64,000 nucleotides of DNA, taken from assembly GCF_009649225.1 (NCBI RefSeq), contig NZ_WJPP01000004.1:62001-126000 (forward strand), written 5' to 3'. Position 1 is the first letter of the stretch; every line of letters starts with the position of its first letter. A program made the translations under genes and the position numbers. Origin of the DNA: Spiribacter salilacus. GTDB taxonomy: Bacteria; Pseudomonadota; Gammaproteobacteria; Nitrococcales; Nitrococcaceae. This document shows, in pieces, positions 1-64,000 of the stretch. The notes under the pieces were generated by a model that was not told the DNA's origin, searched no databases, and saw only the letters and a program-made list of their open reading frames with translations.

Positions 1-243
1 AAAAATAAGCCCATGCGCGCCGAGCACGGTGGCCTGCAGAACATCTTGTAAAATGCCGACACACCAGGCAATGCCCACGCCTACTCGGTTAGGCAGCGCC
101 AGCGCCCAGTAGATTAATACTAGCGCAGTCCACTCTGGCCGCCATGGAGAAATGATTTCCGGCAGTGGCATGATCGTGAGAATCAGGGCCAATAAAACGG
201 TCACAAAAATGACCCAGCCGCCGCGATGGCGCGCTTCACTCAT
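1..243 (-). CDS. mreD: Rod shape-determining protein MreD (N-terminal part, cut by window edge)
   Basis: Inner-membrane protein of the elongasome, which works with MreB and MreC in side-wall peptidoglycan synthesis. Translating the minus strand from the ATG at 243 gives 81 codons that stay open to the window edge. They hold a short charged N-terminus, a hydrophobic segment near residues 11-30, a PLP-type motif, and a second hydrophobic stretch with an LPNRVGVG-like turn and an ILQDVLQATVLGAHG motif typical of MreD. The start overlaps the end of mreC by 8 nt, the usual mreBCD arrangement. The C-terminal half lies outside the window. Confidence 0.9.
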   Translation of the reverse strand, partial: MSEARHRGGWVIFVTVLLALILTIMPLPEIISPWRPEWTALVLIYWALALPNRVGVGIAWCVGILQDVLQATVLGAHGLIF

Positions 244-1084
244 CGGGTGTATCTCCAATGAGCAATACCTGGCGTGCGCGGTCTAATGCAGCAAGTGGGG
301 CGAGCTCAATAGTCAGGAAGGGCTGTCCGGTTTCATGGCTGATGCGGCGCACTTTGCCAACCGGATAACCACTTGGAAAACGCCCACCCAGCCCGGAAGT
401 CACAACGAGGTCGCCCACCTTAATATCAGCGTTGCGAGGCAGACTTTGAATGGTGAGCTGATCGATTGCCCCTGTGCCAACAGCAATGCCCCTCAATCCA
501 TTGCGATTCACTTGGACGGGCGTGGCATGGCTTGGGTCACTAATAAGGCGAACGGTAGCGCTCAGTGGCCCAATTTTATCGACTTGGCCAATGATGCCGC
601 TTTCGTCAATAACGGGTTGTCCAACGTAAACGCCTTGTCTCGATCCTTTGTCAATTTCAATCAGATGACTGAACGGGTCGAGGTCAATGCGAAATAACTC
701 GGCAATCAGCACCGGTCTTTCGATTTCATAAGACGAATCCAGCAACCGGCGTAGCCGAATATTCTCAACTTCAAGCGCATCAAATCTTTGCAACCGCGCC
801 TGAAAAATTTGTTGACGATCTTTGAGGCGCTGATTTTCGGCAATTAAGGCGCGCCGAGACGCCAGATTTTCATCCATACGCTCGGTTAAAGTGGCGGGCA
901 AGCTGGCAATGACCCTCACCGGATGCACCAACGCTGAAAGCGCCTGTCGACCCGGTTCAAATAAATCCAACCGATGATCCACCGTCATCAATGTGAGGGA
1001 AACCAGCGCCAATAACAGCAAGCGCGCTGTGGTGGAGGGGCCATGTATAAATAAGGGCTTGATAGCGGGTGAACCTCCGGACAA
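236..1084 (-). CDS. mreC: Rod shape-determining protein MreC
   Basis: Periplasmic scaffold of the elongasome, anchored by one N-terminal membrane helix (about residues 20-36), followed by a coiled coil (about 68-110) and the paired beta domains of MreC (about 120-275). At 282 residues it has normal family length. The first in-frame start is TTG at 1084. Homologues such as E. coli MreC begin at the equivalent of the IKPLF segment, about ten residues later, where this gene has an ATC codon preceded by a clear GGAGGT (1073-1078), so the true start is uncertain. It lies between mreB and mreD, in one transcription unit. Confidence 0.94.
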   Translation of the reverse strand: MSGGSPAIKPLFIHGPSTTARLLLLALVSLTLMTVDHRLDLFEPGRQALSALVHPVRVIASLPATLTERMDENLASRRALIAENQRLKDRQQIFQARLQRFDALEVENIRLRRLLDSSYEIERPVLIAELFRIDLDPFSHLIEIDKGSRQGVYVGQPVIDESGIIGQVDKIGPLSATVRLISDPSHATPVQVNRNGLRGIAVGTGAIDQLTIQSLPRNADIKVGDLVVTSGLGGRFPSGYPVGKVRRISHETGQPFLTIELAPLAALDRARQVLLIGDTPDE

Positions 1085-1097
1085 TGTCCGCTAGCGT

Positions 1098-2144
<1,047 letters not shown>

Positions 2145-2260
2145 CTAATCCAGCCGGTTAGAAAAGATCGCTCAATTTATCAACGCGCGGGGGTTTGGGC
2201 AAGCCGGAGTGTATGCTATTTTTCCGCCTTTACTGAATTTTACTGGATAAGGAGTAGTTC

Positions 2261-2548
2261 ATGTCGATCGATGCCGCCCAAGTGGGGCAGATCGCGCATT
2301 TGGCAAGGCTTGCTGTAGACGAACAGGAATCCGAAGCGCATGCCCGCAACTTGTCGGATATTCTGGCCTTTGTCGATCGGTTGGCAGAGGTCGATAGCAA
2401 AGATGTGGAGCCGATGGCGCATCCTCTCGAGATGACTCAACGTTTGCGGCCAGATCAAGTCAGTGAGCCCAACGAGCGTGAGCGCTTCCAAGCACTGGCA
2501 CCTAGTGTGAGTGATGGCTGCTACCTCGTTCCCCGCGTTATCGAATAA
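2261..2548 (+). CDS. gatC: Asp-tRNA(Asn)/Glu-tRNA(Gln) amidotransferase subunit C
   Basis: Small stabilising subunit of the GatCAB amidotransferase, which converts misacylated Glu-tRNA(Gln) or Asp-tRNA(Asn) to the correct amide form. The 95-residue product shows the family pattern: an N-terminal helical [12 protein letters not shown] segment, an [12 protein letters not shown] segment, and a central [17 protein letters not shown] linker that wraps around GatA. A good AAGGAG lies 9 nt before the ATG. It begins the gatC-gatA-gatB-hslO run. Use of GatCAB fits the presence of a tRNA-Gln in this window, but which tRNA is amidated cannot be read here. Confidence 0.96.
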
Positions 2549-2583
2549 TTTGGCTGTACAAGCCATATCAGGACCTGATTATC

Positions 2584-4041
2584 ATGCATGACCGTACGAT
2601 TGCCGAGTTATCGGCTGCCTTGCAAAAAGGAGACTGCTCGAGCGTAGAGCTTGTTAGCGCCACGCTAAAAGCCATAGAAGACGCTGAAGCGCTGAACGCT
2701 TTTATAACGGTACTACCGGAGCAAGCACTCGAGGCCGCGGCAAAAGCCGATCAACTTCGAGCAAAAGGCCAAGCGGGCCCTCTAACCGGCATTCCCATTG
2801 CGCATAAAGATATCTTTTGCACGCATGATGTGCGCACCAGCTGTGCCAGTCGAATGCTTGATAATTTTGCTCCGCCTTACGATGCATTTGTGGTCGAGCA
2901 GCTGCAGGCTGCCGGTACCATCTGTGTGGGCAAGACCAATATGGATGAGTTTGCGATGGGCTCGTCTAATGAAACGAGTTGGTATGGCCCGGTGCGTAAC
3001 CCGTGGGATCAAACGCGGGTGCCCGGTGGCTCTTCGGGTGGGTCTGCAGCAGCCGTGGCAGCCCGTCTTGTACCGGCAGCTACAGGTACCGATACCGGTG
3101 GGTCAATTCGGCAGCCTGCTGCGTTAACCGGAATTTGCGGTCTAAAACCCACCTATGGACGTATTTCTCGATACGGCATGATCGCCTTTGCTTCCAGTCT
3201 TGACCAGGCCGGGCCGATGGCAACAACCGCTGAAGATCTGGCGATGATGTTGCAGGCAATGGCAGGTTTTGATTCACGTGACTCCACCTGCGTTGATCAG
3301 CCGGTGCCAAACTATCAACAAGCCCTTAAGCCGGGTGCATTAAAAGGCTTGCGTGTCGGCTTACCCAAAGAGTATTTCAATGCCGAAGGGGTGGCGCCGG
3401 GCGTGCAGGCCGCTATGGAGGCGGCAATTACAACCATGCGCGAGGCGGGTGCGGAGCTTGTAGAAATTTCGCTACCCAACACCGAGCTTGCGGTACCGGT
3501 GTACTACGTGATTGCACCAGCCGAAGCGTCTTCAAATTTGTCACGCTTTGATGGCGTGCGCTATGGCTATCGATGTGAAAATCCCGTTGATCTTGAAGAT
3601 TTGTATAAGCGCAGTCGCGGTGAAGGTTTTGGTGAAGAGGTCAAGCGGCGCATTATGATTGGCACGTATGCCCTGTCGGCCGGTTATTTTGATGCGTACT
3701 ACCTCAAAGCTCAGCAGGTTCGGCGAATGATTCGTGATGACTTTACCCGAGCGTTTGCTGATGTAGATGTGATTGCTGGCCCAACGGCACCCTCAACCGC
3801 GTTTAGTGTGGGTGAAAAGTCAGATGATCCGGTCCAGATGTACCTATCCGACATCTTTACGATTGCCGTAAACCTGGCCGGTTTGCCGGCACTGTCGATA
3901 CCGGCTGGCTTAGATAACGGATTGCCGGTGGGTTTGCAGCTTATCGGGCAGTATTTTGATGAGGGCCGACTTTTAGCGGCGGCTCATGATTTCCAACAGC
4001 ATTCCGACTGGCATACGCGCCGGCCGGCAATGGATAGGTAG
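2584..4041 (+). CDS. gatA: Asp-tRNA(Asn)/Glu-tRNA(Gln) amidotransferase subunit A
   Basis: Glutamine-hydrolysing subunit of GatCAB; it releases ammonia that is channelled to GatB. The 485-residue protein belongs to the amidase-signature family. The catalytic Lys lies in the [10 protein letters not shown] segment (about residue 76), and the glycine/serine-rich signature [16 protein letters not shown] with [11 protein letters not shown] (about 146-180) supplies the cis-Ser and nucleophilic Ser. The ATG at 2584 follows gatC after 35 nt, and gatB follows 9 nt after its stop, so the three subunits are probably co-translated. Confidence 0.98.
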
Positions 4042-4050
4042 GGCAAGACC

Positions 4051-5481
4051 ATGCAGTGGGAAGCAGTAATCGGGCTGGAGTTGCATGCGCAGCTGGCCAC
4101 TAAAACCAAAATTTTCTCTGGCGCGGCCACAGCATACGGCGCAGAGCCAAATGTGCAGGCCTGTGCGATTGATTTGGGTATGCCAGGCGTTTTGCCGGTG
4201 CTTAATGAACGCGCGGTTCGGTATGCCGTTCGCTTGGGCCTAGCACTTGACGCTGAGGTTGCAGGGCGCTCTGTGTTTGCGCGCAAAAATTATTTTTATC
4301 CAGATCTGCCCAAGGGTTATCAGATTTCTCAGTATGAGCTGCCAGTGGTGGGGCAAGGGCATCTGGATATCGATTTAGAGGATGGCTCGATTAAGCGAAT
4401 TGGTGTTACGCGCGCCCACTTGGAAGAAGACGCGGGCAAAAGCCTTCATGAAGGCTTTGTTGGCATGAGTGGCATCGATTTAAACCGTGCCGGTACGCCT
4501 TTGCTTGAGATTGTGTCCGAGCCTGATTTGCGCAGCGCACGTGAGGCGGTGGCCTACATGAAAAAGATGCATGCCTTGGTGCGATATCTTGAGATTTGCG
4601 ATGGCAATATGCAGGAAGGCAGCTTTCGGTGTGATGCCAATGTATCGGTGCGGCCGGTGGGCACAGAGAAATTTGGGACCCGAACAGAAATTAAAAACCT
4701 AAATTCGTTTCGGTTTGTTGATCGCGCAATTAACTACGAGATAGAGCGCCAAATTGAGGTGCTCGAGGCTGGCGGTGAGATTGTTCAGGAAACCCGGTTA
4801 TTTGACTCTGACCGGGGCGAAACGCGGCCGATGCGCAGCAAAGAAGAAGCCAACGACTATCGGTATTTTCCTGATCCTGATCTGCTTCCCCTAGAGATTG
4901 ATTCGGCCTTTATTGATGAGGTAAGAGCGGAGTTGCCTGAGCTACCGGATGTTCGCCGGCAGCGGTTTGTGGAGCAATACGGTCTGTCGAACTATGACGC
5001 CGGCGTTCTGACCGCCAGTCGTGAGTTGGCCGACTTTTTTGAGATCGTTGCCGCGCAAGCAGACGCAAAGTTAGCGGCCAATTGGGTGATGGGTGATTTC
5101 TCAGCAGCGCTTAACCGCACGGGCGTTGAGCTCAATACCAGCCCGATCAGTGCGCAGGCATTAGGCGCGCTAGTTGCTCGTATTACGGATAACACCATCT
5201 CTGGAAAAATTGCCAAAGAGGTCTTTGAAGTGATGTGGGAAACCGGGCAAGAGGCCGATGCGATTATTGCAGAGCGTGGACTGGAGCAGGTGACCGATGC
5301 CGGTGCGATTGAGGCGGTAATTGATGAGGTCATTGCCGCTAATCCCGGCCAATTGGAACAATACCGAGCCGGCAAGACCAAATTAATGGGCTTTTTTGTG
5401 GGGCAAACCATGAAAGCGTCAGGCGGGAAAGCCAACCCACAACAGGTGAATGAAATTTTAAAGCGAAAGCTGGATGGCTGA
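4051..5481 (+). CDS. gatB: Asp-tRNA(Asn)/Glu-tRNA(Gln) amidotransferase subunit B
   Basis: Kinase/transamidase subunit of GatCAB, which phosphorylates the misacylated aminoacyl-tRNA and transfers ammonia to it. The 476-residue protein starts with the family motif [12 protein letters not shown] and contains the cradle-domain motifs [24 protein letters not shown] and [12 protein letters not shown], a linker with [10 protein letters not shown], and a C-terminal helical YqeY-like tail (about 335-476) ending in [15 protein letters not shown]. Its 3' end overlaps hslO by 8 nt. Confidence 0.98.
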
Positions 5482-6364
5482 GAAAGACGAGTCAGATCAG
5501 CTGCAACGCTTTATTTTTGACCAGGCCGATGTGCGTGGGCAGTTTGTTCAGCTGCGTGAAACCACTCAAGAGGTGATGCATCGTGGCGGCTACCCGCCGG
5601 GGGTTCAGAGGCTGATTGGTGAGGGGCTGGCGGCAGCAACGCTACTAGCGGCCACCTTAAAATATCCGAGCGCCCTGACTTTGCAGTTGCAGTCTAACGG
5701 GCCGATGGCCCTACTCTTAATACAGGCGCGTAGCGACGGCGGACTTAGAGCGATGGCGCGCTTTAATGGCGAAGTGCCCGATGGCGCGCCTTTGTCTGTG
5801 CAGGCGCCCGAGGGCACTTTGGCTATAACGATTGAGCCAGACGCCGAGCCAGATCGTTATCAGGGCATTGTGGATGTGGGCGGAGGCACGCTTGCCCAAG
5901 CGCTAGAGCGGTATTTTCTAGAATCTGAGCAGCTTTTAACGCGGGTTTGGTTAGCGGCTGAGGGAGATGCAGCAGCTGGCCTTTTACTGCAACGTTTGCC
6001 CGGTCAGCCCGGGCATGATGAAGACGCATGGGATCGGGCAGGCCACCTTGCCGCCACGGTTCAGCCAGAAGAGCTTTTGCAGTTGCCACCGCTCACTTTG
6101 CTACAGCGTCTTTTCCATGAAGAGACGATTCGCTTGTTTGACCCACTGTCGTACCGATTTCAGTGTCGCTGCTCCGAGGAGCGCGTTGCCGCAATGCTGT
6201 TGAGCCTTGGCGAAGAAGAGATTCGGGAAACCTTGGCTGAAGAGGGGCAGGTTGAGGTGCGATGTGAGTTCTGTAATGCCCTTTACCCGTTCGATGAAGT
6301 CGATGTCGAAGCGTTATTGACCAGTCCGATTGCGCGTGCCCCAGATAGTCAGCGCTCTCACTGA
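5474..6364 (+). CDS. hslO: Hsp33 redox-regulated chaperonin
   Basis: Cytosolic holdase activated by oxidation, which binds unfolding proteins during oxidative stress. The product is 296 residues, the normal length. The redox switch is intact: Cys231 and Cys233 (CRC) and Cys264 and Cys267 (CEFC) form the CxC...CxxC zinc centre that is released on oxidation. The N-terminal domain carries the Hsp33 pattern with a [16 protein letters not shown] segment. The start overlaps gatB by 8 nt, suggesting co-transcription with gatCAB. The last 7 nt overlap the end of the convergent moeB-like gene. Confidence 0.97.
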
Positions 6365-7095
6365 CAAACCGGGCAGTTTGGATCGCGTTGTAAGTTCATT
6401 CGCCGCCAGGTCTGGGTAAGCGCATCAACCACCAGCAGTCGGCTGTTGAGCGGCTCACCTAAGCCACTCAGTACCTTAACGGCCTCAACGGCTTGCAGGC
6501 TGCCCATTACGCCAGTAAGCGGGCCTAGCACCCCGGTTTCGCTGCAGCTTTGTGCCTCTTCGCCTGTATCAGCAAATACGCATCGATAGCAGGGGCCGTC
6601 TAAGTCAGGTCGAAAGACGCCAATTTGTCCATCCAGTCCAATAACGGCGGCTGAAACGAGCGGTTTAGATGCAGCAACACAGGCAGCATTCACCGCAAAG
6701 CGGGTGGCAAAGTTATCGCTGCCGTCTAATACGATATCCACGGTTGCTACTAACTCATGCAAGCGCTCAGCGGTAAGCCGTTCGTTAAGCGTGATGAGCT
6801 CTATTTGATCGTTAAGCGCCGCTAGCCGTTGGCGCGCTGAATCGGTCTTTGGGCGTCCTACATCCTGCGTGCCATGCAAGATTTGGCGCTGTAGGTTGGT
6901 GAGATCCACCACATCATCATCCGCCAAGATCAGCGTGCCAACGCCAGCTGCAGCCAAGTATAGCGAGGCGGGTGAGCCGAGCCCGCCAAGCCCAATGATC
7001 AAAGCGCGACTATCGAGTAGGCGATCTTGGCCTTCAAGGTCAAAGCCGCGAACCATGATCTGACGGCTATACCGCAAAAGTGCTTCATCCTTCAC
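6358..7095 (-). CDS. moeB: HesA/MoeB/ThiF family adenylyltransferase
   Basis: E1-like enzyme that adenylates the C-terminal glycine of a small sulfur-carrier protein (MoaD in molybdopterin synthesis or ThiS in thiamine synthesis). The 245 residues show RYSRQIMVRGFDLEGQ at the N-terminus, the nucleotide-binding GLGGLGSPASLYLAAAG motif (about 36-52), the catalytic DGSDN (about 123-127), and two zinc-binding Cys pairs, CYRC (about 169-172) and a terminal CPVC. The GTG start overlaps the prmC stop (GTGA). In Pseudomonas the equivalent position is annotated moeB. MoeB and ThiF cannot be separated reliably from sequence, so the symbol is provisional. Confidence 0.88.
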   Translation of the reverse strand: MKDEALLRYSRQIMVRGFDLEGQDRLLDSRALIIGLGGLGSPASLYLAAAGVGTLILADDDVVDLTNLQRQILHGTQDVGRPKTDSARQRLAALNDQIELITLNERLTAERLHELVATVDIVLDGSDNFATRFAVNAACVAASKPLVSAAVIGLDGQIGVFRPDLDGPCYRCVFADTGEEAQSCSETGVLGPLTGVMGSLQAVEAVKVLSGLGEPLNSRLLVVDALTQTWRRMNLQRDPNCPVCQ

Positions 7096-7928
7096 TGCGC
7101 TCGTCCCCCTGTAATACGTTCTTGGCCGGCAAGGTCATAACGGGTTTCAATGTTAACCAGATCATGTGCTGCCATTAAGTCACGAACAGCCTTGGCTTGC
7201 TGATAGCCATGCTCCACCCAGAGTCGCCCCCTTGCGTTGAGTCTAGCCGCGGCGCCTGCAATGATTTGCCTGAGCGCTGATAATCCATCAGTGCCTGAAG
7301 TTAGGGCGAGCGACGGTTCAAATTGGACATCACCCTGCTGCAATTCGGGTTCATTCAACCCCATATAAGGTGGATTGGATACGATTAGATCATATCGGTA
7401 TTGGGCAACCGGTTCGTACCAATCGCCAGTAAAAAATGAAATGTGCTCAACCTTTAGTGCCTGTGCGTTTTGCTGAGCAATGGCCAGCGCCTCGGTACTG
7501 TAATCCACCGCATGAATGGTGCTCTCTGGCCAAGCGCGTGCCAGCGCAATGGCAATGCAGCCACTGCCAGTGCCAAGGTCAAGGACACGGTCGGCCGGTT
7601 GCTCAAGAGCAGCCTCAACTAAATGTTCAGTTTCTGGGCGAGGGATTAGCACGCACGGTGCGACTTTAAGGGTGAAATCAATAAAGTCTCTTTGACCGAG
7701 CAGATGGGCAATGGGCTCGCCACGTTGGCGGCGATCTAGTAAAGCACTAAATTGCTCGTCTTCAACATAACTAAGTAGTCGCTCGCCAAAAGCCAGGATT
7801 TGGCTGCGTGATAGGCCGGTTGCTGCCGCGAGCAAGCAGTCTACGTCTAATCGAGCAGACGATTGTTGCCCTTTTAGTGCCAGCAGGCCGGCTTGACGGG
7901 CTTGCGCCAGCGTGCGCGTGGCGCTCAC
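7092..7928 (-). CDS. prmC: Peptide chain release factor N5-glutamine methyltransferase
   Basis: Methylates the glutamine of the GGQ motif in release factors RF1 and RF2 using S-adenosylmethionine. The 278-residue protein has the N-terminal helical substrate domain (about 1-80), the SAM-binding DLGTGSGCIA motif (117-126) and the catalytic NPPY motif (185-188). The start is GTG at 7928; this codon and the stop of the upstream Trm112-like gene form a GTGA overlap, and the moeB-like start overlaps its stop the same way. Its substrate gene prfA lies 2 kb away on the same strand, but the usual prfA-prmC adjacency is broken by two plus-strand genes. Confidence 0.97.
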   Translation of the reverse strand: MSATRTLAQARQAGLLALKGQQSSARLDVDCLLAAATGLSRSQILAFGERLLSYVEDEQFSALLDRRQRGEPIAHLLGQRDFIDFTLKVAPCVLIPRPETEHLVEAALEQPADRVLDLGTGSGCIAIALARAWPESTIHAVDYSTEALAIAQQNAQALKVEHISFFTGDWYEPVAQYRYDLIVSNPPYMGLNEPELQQGDVQFEPSLALTSGTDGLSALRQIIAGAAARLNARGRLWVEHGYQQAKAVRDLMAAHDLVNIETRYDLAGQERITGGRAQ

Positions 7929-8191
7929 TTCAAGCCAGCAGCCCGCAACGTGATCGCGCGTTCCTCCAGCATGATCGGAATGCCGTCGTCGATCCGATAA
8001 ATGCGCTCGTCGTTAGCGGTGATTAGGCCTTCAGACAATGGATTCTCTACTATTGTGTCGTCTTGATAATGCACTTCACCGGTTTCGATGCGCGCATTGA
8101 GTGCGGATAACTCGTCTCGCCGAAGCATCCGTACCGGTTGCTTGGTAACCGGGCAACAAAGAACATCGAGTAGTTTTCTATCAATTCCCAT
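7925..8191 (-). CDS. Trm112 family protein (UPF0434/YcaR-like)
   Basis: An 88-residue protein of the Trm112 fold, with the N-terminal LLDVLCCPVTKQPV motif and the C-terminal YRIDDGIPIML motif. The second Cys of the family's CPxC zinc site is replaced by Thr, so zinc binding is doubtful. In eukaryotes and archaea, Trm112 activates several methyltransferases, including Mtq2, the PrmC counterpart; the bacterial role is poorly defined. It is translationally coupled to prmC (4-nt GTGA overlap). The ATG at 8191 is chosen because the family begins near xxDRKLLD. No good Shine-Dalgarno precedes it, but an extended -10 (TGGTATTCT, 8209-8201) would start transcription only a few nt upstream. Confidence 0.88.
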   Translation of the reverse strand: MGIDRKLLDVLCCPVTKQPVRMLRRDELSALNARIETGEVHYQDDTIVENPLSEGLITANDERIYRIDDGIPIMLEERAITLRAAGLK

Positions 8192-8288
8192 AGTGGCAAT
8201 AGAATACCATGCGATAGCCAATTTCAATGTGTCGAGCTAACATGACGGCTGGAGTGAATTTTTATCAATTAACGATGTGGGATCAGTG

Positions 8289-9362
8289 ATGAGCGAAGCC
8301 CCGATCGACAATATTAATGTGATTGCCCAAGAACCTTTGCCAACACCGGCTGAAATGAAAGCGCGTTTTCCGCTGACGGAAACGGCACGTGCAACCGTAG
8401 AGTCTGGGCGTAAGACGGTGGAGGCCATCTTAGATGGCACTGATCCGCGGTTACTCGTGGTGATTGGCCCCTGCTCTGTGCACGACACCGAGGCAGCGAT
8501 TGACTACGCCAAGCGGCTTAAAGCGCTGCATGATGAGCTAGGCGAGTCTCTGTATATCGTGATGCGCGTGTACTTTGAGAAGCCTCGCACCACCGTTGGG
8601 TGGAAAGGGCTTATTAACGATCCTTACATGGATGATAGCTTTGATATCGAAGAGGGCATTGCCAGAGCTCGGCAGTTATTACTGACCTTAGCGGAAATGG
8701 GGTTGCCCACGGGTACGGAAGCGCTTGATCCGATTACGCCGCAGTATTTGGGAGATTTGATTAGCTGGACGGCCATTGGTGCGCGCACCACTGAGTCACA
8801 AACGCATCGCGAAATGGCAAGTGGCCTATCAACGGCGGTTGGATTCAAAAATGGCACCGACGGAAATCTGGAAGTGGCAATTAATGCATTGCGTTCTGCC
8901 TCCAGTCCGCACAGCTTTTTAGGTATTACCCAGCAAGAGGGGCGCTCGGCCATTATTCGCACGGCGGGTAACCGGTACGGCCACATGGTGCTGCGGGGTG
9001 GGCGGCAGCCGAATTATGACTCAGTCAGCGTCGCCCTATCAGAAAAAGCGCTCGATGATGCCGGCTTGCCCACCAAGTTAATGGTGGATTGCAGTCATGC
9101 AAATTCCAATAAAGATCCCGCGCTTCAGCCATTGGTTATGGAAAACTTAGTCAACCAAATCATCGAGGGTAATCGCTCGATTGTGGCGGTGATGATTGAA
9201 AGCAATATCGGATGGGGTGCCCAAAAGCTGACAGAGGATCTGTCTGCGCTCGAGTATGGAGTATCCATTACCGATGGGTGTATTGACTGGCCAACAACGG
9301 AAAAGCTACTAAAAGACGCTGCGCAGCGGCTGCATCAGCCGTTATTAGCCAGAGTTAGTTAA
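8289..9362 (+). CDS. aroF: 3-deoxy-7-phosphoheptulonate (DAHP) synthase, class I
   Basis: First enzyme of the shikimate pathway, condensing phosphoenolpyruvate with erythrose 4-phosphate. The 357 residues fit the AroF/AroG/AroH family. Visible motifs are LLVVIGPCSVHD, MRVYFEKPRTTVGWKGLINDP, GARTTESQTHREMASGLS, GFKNGTDG and LMVDCSHANSNKD, which hold the metal- and PEP-binding residues. Wording such as TEALDP and NRSIVAVMIESN is closer to E. coli AroF (Tyr-sensitive) than AroG, so the symbol is a best guess and feedback specificity is unproven. The ATG at 8289 is preferred over the in-frame GTG at 8277 because a GGGA lies just upstream. It sits, with dksA, inside what is normally a continuous hemA-prfA-prmC cluster. 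Confidence 0.93.
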   Translation: MSEAPIDNINVIAQEPLPTPAEMKARFPLTETARATVESGRKTVEAILDGTDPRLLVVIGPCSVHDTEAAIDYAKRLKALHDELGESLYIVMRVYFEKPRTTVGWKGLINDPYMDDSFDIEEGIARARQLLLTLAEMGLPTGTEALDPITPQYLGDLISWTAIGARTTESQTHREMASGLSTAVGFKNGTDGNLEVAINALRSASSPHSFLGITQQEGRSAIIRTAGNRYGHMVLRGGRQPNYDSVSVALSEKALDDAGLPTKLMVDCSHANSNKDPALQPLVMENLVNQIIEGNRSIVAVMIESNIGWGAQKLTEDLSALEYGVSITDGCIDWPTTEKLLKDAAQRLHQPLLARVS

Positions 9363-9393
9363 TTTTGGGCTTGACCTGAGGCTCGTTGAAGGG

Positions 9394-9414
9394 TTGAATC
9401 ATCGACCGATTCAA
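9394..9414 (+). promoter_or_regulatory. Inverted repeat in the dksA leader, just before its ribosome-binding site
   Basis: A perfect 7-bp inverted repeat, TTGAATC (9394-9400) and GATTCAA (9408-9414), separated by 7 nt, ends one base before the TGGAGG ribosome-binding site of dksA. A hairpin here, or a dimeric repressor, could affect dksA expression. A weak promoter-like pair, TTGACC (9371-9376) and TTGAAT (9394-9399), has 17-nt spacing, so the repeat could also act as an operator. There is no T-run, so it is not a terminator for the upstream gene. Function is inferred only. Confidence 0.4.
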
Positions 9415-9426
9415 TGGAGGTGGATA

Positions 9427-9858
9427 ATGACCGACAAGGCAACGCTCCCGGTTCGTGGCATTGAGCCGTACGCGCCAAAAAAAGGCGAGGAGTACATGAA
9501 TGAGGCACAACTGGCTCATTTTCAAGCAATTCTAGAAGCGTGGAAAAAGCAGCTTCAAGATGAAGTGGAGCGCACGGTCAGTCATATGCGCGACGATGCA
9601 AGCCACTATGCGGACCCAGCTGATCGGGCAACGCAAGAAGAAGAGTTTGCCCTCGAGCTACGAACGCGTGATCGTGAGCGTAAGCTAATTCGCAAGATTG
9701 ATCAGACAATGGATCGCATTCGTATGGACGATTACGGCTATTGCGACCAATGCGGCGTCGAGATCGGTTTACGTCGGCTAGAGGCGCGCCCTACAGCCAC
9801 CTTGTGTGTGGATTGTAAAACGCTCGAAGAACTGCGCGAAAAACAACGCGTTGCTTAA
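9427..9858 (+). CDS. dksA: RNA polymerase-binding transcription factor DksA
   Basis: Secondary-channel regulator that acts with ppGpp in the stringent response, repressing rRNA and tRNA promoters. The 143-residue product keeps the coiled-coil tip motif DPADRATQEEEF, with both acidic residues and the alanine that matter in E. coli DksA, the LELRTRDRERKLI helix, and a four-Cys zinc site (CDQC and CVDC). The ATG at 9427 is chosen for the GGAGG 6 nt upstream; an in-frame TTG at 9394 would add 11 residues unlike the family. It follows the DAHP synthase gene and faces prfA. Confidence 0.97.
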   Translation: MTDKATLPVRGIEPYAPKKGEEYMNEAQLAHFQAILEAWKKQLQDEVERTVSHMRDDASHYADPADRATQEEEFALELRTRDRERKLIRKIDQTMDRIRMDDYGYCDQCGVEIGLRRLEARPTATLCVDCKTLEELREKQRVA

Positions 9859-9892
9859 TTGCCGCGTTAGCCGTCGTCGGCTAACGCGGCAA
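9859..9892. terminator. Strong 14-bp hairpin between convergent dksA and prfA
   Basis: A perfect 14-bp inverted repeat (9859-9872 with 9879-9892) with a 6-nt loop begins directly after the dksA stop and contains the prfA stop codon and its last seven sense codons. It is symmetrical, so it forms in both transcripts and could protect or end both mRNAs. Neither side has a T-run, so a classical Rho-independent terminator is not shown; a stabilising 3' hairpin fits equally well. Confidence 0.6.
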
Positions 9893-10955
9893 GCTGATCA
9901 GCCTGATATTCACTGATAAGCGGGTCGATGATGGGGTCAAGTTGCCCCATCAAAATCTCGTCGAGTTTATATAAAGTCAGATTGATTCGATGATCAGTGA
10001 CGCGACCCTGCGGAAAGTTATACGTGCGAATGCGCTCTGAGCGATCGCCACTACCCACTAATAGTTTTCGGGTTTCGCTACGCTCACTTGCCGCAGCCTC
10101 ACGCTCTTGATCCATCAATCGGGCTTGTAATAAGGAAAGCGCCTTGGCTCGATTCTTATGCTGTGATCTTTCATCCTGACATTCCACAACAACACCGGTT
10201 GGTAGGTGCGTGATGCGCACGGCAGAGTCAGTTTTGTTCACATGCTGCCCGCCGGCGCCCGAGGCGCGAAAGGTATCAATGCGCAGCTCTGCCGGGTTTA
10301 TTTCAATTTCATCGAGTGCTTCAGCCTCTGGTAGCACCGCAACGGTGCAGGCAGAGGTATGAATGCGTCCCTGCGATTCGGTGGTTGGTACGCGCTGTAC
10401 GCGATGTGCACCAGACTCAAACTTAAGCCGGGAATACACACGATCACCGGCAATACGCGCAACCACCTCTCGATAGCCGCCTTGCTCACCGTCGCTTTCA
10501 CTAATGATTTCCGTTTTCCAGCCAAGCTGTTCGGCATAGCGTAAATACATACGTAATAAATCGCCGGCAAACAAAGCAGCCTCATCGCCCCCAGTGCCTG
10601 CCCGAATTTCTAAAAAGGTATTCCGGGCATCGTTGGGGTCTTCTGGCAGCATGAGAACTTTGAGTTGCGCTTCGAGCTCTTCAAGTGCTGCTGATGCCGT
10701 GTTGGCCTCTTCTTCAGCCAATTCTCGAAGTTCTGGATCCTTTTCTGCCAGCATGGTTTGTGCATTCTTTAGCGCTGCTTCGTGGTGAGAGAAGTCAGCA
10801 AGCGTACGTGTTACTGGCTCAAGGCGTGCGTATTCGCGCGAAAGCCGAGTGAACTGGTTGGAATCAGCGATGATGCTAGGGTCTGCTAACAGCCCTTCAA
10901 TTTCTTGGTGACGTTCAGCCAGTCTTTCGAGTTTGCGCCGAAGCGAGTCTTTCAT
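9867..10955 (-). CDS. prfA: Peptide chain release factor 1
   Basis: Recognises UAA and UAG stop codons and triggers peptide release. The 362-residue protein has the RF1 layout: N-terminal helical domain, a P-x-T stop-codon recognition tripeptide (PTT) in the [19 protein letters not shown] segment, and the GGQ catalytic motif in [16 protein letters not shown], the substrate of PrmC. The ATG overlaps the hemA stop (ATGA), so translation is probably coupled to hemA. The 3' end lies within a 14-bp hairpin shared with convergent dksA. Confidence 0.98.
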
Positions 10956-12229
10956 TCCGTATCCTTTTCATCGCTGTCTTCGAGGCCCAATAGCCAGCGA
11001 CTTTGCTGAATGATGGCTGGATCCCCTGTACGTGCCGCTTGTCGTAACCCCACTGTCGGAACGTGTAATAGCTTGCGGGTCAGCCGATGTGCCAAAATCT
11101 CGAGTACGCGCTCAGCCGGTTGCCCGGCAGCTAGGCTTCGGCGTGCCTGCTCTAGCGCGAACTCTCGTTCTCGCTCGCCGTGTTGCCTGAAACGCCGAAT
11201 GGTACTAACCGCATCGAGTGTGCGAACCCAGTCCATAAATCGGTCGGTTTGTGTTTCGACCAGAGCTTCAGCGGCTTCAGCCGCCGCAGCGCGCGATCGC
11301 ATGTTACGTTCAACCACGCCGCGTAAGTCGTCGATGCTATACAAAAAGACGTCGTCGAGTTGCTCAATGGCAGGGTCGATATCTCGCGGCACGGCAAGAT
11401 CCACCATAAAAATAGGCCGTCGGCGCCGGTGTTTTAAAGCTTCCTTAACGGCGGCCAGTTCAACAACCGGCTGTTCACTTGCCGTACAGGATACAACGAT
11501 ATCCACCTTAGCAAGATGCGAGGGAATTTCTTCAAGCGTTAATGCTGAGCCGGCGTGAAGACTAGCCAACCGCTCAGCTCGCTCTCGGCTGCGATTGGCA
11601 ATGAATAAGCCTTTAACGGGCTGTTCATGAAAATGCCGCGCAGTCAGCTCAATCATTTCGCCAGCGCCGATAAGTAGCGCTGCGCTCGACTCTAGCCCAC
11701 CAAATATTTGCCGGGCTAGCGTAACAGCAGCAAAAGCAACCGACACAGGATAAGCACCAATATCGGTTTCTGTGCGCACACGTTTGGCAACGGCAAAGGC
11801 GTGCTGAAAGAGTCTTTGTAGGATCTGGCCGAGCAATCCAGCGCGTGCTGCGGAATGATAGGCCAGTTTTGCTTGTCCAAGGATCTGTGGCTCGCCTAGC
11901 ACTAAAGAGTCTAGGCCAGCGCCAACGCGCAATAAATGCCGAATGGCATCGCGCCCCTCATGCACATAAAGGTAGGGTGTGAGCCATTCAGGGTCTAGGC
12001 CCTGTTCAGCTTCTAGCCAGCGTTGCAGAATAGCGGGAGTGGCCTCGGGTGCTAGTACGGCGTGGATTTCGGTGCGGTTGCATGTCGAAATAACAGCCGC
12101 CTCGCACACCCCCGGGCGCCGTGCCAATGCGCTCAGTGCCGCATCCAGGCGATCGGTTGATATAACAACGCGCTCGCGAACCGGCACCGGTGCTGTTTTG
12201 TGATTTAGGCCAAGAGTGACAACAGGCAT
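10952..12229 (-). CDS. hemA: Glutamyl-tRNA reductase
   Basis: First committed enzyme of the C5 tetrapyrrole pathway, reducing Glu-tRNA to glutamate-1-semialdehyde with NADPH. The 425 residues start with [18 protein letters not shown] and contain the catalytic Cys in [10 protein letters not shown] (about residue 50), an NADPH-binding [15 protein letters not shown] segment and the C-terminal helical dimerisation domain. It heads the hemA-prfA unit and is divergent from the TPR lipoprotein gene across 87 bp. Confidence 0.97.
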
Positions 12230-12316
12230 TGAGTTTGAGTAACTGGCACTATGAAACTGAAATAATCACACTATGTTATCCGTCTTCGGTGCTTTTTAGC
12301 TAACACGAGAATTTTG

Positions 12317-13951
12317 ATGGAACGTTTTTGTCCCGCAGGCTACCTGAAATGGCTCACTTTATGTGGGATTGTGCTGCTGACTGGGTGCGCCAGTTCATCG
12401 CTGTCTGAATCAGATAGTAGGGCGCTTGCAGCTGATCTTCGATGGGTGGAATCTGAAGACTTAAGCCCGATTTCAGACGATGCGCTGCTCACTAAAATTT
12501 TGCTAGCAGAAATGGCGTTAGCTCGGGGCCAGACAAACACGGCGATTGAGTCATACGCAACTGCTGCCGCGCAAAGTGAAGATGTTCAAGTTGTGCGGCG
12601 TGCAGTAGAGGTTGCGCTGCGCGAGGATGATTATGAGGTGGCGATGGCGGCAACAAAACGCTGGCTATCGCTAGCCCCTGACAGTGTAGATGCACGCCAG
12701 CTGTTGGGTGTTTTGACGATTCAGCAGGGTAATCTTGAGGGCGCTTACTCCATTTTAAGTCAAAATCTCCCGGCCGAGCAGTCAGAGCGTGATGCCTTGA
12801 TTGGTCGGCTTGGCAGCCTGCTTATGCAGCCCAATATGCCGGATGAAGCATTGGCTTTGATGCAGCGATTAGCGGCAGAACAGCCTAGCTCCGCGGCGGC
12901 GCAATTAGCGCTAGCCCGTCTTGCTCTATCGCGTGAAGCGCTATCGATAGCGCGCGAAGCGGTTGAGCAAGCCCTGTCATTGCGTCCTGATTGGGTTACT
13001 GCGCGTTTGGTTAGGGTGGATGTGCTACTGATGCAGGAACAAAGCGCATTGGCATTGGCGGCATATCGAAGCTTAATAGAGGATGGTGTCAGCTCCTCAG
13101 AAATTATGACCAACGCCGCTATGCTGGCGATGCAAGCGGGCGATCTGCGTTACGCAGGACAGTTGCTGCGTGCCCTTAAGAAGCAGCCAGGCCAAGCCGA
13201 TCAGGCAAATTTTTGGCTGGGTCAGTTGGCAGAGCAAGGCGCGGTTTGGACTGAAGCGTTGCGCTATTATCGAAATGTTCGTGGTTTGCTGCAGGGTGAG
13301 GCAATGATGCGTATTGCCTGGATTCTGGCCCGCCAGGAGCGATTTGATCAAGCCTATGAAGAGCTCAGTGCGGTGCGCTCAGAACATCCGGAGCTGGCCG
13401 CTAGCGCATGGCGCAGTGAGGGCGAGATGCTGCGAATGCAGGATGAGCCAGGGGCAGCTTTGCAGGTATTTAACGCAGCCTTGCTCGCGCATCCGGATGA
13501 TTTAGATCTTCGCTATAGCCGTGCCCTTGTCCTCGTGATGCTAGATGCGGTGGAACCCGCCATTGAGGCATTGGAAGAAATTCTTGCGGTTGATCCGAAC
13601 AACCCGGCGGCACTGAATGCACTGGGATATACCCTGGTTGATCAAACGGATCGAATTGACGAAGGTGCTGCCATGATTGAGCGTGCTTACGAAGCAGCAC
13701 CGGATGATCCCGCTGTGATCGATAGCATGGGGTGGGCTGCTTTTCGCCAAGGCGATCCGGAGCGCGCGCTGAGCTACCTAGAAAGGGCGTATGCGCTTGC
13801 ATCAGATGATCCAGAAATTTCCGCCCATTTGGGTGAAGTTCTATGGGTCCTGGGGCAACGCGCCAGAGCAAGAGAAATTTGGGCGCCCGTGCTGGTAACA
13901 CATCCCGACCATCCTGTGTTGCGTGAAACCACGCAAAGGCTCGATCCATGA
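12317..13951 (+). CDS. TPR-repeat outer-membrane lipoprotein
   Basis: A 544-residue secreted protein with a lipoprotein signal peptide: a hydrophobic core and LLTGC lipobox put the acylated Cys near residue 24. The rest is helical tetratricopeptide repeat, clearest from about residue 350 to the end (ALNALGYTLVDQT, DSMGWAAFRQGDPERALSYLERAY). The same gene stands between hemA and lolB in Pseudomonas (PA4667 position); its function is not settled, but a scaffold role in the envelope fits. The ATG at 12317 is chosen over the TTG at 12314. lolB overlaps its end (ATGA). Confidence 0.9.
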   Translation: MERFCPAGYLKWLTLCGIVLLTGCASSSLSESDSRALAADLRWVESEDLSPISDDALLTKILLAEMALARGQTNTAIESYATAAAQSEDVQVVRRAVEVALREDDYEVAMAATKRWLSLAPDSVDARQLLGVLTIQQGNLEGAYSILSQNLPAEQSERDALIGRLGSLLMQPNMPDEALALMQRLAAEQPSSAAAQLALARLALSREALSIAREAVEQALSLRPDWVTARLVRVDVLLMQEQSALALAAYRSLIEDGVSSSEIMTNAAMLAMQAGDLRYAGQLLRALKKQPGQADQANFWLGQLAEQGAVWTEALRYYRNVRGLLQGEAMMRIAWILARQERFDQAYEELSAVRSEHPELAASAWRSEGEMLRMQDEPGAALQVFNAALLAHPDDLDLRYSRALVLVMLDAVEPAIEALEEILAVDPNNPAALNALGYTLVDQTDRIDEGAAMIERAYEAAPDDPAVIDSMGWAAFRQGDPERALSYLERAYALASDDPEISAHLGEVLWVLGQRARAREIWAPVLVTHPDHPVLRETTQRLDP

Positions 13952-14544
13952 GGTGGGTTCTAGCGCTTTTGCCGCTACTACTGTTGGCGGGTTGTGCCAC
14001 AAAGCCGCCAATGCCCATGGAAGAGCAGATAGAGGTGCTAGATTTAGATCAATGGTCTGCGCCAGCGCGCCCAGCGCACTGGACCTTGACGGGGCGTGCA
14101 GCACTTGAGGCAGGTGATGAGGCCGGGAGCGCCAGTGTGCAATGGGCGCAGTCAGCCGATCAGTATCGGCTAGCGTTACGAGGGACCTTAGGCGTTGGGA
14201 ATTTGGATTTACGCCGCGATAACGACGAAGTGGTGCTAAAAACGGGTGATGGCAAGACGTATGTCGCACGGGATGCACGTGAGTTGTTACAGGCGGTAAC
14301 GGGCGTGGATTGGCCGGTGGAAATTTTGCGCTATTGGGTGACAGGGCATGCAGCGCCGTGGTTATCGGGGCAGGCGCGGGTTAACGCGTCTGGGCAGTTG
14401 ATTGAGCTGCGCCAAAATGACTGGGTGATTCAATATGATCGCTATCAAGTGATTAATGGTTATGAGTTGCCCGGTCGGATTTGGGCTGAGGGTGAAGGGT
14501 CAAAAGTACGGCTTGCGGTAAGAAATTGGACGATCGAAGAATGA
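13948..14544 (+). CDS. lolB: Outer membrane lipoprotein LolB
   Basis: Receives lipoproteins from periplasmic LolA and inserts them into the outer membrane. The 198-residue product has a lipoprotein signal peptide with lipobox LLAGC (Cys near residue 16), then a WTLTGRAALEAG segment and the LolB-type beta barrel with a WAQSADQYRLALRG strand pattern. It sits between the TPR lipoprotein gene and ispE, as in Pseudomonas, overlapping both by 4 nt. Confidence 0.93.
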   Translation: MRWVLALLPLLLLAGCATKPPMPMEEQIEVLDLDQWSAPARPAHWTLTGRAALEAGDEAGSASVQWAQSADQYRLALRGTLGVGNLDLRRDNDEVVLKTGDGKTYVARDARELLQAVTGVDWPVEILRYWVTGHAAPWLSGQARVNASGQLIELRQNDWVIQYDRYQVINGYELPGRIWAEGEGSKVRLAVRNWTIEE

Positions 14545-15419
14545 GCGGAGTCTCACACGCTTGGCCGGCGCCGGCCAAAATCAATCGTTTTTTGCATATC
14601 ACAGGGCGTCGCCCCGATGGCTACCATACGTTGCAAACCGCGTTTCAATTTGCCGAGCCGGTTGATGAATTAACCTTTACGCTGACCGAGCATTCGGCCG
14701 TAGAAAGAACGGGCGGAATAGCTAATTTACCGCCAGCACAAGATTTAGTGGTAAAGGCAGCCGAGTTACTCCGCGGCAAAGCGGGCATTACCAAGGGCGT
14801 GAGTATTCACGTGGAAAAGCGTATTCCTATTGGGGGTGGCTTAGGAGGCGGAAGCTCGAATGCCGCGACTACCTTGGTGGCATTGAACCATTTATGGGGC
14901 TGCGAGCTTACCCCCAAAGACTTAATGACCTTGGCTTTGCAACTAGGCGCAGATGTGCCGGTGTTTGTGGGCGGGGTTGCTGCTTGGGCCGACGGTGTGG
15001 GGGAAGTATTGACTCCGCTTAGTATGAATCAGCCCTGGCTGCTAATGGTAAATCCGGGGGTTAATGTACAAACAGCAGTTGTTTTTCATGACAGTAAATT
15101 GACACGCAATACTGCAGAGTTAACAATACGCGCCGTTGGGGATGAAGGCATGCGCAACGATTGTGAGCCGGTAGTTCGGCGGTTGTACCCCAAAATTGCC
15201 GCAGTGCTTGATGAGCTCGGTCGGTTGGGGGCCGCAAAGCTCACTGGAACGGGGGGTTGTGCGTTTGCCGAGTATCCGTCGCAGTCTGCGGCTGAGGCCG
15301 CGCAGCGACAACTGAGTAAAGGCCTAGATAGCTGGGTCTGCAGAGCGAAGAATCGCTCGCCGCTCTGCGATCGACTAGCGATCGAGGGCATTGACAACTG
15401 GGGCGTAGCCAAGCGGTAA
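14541..15419 (+). CDS. ispE: 4-diphosphocytidyl-2-C-methyl-D-erythritol kinase
   Basis: ATP-dependent GHMP kinase of the MEP isoprenoid pathway. The 292-residue protein has the substrate motif PAKINRFLHITGRRPDGYH near the N-terminus, the phosphate-binding IGGGLGGGSSNAATTL (about 95-110) and the C-terminal LTGTGGCAFAEY motif. The ATG at 14541 overlaps the lolB stop. The last seven codons (W-G-V-A-K-R-stop, 15399-15419) are also the first 21 nt of tRNA-Gln, and the 3' end upstream of it is rich in inverted repeats. Confidence 0.97.
   Translation: MSGVSHAWPAPAKINRFLHITGRRPDGYHTLQTAFQFAEPVDELTFTLTEHSAVERTGGIANLPPAQDLVVKAAELLRGKAGITKGVSIHVEKRIPIGGGLGGGSSNAATTLVALNHLWGCELTPKDLMTLALQLGADVPVFVGGVAAWADGVGEVLTPLSMNQPWLLMVNPGVNVQTAVVFHDSKLTRNTAELTIRAVGDEGMRNDCEPVVRRLYPKIAAVLDELGRLGAAKLTGTGGCAFAEYPSQSAAEAAQRQLSKGLDSWVCRAKNRSPLCDRLAIEGIDNWGVAKR
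15340..15368 (+). repeat. Two mutually exclusive inverted repeats at the 3' end of ispE
   Basis: GAGCGA (15343-15348) pairs perfectly with TCGCTC (15353-15358) over a 4-nt loop, while GCAGAGCG (15340-15347) pairs perfectly with CGCTCTGC (15361-15368) over a 13-nt loop. They share bases, so only one can form at a time. A direct repeat GCGATCGA follows at 15367-15374 and 15378-15385. They end 30 nt before tRNA-Gln. This may be codon coincidence or a control element. Confidence 0.45.
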
Positions 15420-15473
15420 GGCACGGGGTTTTGATCCCCGCATGCGCAGGTTCGAATCCTGCCGCCCCAGCCA
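15399..15473 (+). tRNA. tRNA-Gln (anticodon UUG)
   Basis: A 75-nt cloverleaf. Acceptor stem TGGGGCG (15399-15405) pairs with CGCCCCA (15463-15469), followed by G and an encoded CCA. The anticodon stem CGGGG/CCCCG encloses loop TTTTGAT, giving anticodon TTG; the T-arm has GGTTCGAATCC. The 5' 21 nt overlap the end of ispE in phase. No own promoter is evident, so it may come from the lolB-ispE transcript. prs follows after 33 nt. Confidence 0.97.
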
Positions 15474-15506
15474 TTTTTCAGATAGGTCGACGCGGGGCTC
15501 ACCACG

Positions 15507-16460
15507 ATGGAAAACGGAAGCATGATGCTCTTCAGCGGGAATGCAAATCCCGCATTGGCCCATGCAATTGCTGCACATCTTAAGATTCGTGTTGGCGATG
15601 CGTTAGTTACCGGCTTTAGTGACGGTGAAGTACAGGTCGAAATTAATGAGCACGTGCGCGGCCACGATGTTTTCATTATTCAGCCAACTTGCCAGCCAAC
15701 CAACGATAACCTGATGGAATTACTCGTGATCGCGGATGCGCTGAGACGCTCTTCAGCAGCACGGATTACGGCGGTCATTCCCTATTACGGATACGCGCGA
15801 CAAGACCGGCGTCAGCGCTCACAACGTGTACCCATTACCGCAAAGCTAGTTGCCGATATGATCACCACGGCCGGTATCAATCGGGTGGTCACTGTCGATT
15901 TGCATGCCGATCAGATTCAGGGTTTTTTCAATATTCCCGTCGACAATGTCTACGCATCACCCGTTCTATTGGGTGATATTTGGCGTCAGACTTACGCCGA
16001 TAAAATCGTTGTATCCCCTGATGTGGGTGGTGTTCTGCGTGCTCGCGCGGTGGCCCGACGGCTTGATAATGCAGACCTTGCCATCATCGATAAACGCCGG
16101 CCGAGAGCGAATGAGCTTGAGGTAATGAATATTATTGGGGATGTCCAGGATAAGACCTGTATCATTGTCGACGATATTATTGATACGGCCGGCACGCTCT
16201 GCCAAGCGGCAACGGCGCTGAAAGAGCGGGGTGCAGGCAAGGTGGTTGCGTACATTACTCATCCGGTATTATCGGGGCCCGCCATTAGCCGTATCGAGGA
16301 AAGTCATCTTGATCAAGTGGTGGTAACGGATAGCATTCCGTTGTCAGAGGCTGGTCAAGCCTGTGACCGAATTCGTCAGCTTTCGCTGGCAGAAATGCTC
16401 GCCGAGACGATGCGGCGGGTTAATAATGATGAGTCGGTTAGCGAGTTATTTGTTGACTGA
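15507..16460 (+). CDS. prs: Ribose-phosphate pyrophosphokinase
   Basis: Makes 5-phosphoribosyl-1-pyrophosphate (PRPP) from ribose 5-phosphate and ATP for nucleotides, histidine and tryptophan. The 317-residue protein has normal length and shows [21 protein letters not shown], the ATP-binding region [10 protein letters not shown], the [11 protein letters not shown] motif and the PRPP-binding loop [12 protein letters not shown] (about 215-226). It lies between tRNA-Gln and a Rho-independent terminator. Confidence 0.98.
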
Positions 16461-16494
16461 TCGTTGAAGCGTCATCTCTGGTCGCGGGGGTGAC

Positions 16495-16520
16495 AGCCGC
16501 CATGGGCGGTTTTATTTTTT
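16495..16520 (+). terminator. Rho-independent terminator after prs
   Basis: Stem GCCGCC (16496-16501) and GGCGGT (16505-16510), extended by an A-T pair, with a 3-nt loop, followed by TTTTATTTTTT (16510-16520). This is a classical intrinsic terminator 35 nt after the prs stop. It ends only 17 nt before rplY, so it could also serve as partial attenuation of read-through into rplY. Confidence 0.85.
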
Positions 16521-16537
16521 AATTGGAGTAACGACAC

Positions 16538-17206
16538 ATGACGGTTGAACTTAAGCTGGATGCAACCGTTCGCGAAGATCAGGGGAAGGGTGCGAGCCGC
16601 CGCCTGCGTCAAGCGAAGCAAATCCCAGGTATTATGTATGGTGCCGGTAAGGCGCCTGTTTCTCTAACGTTTAATGAGGAGCAGGTCTTACGGCTGTTGC
16701 GTGAAGAAGGATTTTTCTCGCAAATCCTCGATGTAAAAGTTAAGGGTAAGCGAGTCGAGAAAGCGATCTTAAAGGATATGCAACGTCATCCATTTAAGCC
16801 GCTTGTCACGCACATGGATTTATTGCGCATTAAGGCTGGCGAGAAAATGCGTCAGACCGTGCCTCTGCACTTTTTGAACGAAGAGACCGCGAAAGGCGTG
16901 AAGCTGGGTGGTGGCGTGGTGCATCACGATGCCATTGAGGTGGAAGTGGAATGTTTGCCAGATGATCTGCCTGGTTCGATTGATGTCGATGTGGCAGAGC
17001 TAGAACTGGGTCATTCGATTCATTTGTCTGATCTCACGCCGCCAGAAGGCGTGGCTTTCACGGCACTTGACCCCGAGCATGACCACGATCCGGTATTGGT
17101 TAGCATTAATGCACCACGCGTAGTCTCTGAGGAAGAAGACGAGGCGGGTGACTCGGATGAGGCAGCCGACGATAGTGCCGGTGAATCTGCTGACGACAGC
17201 GAGTAA
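16538..17206 (+). CDS. rplY: 50S ribosomal protein L25 (CTC/TL5 long form)
   Basis: Binds 5S rRNA in the large ribosomal subunit. The 222-residue product is the two-domain form: an N-terminal L25 5S-rRNA-binding domain (about 1-90) with REDQGKGASRRLR and IPGIMYG segments, then a TL5 C-terminal beta domain (about 95-190). The final 30 residues are a low-complexity, highly acidic Asp/Glu/Ser/Ala tail. GGAG stands 12 nt before the ATG, directly after the prs terminator. pth follows 24 nt downstream. Confidence 0.96.
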   Translation: MTVELKLDATVREDQGKGASRRLRQAKQIPGIMYGAGKAPVSLTFNEEQVLRLLREEGFFSQILDVKVKGKRVEKAILKDMQRHPFKPLVTHMDLLRIKAGEKMRQTVPLHFLNEETAKGVKLGGGVVHHDAIEVEVECLPDDLPGSIDVDVAELELGHSIHLSDLTPPEGVAFTALDPEHDHDPVLVSINAPRVVSEEEDEAGDSDEAADDSAGESADDSE

Positions 17207-17230
17207 GCCAGCGCTGATGGAACGCACGCG

Positions 17231-17818
17231 GTGAACATGGCCGCGGCGTTTCAACTGATTGTAGGTCTGGGCAACCCCGGATCACGTTATGAAGGGACCC
17301 GGCATAATGCCGGGTTCTGGTTTGTAGCGGCATTGGCAGCGCAGCAGGGCGTTAGTCTGCGGGAATCCAGCAAATTTTATGGTTGGCATGGCCAATGGGC
17401 CAGCGAGCAGGGTGTTGTGCATCTTTTGTGCCCATCAACCTTCATGAATCATAGCGGCCGGTCGGTTAGTGCAATCGTGAATTTTTATCGGTTGGCTCGC
17501 CCTAATGTGCTTGTTGTACATGATGAAATTGACCTTGCGCCGGGTGTTTTGCGGCTTAAGGAAAATGGCGGGCACGGGGGGCACAATGGGCTGCGCGATA
17601 TTGTTTCGGCGCTGGGCGGTTCGGACTTTCGTCGCCTACGCATCGGTGTTGGGCATCCAGGGAGTAGTGACTTGGTGGTGCCGTATGTGCTCGGAGAACC
17701 AGGGCGCGAGGAAAAAGCCGTCATTCAGTCAGGCATCGAGGCCGGGTTGGCCTGTGTGCCCGATTTGATATCAGGGCAGTGGGCGCAGGCGCAACAGACG
17801 CTGCATCGGCGTCTCTAA
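17231..17818 (+). CDS. pth: Peptidyl-tRNA hydrolase
   Basis: Releases tRNA from peptidyl-tRNAs that drop off ribosomes. The 195-residue protein has LIVGLGNPGSRYEGTRHNAGFW, containing the catalytic His (HNAG), the STFMNHSGRSV motif with its conserved Asn, the VVHDEIDLAPG segment and GGHGGHNGLRDI. The start is GTG at 17231 or ATG at 17237; a GGA near 17219 is better spaced for GTG, but neither has a strong Shine-Dalgarno. Its place between rplY and ychF is conserved in gammaproteobacteria. Confidence 0.97.
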   Translation: MNMAAAFQLIVGLGNPGSRYEGTRHNAGFWFVAALAAQQGVSLRESSKFYGWHGQWASEQGVVHLLCPSTFMNHSGRSVSAIVNFYRLARPNVLVVHDEIDLAPGVLRLKENGGHGGHNGLRDIVSALGGSDFRRLRIGVGHPGSSDLVVPYVLGEPGREEKAVIQSGIEAGLACVPDLISGQWAQAQQTLHRRL

Positions 17819-17827
17819 GGAGCAAAG

Positions 17828-18919
17828 ATGGGATTTAAATGCGGAATTGTTGGCCTGCCAAACGTGGGCAAGTCTACGCTTTTTAATGCGCTGACGCGTA
17901 ACGAAATCCCAGCGGAAAATTATCCGTTTTGTACGATTGATCCAAACGTCGGGATTGTTGCGGTGCCTGACCCACGCTTGTCGCAGTTGGCCGCTCTCAT
18001 TAAGCCGGAGAGCGTGATTCCAACCACGATGGAGTTTGTCGATATTGCCGGCCTTGTTGCCGGCGCCTCACGCGGTGAAGGGCTGGGCAATCAGTTTTTG
18101 GGGAATATTCGCGAAACCGATGCCATTGCGCATGTGGTGCGTTGTTTTGAAAGCGACGATGTGCATCATGTAGAAGGCCGTGTCAGTCCAGTTGCCGATA
18201 TCGAAACGATTAATACCGAATTGCTACTGGCCGATCTTGACTCGGTGGAGCGGGCTATAGAACGCCAAACAAGGCGAGCCAAGGCCGTTGATAAGGTAGC
18301 CATTGCGGCACGCGACGCCCTGAAGCAGATTGAGGCAGCACTAAACGAAGGCGTACCCGTGCGTGCGCAGTCGCTAGATGAAACGGCACAGGAGGCCATT
18401 GCTGAGCTGCATTTGCTGACCGCGAAGCCGGTTTTGTATGTGGCCAATGTAGCTGAAGATGGTTTTTCAGATAATGCGCTGCTCGATAGCGTGCAGGCCT
18501 TGGCAGATAAGGAAGGCGCCCCCGTGGTGCCATTATCGGCCGCCATCGAGGCGGAGCTCGCCCAACTAGAGCCTGATGAGCAAGCAGAGCTGCTTGAAGT
18601 CTATGGTTTATCTGAGCCCGGTTTGAATCGCTTGATTCGGAGTGGGTATGGGTTGTTGCAGCTGCTGACCTTCTTTACAGCGGGCCCTAAGGAAGTACGC
18701 GCATGGACGGTAGGAGAGGGTGCCACCGCGCCACAAGCTGCTGGGCGTATTCATACGGATTTTGAAAGGGGTTTTATTCGTGCCGAGGTCATCAGCTTTG
18801 ATGATTACATTGCAGCGGGCAGCGAGCAGGCTGTAAAAGAGGCCGGGCGCATGCGCTTGGAGGGTAAAGACTATCGCATGCAGGAAGGCGATATTTGCCA
18901 TTTTCGGTTCAACGTCTAA
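17828..18919 (+). CDS. ychF: Ribosome-associated ATPase YchF (Obg-like)
   Basis: P-loop nucleotidase of the Obg/YchF family that prefers ATP, binds ribosomes and is linked to oxidative-stress and translation control. The 363 residues contain G1 [14 protein letters not shown] (about 8-21), switch region [20 protein letters not shown], a NVAEDG segment in place of the GTP-specific NKxD, an inserted coiled coil (about 130-190) and a C-terminal TGS domain. A good AAGGAG precedes the ATG by 6 nt; it follows pth after 9 nt. Confidence 0.98.
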
Positions 18920-18927
18920 AGCGCGAG

Positions 18928-18956
18928 TTGACAGTACCCGTTAGGCTCTGGATACT
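18928..18956 (+). promoter_or_regulatory. Sigma-70 promoter of tRNA-Met
   Basis: A perfect -35 TTGACA (18928-18933), a 17-nt spacer and a -10 GATACT (18951-18956) lie just after ychF and just before the tRNA. The predicted start is near 18963, giving a leader of about 10 nt. The bases after the -10 (TGCGTCC) form a fairly GC-rich discriminator, as found at promoters under ppGpp/DksA control; dksA is itself in this window. Confidence 0.8.
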
Positions 18957-18972
18957 TGCGTCCTTCTTATTT

Positions 18973-19049
18973 GGCTACGTAGCTCAGCTGGTTAGAGCAC
19001 ATCACTCATAATGATGGGGTCGGTGGTTCGAATCCACCCGTAGCCACCA
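18973..19049 (+). tRNA. tRNA-Met (elongator, anticodon CAU)
   Basis: A 77-nt cloverleaf. Acceptor stem GGCTACG (18973-18979) pairs with CGTAGCC (19039-19045), then A and encoded CCA. Anticodon stem CATCA/TGATG encloses loop CTCATAA, giving CAT. The D-arm and anticodon arm match E. coli elongator tRNA-Met almost base for base, and the paired first acceptor base argues against initiator tRNA. It is convergent with the HPr gene, 12 nt away. Confidence 0.97.
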
Positions 19050-19061
19050 TTTTAGCAACGC

Positions 19062-19343
19062 TTATTCGGGCAACTCGTTAAAGCCAGATTCTACGAGCGC
19101 TTTAAGCGCTGCGGCGGCCGCTTCGGCATCAGCACCGGTTGCGCTGACTCGAAGTTCGCCGCCTTGGCTGGCGGCTAGCATCATTAATCCTAAGATACTT
19201 TTTGCATTAGCTACCTGCTGATTATGAGCGATCGTGATTTCAGCACTAAAAGAGGTGGCGGCTGCAACAAGCTTTGCGGCAGCGCGCGCATGCAAGCCGC
19301 GTTGGTTAACGATAGCGACGTTGATTTCAATGCACGGGGGCAT
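19062..19343 (-). CDS. HPr family phosphocarrier protein
   Basis: Phosphocarrier of a nitrogen-type PTS. The 93-residue protein keeps the phosphorylated histidine (His18 in RGLHARAA) and the regulatory serine (Ser49 in NAKSILGLMM), equivalent to His15 and Ser46 of classical HPr. The serine matches the presence of an HPr kinase gene upstream. The ATG at 19343 is chosen because family members begin a few residues before the first strand; it overlaps the EIIA gene by 17 nt. No Enzyme I gene is in the window. It could be called ptsH or npr. Confidence 0.92.
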   Translation of the reverse strand: MPPCIEINVAIVNQRGLHARAAAKLVAAATSFSAEITIAHNQQVANAKSILGLMMLAASQGGELRVSATGADAEAAAAALKALVESGFNELPE

Positions 19344-19737
19344 GTTGAGGAGTAGCCAAAGTAATTCCATCTTCGGCAATGGATAACGCCTTGGCAGCCA
19401 AACTATGCGGGCTCAGTGAGGGATAACTCATCACACGCAGTAGCATTGGCAAATTAAGCCCAGTGACCACCGGTGCTTGCTGTTGCTCACCCACCGCAAC
19501 CGCGATGTTGCAGGGTGTCGCGCCATACGCATCTGTGAGTATCAGTACACCGTCGTACTCCGCTGAAAGCTGATCAGCGGTTTCTAGCGCGCGCTGACGG
19601 GCTCTTCCCACGGATTCATTGAGACCTGGCTCAATACATGCCATTGATAGTGGCGGATCGCCCATGATTTCTTCAACGGTCTGCCGCATGGCAGCGCCAA
19701 GACCTTGATGGGTGATCAGCAAAATTGCAACGTTCAT
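19327..19737 (-). CDS. PTS EIIA component, mannose/fructose family
   Basis: A stand-alone EIIA(Man)-type domain of 136 residues. The phosphorylated His is His10 in LLITHQGLG, and a TDAYGATPCNIA segment supports the fold. No matching EIIB, EIIC or EIID genes are nearby, so it probably takes phosphate from the neighbouring HPr for regulation rather than sugar uptake, as proposed for similar orphan EIIAs beside rapZ and hprK in proteobacteria. The ATG overlaps the rapZ stop by 4 nt. Confidence 0.92.
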   Translation of the reverse strand: MNVAILLITHQGLGAAMRQTVEEIMGDPPLSMACIEPGLNESVGRARQRALETADQLSAEYDGVLILTDAYGATPCNIAVAVGEQQQAPVVTGLNLPMLLRVMSYPSLSPHSLAAKALSIAEDGITLATPQHAPVH

Positions 19738-20582
19738 GGCAGCTCTCGATGCCTAACAGACACCGCAATATGCCCTGACTCTAACTGTTTGGCTAGCCGT
19801 TCCACCAAATAAACCGATCGATGTTGGCCGCCGGTACAACCGATGGCAATGGTGAGATAGCTGCGATTTTCCGCTTCAAAGACAGGCAGCCACTCTTTTA
19901 AAAATCCGAGCACCTGGCTTTCGTAGCGGCCGACCATGGCATTTCCTGCCAAATACTCCACCACCGGTGCATCTTTACCCGTCATCGCTCTGAGTGCCGC
20001 CTGCCAATGCGGGTTAGGCAGACAACGGCTATCAAACACAAAATCTGCATCCGGCGGGGTGCCATGCTTAAAACCAAAAGACTGCAGTAACACAGAGAGT
20101 GTGTTGGGGCTTTGCACAAGCCGTTGTCTTACGATTTGTCGCAGCTCGTGCAGTGTTGTGTGCGTGGTGTCCAGCGTCAAATCAGCGCGACCATGAAGCG
20201 GCATCAATAAGTCTCGCTCGCCCTGAATGGCCTCGGCAAGGGGGGTGTCTGAGTTGCTTAATGGGTGGCGGCGGCGTGTTTCGGAGAAGCGCTTCAACAA
20301 AGTAGGCGTGTCTGCATCTAAAAAAACGATTTCTAATTGAAGCCCTTGGGCTTTGAGTTCATCCAATATTTCTGGAATTCGTGCAAGCTCACTGGGTCGG
20401 TTACGCGCATCGATACCCACCGCGTAAGGATTCTCGTCACCCGCCTGCATTAGGTGGGCACCAAACTGTTGCAGTAAGGCGGCTGGAAGGTTGTCGATGC
20501 AGTAAAAGCCGCAGTCCTCAAGCGTTGCCAGCGCTACACTTTTGCCGGAGCCAGAAAGGCCACTGATAATGACTAATCGCAT
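19734..20582 (-). CDS. rapZ: RNase adapter / nucleotide-binding protein RapZ
   Basis: P-loop protein that in E. coli directs RNase E to the small RNA GlmZ and so controls glucosamine-6-phosphate synthase. The 282 residues start MRLVIISGLSGSGKS, with Walker A near 8-15, a DNLP motif, and the C-terminal domain with SFGFKHGTP, FDSRCLPNP and IGCTGGQHRSVYL, which is highly conserved in the family. The ATG at 20582 is chosen because the family starts immediately before the Walker A; the longer upstream open frame belongs to hprK. It overlaps hprK by 10 nt. Confidence 0.96.
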   Translation of the reverse strand: MRLVIISGLSGSGKSVALATLEDCGFYCIDNLPAALLQQFGAHLMQAGDENPYAVGIDARNRPSELARIPEILDELKAQGLQLEIVFLDADTPTLLKRFSETRRRHPLSNSDTPLAEAIQGERDLLMPLHGRADLTLDTTHTTLHELRQIVRQRLVQSPNTLSVLLQSFGFKHGTPPDADFVFDSRCLPNPHWQAALRAMTGKDAPVVEYLAGNAMVGRYESQVLGFLKEWLPVFEAENRSYLTIAIGCTGGQHRSVYLVERLAKQLESGHIAVSVRHRELP

Positions 20583-21097
20583 GTTGCGTGCCTTGCCATA
20601 AGTTTTTCGGTTGCGGTTTTTCCAGGCCTGCCCTGACGCCATTCTTGAGCTGCAATCATGATGAGCGACGCCAACGGACGTGTGGATGAGAACTGAAGGG
20701 TCGGAATCGTCAGTCCATGATACGCCACAGGGCACCATTCCTCTATAAGCTGACCGGGCTGTTGTCCGCCTAACTCTATGTGCACTCGCAGTTCAACATC
20801 CGTGATTTTAACCAGTGATTTATGACCAAAATGTGTTGCCACGTCGATAATGCCAATGCCACGCAAAAACAGTAAACCGCGTGCGGCCGGCGGCGAAGAA
20901 CCCTTGGGCATGCCAGTATTGGATTGCGTTACGATAACCGCATCATCTGCGACGAGTTGTTGATTTGCCTTGAGCAGAGCCAAGGCGGTATCGCTTTTAC
21001 CCGCTCCGGCATCTCCGGTAATAAGAATGCCCACGCCATGCACCCGCATAAGCGTGCCGGAGACTTGTTGGGTTAACCCGTATTTTGGCTCTGCCAT
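20573..21097 (-). CDS. hprK: HPr kinase/phosphorylase, short single-domain form
   Basis: ATP-dependent kinase of the HPr regulatory serine. At 174 residues it has only the C-terminal catalytic domain; the N-terminal domain of the usual roughly 310-residue form is missing, as in alphaproteobacterial HprK. The P-loop GDAGAGKS (28-35), the LVADDAV segment with catalytic Asp, the RGIGIIDV signature and a TIPTLQFSSTRP C-terminal motif are intact. The start overlaps ptsN by 25 nt and the end overlaps rapZ, so the short form is part of a tight operon, not a remnant. Its likely substrate is the HPr encoded three genes downstream. Confidence 0.9.
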   Translation of the reverse strand: MAEPKYGLTQQVSGTLMRVHGVGILITGDAGAGKSDTALALLKANQQLVADDAVIVTQSNTGMPKGSSPPAARGLLFLRGIGIIDVATHFGHKSLVKITDVELRVHIELGGQQPGQLIEEWCPVAYHGLTIPTLQFSSTRPLASLIMIAAQEWRQGRPGKTATEKLMARHATCD

Positions 21098-21540
21098 TCA
21101 ATGAGGCTGCCATACAGATCGGTATTGGACCGGCAGGCGCGTAACCGGGCACAAAATGCGGTGTCCCGAAACATCTCAGCAAGGCGAGCTAAGATGCGCA
21201 GATGTTCATCATTACTGCTCTCAGGGACCAGTAAAGCGAATATCAGATCGACAGGCTCTTTATCGACGGCATCAAAATCGATGGGCTTATCCAGTCGGAT
21301 GACGGCCGCCCGTGGCGTTTCGATTGAAGCTCCACGGCTATGCGGCAGCGCCACGCCATGCCCCAACCCTGTGCTCCCTAAGCGCTCGCGCAGCGTTAGG
21401 CCCTCGAATATTGTACGGGTGCTTGCGGCATCCAAATCGTCAGTCAGTAATTCACTGAGCAGTTCTAGGCTGCGCTTTTTACTTGTGACGTCAACACCGC
21501 AGCGCACCCGTTGTGAATCGATAAGCGTTCCAAGTTCCAT
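21073..21540 (-). CDS. ptsN: PTS EIIA(Ntr) regulatory protein
   Basis: Terminal phosphoryl acceptor of the nitrogen PTS, which links carbon/nitrogen state to potassium transport and other targets. The 155-residue protein carries the active-site His67 in LGHGVALPHSR, with the conserved His61 and Pro66, and an EIIA type-2 fold. It sits in the rpoN-hpf-ptsN order conserved in proteobacteria and overlaps hprK. Confidence 0.96.
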   Translation of the reverse strand: MELGTLIDSQRVRCGVDVTSKKRSLELLSELLTDDLDAASTRTIFEGLTLRERLGSTGLGHGVALPHSRGASIETPRAAVIRLDKPIDFDAVDKEPVDLIFALLVPESSNDEHLRILARLAEMFRDTAFCARLRACRSNTDLYGSLIEWQSQNTG

Positions 21541-21546
21541 ATTTAC

Positions 21547-21873
21547 CTAAGGCTCTAAGGTTGGTCCAACACTGCCTTCGGCGCGATGGTGGTCGGTGCG
21601 CTTTTCCTTGTGCTTCACCACTTGCCGATCCAGTTTGTCGATCAGTAAGTCAATGGCCGCGTACATGTCCGCTCCCGTGGCATCGGCAAACAAACGCGCC
21701 CCACTAAGGGCAACAGTTGCTTCTGCTTTCTGCTCACTGCGCTCAACCGTGAGAATGACATGTACATCGACAACGTTGTCAAAATGTCGCTCCAGGCGCT
21801 GAAATTTCTCGGCGACATAATCGCGCAGCGCGTCCGTTACGTCTACATGATGACCGGTAACGTCAATTTTCAT
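21547..21873 (-). CDS. hpf: Ribosome hibernation promoting factor (short form)
   Basis: Binds the 30S decoding region to help form inactive 100S ribosomes in stationary phase. The 108-residue protein is a short HPF: it begins MKIDVTGHHVDVTDALRDYV, has the basic HKEKRTDHH tract, and lacks the long C-terminal dimerisation domain. It stands between rpoN and ptsN, the standard order. The ATG follows an AAGGAG 5 nt upstream on the minus strand. Confidence 0.95.
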   Translation of the reverse strand: MKIDVTGHHVDVTDALRDYVAEKFQRLERHFDNVVDVHVILTVERSEQKAEATVALSGARLFADATGADMYAAIDLLIDKLDRQVVKHKEKRTDHHRAEGSVGPTLEP

Positions 21874-21882
21874 AGTAACTCC

Positions 21883-23313
21883 TTAGCCTCGTTTTCGCTC
21901 GGTTGAAGAGGGAATGCCCATGGCTTCTCGGTATTTGGCAACGGTACGTCGAGCAACATGAATGCCTTCTTCTTGCAGAATGTTTGCCAGTTTTGAGTCG
22001 CTTAGGGGCTGCTGTGATTTTTCTTGACCAATCAGACGGCGTAGTTTTGCCCTGATTGCTGTTGCTGAGCATGCGCCTCCATCCGCGGTTTGCACATGGC
22101 TGGAGAAAAAATACTTAAATTCAAGTGTGCCCTGCGGCGTGTACATGTACTTTTGGTTGGTAATGCGAGAGACCGTTGACTCATGCATATCGATTACCTC
22201 CGCCACTTCACGGAGCACAAGGGGCTGCATAGATTCTTCGCCATGCTCAAAAAATGCTTGCTGGCGCTCAACGATGCAGCGTGCCACTTTGAGCAGGGTT
22301 TCATCCCGCGAATGTAAGCTTTTAATCAGCCATCTGGCTTCTTGCAGATGCTGTCGCATAAGATTGTTATCGGCACTGTCATCCGCACGTTTAATCATGC
22401 CCGCGTAGTAATTGTTTACGCGAAGCCGGGGAGATGCCTCCGGGTTTATCTCAACATTCCAGCGATGATTTTGTTTTCGCACAAAGCAATCAGGCACGAC
22501 ATATTCGGTGCGGGTCTCACTAAATTGCGACCCTGGATGTGGATCCATTTGCTGAATGAGGGTAATTGCACCCTGAAGGGTGTCTTCAGTCACATTCAAC
22601 TGTTGCTGAAGTTGCTCGAGTTGCTGTTGGCCTAATAGCGCGAGGTGTTCGGTGACGAGCGTGACGGCCTCGCTGCGATAAGGCGTTGACTCAGGCAGTG
22701 CCTCTAGCTGAATGCGTAGCGCTTCTTGAGGGCTGCGGGCACCCACCCCAAGCGGGTCAAGATGCTGGATAAAGGCAAGTACCGCGGTCAGTTCGTCAAA
22801 TTCCACCGCAAAATCGATGGGCAGTGTCGTCGCAATTTCTTCTAAAGGCTCACTGAGATAGCCATTTTCGTTAATTGCATCGAGCACCGCATCAGCAATC
22901 GTGAGATCACGTTCGCTCAGCCCGGATAGGGTTAGCTGCCAGCGTAAATGTTCGGTTAGTGACGGCGCAGGTGCCGCTGTGTTCTCCAGTGAATCGATGT
23001 CGTGAGATGGTCGGTCGTAGACGGGCCAGCTATCTTGACCTGGCAGCGATTCGCCCATCGTGGCTGCATCAGGTGCGTCTGTTCCTAGGGGGGCCTCTGA
23101 TGGATCAGTGATGCGTGGGGGTAATTCTTCTGGCGCGTTGTTGTCGAGCACGTGCGCTTCTTCTTCGGCTTCCAACATCAGGTTGGATTCAAGCGCTTCA
23201 CGAATTTCAAGATTCAGCTCCGCTGCGGGCAACTGCAGTAGGCGAATGGCCTGCTGTAGTTGCGGCGTCATTGTCAGTTGCTGACCAAGCCGGAGCTGTA
23301 GGGCGTGTTTCAT
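21883..23313 (-). CDS. rpoN: RNA polymerase sigma-54 factor
   Basis: Alternative sigma factor for enhancer-dependent -24/-12 promoters. The 476 residues hold the Gln/Leu-rich region I at the N-terminus (LQLRLGQQLTMTPQLQQAIRLLQ), an acidic region II (about 55-105), the core-binding and HTH region, and the RpoN box ARRTVAKYREAMGIP close to the C-terminus. The ATG at 23313 is chosen because region I starts directly there; 21 codons of open frame upstream are unlike the family. Confidence 0.98.
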   Translation of the reverse strand: MKHALQLRLGQQLTMTPQLQQAIRLLQLPAAELNLEIREALESNLMLEAEEEAHVLDNNAPEELPPRITDPSEAPLGTDAPDAATMGESLPGQDSWPVYDRPSHDIDSLENTAAPAPSLTEHLRWQLTLSGLSERDLTIADAVLDAINENGYLSEPLEEIATTLPIDFAVEFDELTAVLAFIQHLDPLGVGARSPQEALRIQLEALPESTPYRSEAVTLVTEHLALLGQQQLEQLQQQLNVTEDTLQGAITLIQQMDPHPGSQFSETRTEYVVPDCFVRKQNHRWNVEINPEASPRLRVNNYYAGMIKRADDSADNNLMRQHLQEARWLIKSLHSRDETLLKVARCIVERQQAFFEHGEESMQPLVLREVAEVIDMHESTVSRITNQKYMYTPQGTLEFKYFFSSHVQTADGGACSATAIRAKLRRLIGQEKSQQPLSDSKLANILQEEGIHVARRTVAKYREAMGIPSSTERKRG

Positions 23314-23353
23314 AGTGTCCAGAGTAACTCCGCCAACGTGAGTTCGGCTAGTC

Positions 23354-24085
23354 TTAGAGCTGGAAATCCTCTCCAAGATAAACCGCCCTAACTTGAGGGT
23401 CTTGCAGGATCTCGGCAGGCTTGCCTTCGCTAATCACCTTTCCGGCACTCAGAATATAAGCGCGATCCACCAGACCTAGTGTTTCGCGCACGTTATGGTC
23501 GGTAATCAGCACGCCAATACCCCGTTCAGCTAAATGGCGGACAATGCTTTTGATATCGCCTACTGAAATGGGATCGACGCCAGCGAAGGGCTCGTCTAAC
23601 AAAATAAAACGTGGATTAGCCGCCAGTGCACGAGCAATTTCAACCCGGCGCCGTTCACCACCAGATAGGCTGATGCCTTGCTGAGTGCGCAGATGCGCGA
23701 TATTAAACTCGGTGAGCAACGCATCGGCTTGCTGCAGGCGTTCTTGTCTATTGAGGTCTTTACGGGTTTCTAAAATAGCGAGCAGGTTGTCAATTACAGA
23801 TAACCGACGAAAAACAGAGGCTTCCTGAGGAAGATAGCCAATGCCAAGGCGCGCACGCACATGCATCGGCTCTTTGGTGATGTCGCGATAATTAAGCTCA
23901 ATGCGCCCTTGGTCAGAACCGATGAGCCCCACGATCATATAAAAACTGGTGGTTTTCCCGGCGCCATTTGGCCCAAGCAGGCCAACAATTTCGCCCGCGC
24001 TAACACGCACGCTGACATCATCAACAACCGCAAGGCCGCGATACCTTTTTACGAGGCCATCAGCCTGTAATACCTTAGCGCTCAT
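23354..24085 (-). CDS. lptB: LPS export ABC transporter ATP-binding protein LptB
   Basis: Cytoplasmic ATPase of LptB2FGC, powering LPS extraction from the inner membrane. The 243-residue protein has Walker [10 protein letters not shown] (about 38-46), Q-loop [13 protein letters not shown], signature [15 protein letters not shown], Walker [14 protein letters not shown] and the switch His in [10 protein letters not shown]. The ATG overlaps the lptA stop (ATGA). Confidence 0.98.
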
Positions 24086-24600
24086 TCCTCAGACTCTTGC
24101 TCCGGAAAGACGGTAACGTTGACACGTCCCGAACCGCCTGCCGAACTCCCGTCAGCAACAGTTCTTCCTTCGGCAACAAAGTGTGTAATGGTCTCTCCAG
24201 TGACTTCGTTGTCGCCCTGCCACAGCCGCCCGCCAGAGCGCAAAATAATGCGCTCAGGATTGGCCGCGTAATATTCCATGATGGGCGATTCAGCTCGGCG
24301 AGGCGCTCCGCCATCGAGTGGTATATCCCGATAGGTTGCAGGATTTCCCTCAACTTCAATGCGTTGCAGTTCGCGCTCGGAGTCTGTGTAGACGCGCATT
24401 ACATCACCAGTGATACGCGTATCGTCGCGAGTAAGCACGACGTTACCTCGGTAAATGCTTAAGCCATCGGCATCACTCACCTCGGCTGTGTCAGCCTCAA
24501 GCTGCACGGGGCCACGCGTTTGTGCATGGGTGGTTAAACTCATGATGGCAAGTAAAGAAAAAACGAGAATTTGTGCCATTAGGCAAAGCGTTCTAGTCAT
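24082..24600 (-). CDS. lptA: Lipopolysaccharide transport periplasmic protein LptA
   Basis: Periplasmic bridge protein that carries LPS from LptC to LptD. The 172 residues include a Sec signal peptide with a THAQ cleavage region near residue 26 and an OstA-like jellyroll with [19 protein letters not shown] and GEVTGE-type strands. The ATG at 24600 is chosen for the AGAGGAC upstream; it overlaps lptC by 8 nt. The C-terminal tail is acidic. Confidence 0.94.
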
Positions 24601-25141
24601 GTTGTCCTCTTGCTTCATTCAGCAGCTCAGTGCGTTTTTCATCAAGCCAGGCGCGTGCACCAATGGCCGTAATCTCATAGGTTGGGCCGGTTAGGCGAAC
24701 CGGATCGTTTGTTTCTGCATATTGTGCTTTGGGTTGCAGAAAAAAGCGCTCGCTTGTTAGTTGTCGGGTACCTTCGGGAAGCACCTGAGTCAGTTTGACA
24801 TTGCCAATAAGCTCGGCTTCTTCGCCACCTGCCCAGCTTTGCCCAATGTCTGCGCTGCCTACCCATGCGGGCTCGTCCTCGGGGTACATGTGCCATTGTG
24901 GCTCGTCAATCTGCCACAGGTCTTGGTTTTCAAAATAACGCCCGATGGGTGCTTCTAGTTGAAACTCGGCAACGCCCTTATCGTTGGTACGTAAAATGAC
25001 AAAATCAGTGGCATAAGCCGTAAGCAGATCTTCTGTCGATTCATCTGCCGGTTCAAGGGCTACCTCGCGCTCCCCAAAACCCCACCATGTCACGGCTAGC
25101 ATGAACACCAACGCGGCAAATGCGATCATATGTCTAGTCAT
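24593..25141 (-). CDS. lptC: LPS export system protein LptC
   Basis: Bitopic inner-membrane protein that passes LPS from LptB2FG to LptA. The 182-residue product has one N-terminal membrane helix (about residues 6-22) followed by an OstA-like periplasmic domain with TDFVILRTNDKGVAEFQLEAP. Its ATG shares one base with the kdsD stop codon. This junction is unusual because kdsC normally lies between the two genes. Confidence 0.92.
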   Translation of the reverse strand: MTRHMIAFAALVFMLAVTWWGFGEREVALEPADESTEDLLTAYATDFVILRTNDKGVAEFQLEAPIGRYFENQDLWQIDEPQWHMYPEDEPAWVGSADIGQSWAGGEEAELIGNVKLTQVLPEGTRQLTSERFFLQPKAQYAETNDPVRLTGPTYEITAIGARAWLDEKRTELLNEARGQHD

Positions 25142-26127
25142 TACACAACGCCAGCTCGCAATAAGTCGTGCATGTTTAATGCGCCAACCAGGCGGCTATC
25201 AGCATCCGCAACTAGCAGTGCGTTAATGCGCTTTTCTTCCATCATGGCTAACGCTTCGGCCGCTAGCTGCTGACGTTCTACGTGACGTGGGTTCGGTGTC
25301 ATAACCGCCTCGATGGGTGTTTGATGAACATCCACGTTCTTATCAAGCGCGCGGCGTAAGTCACCATCGGTAAAAATACCGAGAATACGTTGGTCATGAT
25401 CAACAATGGCGGTCATGCCCAGCCCATATCGCGTCATTTCGACCAGCGCATCGGCAAGGCCCGTGCCAGGGTAAACTTGAGGCGTATCGGCGCTGGGGTG
25501 CATAAGATCTTCGATTCGCAGCAAAAGGCGGCGGCCTAACCGCCCGCCTGGGTGCGATAGGGCAAAGTCTTCGGCGGTAAAACCCCGGGCTTCGAGCAGT
25601 GCAATCGCCAGCGCATCACCCATCGCTAAACTCGCAGTGGTGCTAGCCGTGGGGGCAAGCCCCAGTGGGCAGGCTTCGCGATCTACTGCTACATCAAGAT
25701 GCACACTCGCTGCGCGAGCGAGTGTTGAACTTGGGTTGCCGGTAATGGCAACCAATGGGATTTGCCGGCGTTTGATAAGCGGAAGCAGTTGATTAACTTC
25801 GTCTGTTTCTCCGGAATTCGACAGGGCGATGAGCGTATCGTCAGCGGTGATCATCCCCAAGTCACCATGCCCGGCTTCTCCGGGGTGAACAAAAAATGCG
25901 GGTGTGCCGGTGCTAGCTAGGGTGGCGGCTAATTTGCTGCCGATATGGCCGGACTTCCCCATGCCAATTACCACAACGCGCCCTTCGCACTGCAGTAACA
26001 AGCGGCAGGCCACAACGAATTGATCATCGATTCGATTTGTCAGTGCGGCAACTGCCGCCGCCTCGGTTTCGATCACAGCACGACCGAGTTTAATGAGGTC
26101 TTCGTCCTTGACTGATTCTGTATTCAA
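25141..26127 (-). CDS. kdsD: Arabinose-5-phosphate isomerase
   Basis: Converts ribulose 5-phosphate to arabinose 5-phosphate, the first step to Kdo in LPS. The 328-residue protein has an N-terminal SIS domain (about 40-180, with VVIGMGKSGHIGSKLAATLASTGTPAFFVHP and ALSNSGET) and two C-terminal CBS domains. The best start is TTG at 26127, with GGGGAG 7 nt upstream and 4 nt after the yrbG stop; a TTG at 26142 is possible. It keeps its standard neighbours yrbG and lptC, but kdsC is absent. Confidence 0.94.
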   Translation of the reverse strand: MNTESVKDEDLIKLGRAVIETEAAAVAALTNRIDDQFVVACRLLLQCEGRVVVIGMGKSGHIGSKLAATLASTGTPAFFVHPGEAGHGDLGMITADDTLIALSNSGETDEVNQLLPLIKRRQIPLVAITGNPSSTLARAASVHLDVAVDREACPLGLAPTASTTASLAMGDALAIALLEARGFTAEDFALSHPGGRLGRRLLLRIEDLMHPSADTPQVYPGTGLADALVEMTRYGLGMTAIVDHDQRILGIFTDGDLRRALDKNVDVHQTPIEAVMTPNPRHVERQQLAAEALAMMEEKRINALLVADADSRLVGALNMHDLLRAGVV

Positions 26128-26131
26128 ACAA

Positions 26132-27112
26132 TCACTCCCCAACTAAGAACAGCAGCGCCTGATAGATTACGTAGCCACCTAATAAGATGGCGGCGTCTGC
26201 CCGTCCGAGTTGTCCGCGTTGGCCAAATCGGCGCCCCAGCACGAGTATGGCTAATAAAAACACCACCATGATGCCGTAGTCTCGGATCAGACTCACGCCC
26301 GAAAAAGAAAATGGCTGCACCAGTGCGGCAATTCCTAGCACGCCAAGCAGGTTGAAAATACAAGACCCAATGATGTTGCCAATCGCAAGATCGTTATGCC
26401 CACGACGCACGCTGGCAATACCCGCTGCCAGCTCGGGCAGGCTGGTGCCGATTGCTACAATGGATAAGCCAATCACGAGCTCACTCACGCCAATCAAGCG
26501 CGCAAGCCCGCTGGCGGACCAAACAAGCCCTTGCGAGCTGATTAACAATACGGTGAGCCCGCCTACTAGCCAAAATAATAAAATGCGCATGGGCTGTTCG
26601 GCGGTGGCCGGGTTTTCCAGTTGCGCGTCTTGCACCATGTCTGCATGCCCTCGTTTTGCCTCAATAAAAAGCCAAATCAAAACACCAACCATGCCGGTTA
26701 GCAGCACAACCCCATCTAGGCGGGAAAAGTGCTGATTGACCATTAAGAGCGCAACGCCGGCTGTTACGAGTAGTAGCAGACGGTATTCCCGCTCCAGTAT
26801 GCGCTGAGGCAGTAATATCGGGGCGATAAGGGCGGTAATGCCAAGAATAAGCCCAATATTCGCGATATTGGAACCAAGCGCATTGCCAAGTGCAATGCCT
26901 GGGCTGCCCTCGTAGGCCGCCAAAGCAGACACCATCATTTCTGGCAAAGAGGTGCCAATGCCAATCACAAAAATGCCAATGAGTAACGAAGAGACACCGA
27001 GTCGGCCCGCTGCCGTGGCCGCCGCATCAATAAATCGATCGGCGCTCCACGTTAGAAAGCCCAGCGAGCCGACTAACACAACCAGTAACAGGGGCAGTTG
27101 AGTGTTAAACAA
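26132..27112 (-). CDS. yrbG: Calcium/sodium antiporter, CaCA family (YrbG-like)
   Basis: Inner-membrane cation/calcium exchanger of 326 residues with about ten hydrophobic segments in two homologous halves. Each half has an alpha-repeat motif: GIGTSLPEMMVSALAA with GNALGSNIANIGLILG in the first, and AIGTSLPELAAGIASV with GNIIGSCIFNLLGVLG in the second. It begins with TTG at 27112, preceded by AAGGAG with a 9-nt spacer. In E. coli, yrbG likewise starts the kds-lpt cluster. Substrate is inferred from the family. Confidence 0.92.
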   Translation of the reverse strand: MFNTQLPLLLVVLVGSLGFLTWSADRFIDAAATAAGRLGVSSLLIGIFVIGIGTSLPEMMVSALAAYEGSPGIALGNALGSNIANIGLILGITALIAPILLPQRILEREYRLLLLVTAGVALLMVNQHFSRLDGVVLLTGMVGVLIWLFIEAKRGHADMVQDAQLENPATAEQPMRILLFWLVGGLTVLLISSQGLVWSASGLARLIGVSELVIGLSIVAIGTSLPELAAGIASVRRGHNDLAIGNIIGSCIFNLLGVLGIAALVQPFSFSGVSLIRDYGIMVVFLLAILVLGRRFGQRGQLGRADAAILLGGYVIYQALLFLVGE

Positions 27113-27197
27113 AAAATACGCTCCTTGATGCGTTTGCGCACCATACTGCCTGATCGGTATTTGACGCTACTGTCAGCGTGGCTGATACTCCATCCGC

Positions 27198-28019
27198 ATG
27201 GCTCGCTCAGCAACAATTACACCATTAATTGATATTAAGGGATTAGTTTTTTCCCGTGGGCAGCGGCGTTTGTTTAGCGGAATTGATATTACCGTTGAGC
27301 AAGGCGAGGTCGTGGCAATTATGGGGCCCAGCGGAACGGGAAAGACAACCCTTTTGCGACTCATTGGCGGGCAGCTTCGGGCTGATGCGGGATCCGTTAA
27401 AGTTGCTGGTGAAGAGGTTGGCGAGCTTTCGCGCCGTGATCTTTATCGACTGCGGCGACGAATGGGTGTGCTGTTTCAAAGCGGGGCGCTGTTCACCGAC
27501 ATGACTTGCTATGAGAACGTGGCATTCCCATTAAGAGAGCACACGAATTTGCCTGAGGCACTCATTTATCATGTGGTGTTGATGAAGTTACAAACGGTGG
27601 GGTTGCGCGGCGCGCGAGATCTTTACCCCGCGGAGCTATCTGGCGGTATGGCGCGGCGCGTTTCACTTGCGCGGGCCTTAGCGATGGATCCTGAGCTGAT
27701 GCTTTACGATGAGCCTTTTGCTGGGCAAGACCCCATCTCGATGGGAGCCTTAACGCAGGCAATTCGCCAGCTCAATGATGCGCTTGGTATCACCAGTATC
27801 ATCGTTTCTCACGACGTGGGGGAAACACTCAGCATTGCCGATCGAGTGTATGTGATTTCTGAGGAGCAGGTGGTTGCTTGCGGCACGCCTGATGAGCTGA
27901 AAAATAGCGATTCAGCGTGGGTTCAGCAATTTATTCAGGCACTGCCAGATGGGCCGGTGCCGTTTCATTATCCGGCAGCTGATTTGGATGATGAGTTGCG
28001 CTCAAGGCCGTATAAATGA
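27198..28019 (+). CDS. mlaF: Phospholipid transport ABC ATP-binding protein MlaF
   Basis: ATPase of the Mla complex that moves phospholipids between the outer and inner membranes. The 273 residues have Walker [12 protein letters not shown] (about 43-53), Q-loop [12 protein letters not shown], signature [15 protein letters not shown], Walker [13 protein letters not shown] and switch His in [10 protein letters not shown]. It is divergent from yrbG across 85 bp and overlaps mlaE by 4 nt (ATGA). Confidence 0.97.
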
Positions 28020-28792
28020 CGGGTTTATTGCAGCGTTTAGGGGCCGCAACCCTTAACAACGTGGCAACTTTAGGTCGGGCTGCCTGTTTTTTTGGGCGAA
28101 TTTTGCGTGGCCTTGATGAACTGGCTCGCCGCCCCGGGTTGCTGGTGCATCAGGTTTATTCAGTTGGCGTTTTAACGCTAGTTATTATTGTCGTTTCAGG
28201 CCTGTTTGTGGGCATGGTGCTTGGGCTACAAGGCTATTACACGCTGGTCGATTTTGGTGCTGAAGAGTCGCTCGGCGTGCTAGTGGCGCTCACACTCACT
28301 CGAGAGCTAGGCCCTGTTGTTACCGCCCTGTTATTTGCTGGGCGGGCGGGCTCGGCGCTAACGGCTGAGATCGGATTAATGAAGGCAACCGAACAGCTTG
28401 CTGGCATGGAGATGATGGCGGTTGATCCTGAAAGACGGGTGATGGCCCCGCGTTTGATTGCCGCGGTGATCTCTTTACCATTGCTTGCCACATTATTTAC
28501 GTTGCTCGCCATTTTTGGCGCTTATGGCGTTGCCACGGCCATGCTCGGTATTGATGGTGGTGCATTTTGGTCGCAAATGCAGGCACAGGTTAGTTTTACT
28601 GATGATGTGCTCAATGGCCTGATTAAAAGCGTTGCCTTTGGTGTGGTTGCCGGGTGGATAGCCGTTTTTAACGGCTACGATTGCATGCCGACCTCGCAGG
28701 GCGTTAGTCGGGCGACGACAAGAACGGTGGTGGTGACGTCACTCATCGTATTGGGTCTGGATTTTGTGCTCACGGCACTGATGTTTGATTAA
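28016..28792 (+). CDS. mlaE: Phospholipid transport ABC permease MlaE
   Basis: Inner-membrane permease of the Mla complex. The 258-residue product has about five or six hydrophobic segments and the MlaE/DUF140 motif region with [24 protein letters not shown] and [18 protein letters not shown], followed by a periplasmic [18 protein letters not shown] segment. It overlaps mlaF and is followed by mlaD after 15 nt. Confidence 0.97.
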
Positions 28793-28807
28793 CGGAGGGT
28801 TTATCCG

Positions 28808-29281
28808 GTGGTTAATACACGGAGTATCGAGATAGCAGTAGGCGCCTTCGTTGTTGCAGGATGTGCGGCGCTGTTTGTGTTGGCCATGCAGGTGAGCAAT
28901 ATCACCGCTTTCCAGCGGGCTGAAGGCTATACAGTTGTCGGTTATTTTCAAAACGTTGGCGGGTTGCGTGAGCGCGCGCCGGTCAGTCTCGGTGGTGTTC
29001 AAATTGGTCGGGTTACGGCTATTGAGCTAGACCAGTCTCGGCTAGAAGCGCGTGTCGAGATGACTATCTCAGCCGATTATGATGATTTGCCGAGTGACTC
29101 ATCAGGCAGCATCCGTACATCGGGTTTGTTGGGCGAGCAGTATGTCTCGTTAGAGCCGGGCGGCATGCCAGATGCGCTTAAAGAGGGATCTGAACTGCTG
29201 GTTACGCAATCGGCGTTGGTGTTAGAAGATGTGGTGGGCCGATTCATCTTTAATCAGTCGGCAGGCGATGAAAGTGAGTGA
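28808..29281 (+). CDS. mlaD: Phospholipid-binding MCE protein MlaD
   Basis: Forms the hexameric MCE ring over MlaE in the periplasm. The 157 residues comprise one N-terminal membrane helix (about 8-27), the MCE domain with YFQNVGGLRERAPVSLGGVQIGRV (about 46-69) and IRTSGLLGEQYVSLEPGG, and a short C-terminal helix. The start is GTG at 28808 with GGAGGG 7 nt upstream. The next gene is mlaB (14-nt overlap), although mlaC usually comes next. Confidence 0.95.
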   Translation: MVNTRSIEIAVGAFVVAGCAALFVLAMQVSNITAFQRAEGYTVVGYFQNVGGLRERAPVSLGGVQIGRVTAIELDQSRLEARVEMTISADYDDLPSDSSGSIRTSGLLGEQYVSLEPGGMPDALKEGSELLVTQSALVLEDVVGRFIFNQSAGDESE

Positions 29282-29606
29282 CACGCTTGCGCTTGAGAAG
29301 GCCTCAGCAGGGCGATTTGTGTTGCGGGGTGATCTGCGTGCAGACAACGTGGCGGCGCTACTACCCCAACTGCCGGTAACCGCAGATCGCTGCAAGCTCG
29401 ATTTGGCTCAAGTTAAAAATGTTGATAGCGCTGGACTGGCTCTATTGCTGGAATGGCAGTTGCGATTACAGGCAGCGGGTGGCGGTCTTTTGTTGCAAAG
29501 TGCGCCGGATCAGCTGATTCGACTCGCTCAAATCAGCAGCGTTGATACAATACTGGGACTGTCAATTAACGACTCACGGGATGCTAAAGAAAATGATGGA
29601 GCCTGA
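29268..29606 (+). CDS. mlaB: STAS-domain protein MlaB
   Basis: Cytoplasmic STAS subunit that binds and supports MlaF. The 112-residue protein shows the STAS pattern with VKNVDSAGLALLLEW, where Ser stands at the conserved regulatory hydroxyl position. The ATG at 29268 overlaps mlaD by 14 nt, so translational coupling is likely; longer upstream frames run inside mlaD. The end overlaps ibaG. Confidence 0.9.
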   Translation: MKVSDTLALEKASAGRFVLRGDLRADNVAALLPQLPVTADRCKLDLAQVKNVDSAGLALLLEWQLRLQAAGGGLLLQSAPDQLIRLAQISSVDTILGLSINDSRDAKENDGA

Positions 29607-29838
29607 TGCGATTCGTGCCTTGTTGGAGGCCGGCTTAAATAGCGCACAAGTTGAGGTGATTGGTGATGGGCGGCATTTCCAGGCCCGCATCATTTCACCT
29701 GATTTTGAAAACCTTCCTTTAATTAAGCGGCATCGAATGGTTTATGACCTATTGCAAGCGCATATCGACAGTGATGTGTTGCATGCGATCTCGATGCGTA
29801 CATTAACGCCTGCGCAAGCCGCGGCAGAACAGGACTGA
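29593..29838 (+). CDS. ibaG: BolA/IbaG family protein
   Basis: An 81-residue BolA-fold protein. The domain shows VEVIGDGRHFQARIISPDFENL and KRHRMVYDLLQAHI, with the conserved His in LHAISMRTLTPAQ. BolA proteins partner with monothiol glutaredoxins in iron-sulfur handling; IbaG (YrbA) is the member found between mlaB and murA, exactly this position. The start may be the ATG at 29593, 29596 or 29581; the first two best match IbaG, which begins ME. murA follows after 4 nt. Confidence 0.9.
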   Translation: MMEPDAIRALLEAGLNSAQVEVIGDGRHFQARIISPDFENLPLIKRHRMVYDLLQAHIDSDVLHAISMRTLTPAQAAAEQD

Positions 29839-29842
29839 TTGA

Positions 29843-31745
<1,903 letters not shown>

Positions 31746-31748
31746 GCG

Positions 31749-33044
31749 TTGGATATTCGCAGACTAAGTACAACCCAGCCAGATTTTCAGGCACAGCTTG
31801 CCGCGTTAACGAACTGGGATGATGGCGCCACTCATGCGGTGGAGTCTGCTGTTTCCGATATTTTAAAACGCGTGCGGAGCGAGGGTGATCAGGCGTTGTT
31901 GTATTACAGCAAGACGCTGGATAACTACCCGGTCGATACCGTTGCCCAGCTTGAGGTTAGCCAAGCGCGTTGCCAGGCCGCGCTCGAAGCGCTCGATCCG
32001 GCTGATCGTGAGGCGCTTGAGCAGGCGGCGGCGCGCGTGCGTGACTACCATCAGCATCAGCGCACCACGTCTTGGCAGCGTGAGGAGTCTGACGGCACCG
32101 TGTTAGGCCAGCAGGTCACGCCGCTTGAGCGTGTGGGTATTTATGTGCCGGGCGGCAAGGCGGCATACCCCTCGTCAGTGCTGATGAACGCCATTCCCGC
32201 TGATGTGGCGGGGGTGGGCGAGATTGTGATGGTAGCGCCGGCACCTGGGGGTGAGATCAGCCCCATGGTACTAGCGGCTGCGGCGGTTGCCCGGGTAGAT
32301 CGATTATTTCTTTTAGGTGGTGCGCATGCAATTGCGGCCTTGGCCTATGGCACGAAAACCGTGCCTGCGGTCGATAAAATTGTTGGCCCTGGTAATGCCT
32401 ATGTGGCAGAGGCAAAGCGTCGAGTTTTTGGCCATGTTGGTATTGATATGGTGGCAGGGCCTTCAGAGATTTTGGTTATCTGTGATGGGCAGACGGATCC
32501 AGAGTGGACGGCAATGGATCTTTTCTCTCAGGCCGAACACGATGAAGATGCGCGTGCCTTATTGGTATGCCCCGAGGCGCGTTACCTAGATGATGTGCAA
32601 GCTACGATGGAGCGTTTGCTGCCGCAAATGGAGCGCTCCGAAATTATTCGTGAGTCCTTATCTCGGCGGGGTGCGTTAATTTGCGTGAGAGATTTGGCTG
32701 AAGCAGCTGAGGTTGCCAATGCGATTGCCCCCGAGCATCTTGAGTTATCGGTTATCGAGCCTGAGCGCTTGGCAGCCAGAATCCACCATGCCGGTGCCAT
32801 CTTTTTAGGTCGCTATACACCAGAGGCGATTGGCGATTATTGTGCTGGGCCAAGTCATGTTTTGCCGACTTCGCGCACCGCTCGGTTTGCCTCGCCATTG
32901 GGTGTGTATGACTTTCAGAAGGTCACTAGCCTAATTCACTGCAGTGAAGCGGGCGCAGATTCCCTCAGTCGAATTGCCGCGCGTCTTGCGTATGCTGAAG
33001 GCCTTACTGCGCATGCTCGCTCCGCTGAGTATCGTCAAAAGTAG
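31749..33044 (+). CDS. hisD: Histidinol dehydrogenase
   Basis: Zinc enzyme that oxidises histidinol to histidine in two NAD-dependent steps. The 431 residues include [45 protein letters not shown], the catalytic region [16 protein letters not shown], and zinc-ligand His residues in APEHLELSV and near the C-terminus. The start is TTG at 31749 with GGAG 6 nt upstream, 3 nt after hisG. hisC, often the next gene, is not here. It converges on degS with a 5-nt gap. Confidence 0.97.
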
Positions 33045-33049
33045 GCGCC

Positions 33050-34150
33050 TTATCGGGGTTGTTGCAGCTGAGTGGGGCGCTCGCCGATGGTGATTTCCCA
33101 TTCAAGCGTCTCGCCATCACGTAGTCCACTGAGTACCAAGTTGCTACCGGGTTTTTTGGCAGCCACCCGGTTGAGCAAATCGTTAACATCCTCAATTCGC
33201 TGATCGTCTAAATGGGTGATGAGATCATCAGCAGTCAGCCCTGCCTGATCCGCAGGGCCCTGCGGCATGACACCGGCCACCAAGACGCCAGTCGTGGGGT
33301 CAAGCACATCTTGAATTTGGACGCCGATCCAGCCGCGAACAACGCGGCCGTTCTCGATAATTCCATTCAACACATTGGCCGCTAAATCGGCGGGAATCGC
33401 AAACCCAATACCCATTGAACCGCCCGATTGACTGAAGATGGCGGTATTAATGCCGATAATTTCACCGCTGGCATTAACGAGTGCTCCGCCCGAATTTCCA
33501 GGGTTAATGGCCGCATCGGTTTGAATGAAATTCTCAAACGTAGTCAGGCCAAGCTGTGATCGACCGGTGGCGCTGATAATGCCCTGCGTTACCGTTTGCC
33601 CAACCCCAAACGGATTACCGATGGCAAACACCACATCACCCACCCGCAGTTGGGTGGAAGTTGAAAGGCTGGCATTTGGCAAATTAGCCAGCTCAATCTT
33701 TAAGACGGCAAGGTCTGACTCAGGATCGGAGCCCACCAGCGTTGCCGCTGTATCTCGCCCGTCGGCAAGTAACACCTGAATTTGCTCAGCACCCGTTACA
33801 ACATGGTAATTCGTCAGTATATGGCCATCATTGCTCAAAATAACGCCTGAGCCCAGTGAGGTATTAAGACGCGGATCATCGAGTAAGGGGCCGCCACGAA
33901 AGAACTCATCCAATGCCGGATCATCAGAGATGGCATTGCGCGGATCGCGGCTGCGAGTGGCGGTATAGATATTGACAACAGAGGGTGCGGCTAAGGCAAC
34001 CGCATCCGCATAGGAGAGCGGCTCTGCAGAAGGCTCTGTGTCTGGGTTGCGCTCGAGCAGCTGAGGGGCAAACCAGACCAAGGTAACGGCTACAACGGTG
34101 CCAACCAATGCGTAACTTAAGACAAACCGAATGAAAGAGCGTGTTGTCAT
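33050..34150 (-). CDS. degS: DegS/AlgW-type site-1 periplasmic serine protease
   Basis: Membrane-anchored HtrA protease that senses misfolded outer-membrane proteins and starts cleavage of the anti-sigma factor RseA/MucA. The 366 residues hold one N-terminal membrane helix (about 9-28), a trypsin-like domain with catalytic His116, Asp146 and Ser220 (GNSGG), and a single PDZ domain (about 255-350). The single PDZ and the anchor fit DegS/AlgW rather than DegP. The position after hisD matches algW in Pseudomonas. Confidence 0.93.
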   Translation of the reverse strand: MTTRSFIRFVLSYALVGTVVAVTLVWFAPQLLERNPDTEPSAEPLSYADAVALAAPSVVNIYTATRSRDPRNAISDDPALDEFFRGGPLLDDPRLNTSLGSGVILSNDGHILTNYHVVTGAEQIQVLLADGRDTAATLVGSDPESDLAVLKIELANLPNASLSTSTQLRVGDVVFAIGNPFGVGQTVTQGIISATGRSQLGLTTFENFIQTDAAINPGNSGGALVNASGEIIGINTAIFSQSGGSMGIGFAIPADLAANVLNGIIENGRVVRGWIGVQIQDVLDPTTGVLVAGVMPQGPADQAGLTADDLITHLDDQRIEDVNDLLNRVAAKKPGSNLVLSGLRDGETLEWEITIGERPTQLQQPR

Positions 34151-34187
34151 CCCATATACTCACAGCGAAAAGGTCTGAGGAAACGTA

Positions 34188-34946
34188 ATGGTACAGCTTA
34201 CGACACTCACTGATTATCTTGCTGAAATTTTGCAGCCAGAGACCGTTGAGGATTACTGCCCGAATGGCTTGCAGGTGGAGGGGCGTGCCGCAGTCCAACG
34301 CCTGGTAACGGGGGTAACGGCCAGTCAGCGGTTTATTGACGCGGCAATTGAGGCAAAGGCGGATGCTATCCTCGTTCATCATGGTTTTTTCTGGAAAGGC
34401 GAGCCGGCCCCAATTACCGGCATGAAAGGCCAACGCTTGCAGCGATTAATTCGGGCTGATGTTTCGGTGCTGGCTTATCATTTGCCGCTTGATATTCATC
34501 GTCGTTTTGGCAATAACGCCTGTCTTGCTGAAGGGCTGGGGATTCGCGTTGAGCCACCCCTCAGCGCGGGGGGTGTGCCAGATTTGTTATGGCATGGCCG
34601 ATTGGCAGCGCCGGTAACGCCGGCCGAGCTTGCCGACAGGCTTCAATTGCACCTTAATCGCTTGCCGCTACGCATCGCTTCAGAGCCAAAGCAGATTCAA
34701 CATATCGCTTGGTGCAGTGGCGGTGGGCAAAAGTTTCTGCCCGCGGCGGCGGCATTGGGTGTGCAGGCGTATATTAGCGGCGAGATTTCTGAGCCGACCA
34801 CCCATGAAGCCCGAGAGCTGGGCGTTCACTATTTTGCGGCAGGGCATCATGCAACAGAGCGCGGTGGCGTGCAGGCGTTGGGTGCGCATTTGGCTGAGCA
34901 TTTCGGGATTGATCATCAGTTTATTGATGATGACAATCCGGCATAA
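34188..34946 (+). CDS. Nif3-like dinuclear metal-centre hexameric protein
   Basis: A 252-residue member of the Nif3/YbgI (DUF34) family. Metal-ligand motifs are visible: DYCPNGLQVEG, ILVHHGFFWKG (two His), YHLPLDIH with Asp and His, and the C-terminal YFAAGHHATERGGVQAL with His and Glu. Biochemical function is not firmly known; GTP cyclohydrolase-like and metal-chaperone roles have been suggested for relatives. GAGGAAA precedes the ATG. It is divergent from degS across 37 nt. Confidence 0.93.
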   Translation: MVQLTTLTDYLAEILQPETVEDYCPNGLQVEGRAAVQRLVTGVTASQRFIDAAIEAKADAILVHHGFFWKGEPAPITGMKGQRLQRLIRADVSVLAYHLPLDIHRRFGNNACLAEGLGIRVEPPLSAGGVPDLLWHGRLAAPVTPAELADRLQLHLNRLPLRIASEPKQIQHIAWCSGGGQKFLPAAAALGVQAYISGEISEPTTHEARELGVHYFAAGHHATERGGVQALGAHLAEHFGIDHQFIDDDNPA

Positions 34947-35108
34947 CGAAAACGTGGGTTCATAAGGCGGTTTGGCTTGACGGGAAGGGCTGAATGTTAG
35001 ATTCTATGGGGCGAAAAAGGGCGTCTAAGTAGGGCCCTTTCAAGCGGTGTTTTGGCAGCTAACAAAGCGCCTTGCACTATAGATTAGTACCCATGCAGGG
35101 GAAGGTTG

Positions 35109-35699
35109 ATGTCCCAAGAAGGCGCAAATAAGAGTCGTCGTCGTTTTTTAACTGGTGCCGTCTCAGTAGTCGGTGGTGCCGGTGCAGCTGCTGTGGCTGT
35201 GCCATTTCTTGCTTACTGGAATCCTAGCGCAACAACGCGCGCGGCGGGTGCCCCGGTGGAGGTAGACACAAGCACGTTAGAGCCTGGCCAGCGCGTAGAT
35301 ACCTCGTGGCGCGGGCAGCCCGTATGGGTCATTCGCCGATCTGAAAAGGCCATTGAGAATTTAAATGAGTTAGAGCCTCAGCTGCGCGACCCCAATTCTG
35401 ATGTTGAGTCGCAGCAGCCTGCTTACGCGCGCAACATCCATCGTTCCATCGACCCTGAGTTTTTGGTCGTGGTGCCAATTTGCACGCATTTAGGATGTAT
35501 TCCGTCCTTTATGCCGCAGCCAGGGTCACTCAGTGCAGACTGGCTGGGTGGTTTTTTCTGCCCATGCCATGGGTCGCGCTTTGACATGGCTGGGCGGGTT
35601 TACTCCGGTGTGCCCGCACCCACTAATCTCCCGATCCCACCATATCGCATGGCTGAGGACGGTCTTATCGTCATTGGCGAGGATGAGGAGGCTGCATAG
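35109..35699 (+). CDS. petA: Ubiquinol-cytochrome c reductase iron-sulfur (Rieske) subunit
   Basis: Rieske [2Fe-2S] subunit of the cytochrome bc1 complex. The 196-residue protein has a twin-arginine signal anchor (SRRRFLTGA near residues 9-17, then a hydrophobic helix) and cluster ligands in CTHLGC and CPCHGS. The ATG at 35109 is chosen, with GGGGAAGG upstream; a TTG sits directly before it. It starts petABC. The 162-nt leader region upstream carries a possible -10 (TATAGA, 35078-35083) and a 7-bp inverted repeat (35016-35022/35034-35040), neither decisive. Confidence 0.97.
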   Translation: MSQEGANKSRRRFLTGAVSVVGGAGAAAVAVPFLAYWNPSATTRAAGAPVEVDTSTLEPGQRVDTSWRGQPVWVIRRSEKAIENLNELEPQLRDPNSDVESQQPAYARNIHRSIDPEFLVVVPICTHLGCIPSFMPQPGSLSADWLGGFFCPCHGSRFDMAGRVYSGVPAPTNLPIPPYRMAEDGLIVIGEDEEAA

Positions 35700-35700
35700 C

Positions 35701-36960
35701 ATGAGCGACGCAACAACAACGAAAGCAACGGGCGGCCTATTAGGCTGGGTAGATGCACGCTTTCCTCTGACCAAGATGTGGAATGAGCACATCGCCGAGT
35801 ACTACGCGCCCAAAAACTTCAACTTTTGGTATTACTTCGGTTCGCTTGCTCTGATTGTGTTGGTCAACCAGTTGCTAACGGGTATTTGGTTGACGATGAA
35901 CTACAACCCCTCGGCTGAGGGGGCGTTTGCTTCTGTTGAGTACATCATGCGTGATGTGGAATGGGGTTGGCTGATTCGGTACATGCACTCGACGGGCGCC
36001 TCTGCATTTTTTGTGGTGGTGTACCTGCATATGTTTCGAGCGCTGATGTACGGCTCGTATCAAAAGCCGCGTGAACTTATTTGGATCTTCGGCATGATTA
36101 TTTATCTGCTGTTAATGGCCGAAGCATTTATGGGTTACCTGCTGCCCTGGGGCCAGATGTCGTTTTGGGGTGCTCAGGTCATCATTTCCTTATTTGGTGC
36201 TATTCCCGGCGTGGGTGAGCAACTAGCGCTATGGATTCGTGGCGATTACAACATTTCGGGCGTTACCTTAAACCGATTCTTCGCGCTGCACGTGGTGGCC
36301 CTACCCCTGGCACTCGTTGGCTTAGTGGTTTTCCATATTCTCGCTTTGCATGAGGTGGGTTCTAACAACCCAGACGGCGTTGATATCAAGAAAAACAAAG
36401 ATGCAAGCGGCAAGCCGAAAGATGGTATTCCGTTCCATCCGTACTACACGGTTAAAGATACTTTCGGGTTAGGTGTGTTTTTGATTTTCTTTGCCGCTGT
36501 TGTGTTCTTTGCGCCAGAGATGGGTGGGTTATTCCTAGAGCCACCCAATTTTGAGCCGGCAAACCCACTGCAAACACCAGAGCACATTGCACCTGTATGG
36601 TATTTCACCGCGTTCTATTCCGTCTTGCGTGCGGTGCCAGATAAGTTCGGCGGCGTGGTATTGATGGGCCTAGCCATCTTTATGCTATTCCTGTTGCCTT
36701 GGATTGATCGCGGAAAAGTGCGCTCCATCCGGTATCGCGGTTTGGGTCATAAAATTGCGCTGGGGCTTTTTGCTGCCGCCTTTGTCATCCTGAGCTACTT
36801 GGGTCTTAAGGCCCCGTCAGACATTATTGTCGGGCTCACGGTTACCCTGTGGGCGCAGATTTGGACAGCTGTGTATTTTGGCTTCTTTGTGTTCTTGTAC
36901 GTTTATACGGCGTTCGGATTTGAGCGAACCAAGCCAGTGCCGGAGAGAGTGACCGACTGA
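35701..36960 (+). CDS. petB: Cytochrome b of the bc1 complex
   Basis: Membrane subunit carrying two b-type haems and the quinol sites. The 419-residue product is a full-length bacterial cytochrome b with about eight or nine helices. Haem-ligand His residues appear in RYMHSTGASAFFVVVYLHMFR and in FALHVVALPLALVGLVVFHILALHE, and the Qo-site motif is present as PVWYFTAFYSVLRAVPDKFGG (PVWY in place of PEWY). The ATG at 35701 follows the petA stop by one nt; the longer open frame upstream is a petA shadow. Confidence 0.97.
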   Translation: MSDATTTKATGGLLGWVDARFPLTKMWNEHIAEYYAPKNFNFWYYFGSLALIVLVNQLLTGIWLTMNYNPSAEGAFASVEYIMRDVEWGWLIRYMHSTGASAFFVVVYLHMFRALMYGSYQKPRELIWIFGMIIYLLLMAEAFMGYLLPWGQMSFWGAQVIISLFGAIPGVGEQLALWIRGDYNISGVTLNRFFALHVVALPLALVGLVVFHILALHEVGSNNPDGVDIKKNKDASGKPKDGIPFHPYYTVKDTFGLGVFLIFFAAVVFFAPEMGGLFLEPPNFEPANPLQTPEHIAPVWYFTAFYSVLRAVPDKFGGVVLMGLAIFMLFLLPWIDRGKVRSIRYRGLGHKIALGLFAAAFVILSYLGLKAPSDIIVGLTVTLWAQIWTAVYFGFFVFLYVYTAFGFERTKPVPERVTD

Positions 36961-37691
36961 TGAAAAAAACCGCTCTAGCTTTACTGTTACTGCTTGCCTC
37001 TGGCGTGGCTTTTGGGGCTGGTGGATATGCAGACCTGATGAAAGCACGGGTCGACGTATCCGATGAAGCGTCTTTGCAAAGAGGTGCGGCCTTATTTACC
37101 AATCTTTGCATCAGTTGCCATTCTGCCAAGTATGTACGCTGGAATGCCCTGCCAGATGCCTTGGGCGTTTCGATGGAGATGGTGGAAGATAACCTGATCT
37201 ACGGCTCTTATCAGGAAGGCAATATGATGCGGGCTGCCATGCGTGAGGCCGATGCTGAGCGCTGGTTTGGGGCCGCGGCGCCCGATTTATCGTTAACAGC
37301 GCGTTCGCGTGGTGCTGATTGGGTTTACACCTATTTGAATAGTTTTTATCGTGATCCCGACGCCAGTTCAGGGTGGAACAACACGCTGCTTGTGAATTCT
37401 TCCATGCCGCACGTGATGTGGACGCTGCAAGGTGTGCCAGAAGCCAAGTTCGAAGAAGTGGGGGATGAAATCCAAGTGGCCGGCATTCGGGTGCCAGAAC
37501 AGCAGGCCGGTATGCTTTCAGAAGAAGAATTTCACCAGGCTACTCGAGATATCACAAACTTTATGGCCTTTTTGGCTGAACCGGTGCGCGCCAAACGGCA
37601 GGAAATTGGCGTTTGGGTAATTGGGTTTTTGGTGATCTTCACTTTCCTTGCGTATCTGTTAAAGCGCGAATACTGGAGGGATATCCACTGA
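36960..37691 (+). CDS. petC: Cytochrome c1 of the bc1 complex
   Basis: Membrane-anchored c-type cytochrome that passes electrons from the Rieske protein to cytochrome c. The 243 residues contain an N-terminal signal peptide (about 1-20), the haem-binding CISCH motif (CxxCH, near residue 51-55), a distal Met in a NSSMPHVMW segment, and a C-terminal membrane anchor (about 217-234). The ATG shares one base with the petB stop. The end overlaps a possible CTG start of sspA. Confidence 0.97.
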   Translation: MKKTALALLLLLASGVAFGAGGYADLMKARVDVSDEASLQRGAALFTNLCISCHSAKYVRWNALPDALGVSMEMVEDNLIYGSYQEGNMMRAAMREADAERWFGAAAPDLSLTARSRGADWVYTYLNSFYRDPDASSGWNNTLLVNSSMPHVMWTLQGVPEAKFEEVGDEIQVAGIRVPEQQAGMLSEEEFHQATRDITNFMAFLAEPVRAKRQEIGVWVIGFLVIFTFLAYLLKREYWRDIH

Positions 37692-37747
37692 GTCGCTCTA
37701 GCCAGCAGCCAGCTGAGGCCGTAGTCTCCCTCAGCCAGCGGTCTACG

Positions 37748-38352
37748 ATGGGACTGTATACAGATGCCGCAAGCGCAGATAGCCATCGGGTGCGCCTTGT
37801 GCTTGCTGAAAAGGGTATCTCGGTTGAGATTGTCGAGGTATCTCCAACCGGCCCACAGCCAGAAGATTTGCTTTGGCTGAATCCCTACGGCGAAACGCCA
37901 ACGCTGGTTGACCGAGAGCTTGCTTTATACGATGCGCGCGTGATTTGTGAGTATTTAGATGAGCGATTTCCGCATCCACCACTCATGCCCATCGATCCGG
38001 TTTCTCGGGCCAAAGCAAAACTAGTGATTTCTCGGGTTGAGCGTGATTGGTATCGGCTTCTTGAATTACTTGAGCGGCAGGATAAGCGTAAGCGGCCTGC
38101 GGCTCGACGTGAATTGTCAGAGGGGCTTACGGCAAGCGCAGATATTTTTGAAACGGGCACCCCGTTTTTTCTGAGTGAAGAGCTCAGCATGATGGATTGT
38201 GCACTAGCGCCCTTGCTATGGCGGTTGCCATTTTATGGTGTTGATCTGCCTGAAGAAGCTGCGCCCATTGTGGCTTACGGTGAGCGATTATTTGAGCGAG
38301 AAGCCTTTCAGCTCAGTCTCACGGAGGCCGAGCGGGCAATGCGGCCTGCCTG

Positions 38353-38353
<1 letters not shown>
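37748..38353 (+). CDS. sspA: Stringent starvation protein A
   Basis: RNA polymerase-associated protein with a glutathione S-transferase fold, used for stationary-phase and acid-stress gene expression. From the ATG at 37748 it has 201 residues and contains LVLAEKGISVEIVEV, LNPYGETPTLVDRELALYDARVI, YLDERFPHPPLMP and LAPLLWRLP, all typical of SspA. This ATG lacks a good ribosome-binding site. An in-frame CTG at 37688, 7 nt after GGAGGG and overlapping the petC stop, would add 20 residues, including a QRST segment like the KRSV of E. coli SspA. The next gene, sspB, starts on its last base. Confidence 0.93.
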
Positions 38354-39658
<1,305 letters not shown>

Positions 39659-39662
<4 letters not shown>

Positions 39663-41440
39663 GGGAGTTGATCGAGAAGGCGTGAAAGCGTGCCGTTACG
39701 AACCTCAACCGGTTCAAGCCGACGCTGGATAATGCCTTGTTTGTTAACGTGTAATGAGCCCGTGGCACCCGAGTAGTTCAGGCCAGGCTGCTCCTTGAGG
39801 ATGTGAATGAGTTTCGCTAAGTGCAAGGCGTCGATACCAAGCGCCTCGAGCCGACCAATTTGATTGGCCTCCTGTCCCTCGCTGACAAGCTCAGCATAGG
39901 CAGCGGCCGCTGATGCCGGCATCGCGTTGGGAATGAGCCAAGGCATTTCAGCAAAAATTAGGCCTTCAAAGTCACTCTCAACATCTCCGCTACCACCGGG
40001 AAATGCCGATGCGGGCGCAAGGACGGGAAGATCAAGTCCATCGTGGAAACGAATTTGTGGAATGAGTACCTGAGCCGCGTTCGGCCTGGCCGCAATAAAA
40101 AGCGCGTCGGCATCGCTGCGTCGTTTTGGCTCGGTCTTCAGTCGAATATTAAGCAACGATTCAAGGCGCTCGGTTCGTTGGTCGGCATCATCAATATTCA
40201 ATATTGCTCGTATTGGCCCAGATAGGTCATCTTGGTTGCTTGGGTAGCGCTGCGTCTCAAGCGCTGTGCCTCCGCCCTCGTGCAAGGCGCTAACAAACGC
40301 ATCGGTCACACGTTCGCTCCATTCATCATCGCCTGCCAAAATAGCGATTTGTTGATAACCGAGCGCGAGGGCAGTAGACGCGGTGGCTGCTGCTTCATCC
40401 TCGGGCGCTAACCCAAATTGGAAAACGTTTGGAGACGGGCTTGAAGATGGCGGGTCGATGCGATTAAGCGCAAGCAACGGCGTGGTGATTTCTGCCCCGC
40501 TTAGCACAGATTCCACGGCGGTTTTGCTCAATGGCCCAAGCACGATTTCTGCACCACCGGCAACGGCTTCTCGGTAGCCTGCGGCCGGGGCGAGGCCATT
40601 TGCTCCAACATCAATAAAGCGAATGGCTATGGGTCTTTGTTCTGCATTGCTGCTGTAGTAGGCGGCTAAGAATCCCATTTGAATGCGGCGACTAGGGCCA
40701 GATAGATCACCGCTGAGCGGCAGCAACAGGGCAACCTGCTTGACGGGGGCATACGCGTAGCGATGCATGGCCTGGATACGGGTAATTAAAAGCTCGCTCA
40801 CTCCTTTGGTATTGCCTTGCTCACGCCATTCGGCGATGCCTTGTGCGGCGCCGTCAAGTGCTAATAATCGGGGTCGGACGGCCAGCGCTAGTGCTTGCCA
40901 AGCTGACAAATCGGCCGGCCAGGTTTCTGATTCGGCCTGCATGAGCTGGTCTAAAGGGATTGCCTGTAAATCTTTCCAGAGCAGCGCCTCAGCGCGCAGA
41001 CGCTGCTGGGGAGAACGTGCCGCTTGCAATGCCTCCCACTGAGAGCGTAGCGCCTGATCAGTTTGTCCACGATCTCGCTGTGCGGCCGCAATGCTTGCCC
41101 AGTAGCGTCCTTGTAAGCGCGCTGGCAGTTGACCATCGAGTCGATTGGCAAGCGTTTGCAACTGCTGGTCGGCGGATGACTCATTCGCTAAGATTTGCGC
41201 TTCTAGCAAGAGGTCTTCTGAGCGCGCGCCTCTGAATTCCTGAGCTGCCATACGCAGTAGGGTGATGGCGGCGCTCAGATCATCGTTGCTAAGCGCAACT
41301 TCCGCTGCCGTGATGCGCGGAGAATCAGCCGGGTCGCGCGGCCCCTCTCGCTCTTGCATGCTAAGCGGCGCACAAGCAGAAATGCCAAGTACTATGGCTA
41401 GTGCAAAGGCAAAATAACGTGTGCAGCGCAGGAGAGACAA
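39659..41440 (-). CDS. lpoA: Penicillin-binding protein activator LpoA (LppC family lipoprotein)
   Basis: Outer-membrane lipoprotein that in E. coli activates PBP1A. The 593-residue product has a lipoprotein signal peptide with lipobox ISAC (Cys near residue 23), an N-terminal helical TPR-like domain (about 40-235) and a C-terminal periplasmic-binding-protein fold (about 236-590) beginning KQVALLLPLSGDLSGPSRRIQMGFLAAYY. The start is TTG at 41440 with GAGG upstream. It is divergent from rsmI. Confidence 0.93.
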
Positions 41441-41516
41441 AGGCGAACCTCGCGACGGTCTTTACAGCCGAGTAAACTCGACATTCTTAGTCAAGTATCG
41501 AGCGGCTGGAGTAACG

Positions 41517-42383
41517 GTGTCAAACCAATCTGGATGTCTGTACGTGGTGGCAACACCCATCGGTAATCTCGGCGATATGAGTCCTCGGGCTATCGAGGTG
41601 TTAAATCATGTGGCCGTGATCGCTGCTGAGGATACACGCCATACCGGCCGTCTGCTCGAGCAGTTCGATTGCCGGACACCTCAATTATCGTTGCATGAGC
41701 ACAACGAAGCGAGTCGGGTGCAACGATTACTGGAACGTCTGCAAGCGGGCGATGATATTGCGCTTGTCAGCGACGCGGGTACGCCGTTAATCAGTGACCC
41801 GGGGTATCGTTTAGTTCGCGCCGCGCGGGAAGCTGGCCTGACAGTGCTAGCGGTGCCGGGGCCATCAAGTATAACCGCTGCTCTATCCGTCGCCGGTTTG
41901 CCCACTGATCGGTTTTGGTTTGAGGGCTTTCTGCCCGCACGCTCCTCGGCACGACGCCGTCGGCTTGAGGCGTTAGCGGATGTCTCCGGAACCCTCGTGT
42001 TTTTTGAGGCGGGGCGACGGCTTGGTGCCACGCTGAGTGAAATGGCTGAGGTGTTTGGAGGCTCTCGTGAGGCGGCCGTGGCAAGGGAGTTAACCAAGCG
42101 ATTTGAAACAACCCAAATGGATACCCTAGCGCAATTAGTTGATTGGCAGGCGGCCGATGCCAACCAAGCGCGGGGTGAGTTTGTTGTGATGGTAGCGCCA
42201 GCAGCAACTGAGGTTGCTGATTCAGCCGATACACAATCGCCACTGGATGTTGATCGGCTGCTCAAGCTGCTACGGCAGGAGGGGTTAGGGGCGAAAGCGG
42301 CAGCGCGGGTTGCTGCAGCGCTTAGTGGGCAGAGCGTTAATGCTCTTTACGCTAGAGCAACAGATGCATCAACGCCGAAATAG
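41517..42383 (+). CDS. rsmI: 16S rRNA (cytidine1402-2'-O)-methyltransferase
   Basis: Methylates the 2'-OH of C1402 in 16S rRNA, the P-site residue whose base is methylated by RsmH, encoded 1.1 kb downstream. The 288-residue protein has the tetrapyrrole-methylase fold: LYVVATPIGNLGDMSPRAIEVL, AEDTRHTGRLL, LVSDAGTPLISDPGYRLV and PGPSSITAALSVAGL. The GTG at 41517, 5 nt after GGAG, is chosen; the open frame upstream is unlike the family. RNase P RNA starts 15 nt after its stop. Confidence 0.96.
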   Translation: MSNQSGCLYVVATPIGNLGDMSPRAIEVLNHVAVIAAEDTRHTGRLLEQFDCRTPQLSLHEHNEASRVQRLLERLQAGDDIALVSDAGTPLISDPGYRLVRAAREAGLTVLAVPGPSSITAALSVAGLPTDRFWFEGFLPARSSARRRRLEALADVSGTLVFFEAGRRLGATLSEMAEVFGGSREAAVARELTKRFETTQMDTLAQLVDWQAADANQARGEFVVMVAPAATEVADSADTQSPLDVDRLLKLLRQEGLGAKAAARVAAALSGQSVNALYARATDASTPK

Positions 42384-42398
42384 GGTATCCTAAAGGCG

Positions 42399-42752
42399 GA
42401 AGTTGGCTGGGCGATCGCTGCACTCTTTTGGGTGTGGAGGAAAGTCCGGGCTCCACTGGGCAGAGTGCCAGGTAACGCCTGGGCGGCGTGAGCCGACGGA
42501 AAGTGCCACAGAGATCAGACCGCCGATGGCGTTGCGATAGCTTCGCACAGGTAAGGGTGAAAAGGTGCGGTAAGAGCGCACCGCGCGCATGGCAACATGT
42601 CGCGGCACGGTAAACCCCACTCGGAGCAAGACCAAATAGGGGAGCAGACGTGTGGCCCGCGCGGCTCCCGGGTAGGTCGCTTGAGGTTTGTGGTGACATA
42701 AATCCAAGAGGAATGATCGTCCTCGACAGAACCCGGCTTACAGGCCAACTTC
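42399..42752 (+). ncRNA. rnpB: RNase P RNA, bacterial type A
   Basis: Catalytic RNA that trims 5' leaders from pre-tRNAs. About 354 nt. The P1 helix is closed by GAAGTTGGC (42399-42407) and GCCAACTTC (42744-42752). Conserved cores are present: GAGGAAAGTCCGGGCTCC near 42437, CAGGTAACGCCTGGG, GGTAAGGGTGAAA and ACAGAACCCGGCTTA at the 3' side. The P3 region (about 42418-42436) is only a small hairpin, much shorter than in E. coli. A TATCCT (42386-42391) fits a -10 for a start at 42399. A T-rich tail (42751-42762) follows. Confidence 0.96.
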
Positions 42753-42897
42753 TTTTTCTTTTAATGCGAATTCTCGCAAATCTTCCTAAATTGATGTTTT
42801 AAAAACGGTATTTATCTACCGTTGTGTAGCTGTTCTACCTGCTTTTATTTAGGCGCTAAGTTCTTGTGCGCCAAGCAAAAATTTCTTTTTTAACGGC
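42753..42897. other. AT-rich intergenic region after rnpB with three small inverted repeats
   Basis: The stretch is clearly more AT-rich than its surroundings and holds no credible gene. Inverted repeats are TGCGA/TCGCA (42765-42769/42774-42778), AACGGTA/TACCGTT (42804-42810/42817-42823, 6-nt loop) and GGCGC/GCGCC (42852-42856/42868-42872), the last followed by a T-rich run. They may be rnpB 3' processing or termination elements, or insulate the dcw promoter. Confidence 0.4.
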
Positions 42898-42926
42898 TTG
42901 ACGCGATGAGAATTGCTGTCTAGAGT
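42898..42926 (+). promoter_or_regulatory. Predicted sigma-70 promoter of the dcw cluster (mraZ promoter)
   Basis: TTGACG (42898-42903), a 17-nt spacer and TAGAGT (42921-42926) form a reasonable promoter with a predicted start near 42933, about 65 nt upstream of mraZ. The MraZ-type repeats begin immediately after it, which supports the call. Confidence 0.6.
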
Positions 42927-42937
42927 GTGCCCTTAAG

Positions 42938-42962
42938 TGGGAAAAAGTGGTGAAAAATGGTT
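42938..42962 (+). promoter_or_regulatory. MraZ operator (three TGG-type repeats at 10-bp spacing)
   Basis: TGGGA (42938-42942), TGGTG (42948-42952) and TGGTT (42958-42962) repeat with exact 10-bp phasing and A-rich 5-nt spacers. E. coli MraZ represses its own operon by binding TGGGN repeats spaced the same way between the promoter and mraZ. Only the first copy is a full TGGG; the other two are TGGT, so binding strength is uncertain. Confidence 0.7.
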
Positions 42963-42996
42963 TTTTTAGGATTTAACGGGTGAATAAGGGGCGATT

Positions 42997-43449
42997 GTGT
43001 TTCGCGGTGTCACCCAAATAACGCTGGATGCTAAAGGCCGCATGGCCTTTCCAAGCCGCTATAGAGAGCGGCTTCAGGCGTTGTGCGATGGTCAATTGGT
43101 GGTGACCGTCGATAGAGACTATTGCTTGCTCGTCTACCCGTTGCCCGAGTGGGAGCATATTGAGCAGAAGCTTGTGCGCTTGCCGAGCCTTAATCGCACG
43201 GCGCGCCGACTTCAAAGATTGCTGATCGGGCATGCCACTGAATGCCAACTTGATGGTAATGGTCGAATTTTACTGCCGCCTCCGTTGCGCGACTTTGCAG
43301 GTTTGGAAAAAAGAACGGTGCTCATTGGTCAGGGCAACAAGTTTGAGCTTTGGGATGAGGCCACGTGGTCAGGTTTACGAGAGCAGTGGTTAGCGGAGAC
43401 AGCGGAGGCGGAAGAGCTGCCCGGTGATCTTGAGTCATTGTCACTCTAG
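42997..43449 (+). CDS. mraZ: Transcriptional regulator MraZ
   Basis: DNA-binding autorepressor of the division/cell-wall cluster. The 150-residue protein has two AbrB-like swapped-hairpin repeats, with ITLDAKGRMAFPSRYRE near the N-terminus and CQLDGNGRILLPPPLRD near residues 83-99. The start is GTG at 42997 with AAGGGG upstream. rsmH follows after 12 nt. Confidence 0.97.
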   Translation: MFRGVTQITLDAKGRMAFPSRYRERLQALCDGQLVVTVDRDYCLLVYPLPEWEHIEQKLVRLPSLNRTARRLQRLLIGHATECQLDGNGRILLPPPLRDFAGLEKRTVLIGQGNKFELWDEATWSGLREQWLAETAEAEELPGDLESLSL

Positions 43450-43461
43450 GAGGCCGTTATT

Positions 43462-44400
43462 TTGATCGAAGTCGGGTCCCATCAGTCGGTCATGCAGGAG
43501 CAGGTGATTCATCACCTAGCTTTGCGCCCGGGTGGTCTTTATGTCGATGGGACTTATGGCCGCGGGGGTCATGCAGCAGCCATTCTCGATGCCTTGGATG
43601 AAACTGCGCAGGTGTGGCTGGTTGATCGAGATCCTGAGGCGATTGCCATCGCGCGTGATCGTCATGCCAATGATTCACGTTGTCATATCTGCCAAGCCAA
43701 CTTCTCTGAATTAGGTGATCGGCTGCGTGCCGCGCAGCTGGAAGGCCATGTAAACGGCATTTTGCTTGATTTGGGTGTTTCATCGCCTCAATTAGATCAG
43801 GCAAATCGCGGCTTTAGCTTTATGCGCGCCGGCCCGCTCGATATGCGAATGGATAACACGCAAGGCGAAACAGCCGCTCAGTGGTTAGCGCATGTTGATG
43901 AGCGCGCATTGGTTGGCGTGTTACGTGAATATGGCGAAGAGCGTTATGCCAAACGGATCGCCGCGGCAATTTGTCAGGCTCGTAACGAGGGTGATTTGCC
44001 TGAAGATACGCTGGCGCTCGCCAAGCTGATTGCCACTGCAGTGCCGCGTAGTGAGCCAGGCAAGCACCCGGCAACCCGCTCTTTTCAGGCCATCCGAATT
44101 TTTATTAATGGTGAACTTGAGGCGCTAGATGCGCTGCTTGGCGATGTTTGTGCGCTGCTTGCGCCTGAGGGCCGTTTGGTTGTTATTAGCTTTCACTCTT
44201 TGGAAGACCGCCGGGTAAAACGCTTTATTCAGCGCAATAGCCAAGTGGGTGATCTACCGCCGGGCGCCGGAATGGTGCCCCCTGAGAAGCGTCCACGGTT
44301 GCGTCGCATTGGACGTGCCTATCGGCCAGATCCCGAAGAAACCGTGACCAACCCGCGGGCGCGCAGCGCCGTTTTACGCGTGGCGGAGCGACTCTCATGA
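43462..44400 (+). CDS. rsmH: 16S rRNA (cytosine1402-N4)-methyltransferase
   Basis: Methylates N4 of C1402 in 16S rRNA, the partner modification to RsmI. The 312 residues have [32 protein letters not shown] (substrate and SAM binding), [23 protein letters not shown] and [15 protein letters not shown]. The start is TTG at 43462 with AGGAGG 8 nt upstream. ftsL overlaps its end (ATGA). Confidence 0.98.
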
Positions 44401-44702
44401 GTGGCCACATGACTTTATGGGTATTCGCATTGGCGGTGGCAGTTATCGTTTCTGCTTTACTGGTTGCCGAAAGCAAACATAACACCCGCGTGCTTTTCCA
44501 AGAGATTGAACAGTTACGTGACGAGCGTGATGCCCTAAACGTGGAGTGGAGTCGACTGCGTTTGGAGCAAGGTGCATTAGCAACGCACTCACGGGTTGAA
44601 GCCATTGCCCGCGACGAGCTAGGCCTGATCCGGCCTGATGCCAGTGAGATTGTTTTGATTCGGTTGGATCAGAATGTATCAGCAGGGGTGGGTAATGAGT
44701 AA
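44397..44702 (+). CDS. ftsL: Cell division protein FtsL
   Basis: Small bitopic divisome protein that works with FtsB and FtsQ to activate FtsWI. The 101-residue product has one membrane helix (about residues 6-25) and a periplasmic heptad-rich coiled coil (about 30-65) ending in the ARDELGL segment typical of FtsL. It lies between rsmH (4-nt overlap) and ftsI (8-nt overlap). Confidence 0.94.
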
Positions 44703-46383
44703 CCAGCGCCTACAACCGCGTGCCTGGCGGCGTTGGCTGGTGATTGTTGGGCTAATGTTGCTGCCGCTTGTGCTTTTGGGCCGTGCGGTCACATTGCAAT
44801 TATATGAGGGCGCCTTTTTACAAGGGCAGGGTGATCAGCGCCACCTTCGTGTAGAAACTTTAGTGGCTAATCGTGGCGTGATTTACGACCGCAATGGCGA
44901 ATCGCTTGCAATTAGCGCACCCGTGCAGTCGATTTGGGCCAATCCTCAAGTGTTGTTGGATGAAAATGCAGACGCATCCATTTCTGCGGTAGCTGAATTG
45001 GTTGGGCTCGATGCGAGAGTTCTGGAGCAAACGTTAACGAGTCGTGCCAATAGAGAGTTTGTTTACATTCGGCGGCATATCTCTCCGGAGTTAGCCGAGC
45101 AGGTGGTAGCGCTGGAGATTCCGGGTGTGCATTTGCAGCGGGAATATCGGCGCTTTTATCCAGCAGGCGAAGTGACAGGGCATGTGCTTGGCTTTACTGA
45201 TGTTGACGATAAAGGCCAAAGCGGCGTTGAGTATGCCTACAACGATTGGTTAAGTGGGGTTGCCGGCGCTAAGCGGGTTTTGCGTGATCGCTATGGCCGC
45301 AACATTGAAGATGTTGAGCTCTTACGCGATGCGCGACCGGGCAAAGATCTCCACTTAAGTATTGATCAGCGCCTGCAATATATCGCTTACCGAGAGCTGA
45401 AAGCTGCCGTTGAGCGGCGTTCTGCCCGAGGGGGTTCAGTCGTTTTAATGGATGTCCATAGTGGCGAAATTTTGGCGATGGTTAACCAGCCTGCGTTCAA
45501 TCCTAATCGCCGCTCAGACATTGTGGCCGAACGCTACCGAAATCGGGCTGTAACGGATGTTTTTGAGCCCGGCTCGGTGATGAAACCGCTGGCAGTCGCG
45601 GCTGCATTAGCGGGTGGCAAATATACGCCGGAAACGGAGATTGACACCGCCCCCGGATACTTGCGGGTTGCGGGCAACGATGTCAGAGACATTCGAGATT
45701 TTGGCACCTTAACGGTGCGTGGCATTTTGCAAAAGTCCAGCAATGTTGGGGTTGCTCAAATGGCACTTGAACTTGAGCAAGGCCGACATTGGCAGCTATT
45801 AGCTGATTTGGGGTTTGGGCAATCAACGGGTGTGAATTTTCCGGGTGAGGCATCGGGGCATTTAACAGCAATACCAACGGAGCGGCCTTTTGAAAAAGCC
45901 ACTTTGGCGTTTGGATACGGCTTATCGGTAACCACTCTCCAGTTGGCACGTGCTTATGCGGCAATTGCAGCTGATGGCCGCTTGCCAACGCCAACATTGC
46001 TGGCCAATGCGCCGGCGGTGGAGGGGCCTGTTGTTCTGGACCCGCGTGTTGCGAAAGCGCTGCGCGCCATGATGGTGGATGTGACATTGCCGGGTGGTAC
46101 GGCCACTCAGGCGGCTATTCCCGGTTATCAAGTTTCCGGTAAAACGGGTACGAGTCGGAAAATTGGGCCGGAGGGTTATGCCAAAGGTCGTTATGTCTCT
46201 ACCTTTGCCGGTATCGCGCCAGCAAGCAACCCGCGGTTCGTTGCCGTAGTGACCATCGACGAGCCGGATCCGTCTGAATACTATGCGGGTCCCGTCGCTG
46301 GGCCGGTGTTTCGTGCGCTGATGAGTGATGCGTTGCGCCTTTATCGTCTATCCCCAGACGCCATGTTGGAGCGAAAGAGCTAA
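44695..46383 (+). CDS. ftsI: Peptidoglycan D,D-transpeptidase FtsI (PBP3)
   Basis: Septal transpeptidase and beta-lactam target. The 562 residues show an N-terminal membrane helix (about 12-32), a pedestal domain with NRGVIYDRNGESLA, and a transpeptidase domain with the three active-site motifs: SVMK (FEPGSVMKPLA), SSN (QKSSNVG) and KTGT (SGKTGTSRK). The ATG at 44695 overlaps the ftsL end; the upstream frame is an ftsL shadow. Its stop shares one base with the murE start. Confidence 0.98.
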   Translation: MSNQRLQPRAWRRWLVIVGLMLLPLVLLGRAVTLQLYEGAFLQGQGDQRHLRVETLVANRGVIYDRNGESLAISAPVQSIWANPQVLLDENADASISAVAELVGLDARVLEQTLTSRANREFVYIRRHISPELAEQVVALEIPGVHLQREYRRFYPAGEVTGHVLGFTDVDDKGQSGVEYAYNDWLSGVAGAKRVLRDRYGRNIEDVELLRDARPGKDLHLSIDQRLQYIAYRELKAAVERRSARGGSVVLMDVHSGEILAMVNQPAFNPNRRSDIVAERYRNRAVTDVFEPGSVMKPLAVAAALAGGKYTPETEIDTAPGYLRVAGNDVRDIRDFGTLTVRGILQKSSNVGVAQMALELEQGRHWQLLADLGFGQSTGVNFPGEASGHLTAIPTERPFEKATLAFGYGLSVTTLQLARAYAAIAADGRLPTPTLLANAPAVEGPVVLDPRVAKALRAMMVDVTLPGGTATQAAIPGYQVSGKTGTSRKIGPEGYAKGRYVSTFAGIAPASNPRFVAVVTIDEPDPSEYYAGPVAGPVFRALMSDALRLYRLSPDAMLERKS

Positions 46384-47867
46384 TGGCGGGCGGTATGACA
46401 ATGGAAGCGCTGCTTGCACCCTGGGGCATTCATGCGCCAGCGCACCCGGTTGTTGGTTTGGCGATGGACTCGCGAGAGGTGGTCTCTGGCGGCGTTTTCT
46501 TGGCGGCGGCGGGAGAGCAGGGGCATGGCCTCGAGCATCTCGACGCTGCAATAGCCGCTGGCGCGCAATTGGTGGTTTATGAGCCATCACCCCAATGGGA
46601 CGATGCAGCGCTGACGGCAATTTGTGCGAGTGCGGATGTGCATTTGGCCAAACTGCCTGACTTGCATTCTCATGTTAGCGAGATAGCTGCCAAATATTGT
46701 GGTTACCCCGGCAATGCGCTGCGGGTTATTGGTGTGACCGGTACCGATGGTAAAACGTCGGTTGTGCATTATGTGGCGCAACTGCTGAGCGCGCTAGGCA
46801 TTCAATGTGGCGTATTGGGCACGTTAGGGTGCGGCTTACTTGGGCAGCTCAAGCCAACGCGACATACCACGGCCGACCCGGTGAGTGTGCAGCAGCAGCT
46901 GCAAACGCTGGTGCAGGCTGGCGCAAAGGCCGTTGCGATGGAGGTGTCCTCCCATGCTTTGGCACAGGGGCGAGTGGCTGCAGTGCCTTTCCATACGGCT
47001 GTATTGACTTACCTCGGCCGAGATCATCTGGATTATCACGGTAGTCTTGAAGCCTATGCCGCCGCTAAGCGGAAGCTGTTTTTATGGCCTAGTTTGGTTT
47101 GCCGGATTATCAATATGGATGATGCCTTTGGTGTTGGATTAGCCGCGCTGAATGATGATGTGGAGGTGACCCGTTATGGCAGGGGCTCGAATAACGAATG
47201 GCAAGTTTGTGGCGTTGAGCCCACCGCTGATGGCTTATCGGTGCAGCTGCGGCATGCCGGCATAACGCATTCATTACGGTTGCCCTTAATGGGTTCATTC
47301 AATGCGGCCAATGTTACGGCAGCGATAGCAGCAGCTGGTTGGGAGCAGTCAGCCGAAGATGTCCTGCATGCAACGTCGGCCATTCGCGCTGTGCCGGGGC
47401 GGATGGAGCGATTCATCGGTGCTGATGGGCCATTGGTTGTTGTGGATTACGCTCACACCCCCGGGGCGTTGGAGTCGGTGCTCAACGCATTGCGCCAGCA
47501 TACAACCGGTCAGCTTTGGTGCGTGTTTGGTTGTGGTGGTGATCGCGACGCTGGTAAACGTGCCCTAATGGGCGAGGTGGCATCGCGCTTGGCGGATCAG
47601 GTTGTCGTGACCAATGATAATCCGCGCAGCGAGCCTCCAGAGGCGATTGTCGAAGAGATCTGTGCCGGGATTTCTGATCCAGCCGGCGTACGTGTCGAAT
47701 TAGATCGTGCTAGCGCCATTGCTAATGTGATTAAGCAAGCAAATGCCAAAGATGTGGTGCTTGTAGCAGGCAAAGGCCATGAGAGTGTGCAATGGCTTGG
47801 TCAACAAGCGGTGCCGTTTTCGGATCGTGAGCAGGTTGAACAGCAATTGCTACGGAGGGCTGGCTGA
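46383..47867 (+). CDS. murE: UDP-MurNAc-L-Ala-D-Glu:meso-diaminopimelate ligase
   Basis: Adds the third residue of the peptidoglycan stem peptide. The 494-residue Mur ligase has MDSREV-type UDP binding, the P-loop GVTGTDGKTSV, EVSSHAL, and the VVTNDNPRSE motif; DNPR marks meso-diaminopimelate as the substrate rather than lysine. The variant GTDGKT in the ATP loop is common in MurE of this group. It shares bases with both neighbours, ftsI and murF. Confidence 0.97.
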   Translation: MAGGMTMEALLAPWGIHAPAHPVVGLAMDSREVVSGGVFLAAAGEQGHGLEHLDAAIAAGAQLVVYEPSPQWDDAALTAICASADVHLAKLPDLHSHVSEIAAKYCGYPGNALRVIGVTGTDGKTSVVHYVAQLLSALGIQCGVLGTLGCGLLGQLKPTRHTTADPVSVQQQLQTLVQAGAKAVAMEVSSHALAQGRVAAVPFHTAVLTYLGRDHLDYHGSLEAYAAAKRKLFLWPSLVCRIINMDDAFGVGLAALNDDVEVTRYGRGSNNEWQVCGVEPTADGLSVQLRHAGITHSLRLPLMGSFNAANVTAAIAAAGWEQSAEDVLHATSAIRAVPGRMERFIGADGPLVVVDYAHTPGALESVLNALRQHTTGQLWCVFGCGGDRDAGKRALMGEVASRLADQVVVTNDNPRSEPPEAIVEEICAGISDPAGVRVELDRASAIANVIKQANAKDVVLVAGKGHESVQWLGQQAVPFSDREQVEQQLLRRAG

Positions 47868-49213
47868 TGGATGCCGTTGCACTCCAATCATTAGCGGCAG
47901 AGTTAGGCGGACGCTGCATTGGCCCGCGGGTTGTCGTCTCAGGCGTTGGTATCGATAGCCGGTCCTTAACCGCAGGCGATCTATTTATAGCGCTGCCGGG
48001 CAGTCAAGCGGATGGGCATGATTTTGTTTCGGCTGCTGCCGCCGCCGGTGCTGCAGCAGTCATGGTCACTCGTGAGGTAGACACAGATCTAACGCAATGG
48101 GTGGTCGAGGATACGCGCCGCTCACTGGTTGAGCTGGCGTGTTGGATTCGTTCGCAAAGCCAGGCGCTAACGATTGGCATTACCGGCAGTAATGGCAAAA
48201 CAACAGTCAAAGAGATGGTTTCGGCGATCCTTAAACAGGTGGGATCGACCCATGCAAGCCAAGGGAATTTTAATAACGAGCTGGGTGTGCCGTTAACGCT
48301 TTGTGGCCTTAAGGCTGAACATCAATATGCCGTGGTTGAAATGGGTTGTGCACGGCCCGGCGATATTGGTTTGCTAGCGAGTTGGGCACGCCCCCGAGTC
48401 GGCTTAGTCAATAACGTGGGGCCGGCTCACCTAGCCGGTTTTGGCAGCGTCTCTGCGATTGCGGCAGGCAAAGGCGAGTTATTCGAAGCGCTGCCGGCTG
48501 AGGGTTGCGCCATTATTAACGCAGATGATCCGTTTGCGAGCTTTTGGGAGCAACAGGCCGCGCATTGCCACATCCTGCGTTTTTCCTTAGAGGGGCTGCC
48601 AGCCGATGTGGTGGGCTCGATTAGTGAAGACAATCAGCTACAGATTCAGTTACCGGGCCAGTCAGAACCTTTTTCGGTGCACGTTCCATTGGCGGGCCGA
48701 CACAACAAGCTCAATGCCCTTGCTGCTGCCAGTGTTGCCGCCGCGATGGATATACCTGTCGATGCCATCGTTCGGGGCCTAGAGGGTGTATCTGCGGTGG
48801 CAGGCCGTTTAGTTGCACGCCCGGGAATTGCCGGGTCGGAGCTGATTGATGACACCTATAACGCGAATCCGGCTTCGCTAACGGCGGCAATGGAGACGGT
48901 GACCGCGCAATACGACGGTCCGGTTTGGCTGGTTTTAGGCGATATGGCGGAGCTTGGCCCTGATGCGGAAGCGCTGCATGCCGCCGCGGGCCGTGAAGCA
49001 CGCACCTTAGGATTTGAGCGGCTATACGCATTGGGGCCGTTAAGTGCGCATGCGGCCGAGGCATTTGGATCGCAAGCGACGTGTTTTAGTGATCAAGAAG
49101 CCTTGATTAACGCCGTTGCCAACGCGTTGGAAGACGGAGTGCGGGTGCTGGTGAAAGGGTCTCGCTCGGCACGAATGGAACGAGTCATAGAGGCATTAGG
49201 GCAGTCATGTTGA
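47867..49213 (+). CDS. murF: UDP-MurNAc-tripeptide D-alanyl-D-alanine ligase
   Basis: Adds the D-Ala-D-Ala dipeptide to complete the UDP-MurNAc pentapeptide. The 448-residue protein has the three Mur-ligase domains: [16 protein letters not shown], the ATP loop [48 protein letters not shown] and a C-terminal [13 protein letters not shown]. It overlaps murE by 1 nt and mraY by 7 nt. Confidence 0.97.
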
Positions 49214-50289
49214 TCCTACTAACCGAATGGCTTACCGCGCACTTCACCGTTTTTAATGTGGTGCAGTATCAGACCTTTCGCGCCATTTTGGGCACCTTAA
49301 CCGCTTTAGGTATCGGGCTGTTAGTGGGGCCTTGGTTAATTCGAACACTTGAGCGGCGTCAGGTTGGCCAGCATGTCCGCCAGGAAGGGCCAGTCAGTCA
49401 TTATTCAAAAGCAGGCACGCCCACAATGGGTGGTGCGTTGATCTTGGTTGGTATTTCCGTTTCCACACTGCTTTGGGGTGATTTGAGCAATCGATTTGTT
49501 TGGGTTGTGTTACTGACGACGCTGGCGTTCGGCGCGATTGGTGGGTACGACGATTGGCTGAAAATTAGAGAAAAAAGAAGCGAAGGCTTAAGTGCAAAAA
49601 TGAAGTTTGCGGCCCAATCGGTGGTGGGGCTTTTTGCTGGGCTCGTTCTTTATTTGAGCGCTGTCGCACCCGTTGAAACGGCGTTAATCGTGCCATTTTT
49701 TAAAGAATTGGTGATCCCGCTGGGGTGGTGGTTTATTCCGCTGACATGGCTGGTTGTGGTGGGCGCTTCCAACGCGGTGAACTTGACCGATGGCCTTGAT
49801 GGGCTAGCAGTTATGCCAACGGTGCTGGTTGGTGGAGGCCTTGGTATTTTTGCCTACGCTAGCGGTAATGCGCTGTTTTCTGACTATTTGGGTATTCCCT
49901 TCGTGGCGGGTGCGGGGGAGTTGATTGTCTTTGTTGGTGCACTGATTGGCGCTGGGCTGGCGTTCTTATGGTTTAACACCTACCCCGCGCAGGTCTTTAT
50001 GGGCGACATTGGTGCCCTTTCGCTTGGCGCTGCACTTGGCATGGTGGCCGTCGTTGTACGCCAAGAGCTCGTGCTATTCATTATGGGCGGCGTGTTCGTT
50101 GTAGAAACGCTGTCGGTCATGCTGCAGGTGTTTTGGTACCAGCGAACGGGTCGGCGCATCTTTCGGATGGCGCCTTTACACCATCATTTTGAGTTAAAGG
50201 GTTGGCCTGAGCCCAGAGTGATTGTGCGCTTTTGGATAGCCACGGTCATTTTGGTGTTGGTTGGCCTAGCGACGTTGAAGTTGCGGTGA
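49207..50289 (+). CDS. mraY: Phospho-N-acetylmuramoyl-pentapeptide transferase
   Basis: Integral membrane enzyme that makes lipid I by moving phospho-MurNAc-pentapeptide to undecaprenyl phosphate. The 360 residues form about ten helices. Key motifs are KAGTPTMGG, the catalytic aspartate-rich [41 protein letters not shown] and [13 protein letters not shown]. Its stop overlaps the murD start. Confidence 0.98.
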
Positions 50290-51638
50290 TGGAGGTGGCA
50301 GTGGTCGAAAAGCCGGCATACGACGCAGTCATCTTAGGGCTTGGACAGTCAGGAATGGCCTGTGCTCGGTATTTGCTCGCCGGAGGCCGAGATTTTGCCG
50401 TGATGGATACGCGCCCTAATCCCCCCGGCTTGGCAGAGCTACAATCGCGTAGCGCCGATGTGCCTATTGTTACTGGACGATTCGATGCGCAGATGTTGGC
50501 CAATGCTGAGCAAATAATATTGAGCCCCGGTGTTGACCCCCGGCAACCGGAGGTCCAAGCGGCAGCTCAGCGCGGCCAGTCTATTGTGGGTGAAATCGAG
50601 CTTTTCGCTCAGGCAGTCTCTGCACCGGTTATTGCGATTACCGGCTCTAATGGGAAAAGCACGGTCACCTCGATCGTTGGCGAGATGGCCAGATGTGCAG
50701 GTAAAGCCGTTGCTGTAGGCGGCAATTTAAGTCCGCCAGCGCTTGATTTGTTAATGACACAGCCCGATGCAGATCTCTATGTGCTCGAGCTGTCGAGTTT
50801 TCAGCTGGAAACCACCGCCTCGTTGGCACCCTTGGTGGGTGCGGTGCTTAATCTAACGGCTGATCACTTAGATCGATACGATGCGATGCGTGACTATGCC
50901 GCGGCAAAGGCACGCATTTTGACTCATGCGCAGCATGCGGTGCTTAACGCGCAAGATCTGGCGGTAACCGCGATGGCGCCTGCGGAATTGCCGATTACCT
51001 GGTTTGGTGAGCAAACCGGAGATTACCATCTGCTGACGCTTGAGGATGGCGACTGGCTTTGTCGAGGGGCAACACCCTTGGTGGCGGCTTCAAGCCTTCC
51101 ATTGGTCGGCCGGCACAACCTGCAAAACGCGCTGGCTGCATTGGCGATTGGTTCAGCAGCCGGATGGCCTGATGCCGCCATGATCTCAGCTTTAAAAACC
51201 TTCCGTGGTCTGCCACATCGCAGCGAGAGTTTGGGCTGGCATGCCGATCGATTGTGGATTAATGACTCCAAGGCAACCAATGTGGGTGCGGCAGTTGCCG
51301 GCATTCAGGGGCTCGGTCGTCCCATGGTGTTACTGGCAGGTGGAGACGGGAAGGGGCAGGACTTTAGGCCTTTAGCGGCTGGTTTACCGTCTGAGACGCG
51401 AGCGGCTGTTGTCTATGGTGCAGCCGCCGGTGTGCTGGTGCAGGCACTTGCGCCGCATGTGGTCGTGCAGCGGGTGGAATCATTAGCCGATGCGGTAGTT
51501 GCGGCACTACGCCTTTCTGAGCGTGGCGATGTGATTGCGTTGGCGCCTGCGTGCGCAAGTTTGGATCAATTTGCCGATTATCAAGACCGCGGACGACAGT
51601 TCAGCGCCCTGGTTGAGCAGGTGGGTCAAAATGGCTGA
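50289..51638 (+). CDS. murD: UDP-N-acetylmuramoyl-L-alanine--D-glutamate ligase
   Basis: Adds D-glutamate to UDP-MurNAc-L-Ala. The 449 residues include an N-terminal Rossmann-like GLGQSGMACARYLL, the ATP loop ITGSNGKSTVTS, ELSSFQLE, LNLTADHLDRY, WINDSKATN and a C-terminal ALAPACASLDQFADYQDRG motif. The ATG at 50289 shares a base with the mraY stop; a GTG at 50301 is better placed behind GGAGG and may be the real start, shortening the protein by four residues. Confidence 0.97.
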   Translation: MEVAVVEKPAYDAVILGLGQSGMACARYLLAGGRDFAVMDTRPNPPGLAELQSRSADVPIVTGRFDAQMLANAEQIILSPGVDPRQPEVQAAAQRGQSIVGEIELFAQAVSAPVIAITGSNGKSTVTSIVGEMARCAGKAVAVGGNLSPPALDLLMTQPDADLYVLELSSFQLETTASLAPLVGAVLNLTADHLDRYDAMRDYAAAKARILTHAQHAVLNAQDLAVTAMAPAELPITWFGEQTGDYHLLTLEDGDWLCRGATPLVAASSLPLVGRHNLQNALAALAIGSAAGWPDAAMISALKTFRGLPHRSESLGWHADRLWINDSKATNVGAAVAGIQGLGRPMVLLAGGDGKGQDFRPLAAGLPSETRAAVVYGAAAGVLVQALAPHVVVQRVESLADAVVAALRLSERGDVIALAPACASLDQFADYQDRGRQFSALVEQVGQNG

Positions 51639-52830
51639 GGCCATGCGTTATCCACGGTTAGAGGCCTTATTAGGCCGTCGGACACCATTCGGTGCCGATC
51701 ATGATCGCCTTTTGATCCTCGCCATTGGGCTGTTGCTCGGCATTGGCATCGTCATGATGGGCTCGGCTTCGCTTGCCATTGGAGAAGAGGAGGCCAATCA
51801 GGCCACTTATTTTCTGGTTCGCCAGCTGTTGTTTTTATTGCCAGCCGGGTTAGCGCTAACTGCTGCGTTGTTAATGCCGTTGGATAGATTGCGGCAATGG
51901 GCGCCAGTGATATTGCTGGGGTCAATATTTTTATTGGTGTTGGTGCTGTTGCCGGGCGTTGGCAGAGAGATTAACGGGGCAACGCGCTGGTTACCCGTTG
52001 GCATCATTAATTTGCAAGTTTCAGAAGTGGCGAGAGTCGGGTTCATCGTCTATCTGGCCGCGCATTTAGTGCGTCAGGGAGAAAAAGGCGCGCTATCGGT
52101 CGGGGCATTAGTGGCTCCCGCAGTGGTAATAACAATGGCCGGAGTTCTATTGCTCGCACAGCCTGACTTTGGCGCACTGGTTGTGCTGGCCGTCACGTTG
52201 GGCAGCATGTTGTTTGTGGCTGGCGTTTCGTTAGGCGTTTTCTTGTTGTTGGCGATTGTTGTGGTTGCGCTTGGCTCGGTATTGGTGGTTTCTGCACCGT
52301 ATCGTCTAGAGCGTTTGACCGCTTTCCGCGATCCTTGGGCCGATCCTTTTGATACCGGCTTTCAGTTATCGCAGTCGCTAATTGCGGTGGGCCGAGGAGA
52401 ATGGTTGGGAGTGGGTCTCGGCAATAGCGTGCAAAAGCTTTTTTATCTTCCAGAGGCGCATACCGACTTTTTGTTTGCCGTGCTGGCCGAGGAATTCGGT
52501 TTGCTTGGCATGCTTGTGGTGATTGGGCTTTATGCCTTTTTGGTGGTGCGTATTTGTGCCATTGGTTCGGCCAGCTTTCAAGCAGAGCGTCCGTTTGGCG
52601 GCCTGCTTGCCTATGGGGTGGCTGTTAGTTTGGGCTTCCAAGCCTTCGTCAATATGGGCGTTAACTTGGGTTTGCTGCCAACCAAAGGCCTAACGCTCCC
52701 GCTGATGAGTTACGGGGGCAGTAGTTTGGTCATGACTGCTGCGGCCTTGGGTCTGGTTTTGCGTGTGGATTACGAGCGACGAGTCAGTCAGCGGGCGGCA
52801 AGTACTTTGAGCCGCCGGAGGTCGAGATGA
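51631..52830 (+). CDS. ftsW: Septal peptidoglycan glycosyltransferase FtsW
   Basis: SEDS-family membrane glycosyltransferase of the divisome, partner of FtsI. The 399-residue protein has about ten helices and the SEDS motifs GATRWLPVGIINLQVSEVAR, AQPDFGALVV, a long extracytoplasmic loop with LPEAHTDFLFAVLAEEFG, and LPLMSYGGSSLV near the end. The ATG at 51631 overlaps murD by 8 nt; the frame upstream belongs to a murD shadow. Confidence 0.97.
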   Translation: MAEAMRYPRLEALLGRRTPFGADHDRLLILAIGLLLGIGIVMMGSASLAIGEEEANQATYFLVRQLLFLLPAGLALTAALLMPLDRLRQWAPVILLGSIFLLVLVLLPGVGREINGATRWLPVGIINLQVSEVARVGFIVYLAAHLVRQGEKGALSVGALVAPAVVITMAGVLLLAQPDFGALVVLAVTLGSMLFVAGVSLGVFLLLAIVVVALGSVLVVSAPYRLERLTAFRDPWADPFDTGFQLSQSLIAVGRGEWLGVGLGNSVQKLFYLPEAHTDFLFAVLAEEFGLLGMLVVIGLYAFLVVRICAIGSASFQAERPFGGLLAYGVAVSLGFQAFVNMGVNLGLLPTKGLTLPLMSYGGSSLVMTAAALGLVLRVDYERRVSQRAASTLSRRRSR

Positions 52831-53909
52831 ACGCCCGGCCTGTCATGATTGCAGCCGGCGGCACGGGTGGCCATGTCTACCCTGGGCTGGCAGTGGCTGA
52901 TGCGCTTAAAGCGCGGGACATACCCGTGATCTGGGTCGGTACGCCGTATGGCCTAGAAGCACGCGTGATACCGGAGGCCGGCGTGCCATTCGCGCCGCTA
53001 GCGATTCGGGGTTTACGGGGTAATGGTTTGTTGGGGTGGCTAATGGCGCCGTGGCGGATATCACGCGCACTGCTCGGTGCAATGCTGTTGCTTCGCCGCT
53101 ATCAACCCCGTGTTGTTTTGGGATTGGGCGGCTATGTGGCAGGCCCGGTAGGTTTGGCCGCATGGTTGCTGCGCCGGCCGCTTGTGATTCATGAGCAAAA
53201 TGCAATTGCAGGAATGACCAATCGCTGGTTATCACGCTTAGCTGTGCGCGTTCTAACGGGTTTAGGCGCCGAGTTTCCGAAGGCTCGTGATGTGTTGGAT
53301 ACCGGCAATCCAATTCGGCGTGAGTTAACACAAGATGATGACCCAGCTGTGCGCTATGCCGCTCGTAATGACCTATCGCCGCGGGTGCTGGTTTTAGGCG
53401 GCAGCCTTGGCGCGCGCAGCTTAAATCAGGTGATGCCCGCTGCGTTTGCCAAATGGCCGGCCGATCAGCGCCCTGAGATTATTCATCAAGCCGGCGAAAG
53501 AACGATTGGCGACGCACGCACGGCTTATGCAGAGGCTGGTGTAAACGCCGATGTGCGCGTGTTTATTGCAGATATGCAGACCGTTTATGCCTGGGCTGAT
53601 TTGGTGGTTTGTCGCGCTGGGGCACTGACGGTCTCAGAACTGGCGGCGGTGGGCGTGCCTGCCTTGCTTGTGCCTTTCCCTTACGCGGTAGACGATCATC
53701 AAACCGCGAATGCGCAGTTTTTGGTGAATGCAAAGGCGGCGGAATTAATGCCAGATGCTGAGCTTGAGCCCGAGGCCGTGTTTAACCGGTTGCAGCCGTT
53801 GTTAGCTGATCGAAGCCAGTTAGCGGAAATGGCTGGTCGGGCAAAGCGCTTGGCGCAGCCAGCGGCGGCTGATCAGGTTGTTGAGCAATGTTTGGCGGTG
53901 GCGGCATGA
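52827..53909 (+). CDS. murG: UDP-GlcNAc:lipid I N-acetylglucosaminyltransferase
   Basis: Peripheral membrane GT-B enzyme that turns lipid I into lipid II. The 360 residues have the G-loop [16 protein letters not shown], a second GLGGYVAGP loop, [27 protein letters not shown], and the UDP-GlcNAc site [24 protein letters not shown]. It overlaps ftsW and murC by 4 nt each. Confidence 0.98.
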
Positions 53910-55345
53910 AGGCGCCAATGTCTTATCAGGTTGAGCAGGGCGCCCCTGGTGCGATGGGCCAGGTGCGGCGCCTGCACTTTGTGGGTATTGGTGGTGCCGG
54001 CATGGGTGGAATTGCTGAGGTGTTATTAAACCTTGGCTACACAGTATCTGGCAGTGACCTTAAAGAAAACGCGGTGACTGAGCGGCTCAGTGAGCTAGGC
54101 GCCAAGGTATTTATTGGTCATGATGCCGCGCAGCTGGAAGGCGCAGATGCCCTTGTGATTTCTACCGCTGTGGGTGATGAAAACCCTGAAGTGGCCGCGG
54201 CGCGGGCGCAGCGAATTCCTGTGGTTCGGCGTGCTGAGATGCTGGCAGAGCTTATGCGCTTCCGCTTTGGCATTGCAGTGGCGGGCACGCATGGCAAAAC
54301 GACAACAACCAGTTTAATCGCCAGCATTTTGGGTGAGGCTGATTTAGACCCCACCTTTGTTATTGGGGGCCGGCTCAATAGTGCGGCGAGTCACGCACGC
54401 CTCGGCAGCGGGCGTTATTTGGTGGCAGAGGCTGATGAAAGCGACGCCTCTTTCCTGCATCTCAACCCCATGATGGCCGTGATCACCAATGTGGATGCAG
54501 ATCACCTCGATACCTATGGCGGAGACTTTGATCGCTTGCGCGCCACCTTTGTGGAATTTATTCATCACCTGCCATTTTATGGACTGGCAGTGGTGTGTGA
54601 AGACGATCCTGTCCTAAAAGCCATGCTGGGTGAGTTAGCCCGCCCCACGACAACCTATGGGTTTAGTGCTGATGCGGATATTCAAGCTACGGCGTTGAGC
54701 GCCAAAGGCTCGCAAACCCAGTTTATTGTGGTCAGCGAAGGCTATGCCGATCTGTCTGTGACGCTGAATCTGCCAGGTCGGCATAACGTGCTCAATGCAT
54801 TGGCGGCGATCGGTATTGCGCGTGCGCTGGGTGTTGATGATGCACCGATCCAGCGCGCGTTAGAGTCCTTTTCGGGAATTGGCCGGCGTTTTCAGCCCAT
54901 TGGCGATCTGCCTGTTGCCGGTGGGCATGCGGCTTTGCTTGATGACTACGCTCATCATCCACGCGAAATTGCCGCTGTGATTGAAGCGGTACGAAGCGGA
55001 TGGCCGGGGCAGCGCTTAGTGGTTGCTTTCCAGCCCCATCGGTATACCCGCACGCGCGACTTATTTGATGATTTTGTGCGGGTGTTAAGCGATACCGATT
55101 TGCTATTGGTGACCGATGTGTATTCGGCCGGCGAGGCACCCATTCCTGGTGCGGATACGCCCGCTTTATGCCGTGCGATTCGGCAGCGCGGGCAAGTAGA
55201 CCCCGTTTTAGTGCGAGGTATTGATGAGCTGCGCAGCGTGATGCCGGGCTTATTGCGCGCGAACGATATTGTGTTGTCACTGGGGGCCGGCAGCATTGGC
55301 CAGGCCTTGCCTGCTTTGCTGGCTGATTCGGAGGCGTCGCCATGA
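53906..55345 (+). CDS. murC: UDP-N-acetylmuramate--L-alanine ligase
   Basis: Adds L-alanine, the first stem-peptide residue, to UDP-MurNAc. The 479-residue protein has [23 protein letters not shown], the ATP loop [51 protein letters not shown] and [11 protein letters not shown]. The ATG at 53906 overlaps the murG stop; homologues tolerate the roughly 20-residue N-terminal extension. Confidence 0.97.
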
Positions 55346-56235
55346 CTGCTTTACGCGGCCGTTTGCAGCGCAACGTAAGCCTAGACCGGCTAACTAGCTG
55401 GCGCGTGGGTGGCCTTGCCGAACGGGTCTATGAGCCGGCTGATGTGGATGATTTAAGTGCATTCCTAATGAGCACAGAGGCGGTTGACCCATTGCTGTGG
55501 CTGGGGCTCGGCAGCAATGTCCTCATTCGTGATGGCGGCTTTCATGGATCAGTCATTCGTTTACACCGTGGCTTGGCGAATATCGTTGACCTCGGCAATG
55601 GTCGGATAAGAGTGGACGCCGGAGTGCCCTGCGCGCGCGTGGCCAAATGGTGTGGTCAGCAAGGATTGATTGGCGCGGAGTTTATGGCTGGCATTCCTGG
55701 CACCGTTGGTGGTGCGTTGGCGATGAATGCAGGTGCCTGGGGTGGTGAGACATGGCCGCTGGTTGAATCGGTGGAGGTGATGAATCGAGGCGGGCAGCGC
55801 CAGGAGCGCTTGCCGCAAGACTACCAGGTGGGCTATCGCGAGGTGACCGGTTACGACAACGAATGGTTTACCGCGGCCACGCTGCGATTAACCCCGGGTG
55901 GCGACCCCGACGCGTTACAGGCAAAAGTTCGGGGTCTGCTCGCAGAGCGGGCGGAGCGACAGCCTACCGGCATTGCTAGCGGCGGTTCTGTTTTCCGTAA
56001 CCCACCTGGTGATTATGCCGCGCGGCTGATTGAGGCGGTTGGCCTAAAGGGTACCGCGCGGGGCGGTGCGCGCATTTCAGAAAAACACGCCAACTTTATC
56101 GTGAATGAAGGGCAAGCATCAGCGGCTGATATCGAGGCGCTGATTGCATTGGCGAAGCAGGCCGTCAAAGCGCAGTTTGATATTGAGCTTGAGCCAGAGG
56201 TTCGAATTATCGGGGAGGTTGGTTATGTCCATTAA
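55342..56235 (+). CDS. murB: UDP-N-acetylenolpyruvoylglucosamine reductase
   Basis: FAD enzyme that reduces the enolpyruvyl group made by MurA to give UDP-MurNAc. The 297-residue product includes [57 protein letters not shown], the catalytic Ser region [17 protein letters not shown] and the acidic catalytic residue near the end ([11 protein letters not shown]). It is shorter than E. coli MurB and of the type II form. It overlaps murC by 4 nt and ddlB by 11 nt. Confidence 0.97.
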
Positions 56236-57172
56236 TTTACCAACCGACACACCCACACCGGCAGAGATGGGTCGGGTTGCCGTGCTCATGGGCGGACATT
56301 CTGCTGAGCGAGAAATCTCCTTGGCGAGTGGTCAAGCTTGCTTGCATGCCCTACATGAAAAAGGGGTGATCGCGGAAGCTTTCGATCCATCGCAGCGCGC
56401 GCTAGAAGAAATCAAAGCATTTGATCGGGCGTTTATTGCCCTGCATGGCCCGGGTGGAGAAGACGGTGCGATTCAAGGTGCGCTAGAGAGCCTTGGTGTG
56501 CCGTATACCGGCAGCGGTGTTCTTGGCTCTGCGCTTGGCATGGATAAATTGCGCAGCAAACAAATATGGCGCGCTATTGGGTTGCCGACACCTGCTTGGT
56601 ATGTGCTCCGTTCACGTGATGAATTTCAGCTTGCCGTTGAGGGGTTGGGTTTTCCGCTTTTCGTGAAACCGCTCAAAGAGGGCTCTAGCTTGGGTACCCA
56701 AAGAGTCAACTCTATGGATGCGCTGGATAGTGCGTGGGCGGGAGCGAGCGCGTTTGGCGATGAGGTACTGGTTGAACGTTGCATTGAGGGCGCCGAATAC
56801 ACAGTAAGCATTCTTGAGGGTCAGGCATTACCGAGTATTCGAATTGAGGTGACCAGTCAGTTCTATGATTTTGCTGCGAAATATCGGGATGACAGCACCC
56901 GCATGCATATCCCAAGTGGGCTGAGTGCAGAGCGGGAGCAAACCATCAGCCAATTAGCGCTAGCTGCTTTTAATGCGATTGATGCGAGCGGTTGGGGTCG
57001 AGTGGATGTCATGGCAGATGCTGCAGGCCAGTTTTGGCTACTCGAAGTCAATACAGTCCCGGGTATGACTGATCACTCGCTGGTGCCGGCAGCGGCACAG
57101 GCTCAAGGAATAAGCATGTCAGAGCTGGTATGGCGGATATTGCTGACGAGTGGGAGGCATGATTTCAAATGA
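56225..57172 (+). CDS. ddlB: D-alanine--D-alanine ligase
   Basis: ATP-grasp ligase that makes the D-Ala-D-Ala used by MurF. The 315 residues show RVAVLMGGHSAEREISLASG, HGPGGEDGAIQGALESLGVPYTGSGVLGSALGMDK, FVKPLKEGSSLGT, and FWLLEVNTVPGMTDHSLVPAAA. The ATG at 56225 is chosen because the frame upstream lies within murB. The location in the dcw cluster supports ddlB rather than ddlA. Confidence 0.97.
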   Translation: MSINLPTDTPTPAEMGRVAVLMGGHSAEREISLASGQACLHALHEKGVIAEAFDPSQRALEEIKAFDRAFIALHGPGGEDGAIQGALESLGVPYTGSGVLGSALGMDKLRSKQIWRAIGLPTPAWYVLRSRDEFQLAVEGLGFPLFVKPLKEGSSLGTQRVNSMDALDSAWAGASAFGDEVLVERCIEGAEYTVSILEGQALPSIRIEVTSQFYDFAAKYRDDSTRMHIPSGLSAEREQTISQLALAAFNAIDASGWGRVDVMADAAGQFWLLEVNTVPGMTDHSLVPAAAQAQGISMSELVWRILLTSGRHDFK

Positions 57173-57870
57173 TAGGCAGACTTTCATTGGGTGTGATGCT
57201 GTTCGGTCTGCTGGCCGGAGGCTACTGGCTGAGTACGCAGTGGGCCGAGTCTCCGCCGCTGCCAATTCAAACCGTCCGCTTCGATGGCGAGCTTGCACAT
57301 CTGCGTCAAGAGGATTTGCGCGCTGCCGTTCTGCCCAATTTAGGGGGCGGCCTGCTGGGTTCAGACGTGCTCTCCATACGTCAGTCCTTAGAGGCCCTAG
57401 CTTGGGTACAGCAAGCGTCTGTTCGACGCGTGTGGCCGGATGCATTGGAAGTTCACATTGTCGAGCAACGCCCCATTGCGCAATGGGGCGAGGGTGCTTT
57501 GCTAAACGCGCAGGCGCGGGTGTTTCGGCCCCGCCGTTTGCCCGAGGGTCTGCCCGCCCTAGCTGGCCCGCCCAGCAGCGCCGAGCGGGTGTTAACGCGG
57601 TTTCAGGAAATACGCGCGTTACTGCAGCCGGTGGACATACAAGTCATTGGCCTGAAGTTAGACGAACGACGGGCTTGGACGGTGGTTTTAGACAACGGTG
57701 GCTTGATTCGGCTGGGCCGGCAAGACACCGAAGAGCGGTTAGCGCGCTTTATCGCAGCCTGGCCACAAGTCGAAGATTTGCCCGAGCAGATGTTGTCTGT
57801 GGCGGATCTTCGTTACCCCAATGGATTTGCTCTGCTTTGGCAGCCCGAGGAAACAGTCGATGACACGTAA
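57169..57870 (+). CDS. ftsQ: Cell division protein FtsQ
   Basis: Bitopic divisome protein that links FtsA/Z-ring assembly to FtsB, FtsL and FtsWI. The 233-residue product has a very short cytoplasmic tail, a membrane helix (about residues 5-24), a POTRA domain (about 32-100, IQTVRFDGELAHLRQEDLRAAV and ASVRRVWPDALEVHIVEQRPIAQW) and a beta domain. The cytoplasmic tail is much shorter than in E. coli FtsQ. It overlaps ddlB by 4 nt and ftsA by 11 nt. Confidence 0.94.
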   Translation: MIGRLSLGVMLFGLLAGGYWLSTQWAESPPLPIQTVRFDGELAHLRQEDLRAAVLPNLGGGLLGSDVLSIRQSLEALAWVQQASVRRVWPDALEVHIVEQRPIAQWGEGALLNAQARVFRPRRLPEGLPALAGPPSSAERVLTRFQEIRALLQPVDIQVIGLKLDERRAWTVVLDNGGLIRLGRQDTEERLARFIAAWPQVEDLPEQMLSVADLRYPNGFALLWQPEETVDDT

Positions 57871-59098
57871 ACCTGAGCGCAACCTGCTGGTTGGATTGGA
57901 TATTGGCACTTCAAAGGTAGTTGCCATTGTTGGTGAACTGCAAAGCGACGGTACGGTTGAGATTATCGGTATTGGTTCCAACCCATCGCGCGGCTTAAAA
58001 AAAGGGGTGGTGGTCAATATTGAGTCGACGGTCCAGTCAATTCAGCGCGCCGTTGAAGAGGCAGAGCTGATGGCAGGTTGCCAAATTCATTCGGTGTATG
58101 CGGGCATTGCCGGCAGTCACGTTCGCTCTTTGAACTCGCACGGCATCGTGGCTATTCGTGATAAAGAAGTGGCCCAGGGCGATGTGGATCGCGTGTTAGA
58201 TGCGGCGCGGGCAGTGGCAATACCGGCTGATCAGAAGATCCTGCATCTCCTGCCTCAGGAATACATCATCGATAGCCAGGAAGGGATTCGCGAGCCAATT
58301 GGCATGTCAGGCGTTCGGCTTGAGGCGCGGGTTCACATGGTGACTGGCGCGGTCAGCGCGGCTCAGAACATTATTAAGTGCATTCGCCGCTGCGGGCTTG
58401 AAGTGGATGACGTCATTCTCGAGCAGCTGGCCTCTAGCCATGCCGTCTTAACCGATGATGAGAAAGAACTGGGCGTTTGCCTGGTCGATATCGGTGGCGG
58501 CACAACCGATATTGCGGTCTTTACCGAAGGCGCCATTCGACATACCGCCGTCATCCCGATTGCGGGCGATCAGGTAACCAATGACATTGCGGTTGCTCTG
58601 CGCACGCCAACGCAGCATGCCGAAGAAATTAAAATGCGTTACGCCTGTGCGCTATCGCAACTTGCCGGTACCGAAGAAACGATCGAGGTGCCGTCGGTTG
58701 GTGAGCGTGCAGCGCGAAGGCTGTCTCGCCAAACACTCGCGGAAGTCGTCGAACCCCGTTACGAGGAGCTCATGACGCTGGTGCAAGCGGAGCTTCGGCG
58801 CAGCGGTTTTGAAGACTTAACGGCGGCCGGAATCGTTCTAACGGGTGGTAGCTCCAAGATGGAAGGCGCCATTGAGCTAGCCGAAGAGATTTTCCACATG
58901 CCCGTGCGGCTGGGCATTCCGCAAAACATGACCGGGCTAACCGATGTGGTTCGTAATCCCATTTATGCCACTGGCGTGGGGTTATTGCACTTTAGTCGGT
59001 TGCACGGCAGTGAGCCGCATCAGGAATTAACGGCATCAGAGAAAAGTTTCAATGCGTTATGGGGACGCATGCGTGATTGGTTTAAAGGTAATTTTTAG
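57860..59098 (+). CDS. ftsA: Cell division protein FtsA
   Basis: Actin-like protein that tethers FtsZ to the membrane. The 412 residues have the ATPase phosphate loops GLDIGTSKVVAIVG (about 12-25) and VDIGGGTTDIAVF, the SHV-type 1C subdomain after GVVVNIESTVQSIQRAV, the adenosine motif GIVLTGGSSKMEGA, and a C-terminal amphipathic helix with LWGRMRDWFKGNF that binds the membrane. The ATG at 57860 follows GAGGAAA. Confidence 0.98.
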   Translation: MTRKPERNLLVGLDIGTSKVVAIVGELQSDGTVEIIGIGSNPSRGLKKGVVVNIESTVQSIQRAVEEAELMAGCQIHSVYAGIAGSHVRSLNSHGIVAIRDKEVAQGDVDRVLDAARAVAIPADQKILHLLPQEYIIDSQEGIREPIGMSGVRLEARVHMVTGAVSAAQNIIKCIRRCGLEVDDVILEQLASSHAVLTDDEKELGVCLVDIGGGTTDIAVFTEGAIRHTAVIPIAGDQVTNDIAVALRTPTQHAEEIKMRYACALSQLAGTEETIEVPSVGERAARRLSRQTLAEVVEPRYEELMTLVQAELRRSGFEDLTAAGIVLTGGSSKMEGAIELAEEIFHMPVRLGIPQNMTGLTDVVRNPIYATGVGLLHFSRLHGSEPHQELTASEKSFNALWGRMRDWFKGNF

Positions 59099-59120
59099 GG
59101 TCTCTTGAGGAGGTTTGACA

Positions 59121-60266
59121 ATGTTTGAGCTAATGGATTCATTCAACCAAAATGCGGTGATTAAGGTCATTGGTGTAGGCGGTGGCGGCGGTAATGCCGT
59201 TCAGCACATGGTGGCTGCCGATATCGATGGGGTCGATTTCATCTGTGCAAACACAGATGCACAGGCCCTCAAAAACAGCGCTGCTCGCACGGCGTTGCAG
59301 TTGGGTCAGGAGATCACCAAAGGGCTCGGTGCAGGCGCCAACCCTGAGGTAGGACGCGACGCGGCAGAGGACGACCGTGAGCGGATTGCCGAAGTGCTGC
59401 AAGGGGCCGATATGGTCTTTATAACAGCGGGTATGGGCGGTGGCACGGGCACTGGAGCGGCCCCTGTTGTGGCGCAGATTGCCAAGGAGCTCGGCATTCT
59501 GACTGTTGCCGTCGTCACCAAGCCATTCCCGTTTGAGGGAAGTCGACGGATGAATATCGCCGAAGAAGGTATTCGTGAACTGGCTCGGGATGTGGATTCG
59601 CTGATTACGATTCCTAACGAGAAGTTGTTGGCAGTGCTAGGGAGTGAGCTAACGCTTTTAAATGCGTTTAAGTCTGCCAACGATGTGCTGCTTGGCGCGG
59701 TTAAGGGTATTGCTGAGCTGATCACTCGGCCTGGTTTGATTAACGTCGACTTTGCTGACGTCAGAACGGTCATGTCTGAAATGGGCATGGCTGTGATGGG
59801 ATCGGGTGAAGCAAGTGGTCAGAACCGTGCGCGTGACGCGGCGGAACGTGCCATCGCTTGCCCACTGCTGGAAGATGCCAACATTGCTGGTGCGCGTGGC
59901 GTGTTGGTGAATGTTACTGCCGGGCTTGATCTGTCGATTGGTGAGTTTGATGAGGTTGGCAACGCGGTGAAGGACTTTGCATCAGAAGATGCCACGGTTG
60001 TTGTCGGTACCGTTATTGATCCAGAGCTTGAAGGTGAGTTGAGGGTGACTGTTGTTGCAACCGGGCTGCCTTCAGCGCAGGCGGCGGCTGCACCGTCAGA
60101 GTCTGTGCGTACGCCACGTTTGGTGAGTCGGGGGAACCCCGCGCCCGCACCGGCTGCTGAGAGTGAGCCACGTCGGCAAGTTGCTGCGGGTGGGGCAGCG
60201 CCGGCCGTTGACAATGACATGGAATATCTGGATATTCCGGCGTTTTTGCGGCGGCAGGCAGACTAA
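59121..60266 (+). CDS. ftsZ: Cell division protein FtsZ
   Basis: Tubulin-like GTPase that forms the Z-ring. The 381-residue protein includes [23 protein letters not shown], the GTP signature [16 protein letters not shown] (about 102-117), the T7 loop [11 protein letters not shown], an Ala/Pro-rich linker (about 318-365) and the C-terminal peptide [15 protein letters not shown], which binds FtsA and other partners. GAGGAGG stands 7 nt before the ATG at 59121. It ends the core dcw cluster; lpxC follows after 28 nt. Confidence 0.99.
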
Positions 60267-60294
60267 AGGATTGTCTGCTAAACTATGGAAAGAA

Positions 60295-61212
60295 ATGATT
60301 CGACAACGCACATTAAAGAATAGCATCCGGGCAACCGGGGTCGGCTTGCACACGGGGGAAAAGGTCTACCTAACCCTAAGGCCTGCTCCCCCAAACACCG
60401 GCATCCGGTTCTGCCGGGTCGATTTAGACCCGGTGGTAGAAATACCCGCGCATCCTGACAATGTGGGTGACACGGTGCTATCAACGTGCTTGAGTAAAGA
60501 CGGTGTTCGGGTTGCAACGGTAGAGCATCTGCTCTCTGCCATGGCAGGCCTGGGCATCGATAATGCGTATGTCGATTTATCCGCACCAGAAGTACCCATC
60601 ATGGATGGTAGCGCGGGGCCGTTTGTATTTTTGATTCGCTCTGCCGGTACGCTTGAGCAAGACGCGCCAAAGCGATTTGTTCGCATCATTAAGCCGTTAA
60701 AGATTGAAGATGCCGACGGTAAGTCGGTGGCTCTAGAGCCGCATGATGGGTTCAAAGTCAGCTATACGCTAGATTTTGACCACCCGGTATTTAAGTCAGG
60801 GGCACGTACGGCCGAGGTCGATTTCTCCTCAACTTCTTTTGTTAAAGAGGTTAGCCGGGCGCGCACCTTTGGTTTTATGCGAGATATTGAATATCTTCGG
60901 GCAAACAACCTTGCCTTAGGGGGTAGTCTTGATAACGCCATTGTTGTCGATGATTATCGGGTTCTAAACGAAGATGGCCTGCGTTATCAAGATGAATTTG
61001 CCAAACATAAAATCTTAGACGCCATTGGTGATCTCTATCAGCTTAATCGCAGTTTGATTGGTGCTTTTCATGGCTATAAATCCGGTCATGAAATGAACAA
61101 TCGAATTTTGCTTGAGCTACTGAAACGTCAAGATGCGTGGGAAGAAGTCACCTTTGAGGATGATGAAGCGGAAGTGCCAATCGCTTACGATCAGCCGGTG
61201 CCTGCGGTTTAA
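60295..61212 (+). CDS. lpxC: UDP-3-O-acyl-N-acetylglucosamine deacetylase
   Basis: Zinc deacetylase, the committed step of lipid A synthesis. The 305-residue protein shows [43 protein letters not shown] with the zinc His and catalytic Glu, [13 protein letters not shown], and [14 protein letters not shown] with further zinc ligands. The ATG at 60295 is chosen; the upstream frame lies within ftsZ. The stop codon overlaps that of the convergent dciA-like gene. Confidence 0.98.
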
Positions 61213-61673
61213 TTCTCTTCTCTAAAGCGTCGCCCATGTGCGGCAAGTTTACTGAGTGCTTCTTGTAACCGCGGGTCAGCCATGCCATTGGCGGCCGTCT
61301 CTAAGTAATCAATGGTTGCATCACTCATTTGCGGGGCGCTGCCTTTTGTCTGCTGGGCAGACGGCGCAACAATACGTAGCTTAAATGATTGGGGTTTTTG
61401 GCCGATAAGTGCCTCTGCCGCATTCAGTAAATTGCGTTGATGTCCGCGCAATAGGGTTCCCCATGCCGCACTGGTTGTAACGACTACGAGCTGTTGTTGG
61501 TTGAGGGCCGCTAGCGACCATTGAGACTGCAGCCGTGCGGGTAAAACGCTCTGCAGATGCTGTTCAGCTTTTTGTAGCGTGCGGGCTTGAGCCGTGATTT
61601 GTTGTAAACGATCAGGCGCTTGATCAAGAATTCGGTGCACGCGCTTTGGGTGTCCGCTCATTTTTTCTGTCAT
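61209..61673 (-). CDS. dciA: DciA-like DUF721 protein (candidate DnaB helicase operator)
   Basis: A 154-residue DUF721 protein. DUF721 includes DciA, the ancestral replicative-helicase loading factor in bacteria that lack DnaC or DnaI. The central part (about 30-105, with an [36 protein letters not shown] pattern, shown here only to the fold level) matches the KH-like domain; the C-terminal third is variable. The position between lpxC and secA is conserved in Pseudomonas. Function is inferred from the family. Confidence 0.82.
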
Positions 61674-61750
61674 CTCGTTGCCTGCTGAATTCGTTCTGAT
61701 GCGTTATAGTAACGCGTCTTCTTAATGTGGAATGCCAACCGGATCTCATC

Positions 61751-64000
61751 ATGCTAAATGCAATTGGAAAAAAGATCTTTGGTAGCCGTAATGACCGGCT
61801 GGTAAAGAAGCTACAACGCCAGGTTTCGCGAATTAACGAGTTAGAGCCAGATCTTCAGGCTTTGTCCGATGACGCGTTTCCCGATAAAACTGCCGAGCTT
61901 CGGTCTCGTGTTGCTGCCGGTGAAACCCTAGATTCATTGCTGCCTGAAGCGTTCGCATTGGTTCGTGAGGCAGCACAGCGCACGCTAGGCATGCGCCATT
62001 TTGATGTGCAAATGATTGGCGGCATGGTGTTGCACCAAGGCCGTATTGCCGAAATGAAAACGGGTGAGGGAAAAACGCTGGTGGCAACGCTAGCGGCCTA
62101 TCTCAATGCGCTGCCCGGTGAGGGTGTCCATGTTATTACCGTTAACGACTATCTGGCCCGCCGTGATGCCGAATGGATGGGGCAGGTTTATCGATTTCTT
62201 GGGTTAGAGGTGGGTGTTGTTGTGCCGGGCATGGATGGCCCGAGTAAGCGCGCTGCCTATCAGGCCGATATTACTTACGGTACCAATAATGAATTTGGTT
62301 TCGACTACTTGCGCGACAACATGGCGCTGCGTGCTGGTGATCGAATGCAACGGGGGCGGTACTTTGCCATTGTGGATGAGGTGGACTCCATCCTGATTGA
62401 TGAGGCCAGAACACCACTGATTATTTCTGGGCGCGCCGAGCAATCGAGCGAGCTGTATTTGAAGATGAACCAATTAGTGCCGAAGCTGGTGGCGCAGGAA
62501 GAAGAAGAGGGGCCCGGTGATTATCATCTTGATGAAAAAGCTCGTCAGGCCTTTTTGACAGAGGATGGGCAAGAGCGTGCCGAAGACTTGCTGCGGCAGG
62601 CTGGCATGCTGGGTGAGGATGAATCCTTATACGACACGCGTAATATCGCAATGGTGCATCATCTCAATGCCGCACTGCGCGCGCATACGCTGTATCAGCG
62701 AGATGTGCATTATTTGGTGCGGGATAACCAGATCGTCATCGTCGATGAATTTACCGGTCGTGCGATGCCAGGGCGGCGCTGGTCTGAGGGTTTGCATCAG
62801 GCCATTGAGGCTAAGGAAGGCGTTGAGATTCAGGCAGAAAATCAAACGCTAGCCTCGATTACCTTCCAGAACTATTTTCGGATGTACAACAAGCTAGCGG
62901 GGATGACCGGTACCGCCGATACCGAAGCCTATGAGTTTCAGCATATCTATGGCCTGGAAGTGGCGGTAATTCCTACCCATCGTCCGATGGTGCGCGCCGA
63001 TCATCACGATTTGGTCTTTTTAAATCAGGAAGATAAATACGCCGCTATCATTGAAGACATTCAAGACTGTAATAAACGCGGCCAGCCGGTGCTGGTCGGT
63101 ACAACGTCTATTGAAAGCTCGGAGCGTATTTCCTCGGCGTTAACCAAAGCCAAAATTGCCCATGAAGTGCTGAATGCTAAACAGCATGAGCGCGAGGCAG
63201 GCATCATTGCAGACGCCGGCAAGCCCGGGGCGGTAACAATTGCAACCAATATGGCCGGCCGTGGCACCGATATCGTGTTGGGTGGTAATGCAGAAGGCGA
63301 TGAGGAAGGTTGGCAGGCACGTCATGACGCGGTTATCGAAGCGGGTGGCTTGCACGTTATTGGTACCGAGCGGCATGAATCGCGGCGCATTGATAATCAG
63401 CTGCGGGGGCGCTCGGGGCGGCAGGGCGATCCAGGTTCTACCCGATTTTTCCTCTCCCTCGATGATAGCCTTTTGCGGATTTTTGCCTCAGATCGTGTAT
63501 CAGGAATGATGCAGCGGCTGGGGATGCAACCGGGAGAAGCTATCGAAAGTGGCATGGTCTCTCGTGTAATTGAAAATGCGCAGCGTAAAGTGGAAGCGCA
63601 TAACTTTGATATTCGTAAACACCTGTTGGACTTTGATGATGTCGCCAACGATCAGCGGCGGGTAATTTATGCCCAGCGTGATGAGCTGCTGGAGTCAGAG
63701 GATATCTCCGGCACCGTGGTGGATATGCAAAACGATGTGCTTGAAGCTTTAGTTGCTGAGCACATGCCGCCCGGTACGATTGAGGATCAATGGGATGTGC
63801 CGGCACTTGAAGAGTCGCTACAAGGCCAATTTGGCATAGCCCTACCGGTGGCACAATGGCTTGAAGAAGATGATGAGCTGGATCGAGATGGTGTTACTGA
63901 GCGACTCGAAACAGAAGTTGCAGCACGCTACACCGCAAAAGAAGAAGAAGTGTCTGCTATTGGTGTGAATATGCGAGAGGTTGAGAAAAGCTTCCTCTTA
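61751..64000 (+). CDS. secA: Protein translocase ATPase SecA (N-terminal 750 residues, cut by window edge)
   Basis: Motor ATPase that pushes unfolded preproteins through SecYEG. The frame from the ATG at 61751 stays open to the last base (750 codons). Visible parts are the Walker [18 protein letters not shown] (about 103-119), [27 protein letters not shown], the DEAD-like [64 protein letters not shown] and [22 protein letters not shown]. The C-terminal zinc motif is outside the window. A -10-like TATAGT (61705-61710) lies upstream. There is no secM between lpxC and secA. Confidence 0.98.

Follow-up and report, generated by a model that had tools for sequence, protein, structure and literature searches.

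In Spiribacter salilacus a sigma70-type promoter within the coding sequence of ispE is probably the main source of transcripts for the tRNA-Gln(UUG) gene and the prs gene behind it, while IspE itself would be made from transcripts starting further upstream and the overlap of ispE with the tRNA gene would be a tolerated by-product. We studied the locus in a stretch of 64,000 nucleotides (contig NZ_WJPP01000004.1, positions 62,001 to 126,000; here called the window) and in ispE loci of other genomes. Computed here were the overlap itself, how often it recurs, the constraint on codons and the link of the promoter-like site with the tRNA gene. One stretch of DNA is apparently constrained as enzyme and as promoter at once; this is widespread, and lineages without the tRNA provide a natural control. 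What looked like RNase P destroying the message of a gene of the isoprenoid pathway can be recast as a division of labour between two transcripts. Codon-optimising ispE could moreover silence a single-copy tRNA gene.

Layout of the locus and overlap of ispE with tRNA-Gln

The genes of the locus are arranged in the order open frame, lolB, ispE, tRNA-Gln, prs and a ribosomal L25-type gene (Table 1). Both GHMP kinase domains were detected in IspE, and its match to TIGR00154 is above the cut-off and free of internal stops. There are two terminator-like sites in the region and 2.2 are expected by chance, so the hairpin behind prs is weak. The window's genome has 43 tRNA genes, and the copy of tRNA-Gln(UUG) adjacent to ispE is the only one; a tRNA-Gln(CUG) gene lies elsewhere. 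The two minus-strand frames opposite tRNA-Gln encode peptides of a type frequently misannotated opposite tRNA genes, and both are probably spurious.

Table 1. Positions of features in the window (position 1 is its first nucleotide).
Feature	Start	End	Strand	Remark
Open frame	12314	13951		first in the gene order, before lolB
lolB	13948	14544	+	Pfam LolB; stop overlaps the ispE start (ATGA)
ispE	14541	15419	+	ATG start assumed; 292 codons and TAA
-35 element TTGACA	15099	15104	+	Leu-Thr codons of IspE
-10 element AACAAT	15122	15127	+	17 nt past the -35
Discriminator ACGCGCC, GC-rich	15128	15134	+	transcription start predicted near 15134 from the -10 distance
Open frame opposite tRNA-Gln	15241	15474	-	probably spurious
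Open frame opposite tRNA-Gln	15375	15578	-	probably spurious
tRNA-Gln(UUG)	15399	15473	+	CCA encoded; ARAGORN, Rfam RF00005
Overlap	15399	15419	+	last seven ispE codons are tRNA nt 1-21; TAA in D arm/loop
prs	15507	16460	+	begins 33 nt past the tRNA
Terminator-like hairpin and T-rich tail	16495	16511	+	3' of prs; weak
RNase P RNA gene	42399	42756	+	RF00010, 341.6 bits; part of the enzyme expected to cut tRNA-Gln

The tRNA was called by ARAGORN with the anticodon TTG, its predicted fold is a cloverleaf, and the Rfam RF00005 match covers 15399-15470. The final codons of ispE (TGG GGC GTA GCC AAG CGG TAA) are the first 21 nt of the tRNA gene, with the stop codon at 15417-15419. A protein gene thus runs in frame into a tRNA on the same strand and ends inside it, and with 21 of 75 nt shared the tRNA is not wholly nested in the ispE frame. 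Here the calls agree with the sequence-only reading made before this analysis, which had recognised the last seven ispE codons including the TAA in the first 21 nt of the tRNA: the sequence, ARAGORN and the frame concur. Since the identical 21-nt overlap recurs in a second genome of the genus (locus L035), a sequencing slip does not explain it, and the overlap in the window is confirmed as real. ispE has no earlier stop, so ribosomes on an intact message must read into the tRNA.

As a baseline within the same genome, for four other tRNAs among the 43 there is a stop-to-stop frame on the same strand, at least 100 codons long, that ends in or beyond the tRNA. The four (L172, L216, L186, L213; 91-159 aa) are candidate genes known as open frames alone. 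They run into tRNA-Pro, tRNA-Leu(cag), tRNA-Arg and tRNA-Leu(caa) and end 23, 22, 117 and 111 nt past the tRNA start, respectively.

Locus sample and definitions

In total 282 distinct ispE loci were collected. Of these, 196 are flanked by tRNA-Gln, meaning that the tRNA starts at most 700 nt past the ispE stop, 83 are not, and three (L029, L136, L237) are too short to judge and were left out of the comparison of the two groups. Repeat loci (L219, L228, L230, L231, L239) were removed before counting. Partial and below-cut-off ispE matches were left out in two draws, except for the partial places in G048 and G042. As a tRNA-less control we drew on the order of G172, with G256 (internal stop) and a second place in G246 left out, because the order of G130 yielded a single usable genome that was in the sample already. 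From the non-gamma draw we took 12 of the 29 main matches, hand-picked mainly to spread families, and left out 17. All tRNA and promoter counts cover related, unevenly sampled loci and ignore kinship, so that p-values from Fisher tests on them are too optimistic. The tRNA-Gln after ispE has the anticodon TTG in 195 loci and CTG in one (L229).

A locus is called promoter-bearing if TTGAC plus any base is followed, 17 nt past the hexamer, by a -10 whose second base is A and whose sixth is T. The full TTGACA is present in 139 of the 150 promoter-bearing loci and another base ends the hexamer in 11, while 149 of the 150, the window included, have only four of six consensus bases in the -10. One of the 150 is an Omnitrophota contig with a 495-nt gap (L014), whose inclusion may be due to an accident of the alignment.

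A promoter-like site inside ispE

A scan identified TTGACA-17-AACAAT, with 10 of 12 consensus bases, about 300 nt before tRNA-Gln. Because the 2.2-kb region holds four promoter-like matches and 1.5 are expected, such a single match proves nothing; it is the comparison between loci that carries weight. The sequence-only reading had seen no convincing internal promoter within the final 100 nt of the gene, and the scan likewise finds none there, but the site at 15099-15127 had been missed. The interval in which a separate tRNA start had been envisaged (15370-15399) is accordingly too narrow, the predicted start being near 15134. A further TTGACA just before the tRNA (15391-15396) was set aside as a -35, its -10 falling inside the tRNA.

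Leu-Thr occupies the site in 129 of the first 168 loci, and 124 of these have TTGACA, compared to 3.5 expected from the codon use of the same genes; among the other Leu-Thr pairs of these genes TTGACA was found in 1 of 226. The four most codon-biased of the 265 columns in the ispE alignment are the two -35 and the two -10 codons. ATA fills the Ile/Met column at the -10 in 97 of the 129 loci, and at the 17-nt spacing the -10 has A at position 2 in 99% and T at position 6 in 100% of them. The spacing lies within the 16-18 nt typical of sigma70-type hexamers, and the conservation of the site exceeds what coding requires and goes with the presence of the gene downstream, as is expected of such promoters. 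The logo across loci displays a GC-rich stretch 3' of the -10 (AACAAT-ACGCGCC in the window), located between the -10 and the predicted start like the discriminator of stable-RNA promoters. GC-rich discriminators mark stringent control. In a strand control, sites with at least 10 of 12 consensus bases within 400 nt upstream of the tRNA occur in 140 of 196 loci in sense and in 0 of 196 in antisense orientation. TTGACA is also present in four betaproteobacterial contigs (L004, L008, L009, L012), a fifth (L011) having another sequence. We infer from the sequences a putative dual-coding sigma70-type promoter for tRNA-Gln-prs within ispE, and they suggest that tRNA-Gln may not need to depend on the ispE message.

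The site is linked with tRNA-Gln

Comparing loci with and without the tRNA reveals an asymmetry in raw counts: 150 of 196 loci with tRNA-Gln are promoter-bearing versus 1 of 83 without it. The sole tRNA-less locus with the promoter (L096) has a broken tRNA-Gln downstream, the 5' part of which continues into unrelated sequence, owing to either a recent loss or an assembly fault. Of the gamma/beta-type loci, 142 of the 169 flanked by the tRNA have Leu-Thr at the site, compared with 15 of the 62 that lack it; these pairs are encoded as TTGACA in 137 of 142 versus 1 of 15, again L096. E. coli K-12 has no tRNA at the locus and CTCCCG at the -35 position. In all but five of the 150 promoter-bearing loci (145) there is a prs match no more than 1500 nt downstream. 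On a rough ispE tree the presence of the tRNA changes 15 times and that of the promoter 27 times, and in one reconstruction the promoter is lost with the tRNA kept 15 times, with three joint losses and two joint gains.

We lean towards an evolutionary reading in which the IspE residues at the site (Leu-Thr ... Thr/Lys-Ile) have been held in place by the tRNA-Gln promoter, and not by enzyme function, since before the gamma- and betaproteobacteria split. The motif would decay where the tRNA is absent (to Leu-Pro, Leu-Lys or Leu-Ile), replacement promoters would arise elsewhere in ispE where the site is lost and the tRNA kept, and the overlap would be tolerated because the promoter uncouples both products.

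Loci without the main site

The main site is absent from 46 of the 196 tRNA-flanked loci. Another site with at least 10 of 12 consensus bases upstream of the tRNA is present in 16 of them, and the scan found none in the other 30. Five loci from the order of G172 (L260, L263, L267, L283, L286) have a common site near -200, with TAGAAT followed by a GC-rich stretch, and L313 and L314 share one near -125, inside ispE. Near the proteobacterial place, at about -285, lies GTGACA or ATGACA-18-TATAAT in L030 and L031, from contigs titled Kiritimatiellae and Verrucomicrobia, in which ispE overlaps tRNA-Gln. The replacement site is in the gap or at its edge in L082 and L138, L141 has the variant TTGATA at the main place, and the remaining ones are single cases. 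Of the 19 loci with the tRNA that the phylum draw gave outside the window's class, eight are promoter-bearing by our definition, and several of these have TTGACC, TTGACT or TTGACG.

The second embedded site, that of the five loci mentioned, is made of codons for Leu-Leu/Val-Glu-Tyr-Ala-Pro. Its -10 region in the strict form is also found in 26 of 60 tRNA-less loci of an Enterobacterales-like group, in which the site may serve prs. E. coli (L218) has a near form of it with the stretch TTAGAATACGCC.

Recurrence of the overlap and stop codons within the tRNA

Of the 196 loci in which ispE and tRNA-Gln are neighbours, 40 have the ispE stop inside the tRNA and 76 have it 0-20 nt ahead of the tRNA (median gap 17 nt). 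Twenty of the 40 overlaps are 21 nt long, 14 are 10 nt and two are 15 nt, with single cases of 2, 22, 26 and 64 nt. Seven of the 14 genomes of the window's genus have an overlap, two of 21 nt and five of 10 nt, and the other seven have gaps of 1-11 nt; in the family as a whole it is 10 of 23. The overlap also occurs in L030, L031 and L033, from contigs titled Kiritimatiellae and Verrucomicrobia. On the rough ispE tree of 279 loci we count about 30 changes in the overlap, compared with a mean of 37.9 and a minimum of 33 for shuffled labels; it is thus only slightly clustered and has been recurrently gained and lost. The question of the sequence-only reading whether the overlap is conserved across relatives is thereby answered: it is not conserved as such and arises repeatedly. 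It is found in 34 of 150 loci with the promoter and in 6 of 46 without, so that lack of a promoter does not make it more frequent, nor does the presence of one clearly do so.

The overlaps end within tRNA nt 1-22 in 38 of 40 loci, mostly at nt 8-10 or 19-21, and at nt 26 and 64 in the other two. Read in the frame from tRNA nt 1, 159 of 196 loci reach their first stop at nt 21; in the frame from nt 2, 70 of 196 reach it at nt 10, and the third frame usually runs beyond the tRNA end. The deepest overlap (64 nt) is that of L119, which is without the stop at nt 8-10 because its tRNA has C at nt 9. In a stop-loss model we removed the ispE stop in each of 122 non-overlapping loci whose gap does not exceed 60 nt. 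The next in-frame stop then falls in the leader in 27 loci, within tRNA nt 1-22 in 31, further inside the tRNA in five and beyond it in 59, so that endings within nt 1-22 make up 38 of 40 real overlaps versus 31 of 95 in the model. When loci initially classed as tRNA-less were inspected more widely, none had a tRNA wholly inside the ispE frame.

Near-invariant bases of the tRNA thus seem to provide backstop stop codons to the preceding gene. When ispE loses its own stop, the TAG at nt 8-10 or the TAA at nt 19-21 of the tRNA would replace it in two of the three frames, and the overlap would be a recurrent, tolerated by-product. The use of the first tRNA stop by ispE is tolerated and deep reading into the tRNA is rare, a scarcity which general selection against long protein tails may produce as well.

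Expression of the locus and alternative explanations

In our model the locus gives two transcripts. One, coming from upstream (lolB-ispE), would yield IspE, and the other would start near 15134, lack the ispE start codon and be processed into tRNA-Gln and prs mRNA, RNase P stripping off a leader of about 265 nt of ispE sequence. The tRNA could in this way be made without destroying a translated ispE message. A ribosome on the upstream-started transcript would translate 21 nt into the tRNA and stop at the TAA there. If RNase P cut this long transcript first, the ispE stop would be lost and the ribosome would need tmRNA-SmpB; judged by the overlap, the earlier argument that a cut in a shared transcript would leave ispE stopless is right. 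As the family match ends before the tRNA (near 15371), the part lost by such a cut lies outside the conserved region. Genes for tmRNA and SmpB are present in the window's genome, and ArfA was not detected in it. The sequence-only reading had offered three ways out, namely translation of ispE before processing, rescue of the ribosome or a separate tRNA start. The last is the best supported, and the first two would be needed only for transcripts begun upstream of ispE. A working promoter, its start position, the cutting of long transcripts by RNase P and ribosome rescue are what we infer from sequence comparison.

It is unlikely that tRNA-Gln instead depends on the ispE transcript and that RNase P regularly yields non-stop ispE mRNA, giving IspE production an inherent brake which tmRNA relieves. 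The exact geometry of the overlap and the presence of tmRNA and SmpB would fit such a brake, and also the many non-overlapping loci whose ispE ends 0-20 nt before the tRNA would be cut near the stop. However, the conserved embedded site speaks against it, and the overlap is not kept in close relatives, where half of the genomes of the genus have it and these use two frames, which does not suggest a selected brake. A conserved functional brake was therefore set aside as the main reading.

Even less probable, and in our view very unlikely, is that the TTGACA...AAT codons owe their conservation not to a promoter but to a processing signal, an RNA structure or a need of the protein. Leu-Thr and Ile are indeed also frequent residues at the site, but the constraint is on synonymous codons and not on residues alone, and 14 of the 15 Leu-Thr loci without the tRNA use other codons. 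Moreover, the constant spacing suits RNA polymerase, and the replacement sites share the plan of two hexamers and the GC-rich stretch after the -10. That the overlap is an annotation artefact, with IspE ending earlier or in another frame near its end, is hardly credible: its last residues do lie past what is conserved in the family, with the TIGR00154 match stopping about 28 nt before the tRNA, but the ispE frame is open and unbroken up to the TAA within the tRNA and the relative L035 has the same ending.

Comparison with known systems

In mitochondria tRNAs punctuate the transcripts, and their processing sets the mRNA ends at gene borders. The ispE case differs in being a bacterial operon for which a separate tRNA promoter is indicated. 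A likeness is that mRNA ends can be set by tRNA processing. Messages may also be left stopless by it (PMC9674279).

For the overlap of ispE with tRNA-Gln or a promoter embedded there we found no published report, in a search that covered subscription literature thinly and leaves absence from print unproven. In E. coli and Salmonella prs promoters have been placed inside the upstream gene ychB, now ispE. If this is right, prs is transcribed from within ispE there too; the difference is that E. coli has neither tRNA-Gln nor TTGACA here, with TTAGAATACGCC at the second site of L260 and others. The literature search found no paper on these prs promoters in ychB, and the accessible part of PMC10912719, in which they were looked for, yielded nothing. 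A mycobacterial promoter before ispE is unrelated, as far as the excerpt of its report goes (PMC6009663).

The closest published case found, judged by the portion of the paper available, is selB with tRNA-Sec (selC), where the tRNA is often wholly nested and the tail conserved (Mukai 2021, PMC8124441). The same excerpts describe partial overlaps with the selB stop inside the tRNA in Dyella/Luteibacter (nt 46-48) and in a Nitrospirae lineage, loss of the overlap in some relatives, and a proposal that tRNA processing represses the full-length protein (PMC8124441). As in ispE/tRNA-Gln, a protein gene runs into a downstream tRNA on the same strand, and the argument about processing is similar. In contrast to what these excerpts report, most of the ispE stops are at tRNA nt 8-10 or 19-21, an ordinary tRNA-Gln is involved, and the main feature is the putative embedded promoter.

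For the promoter itself Chlamydia offers a parallel: according to the passages seen, the promoter of ihtA lies within the 3' end of sctC and serves a downstream RNA gene (PMC3469542). ihtA was ruled out as an RNA linked to ispE, the linkage given there being to sctC (PMC3469542). Both systems place the promoter of a downstream RNA gene in the 3' part of the protein gene upstream. Compared with the portion available on ihtA, the ispE site differs in that it was traced by codon constraint, through gamma- and betaproteobacteria and some other Pseudomonadota.
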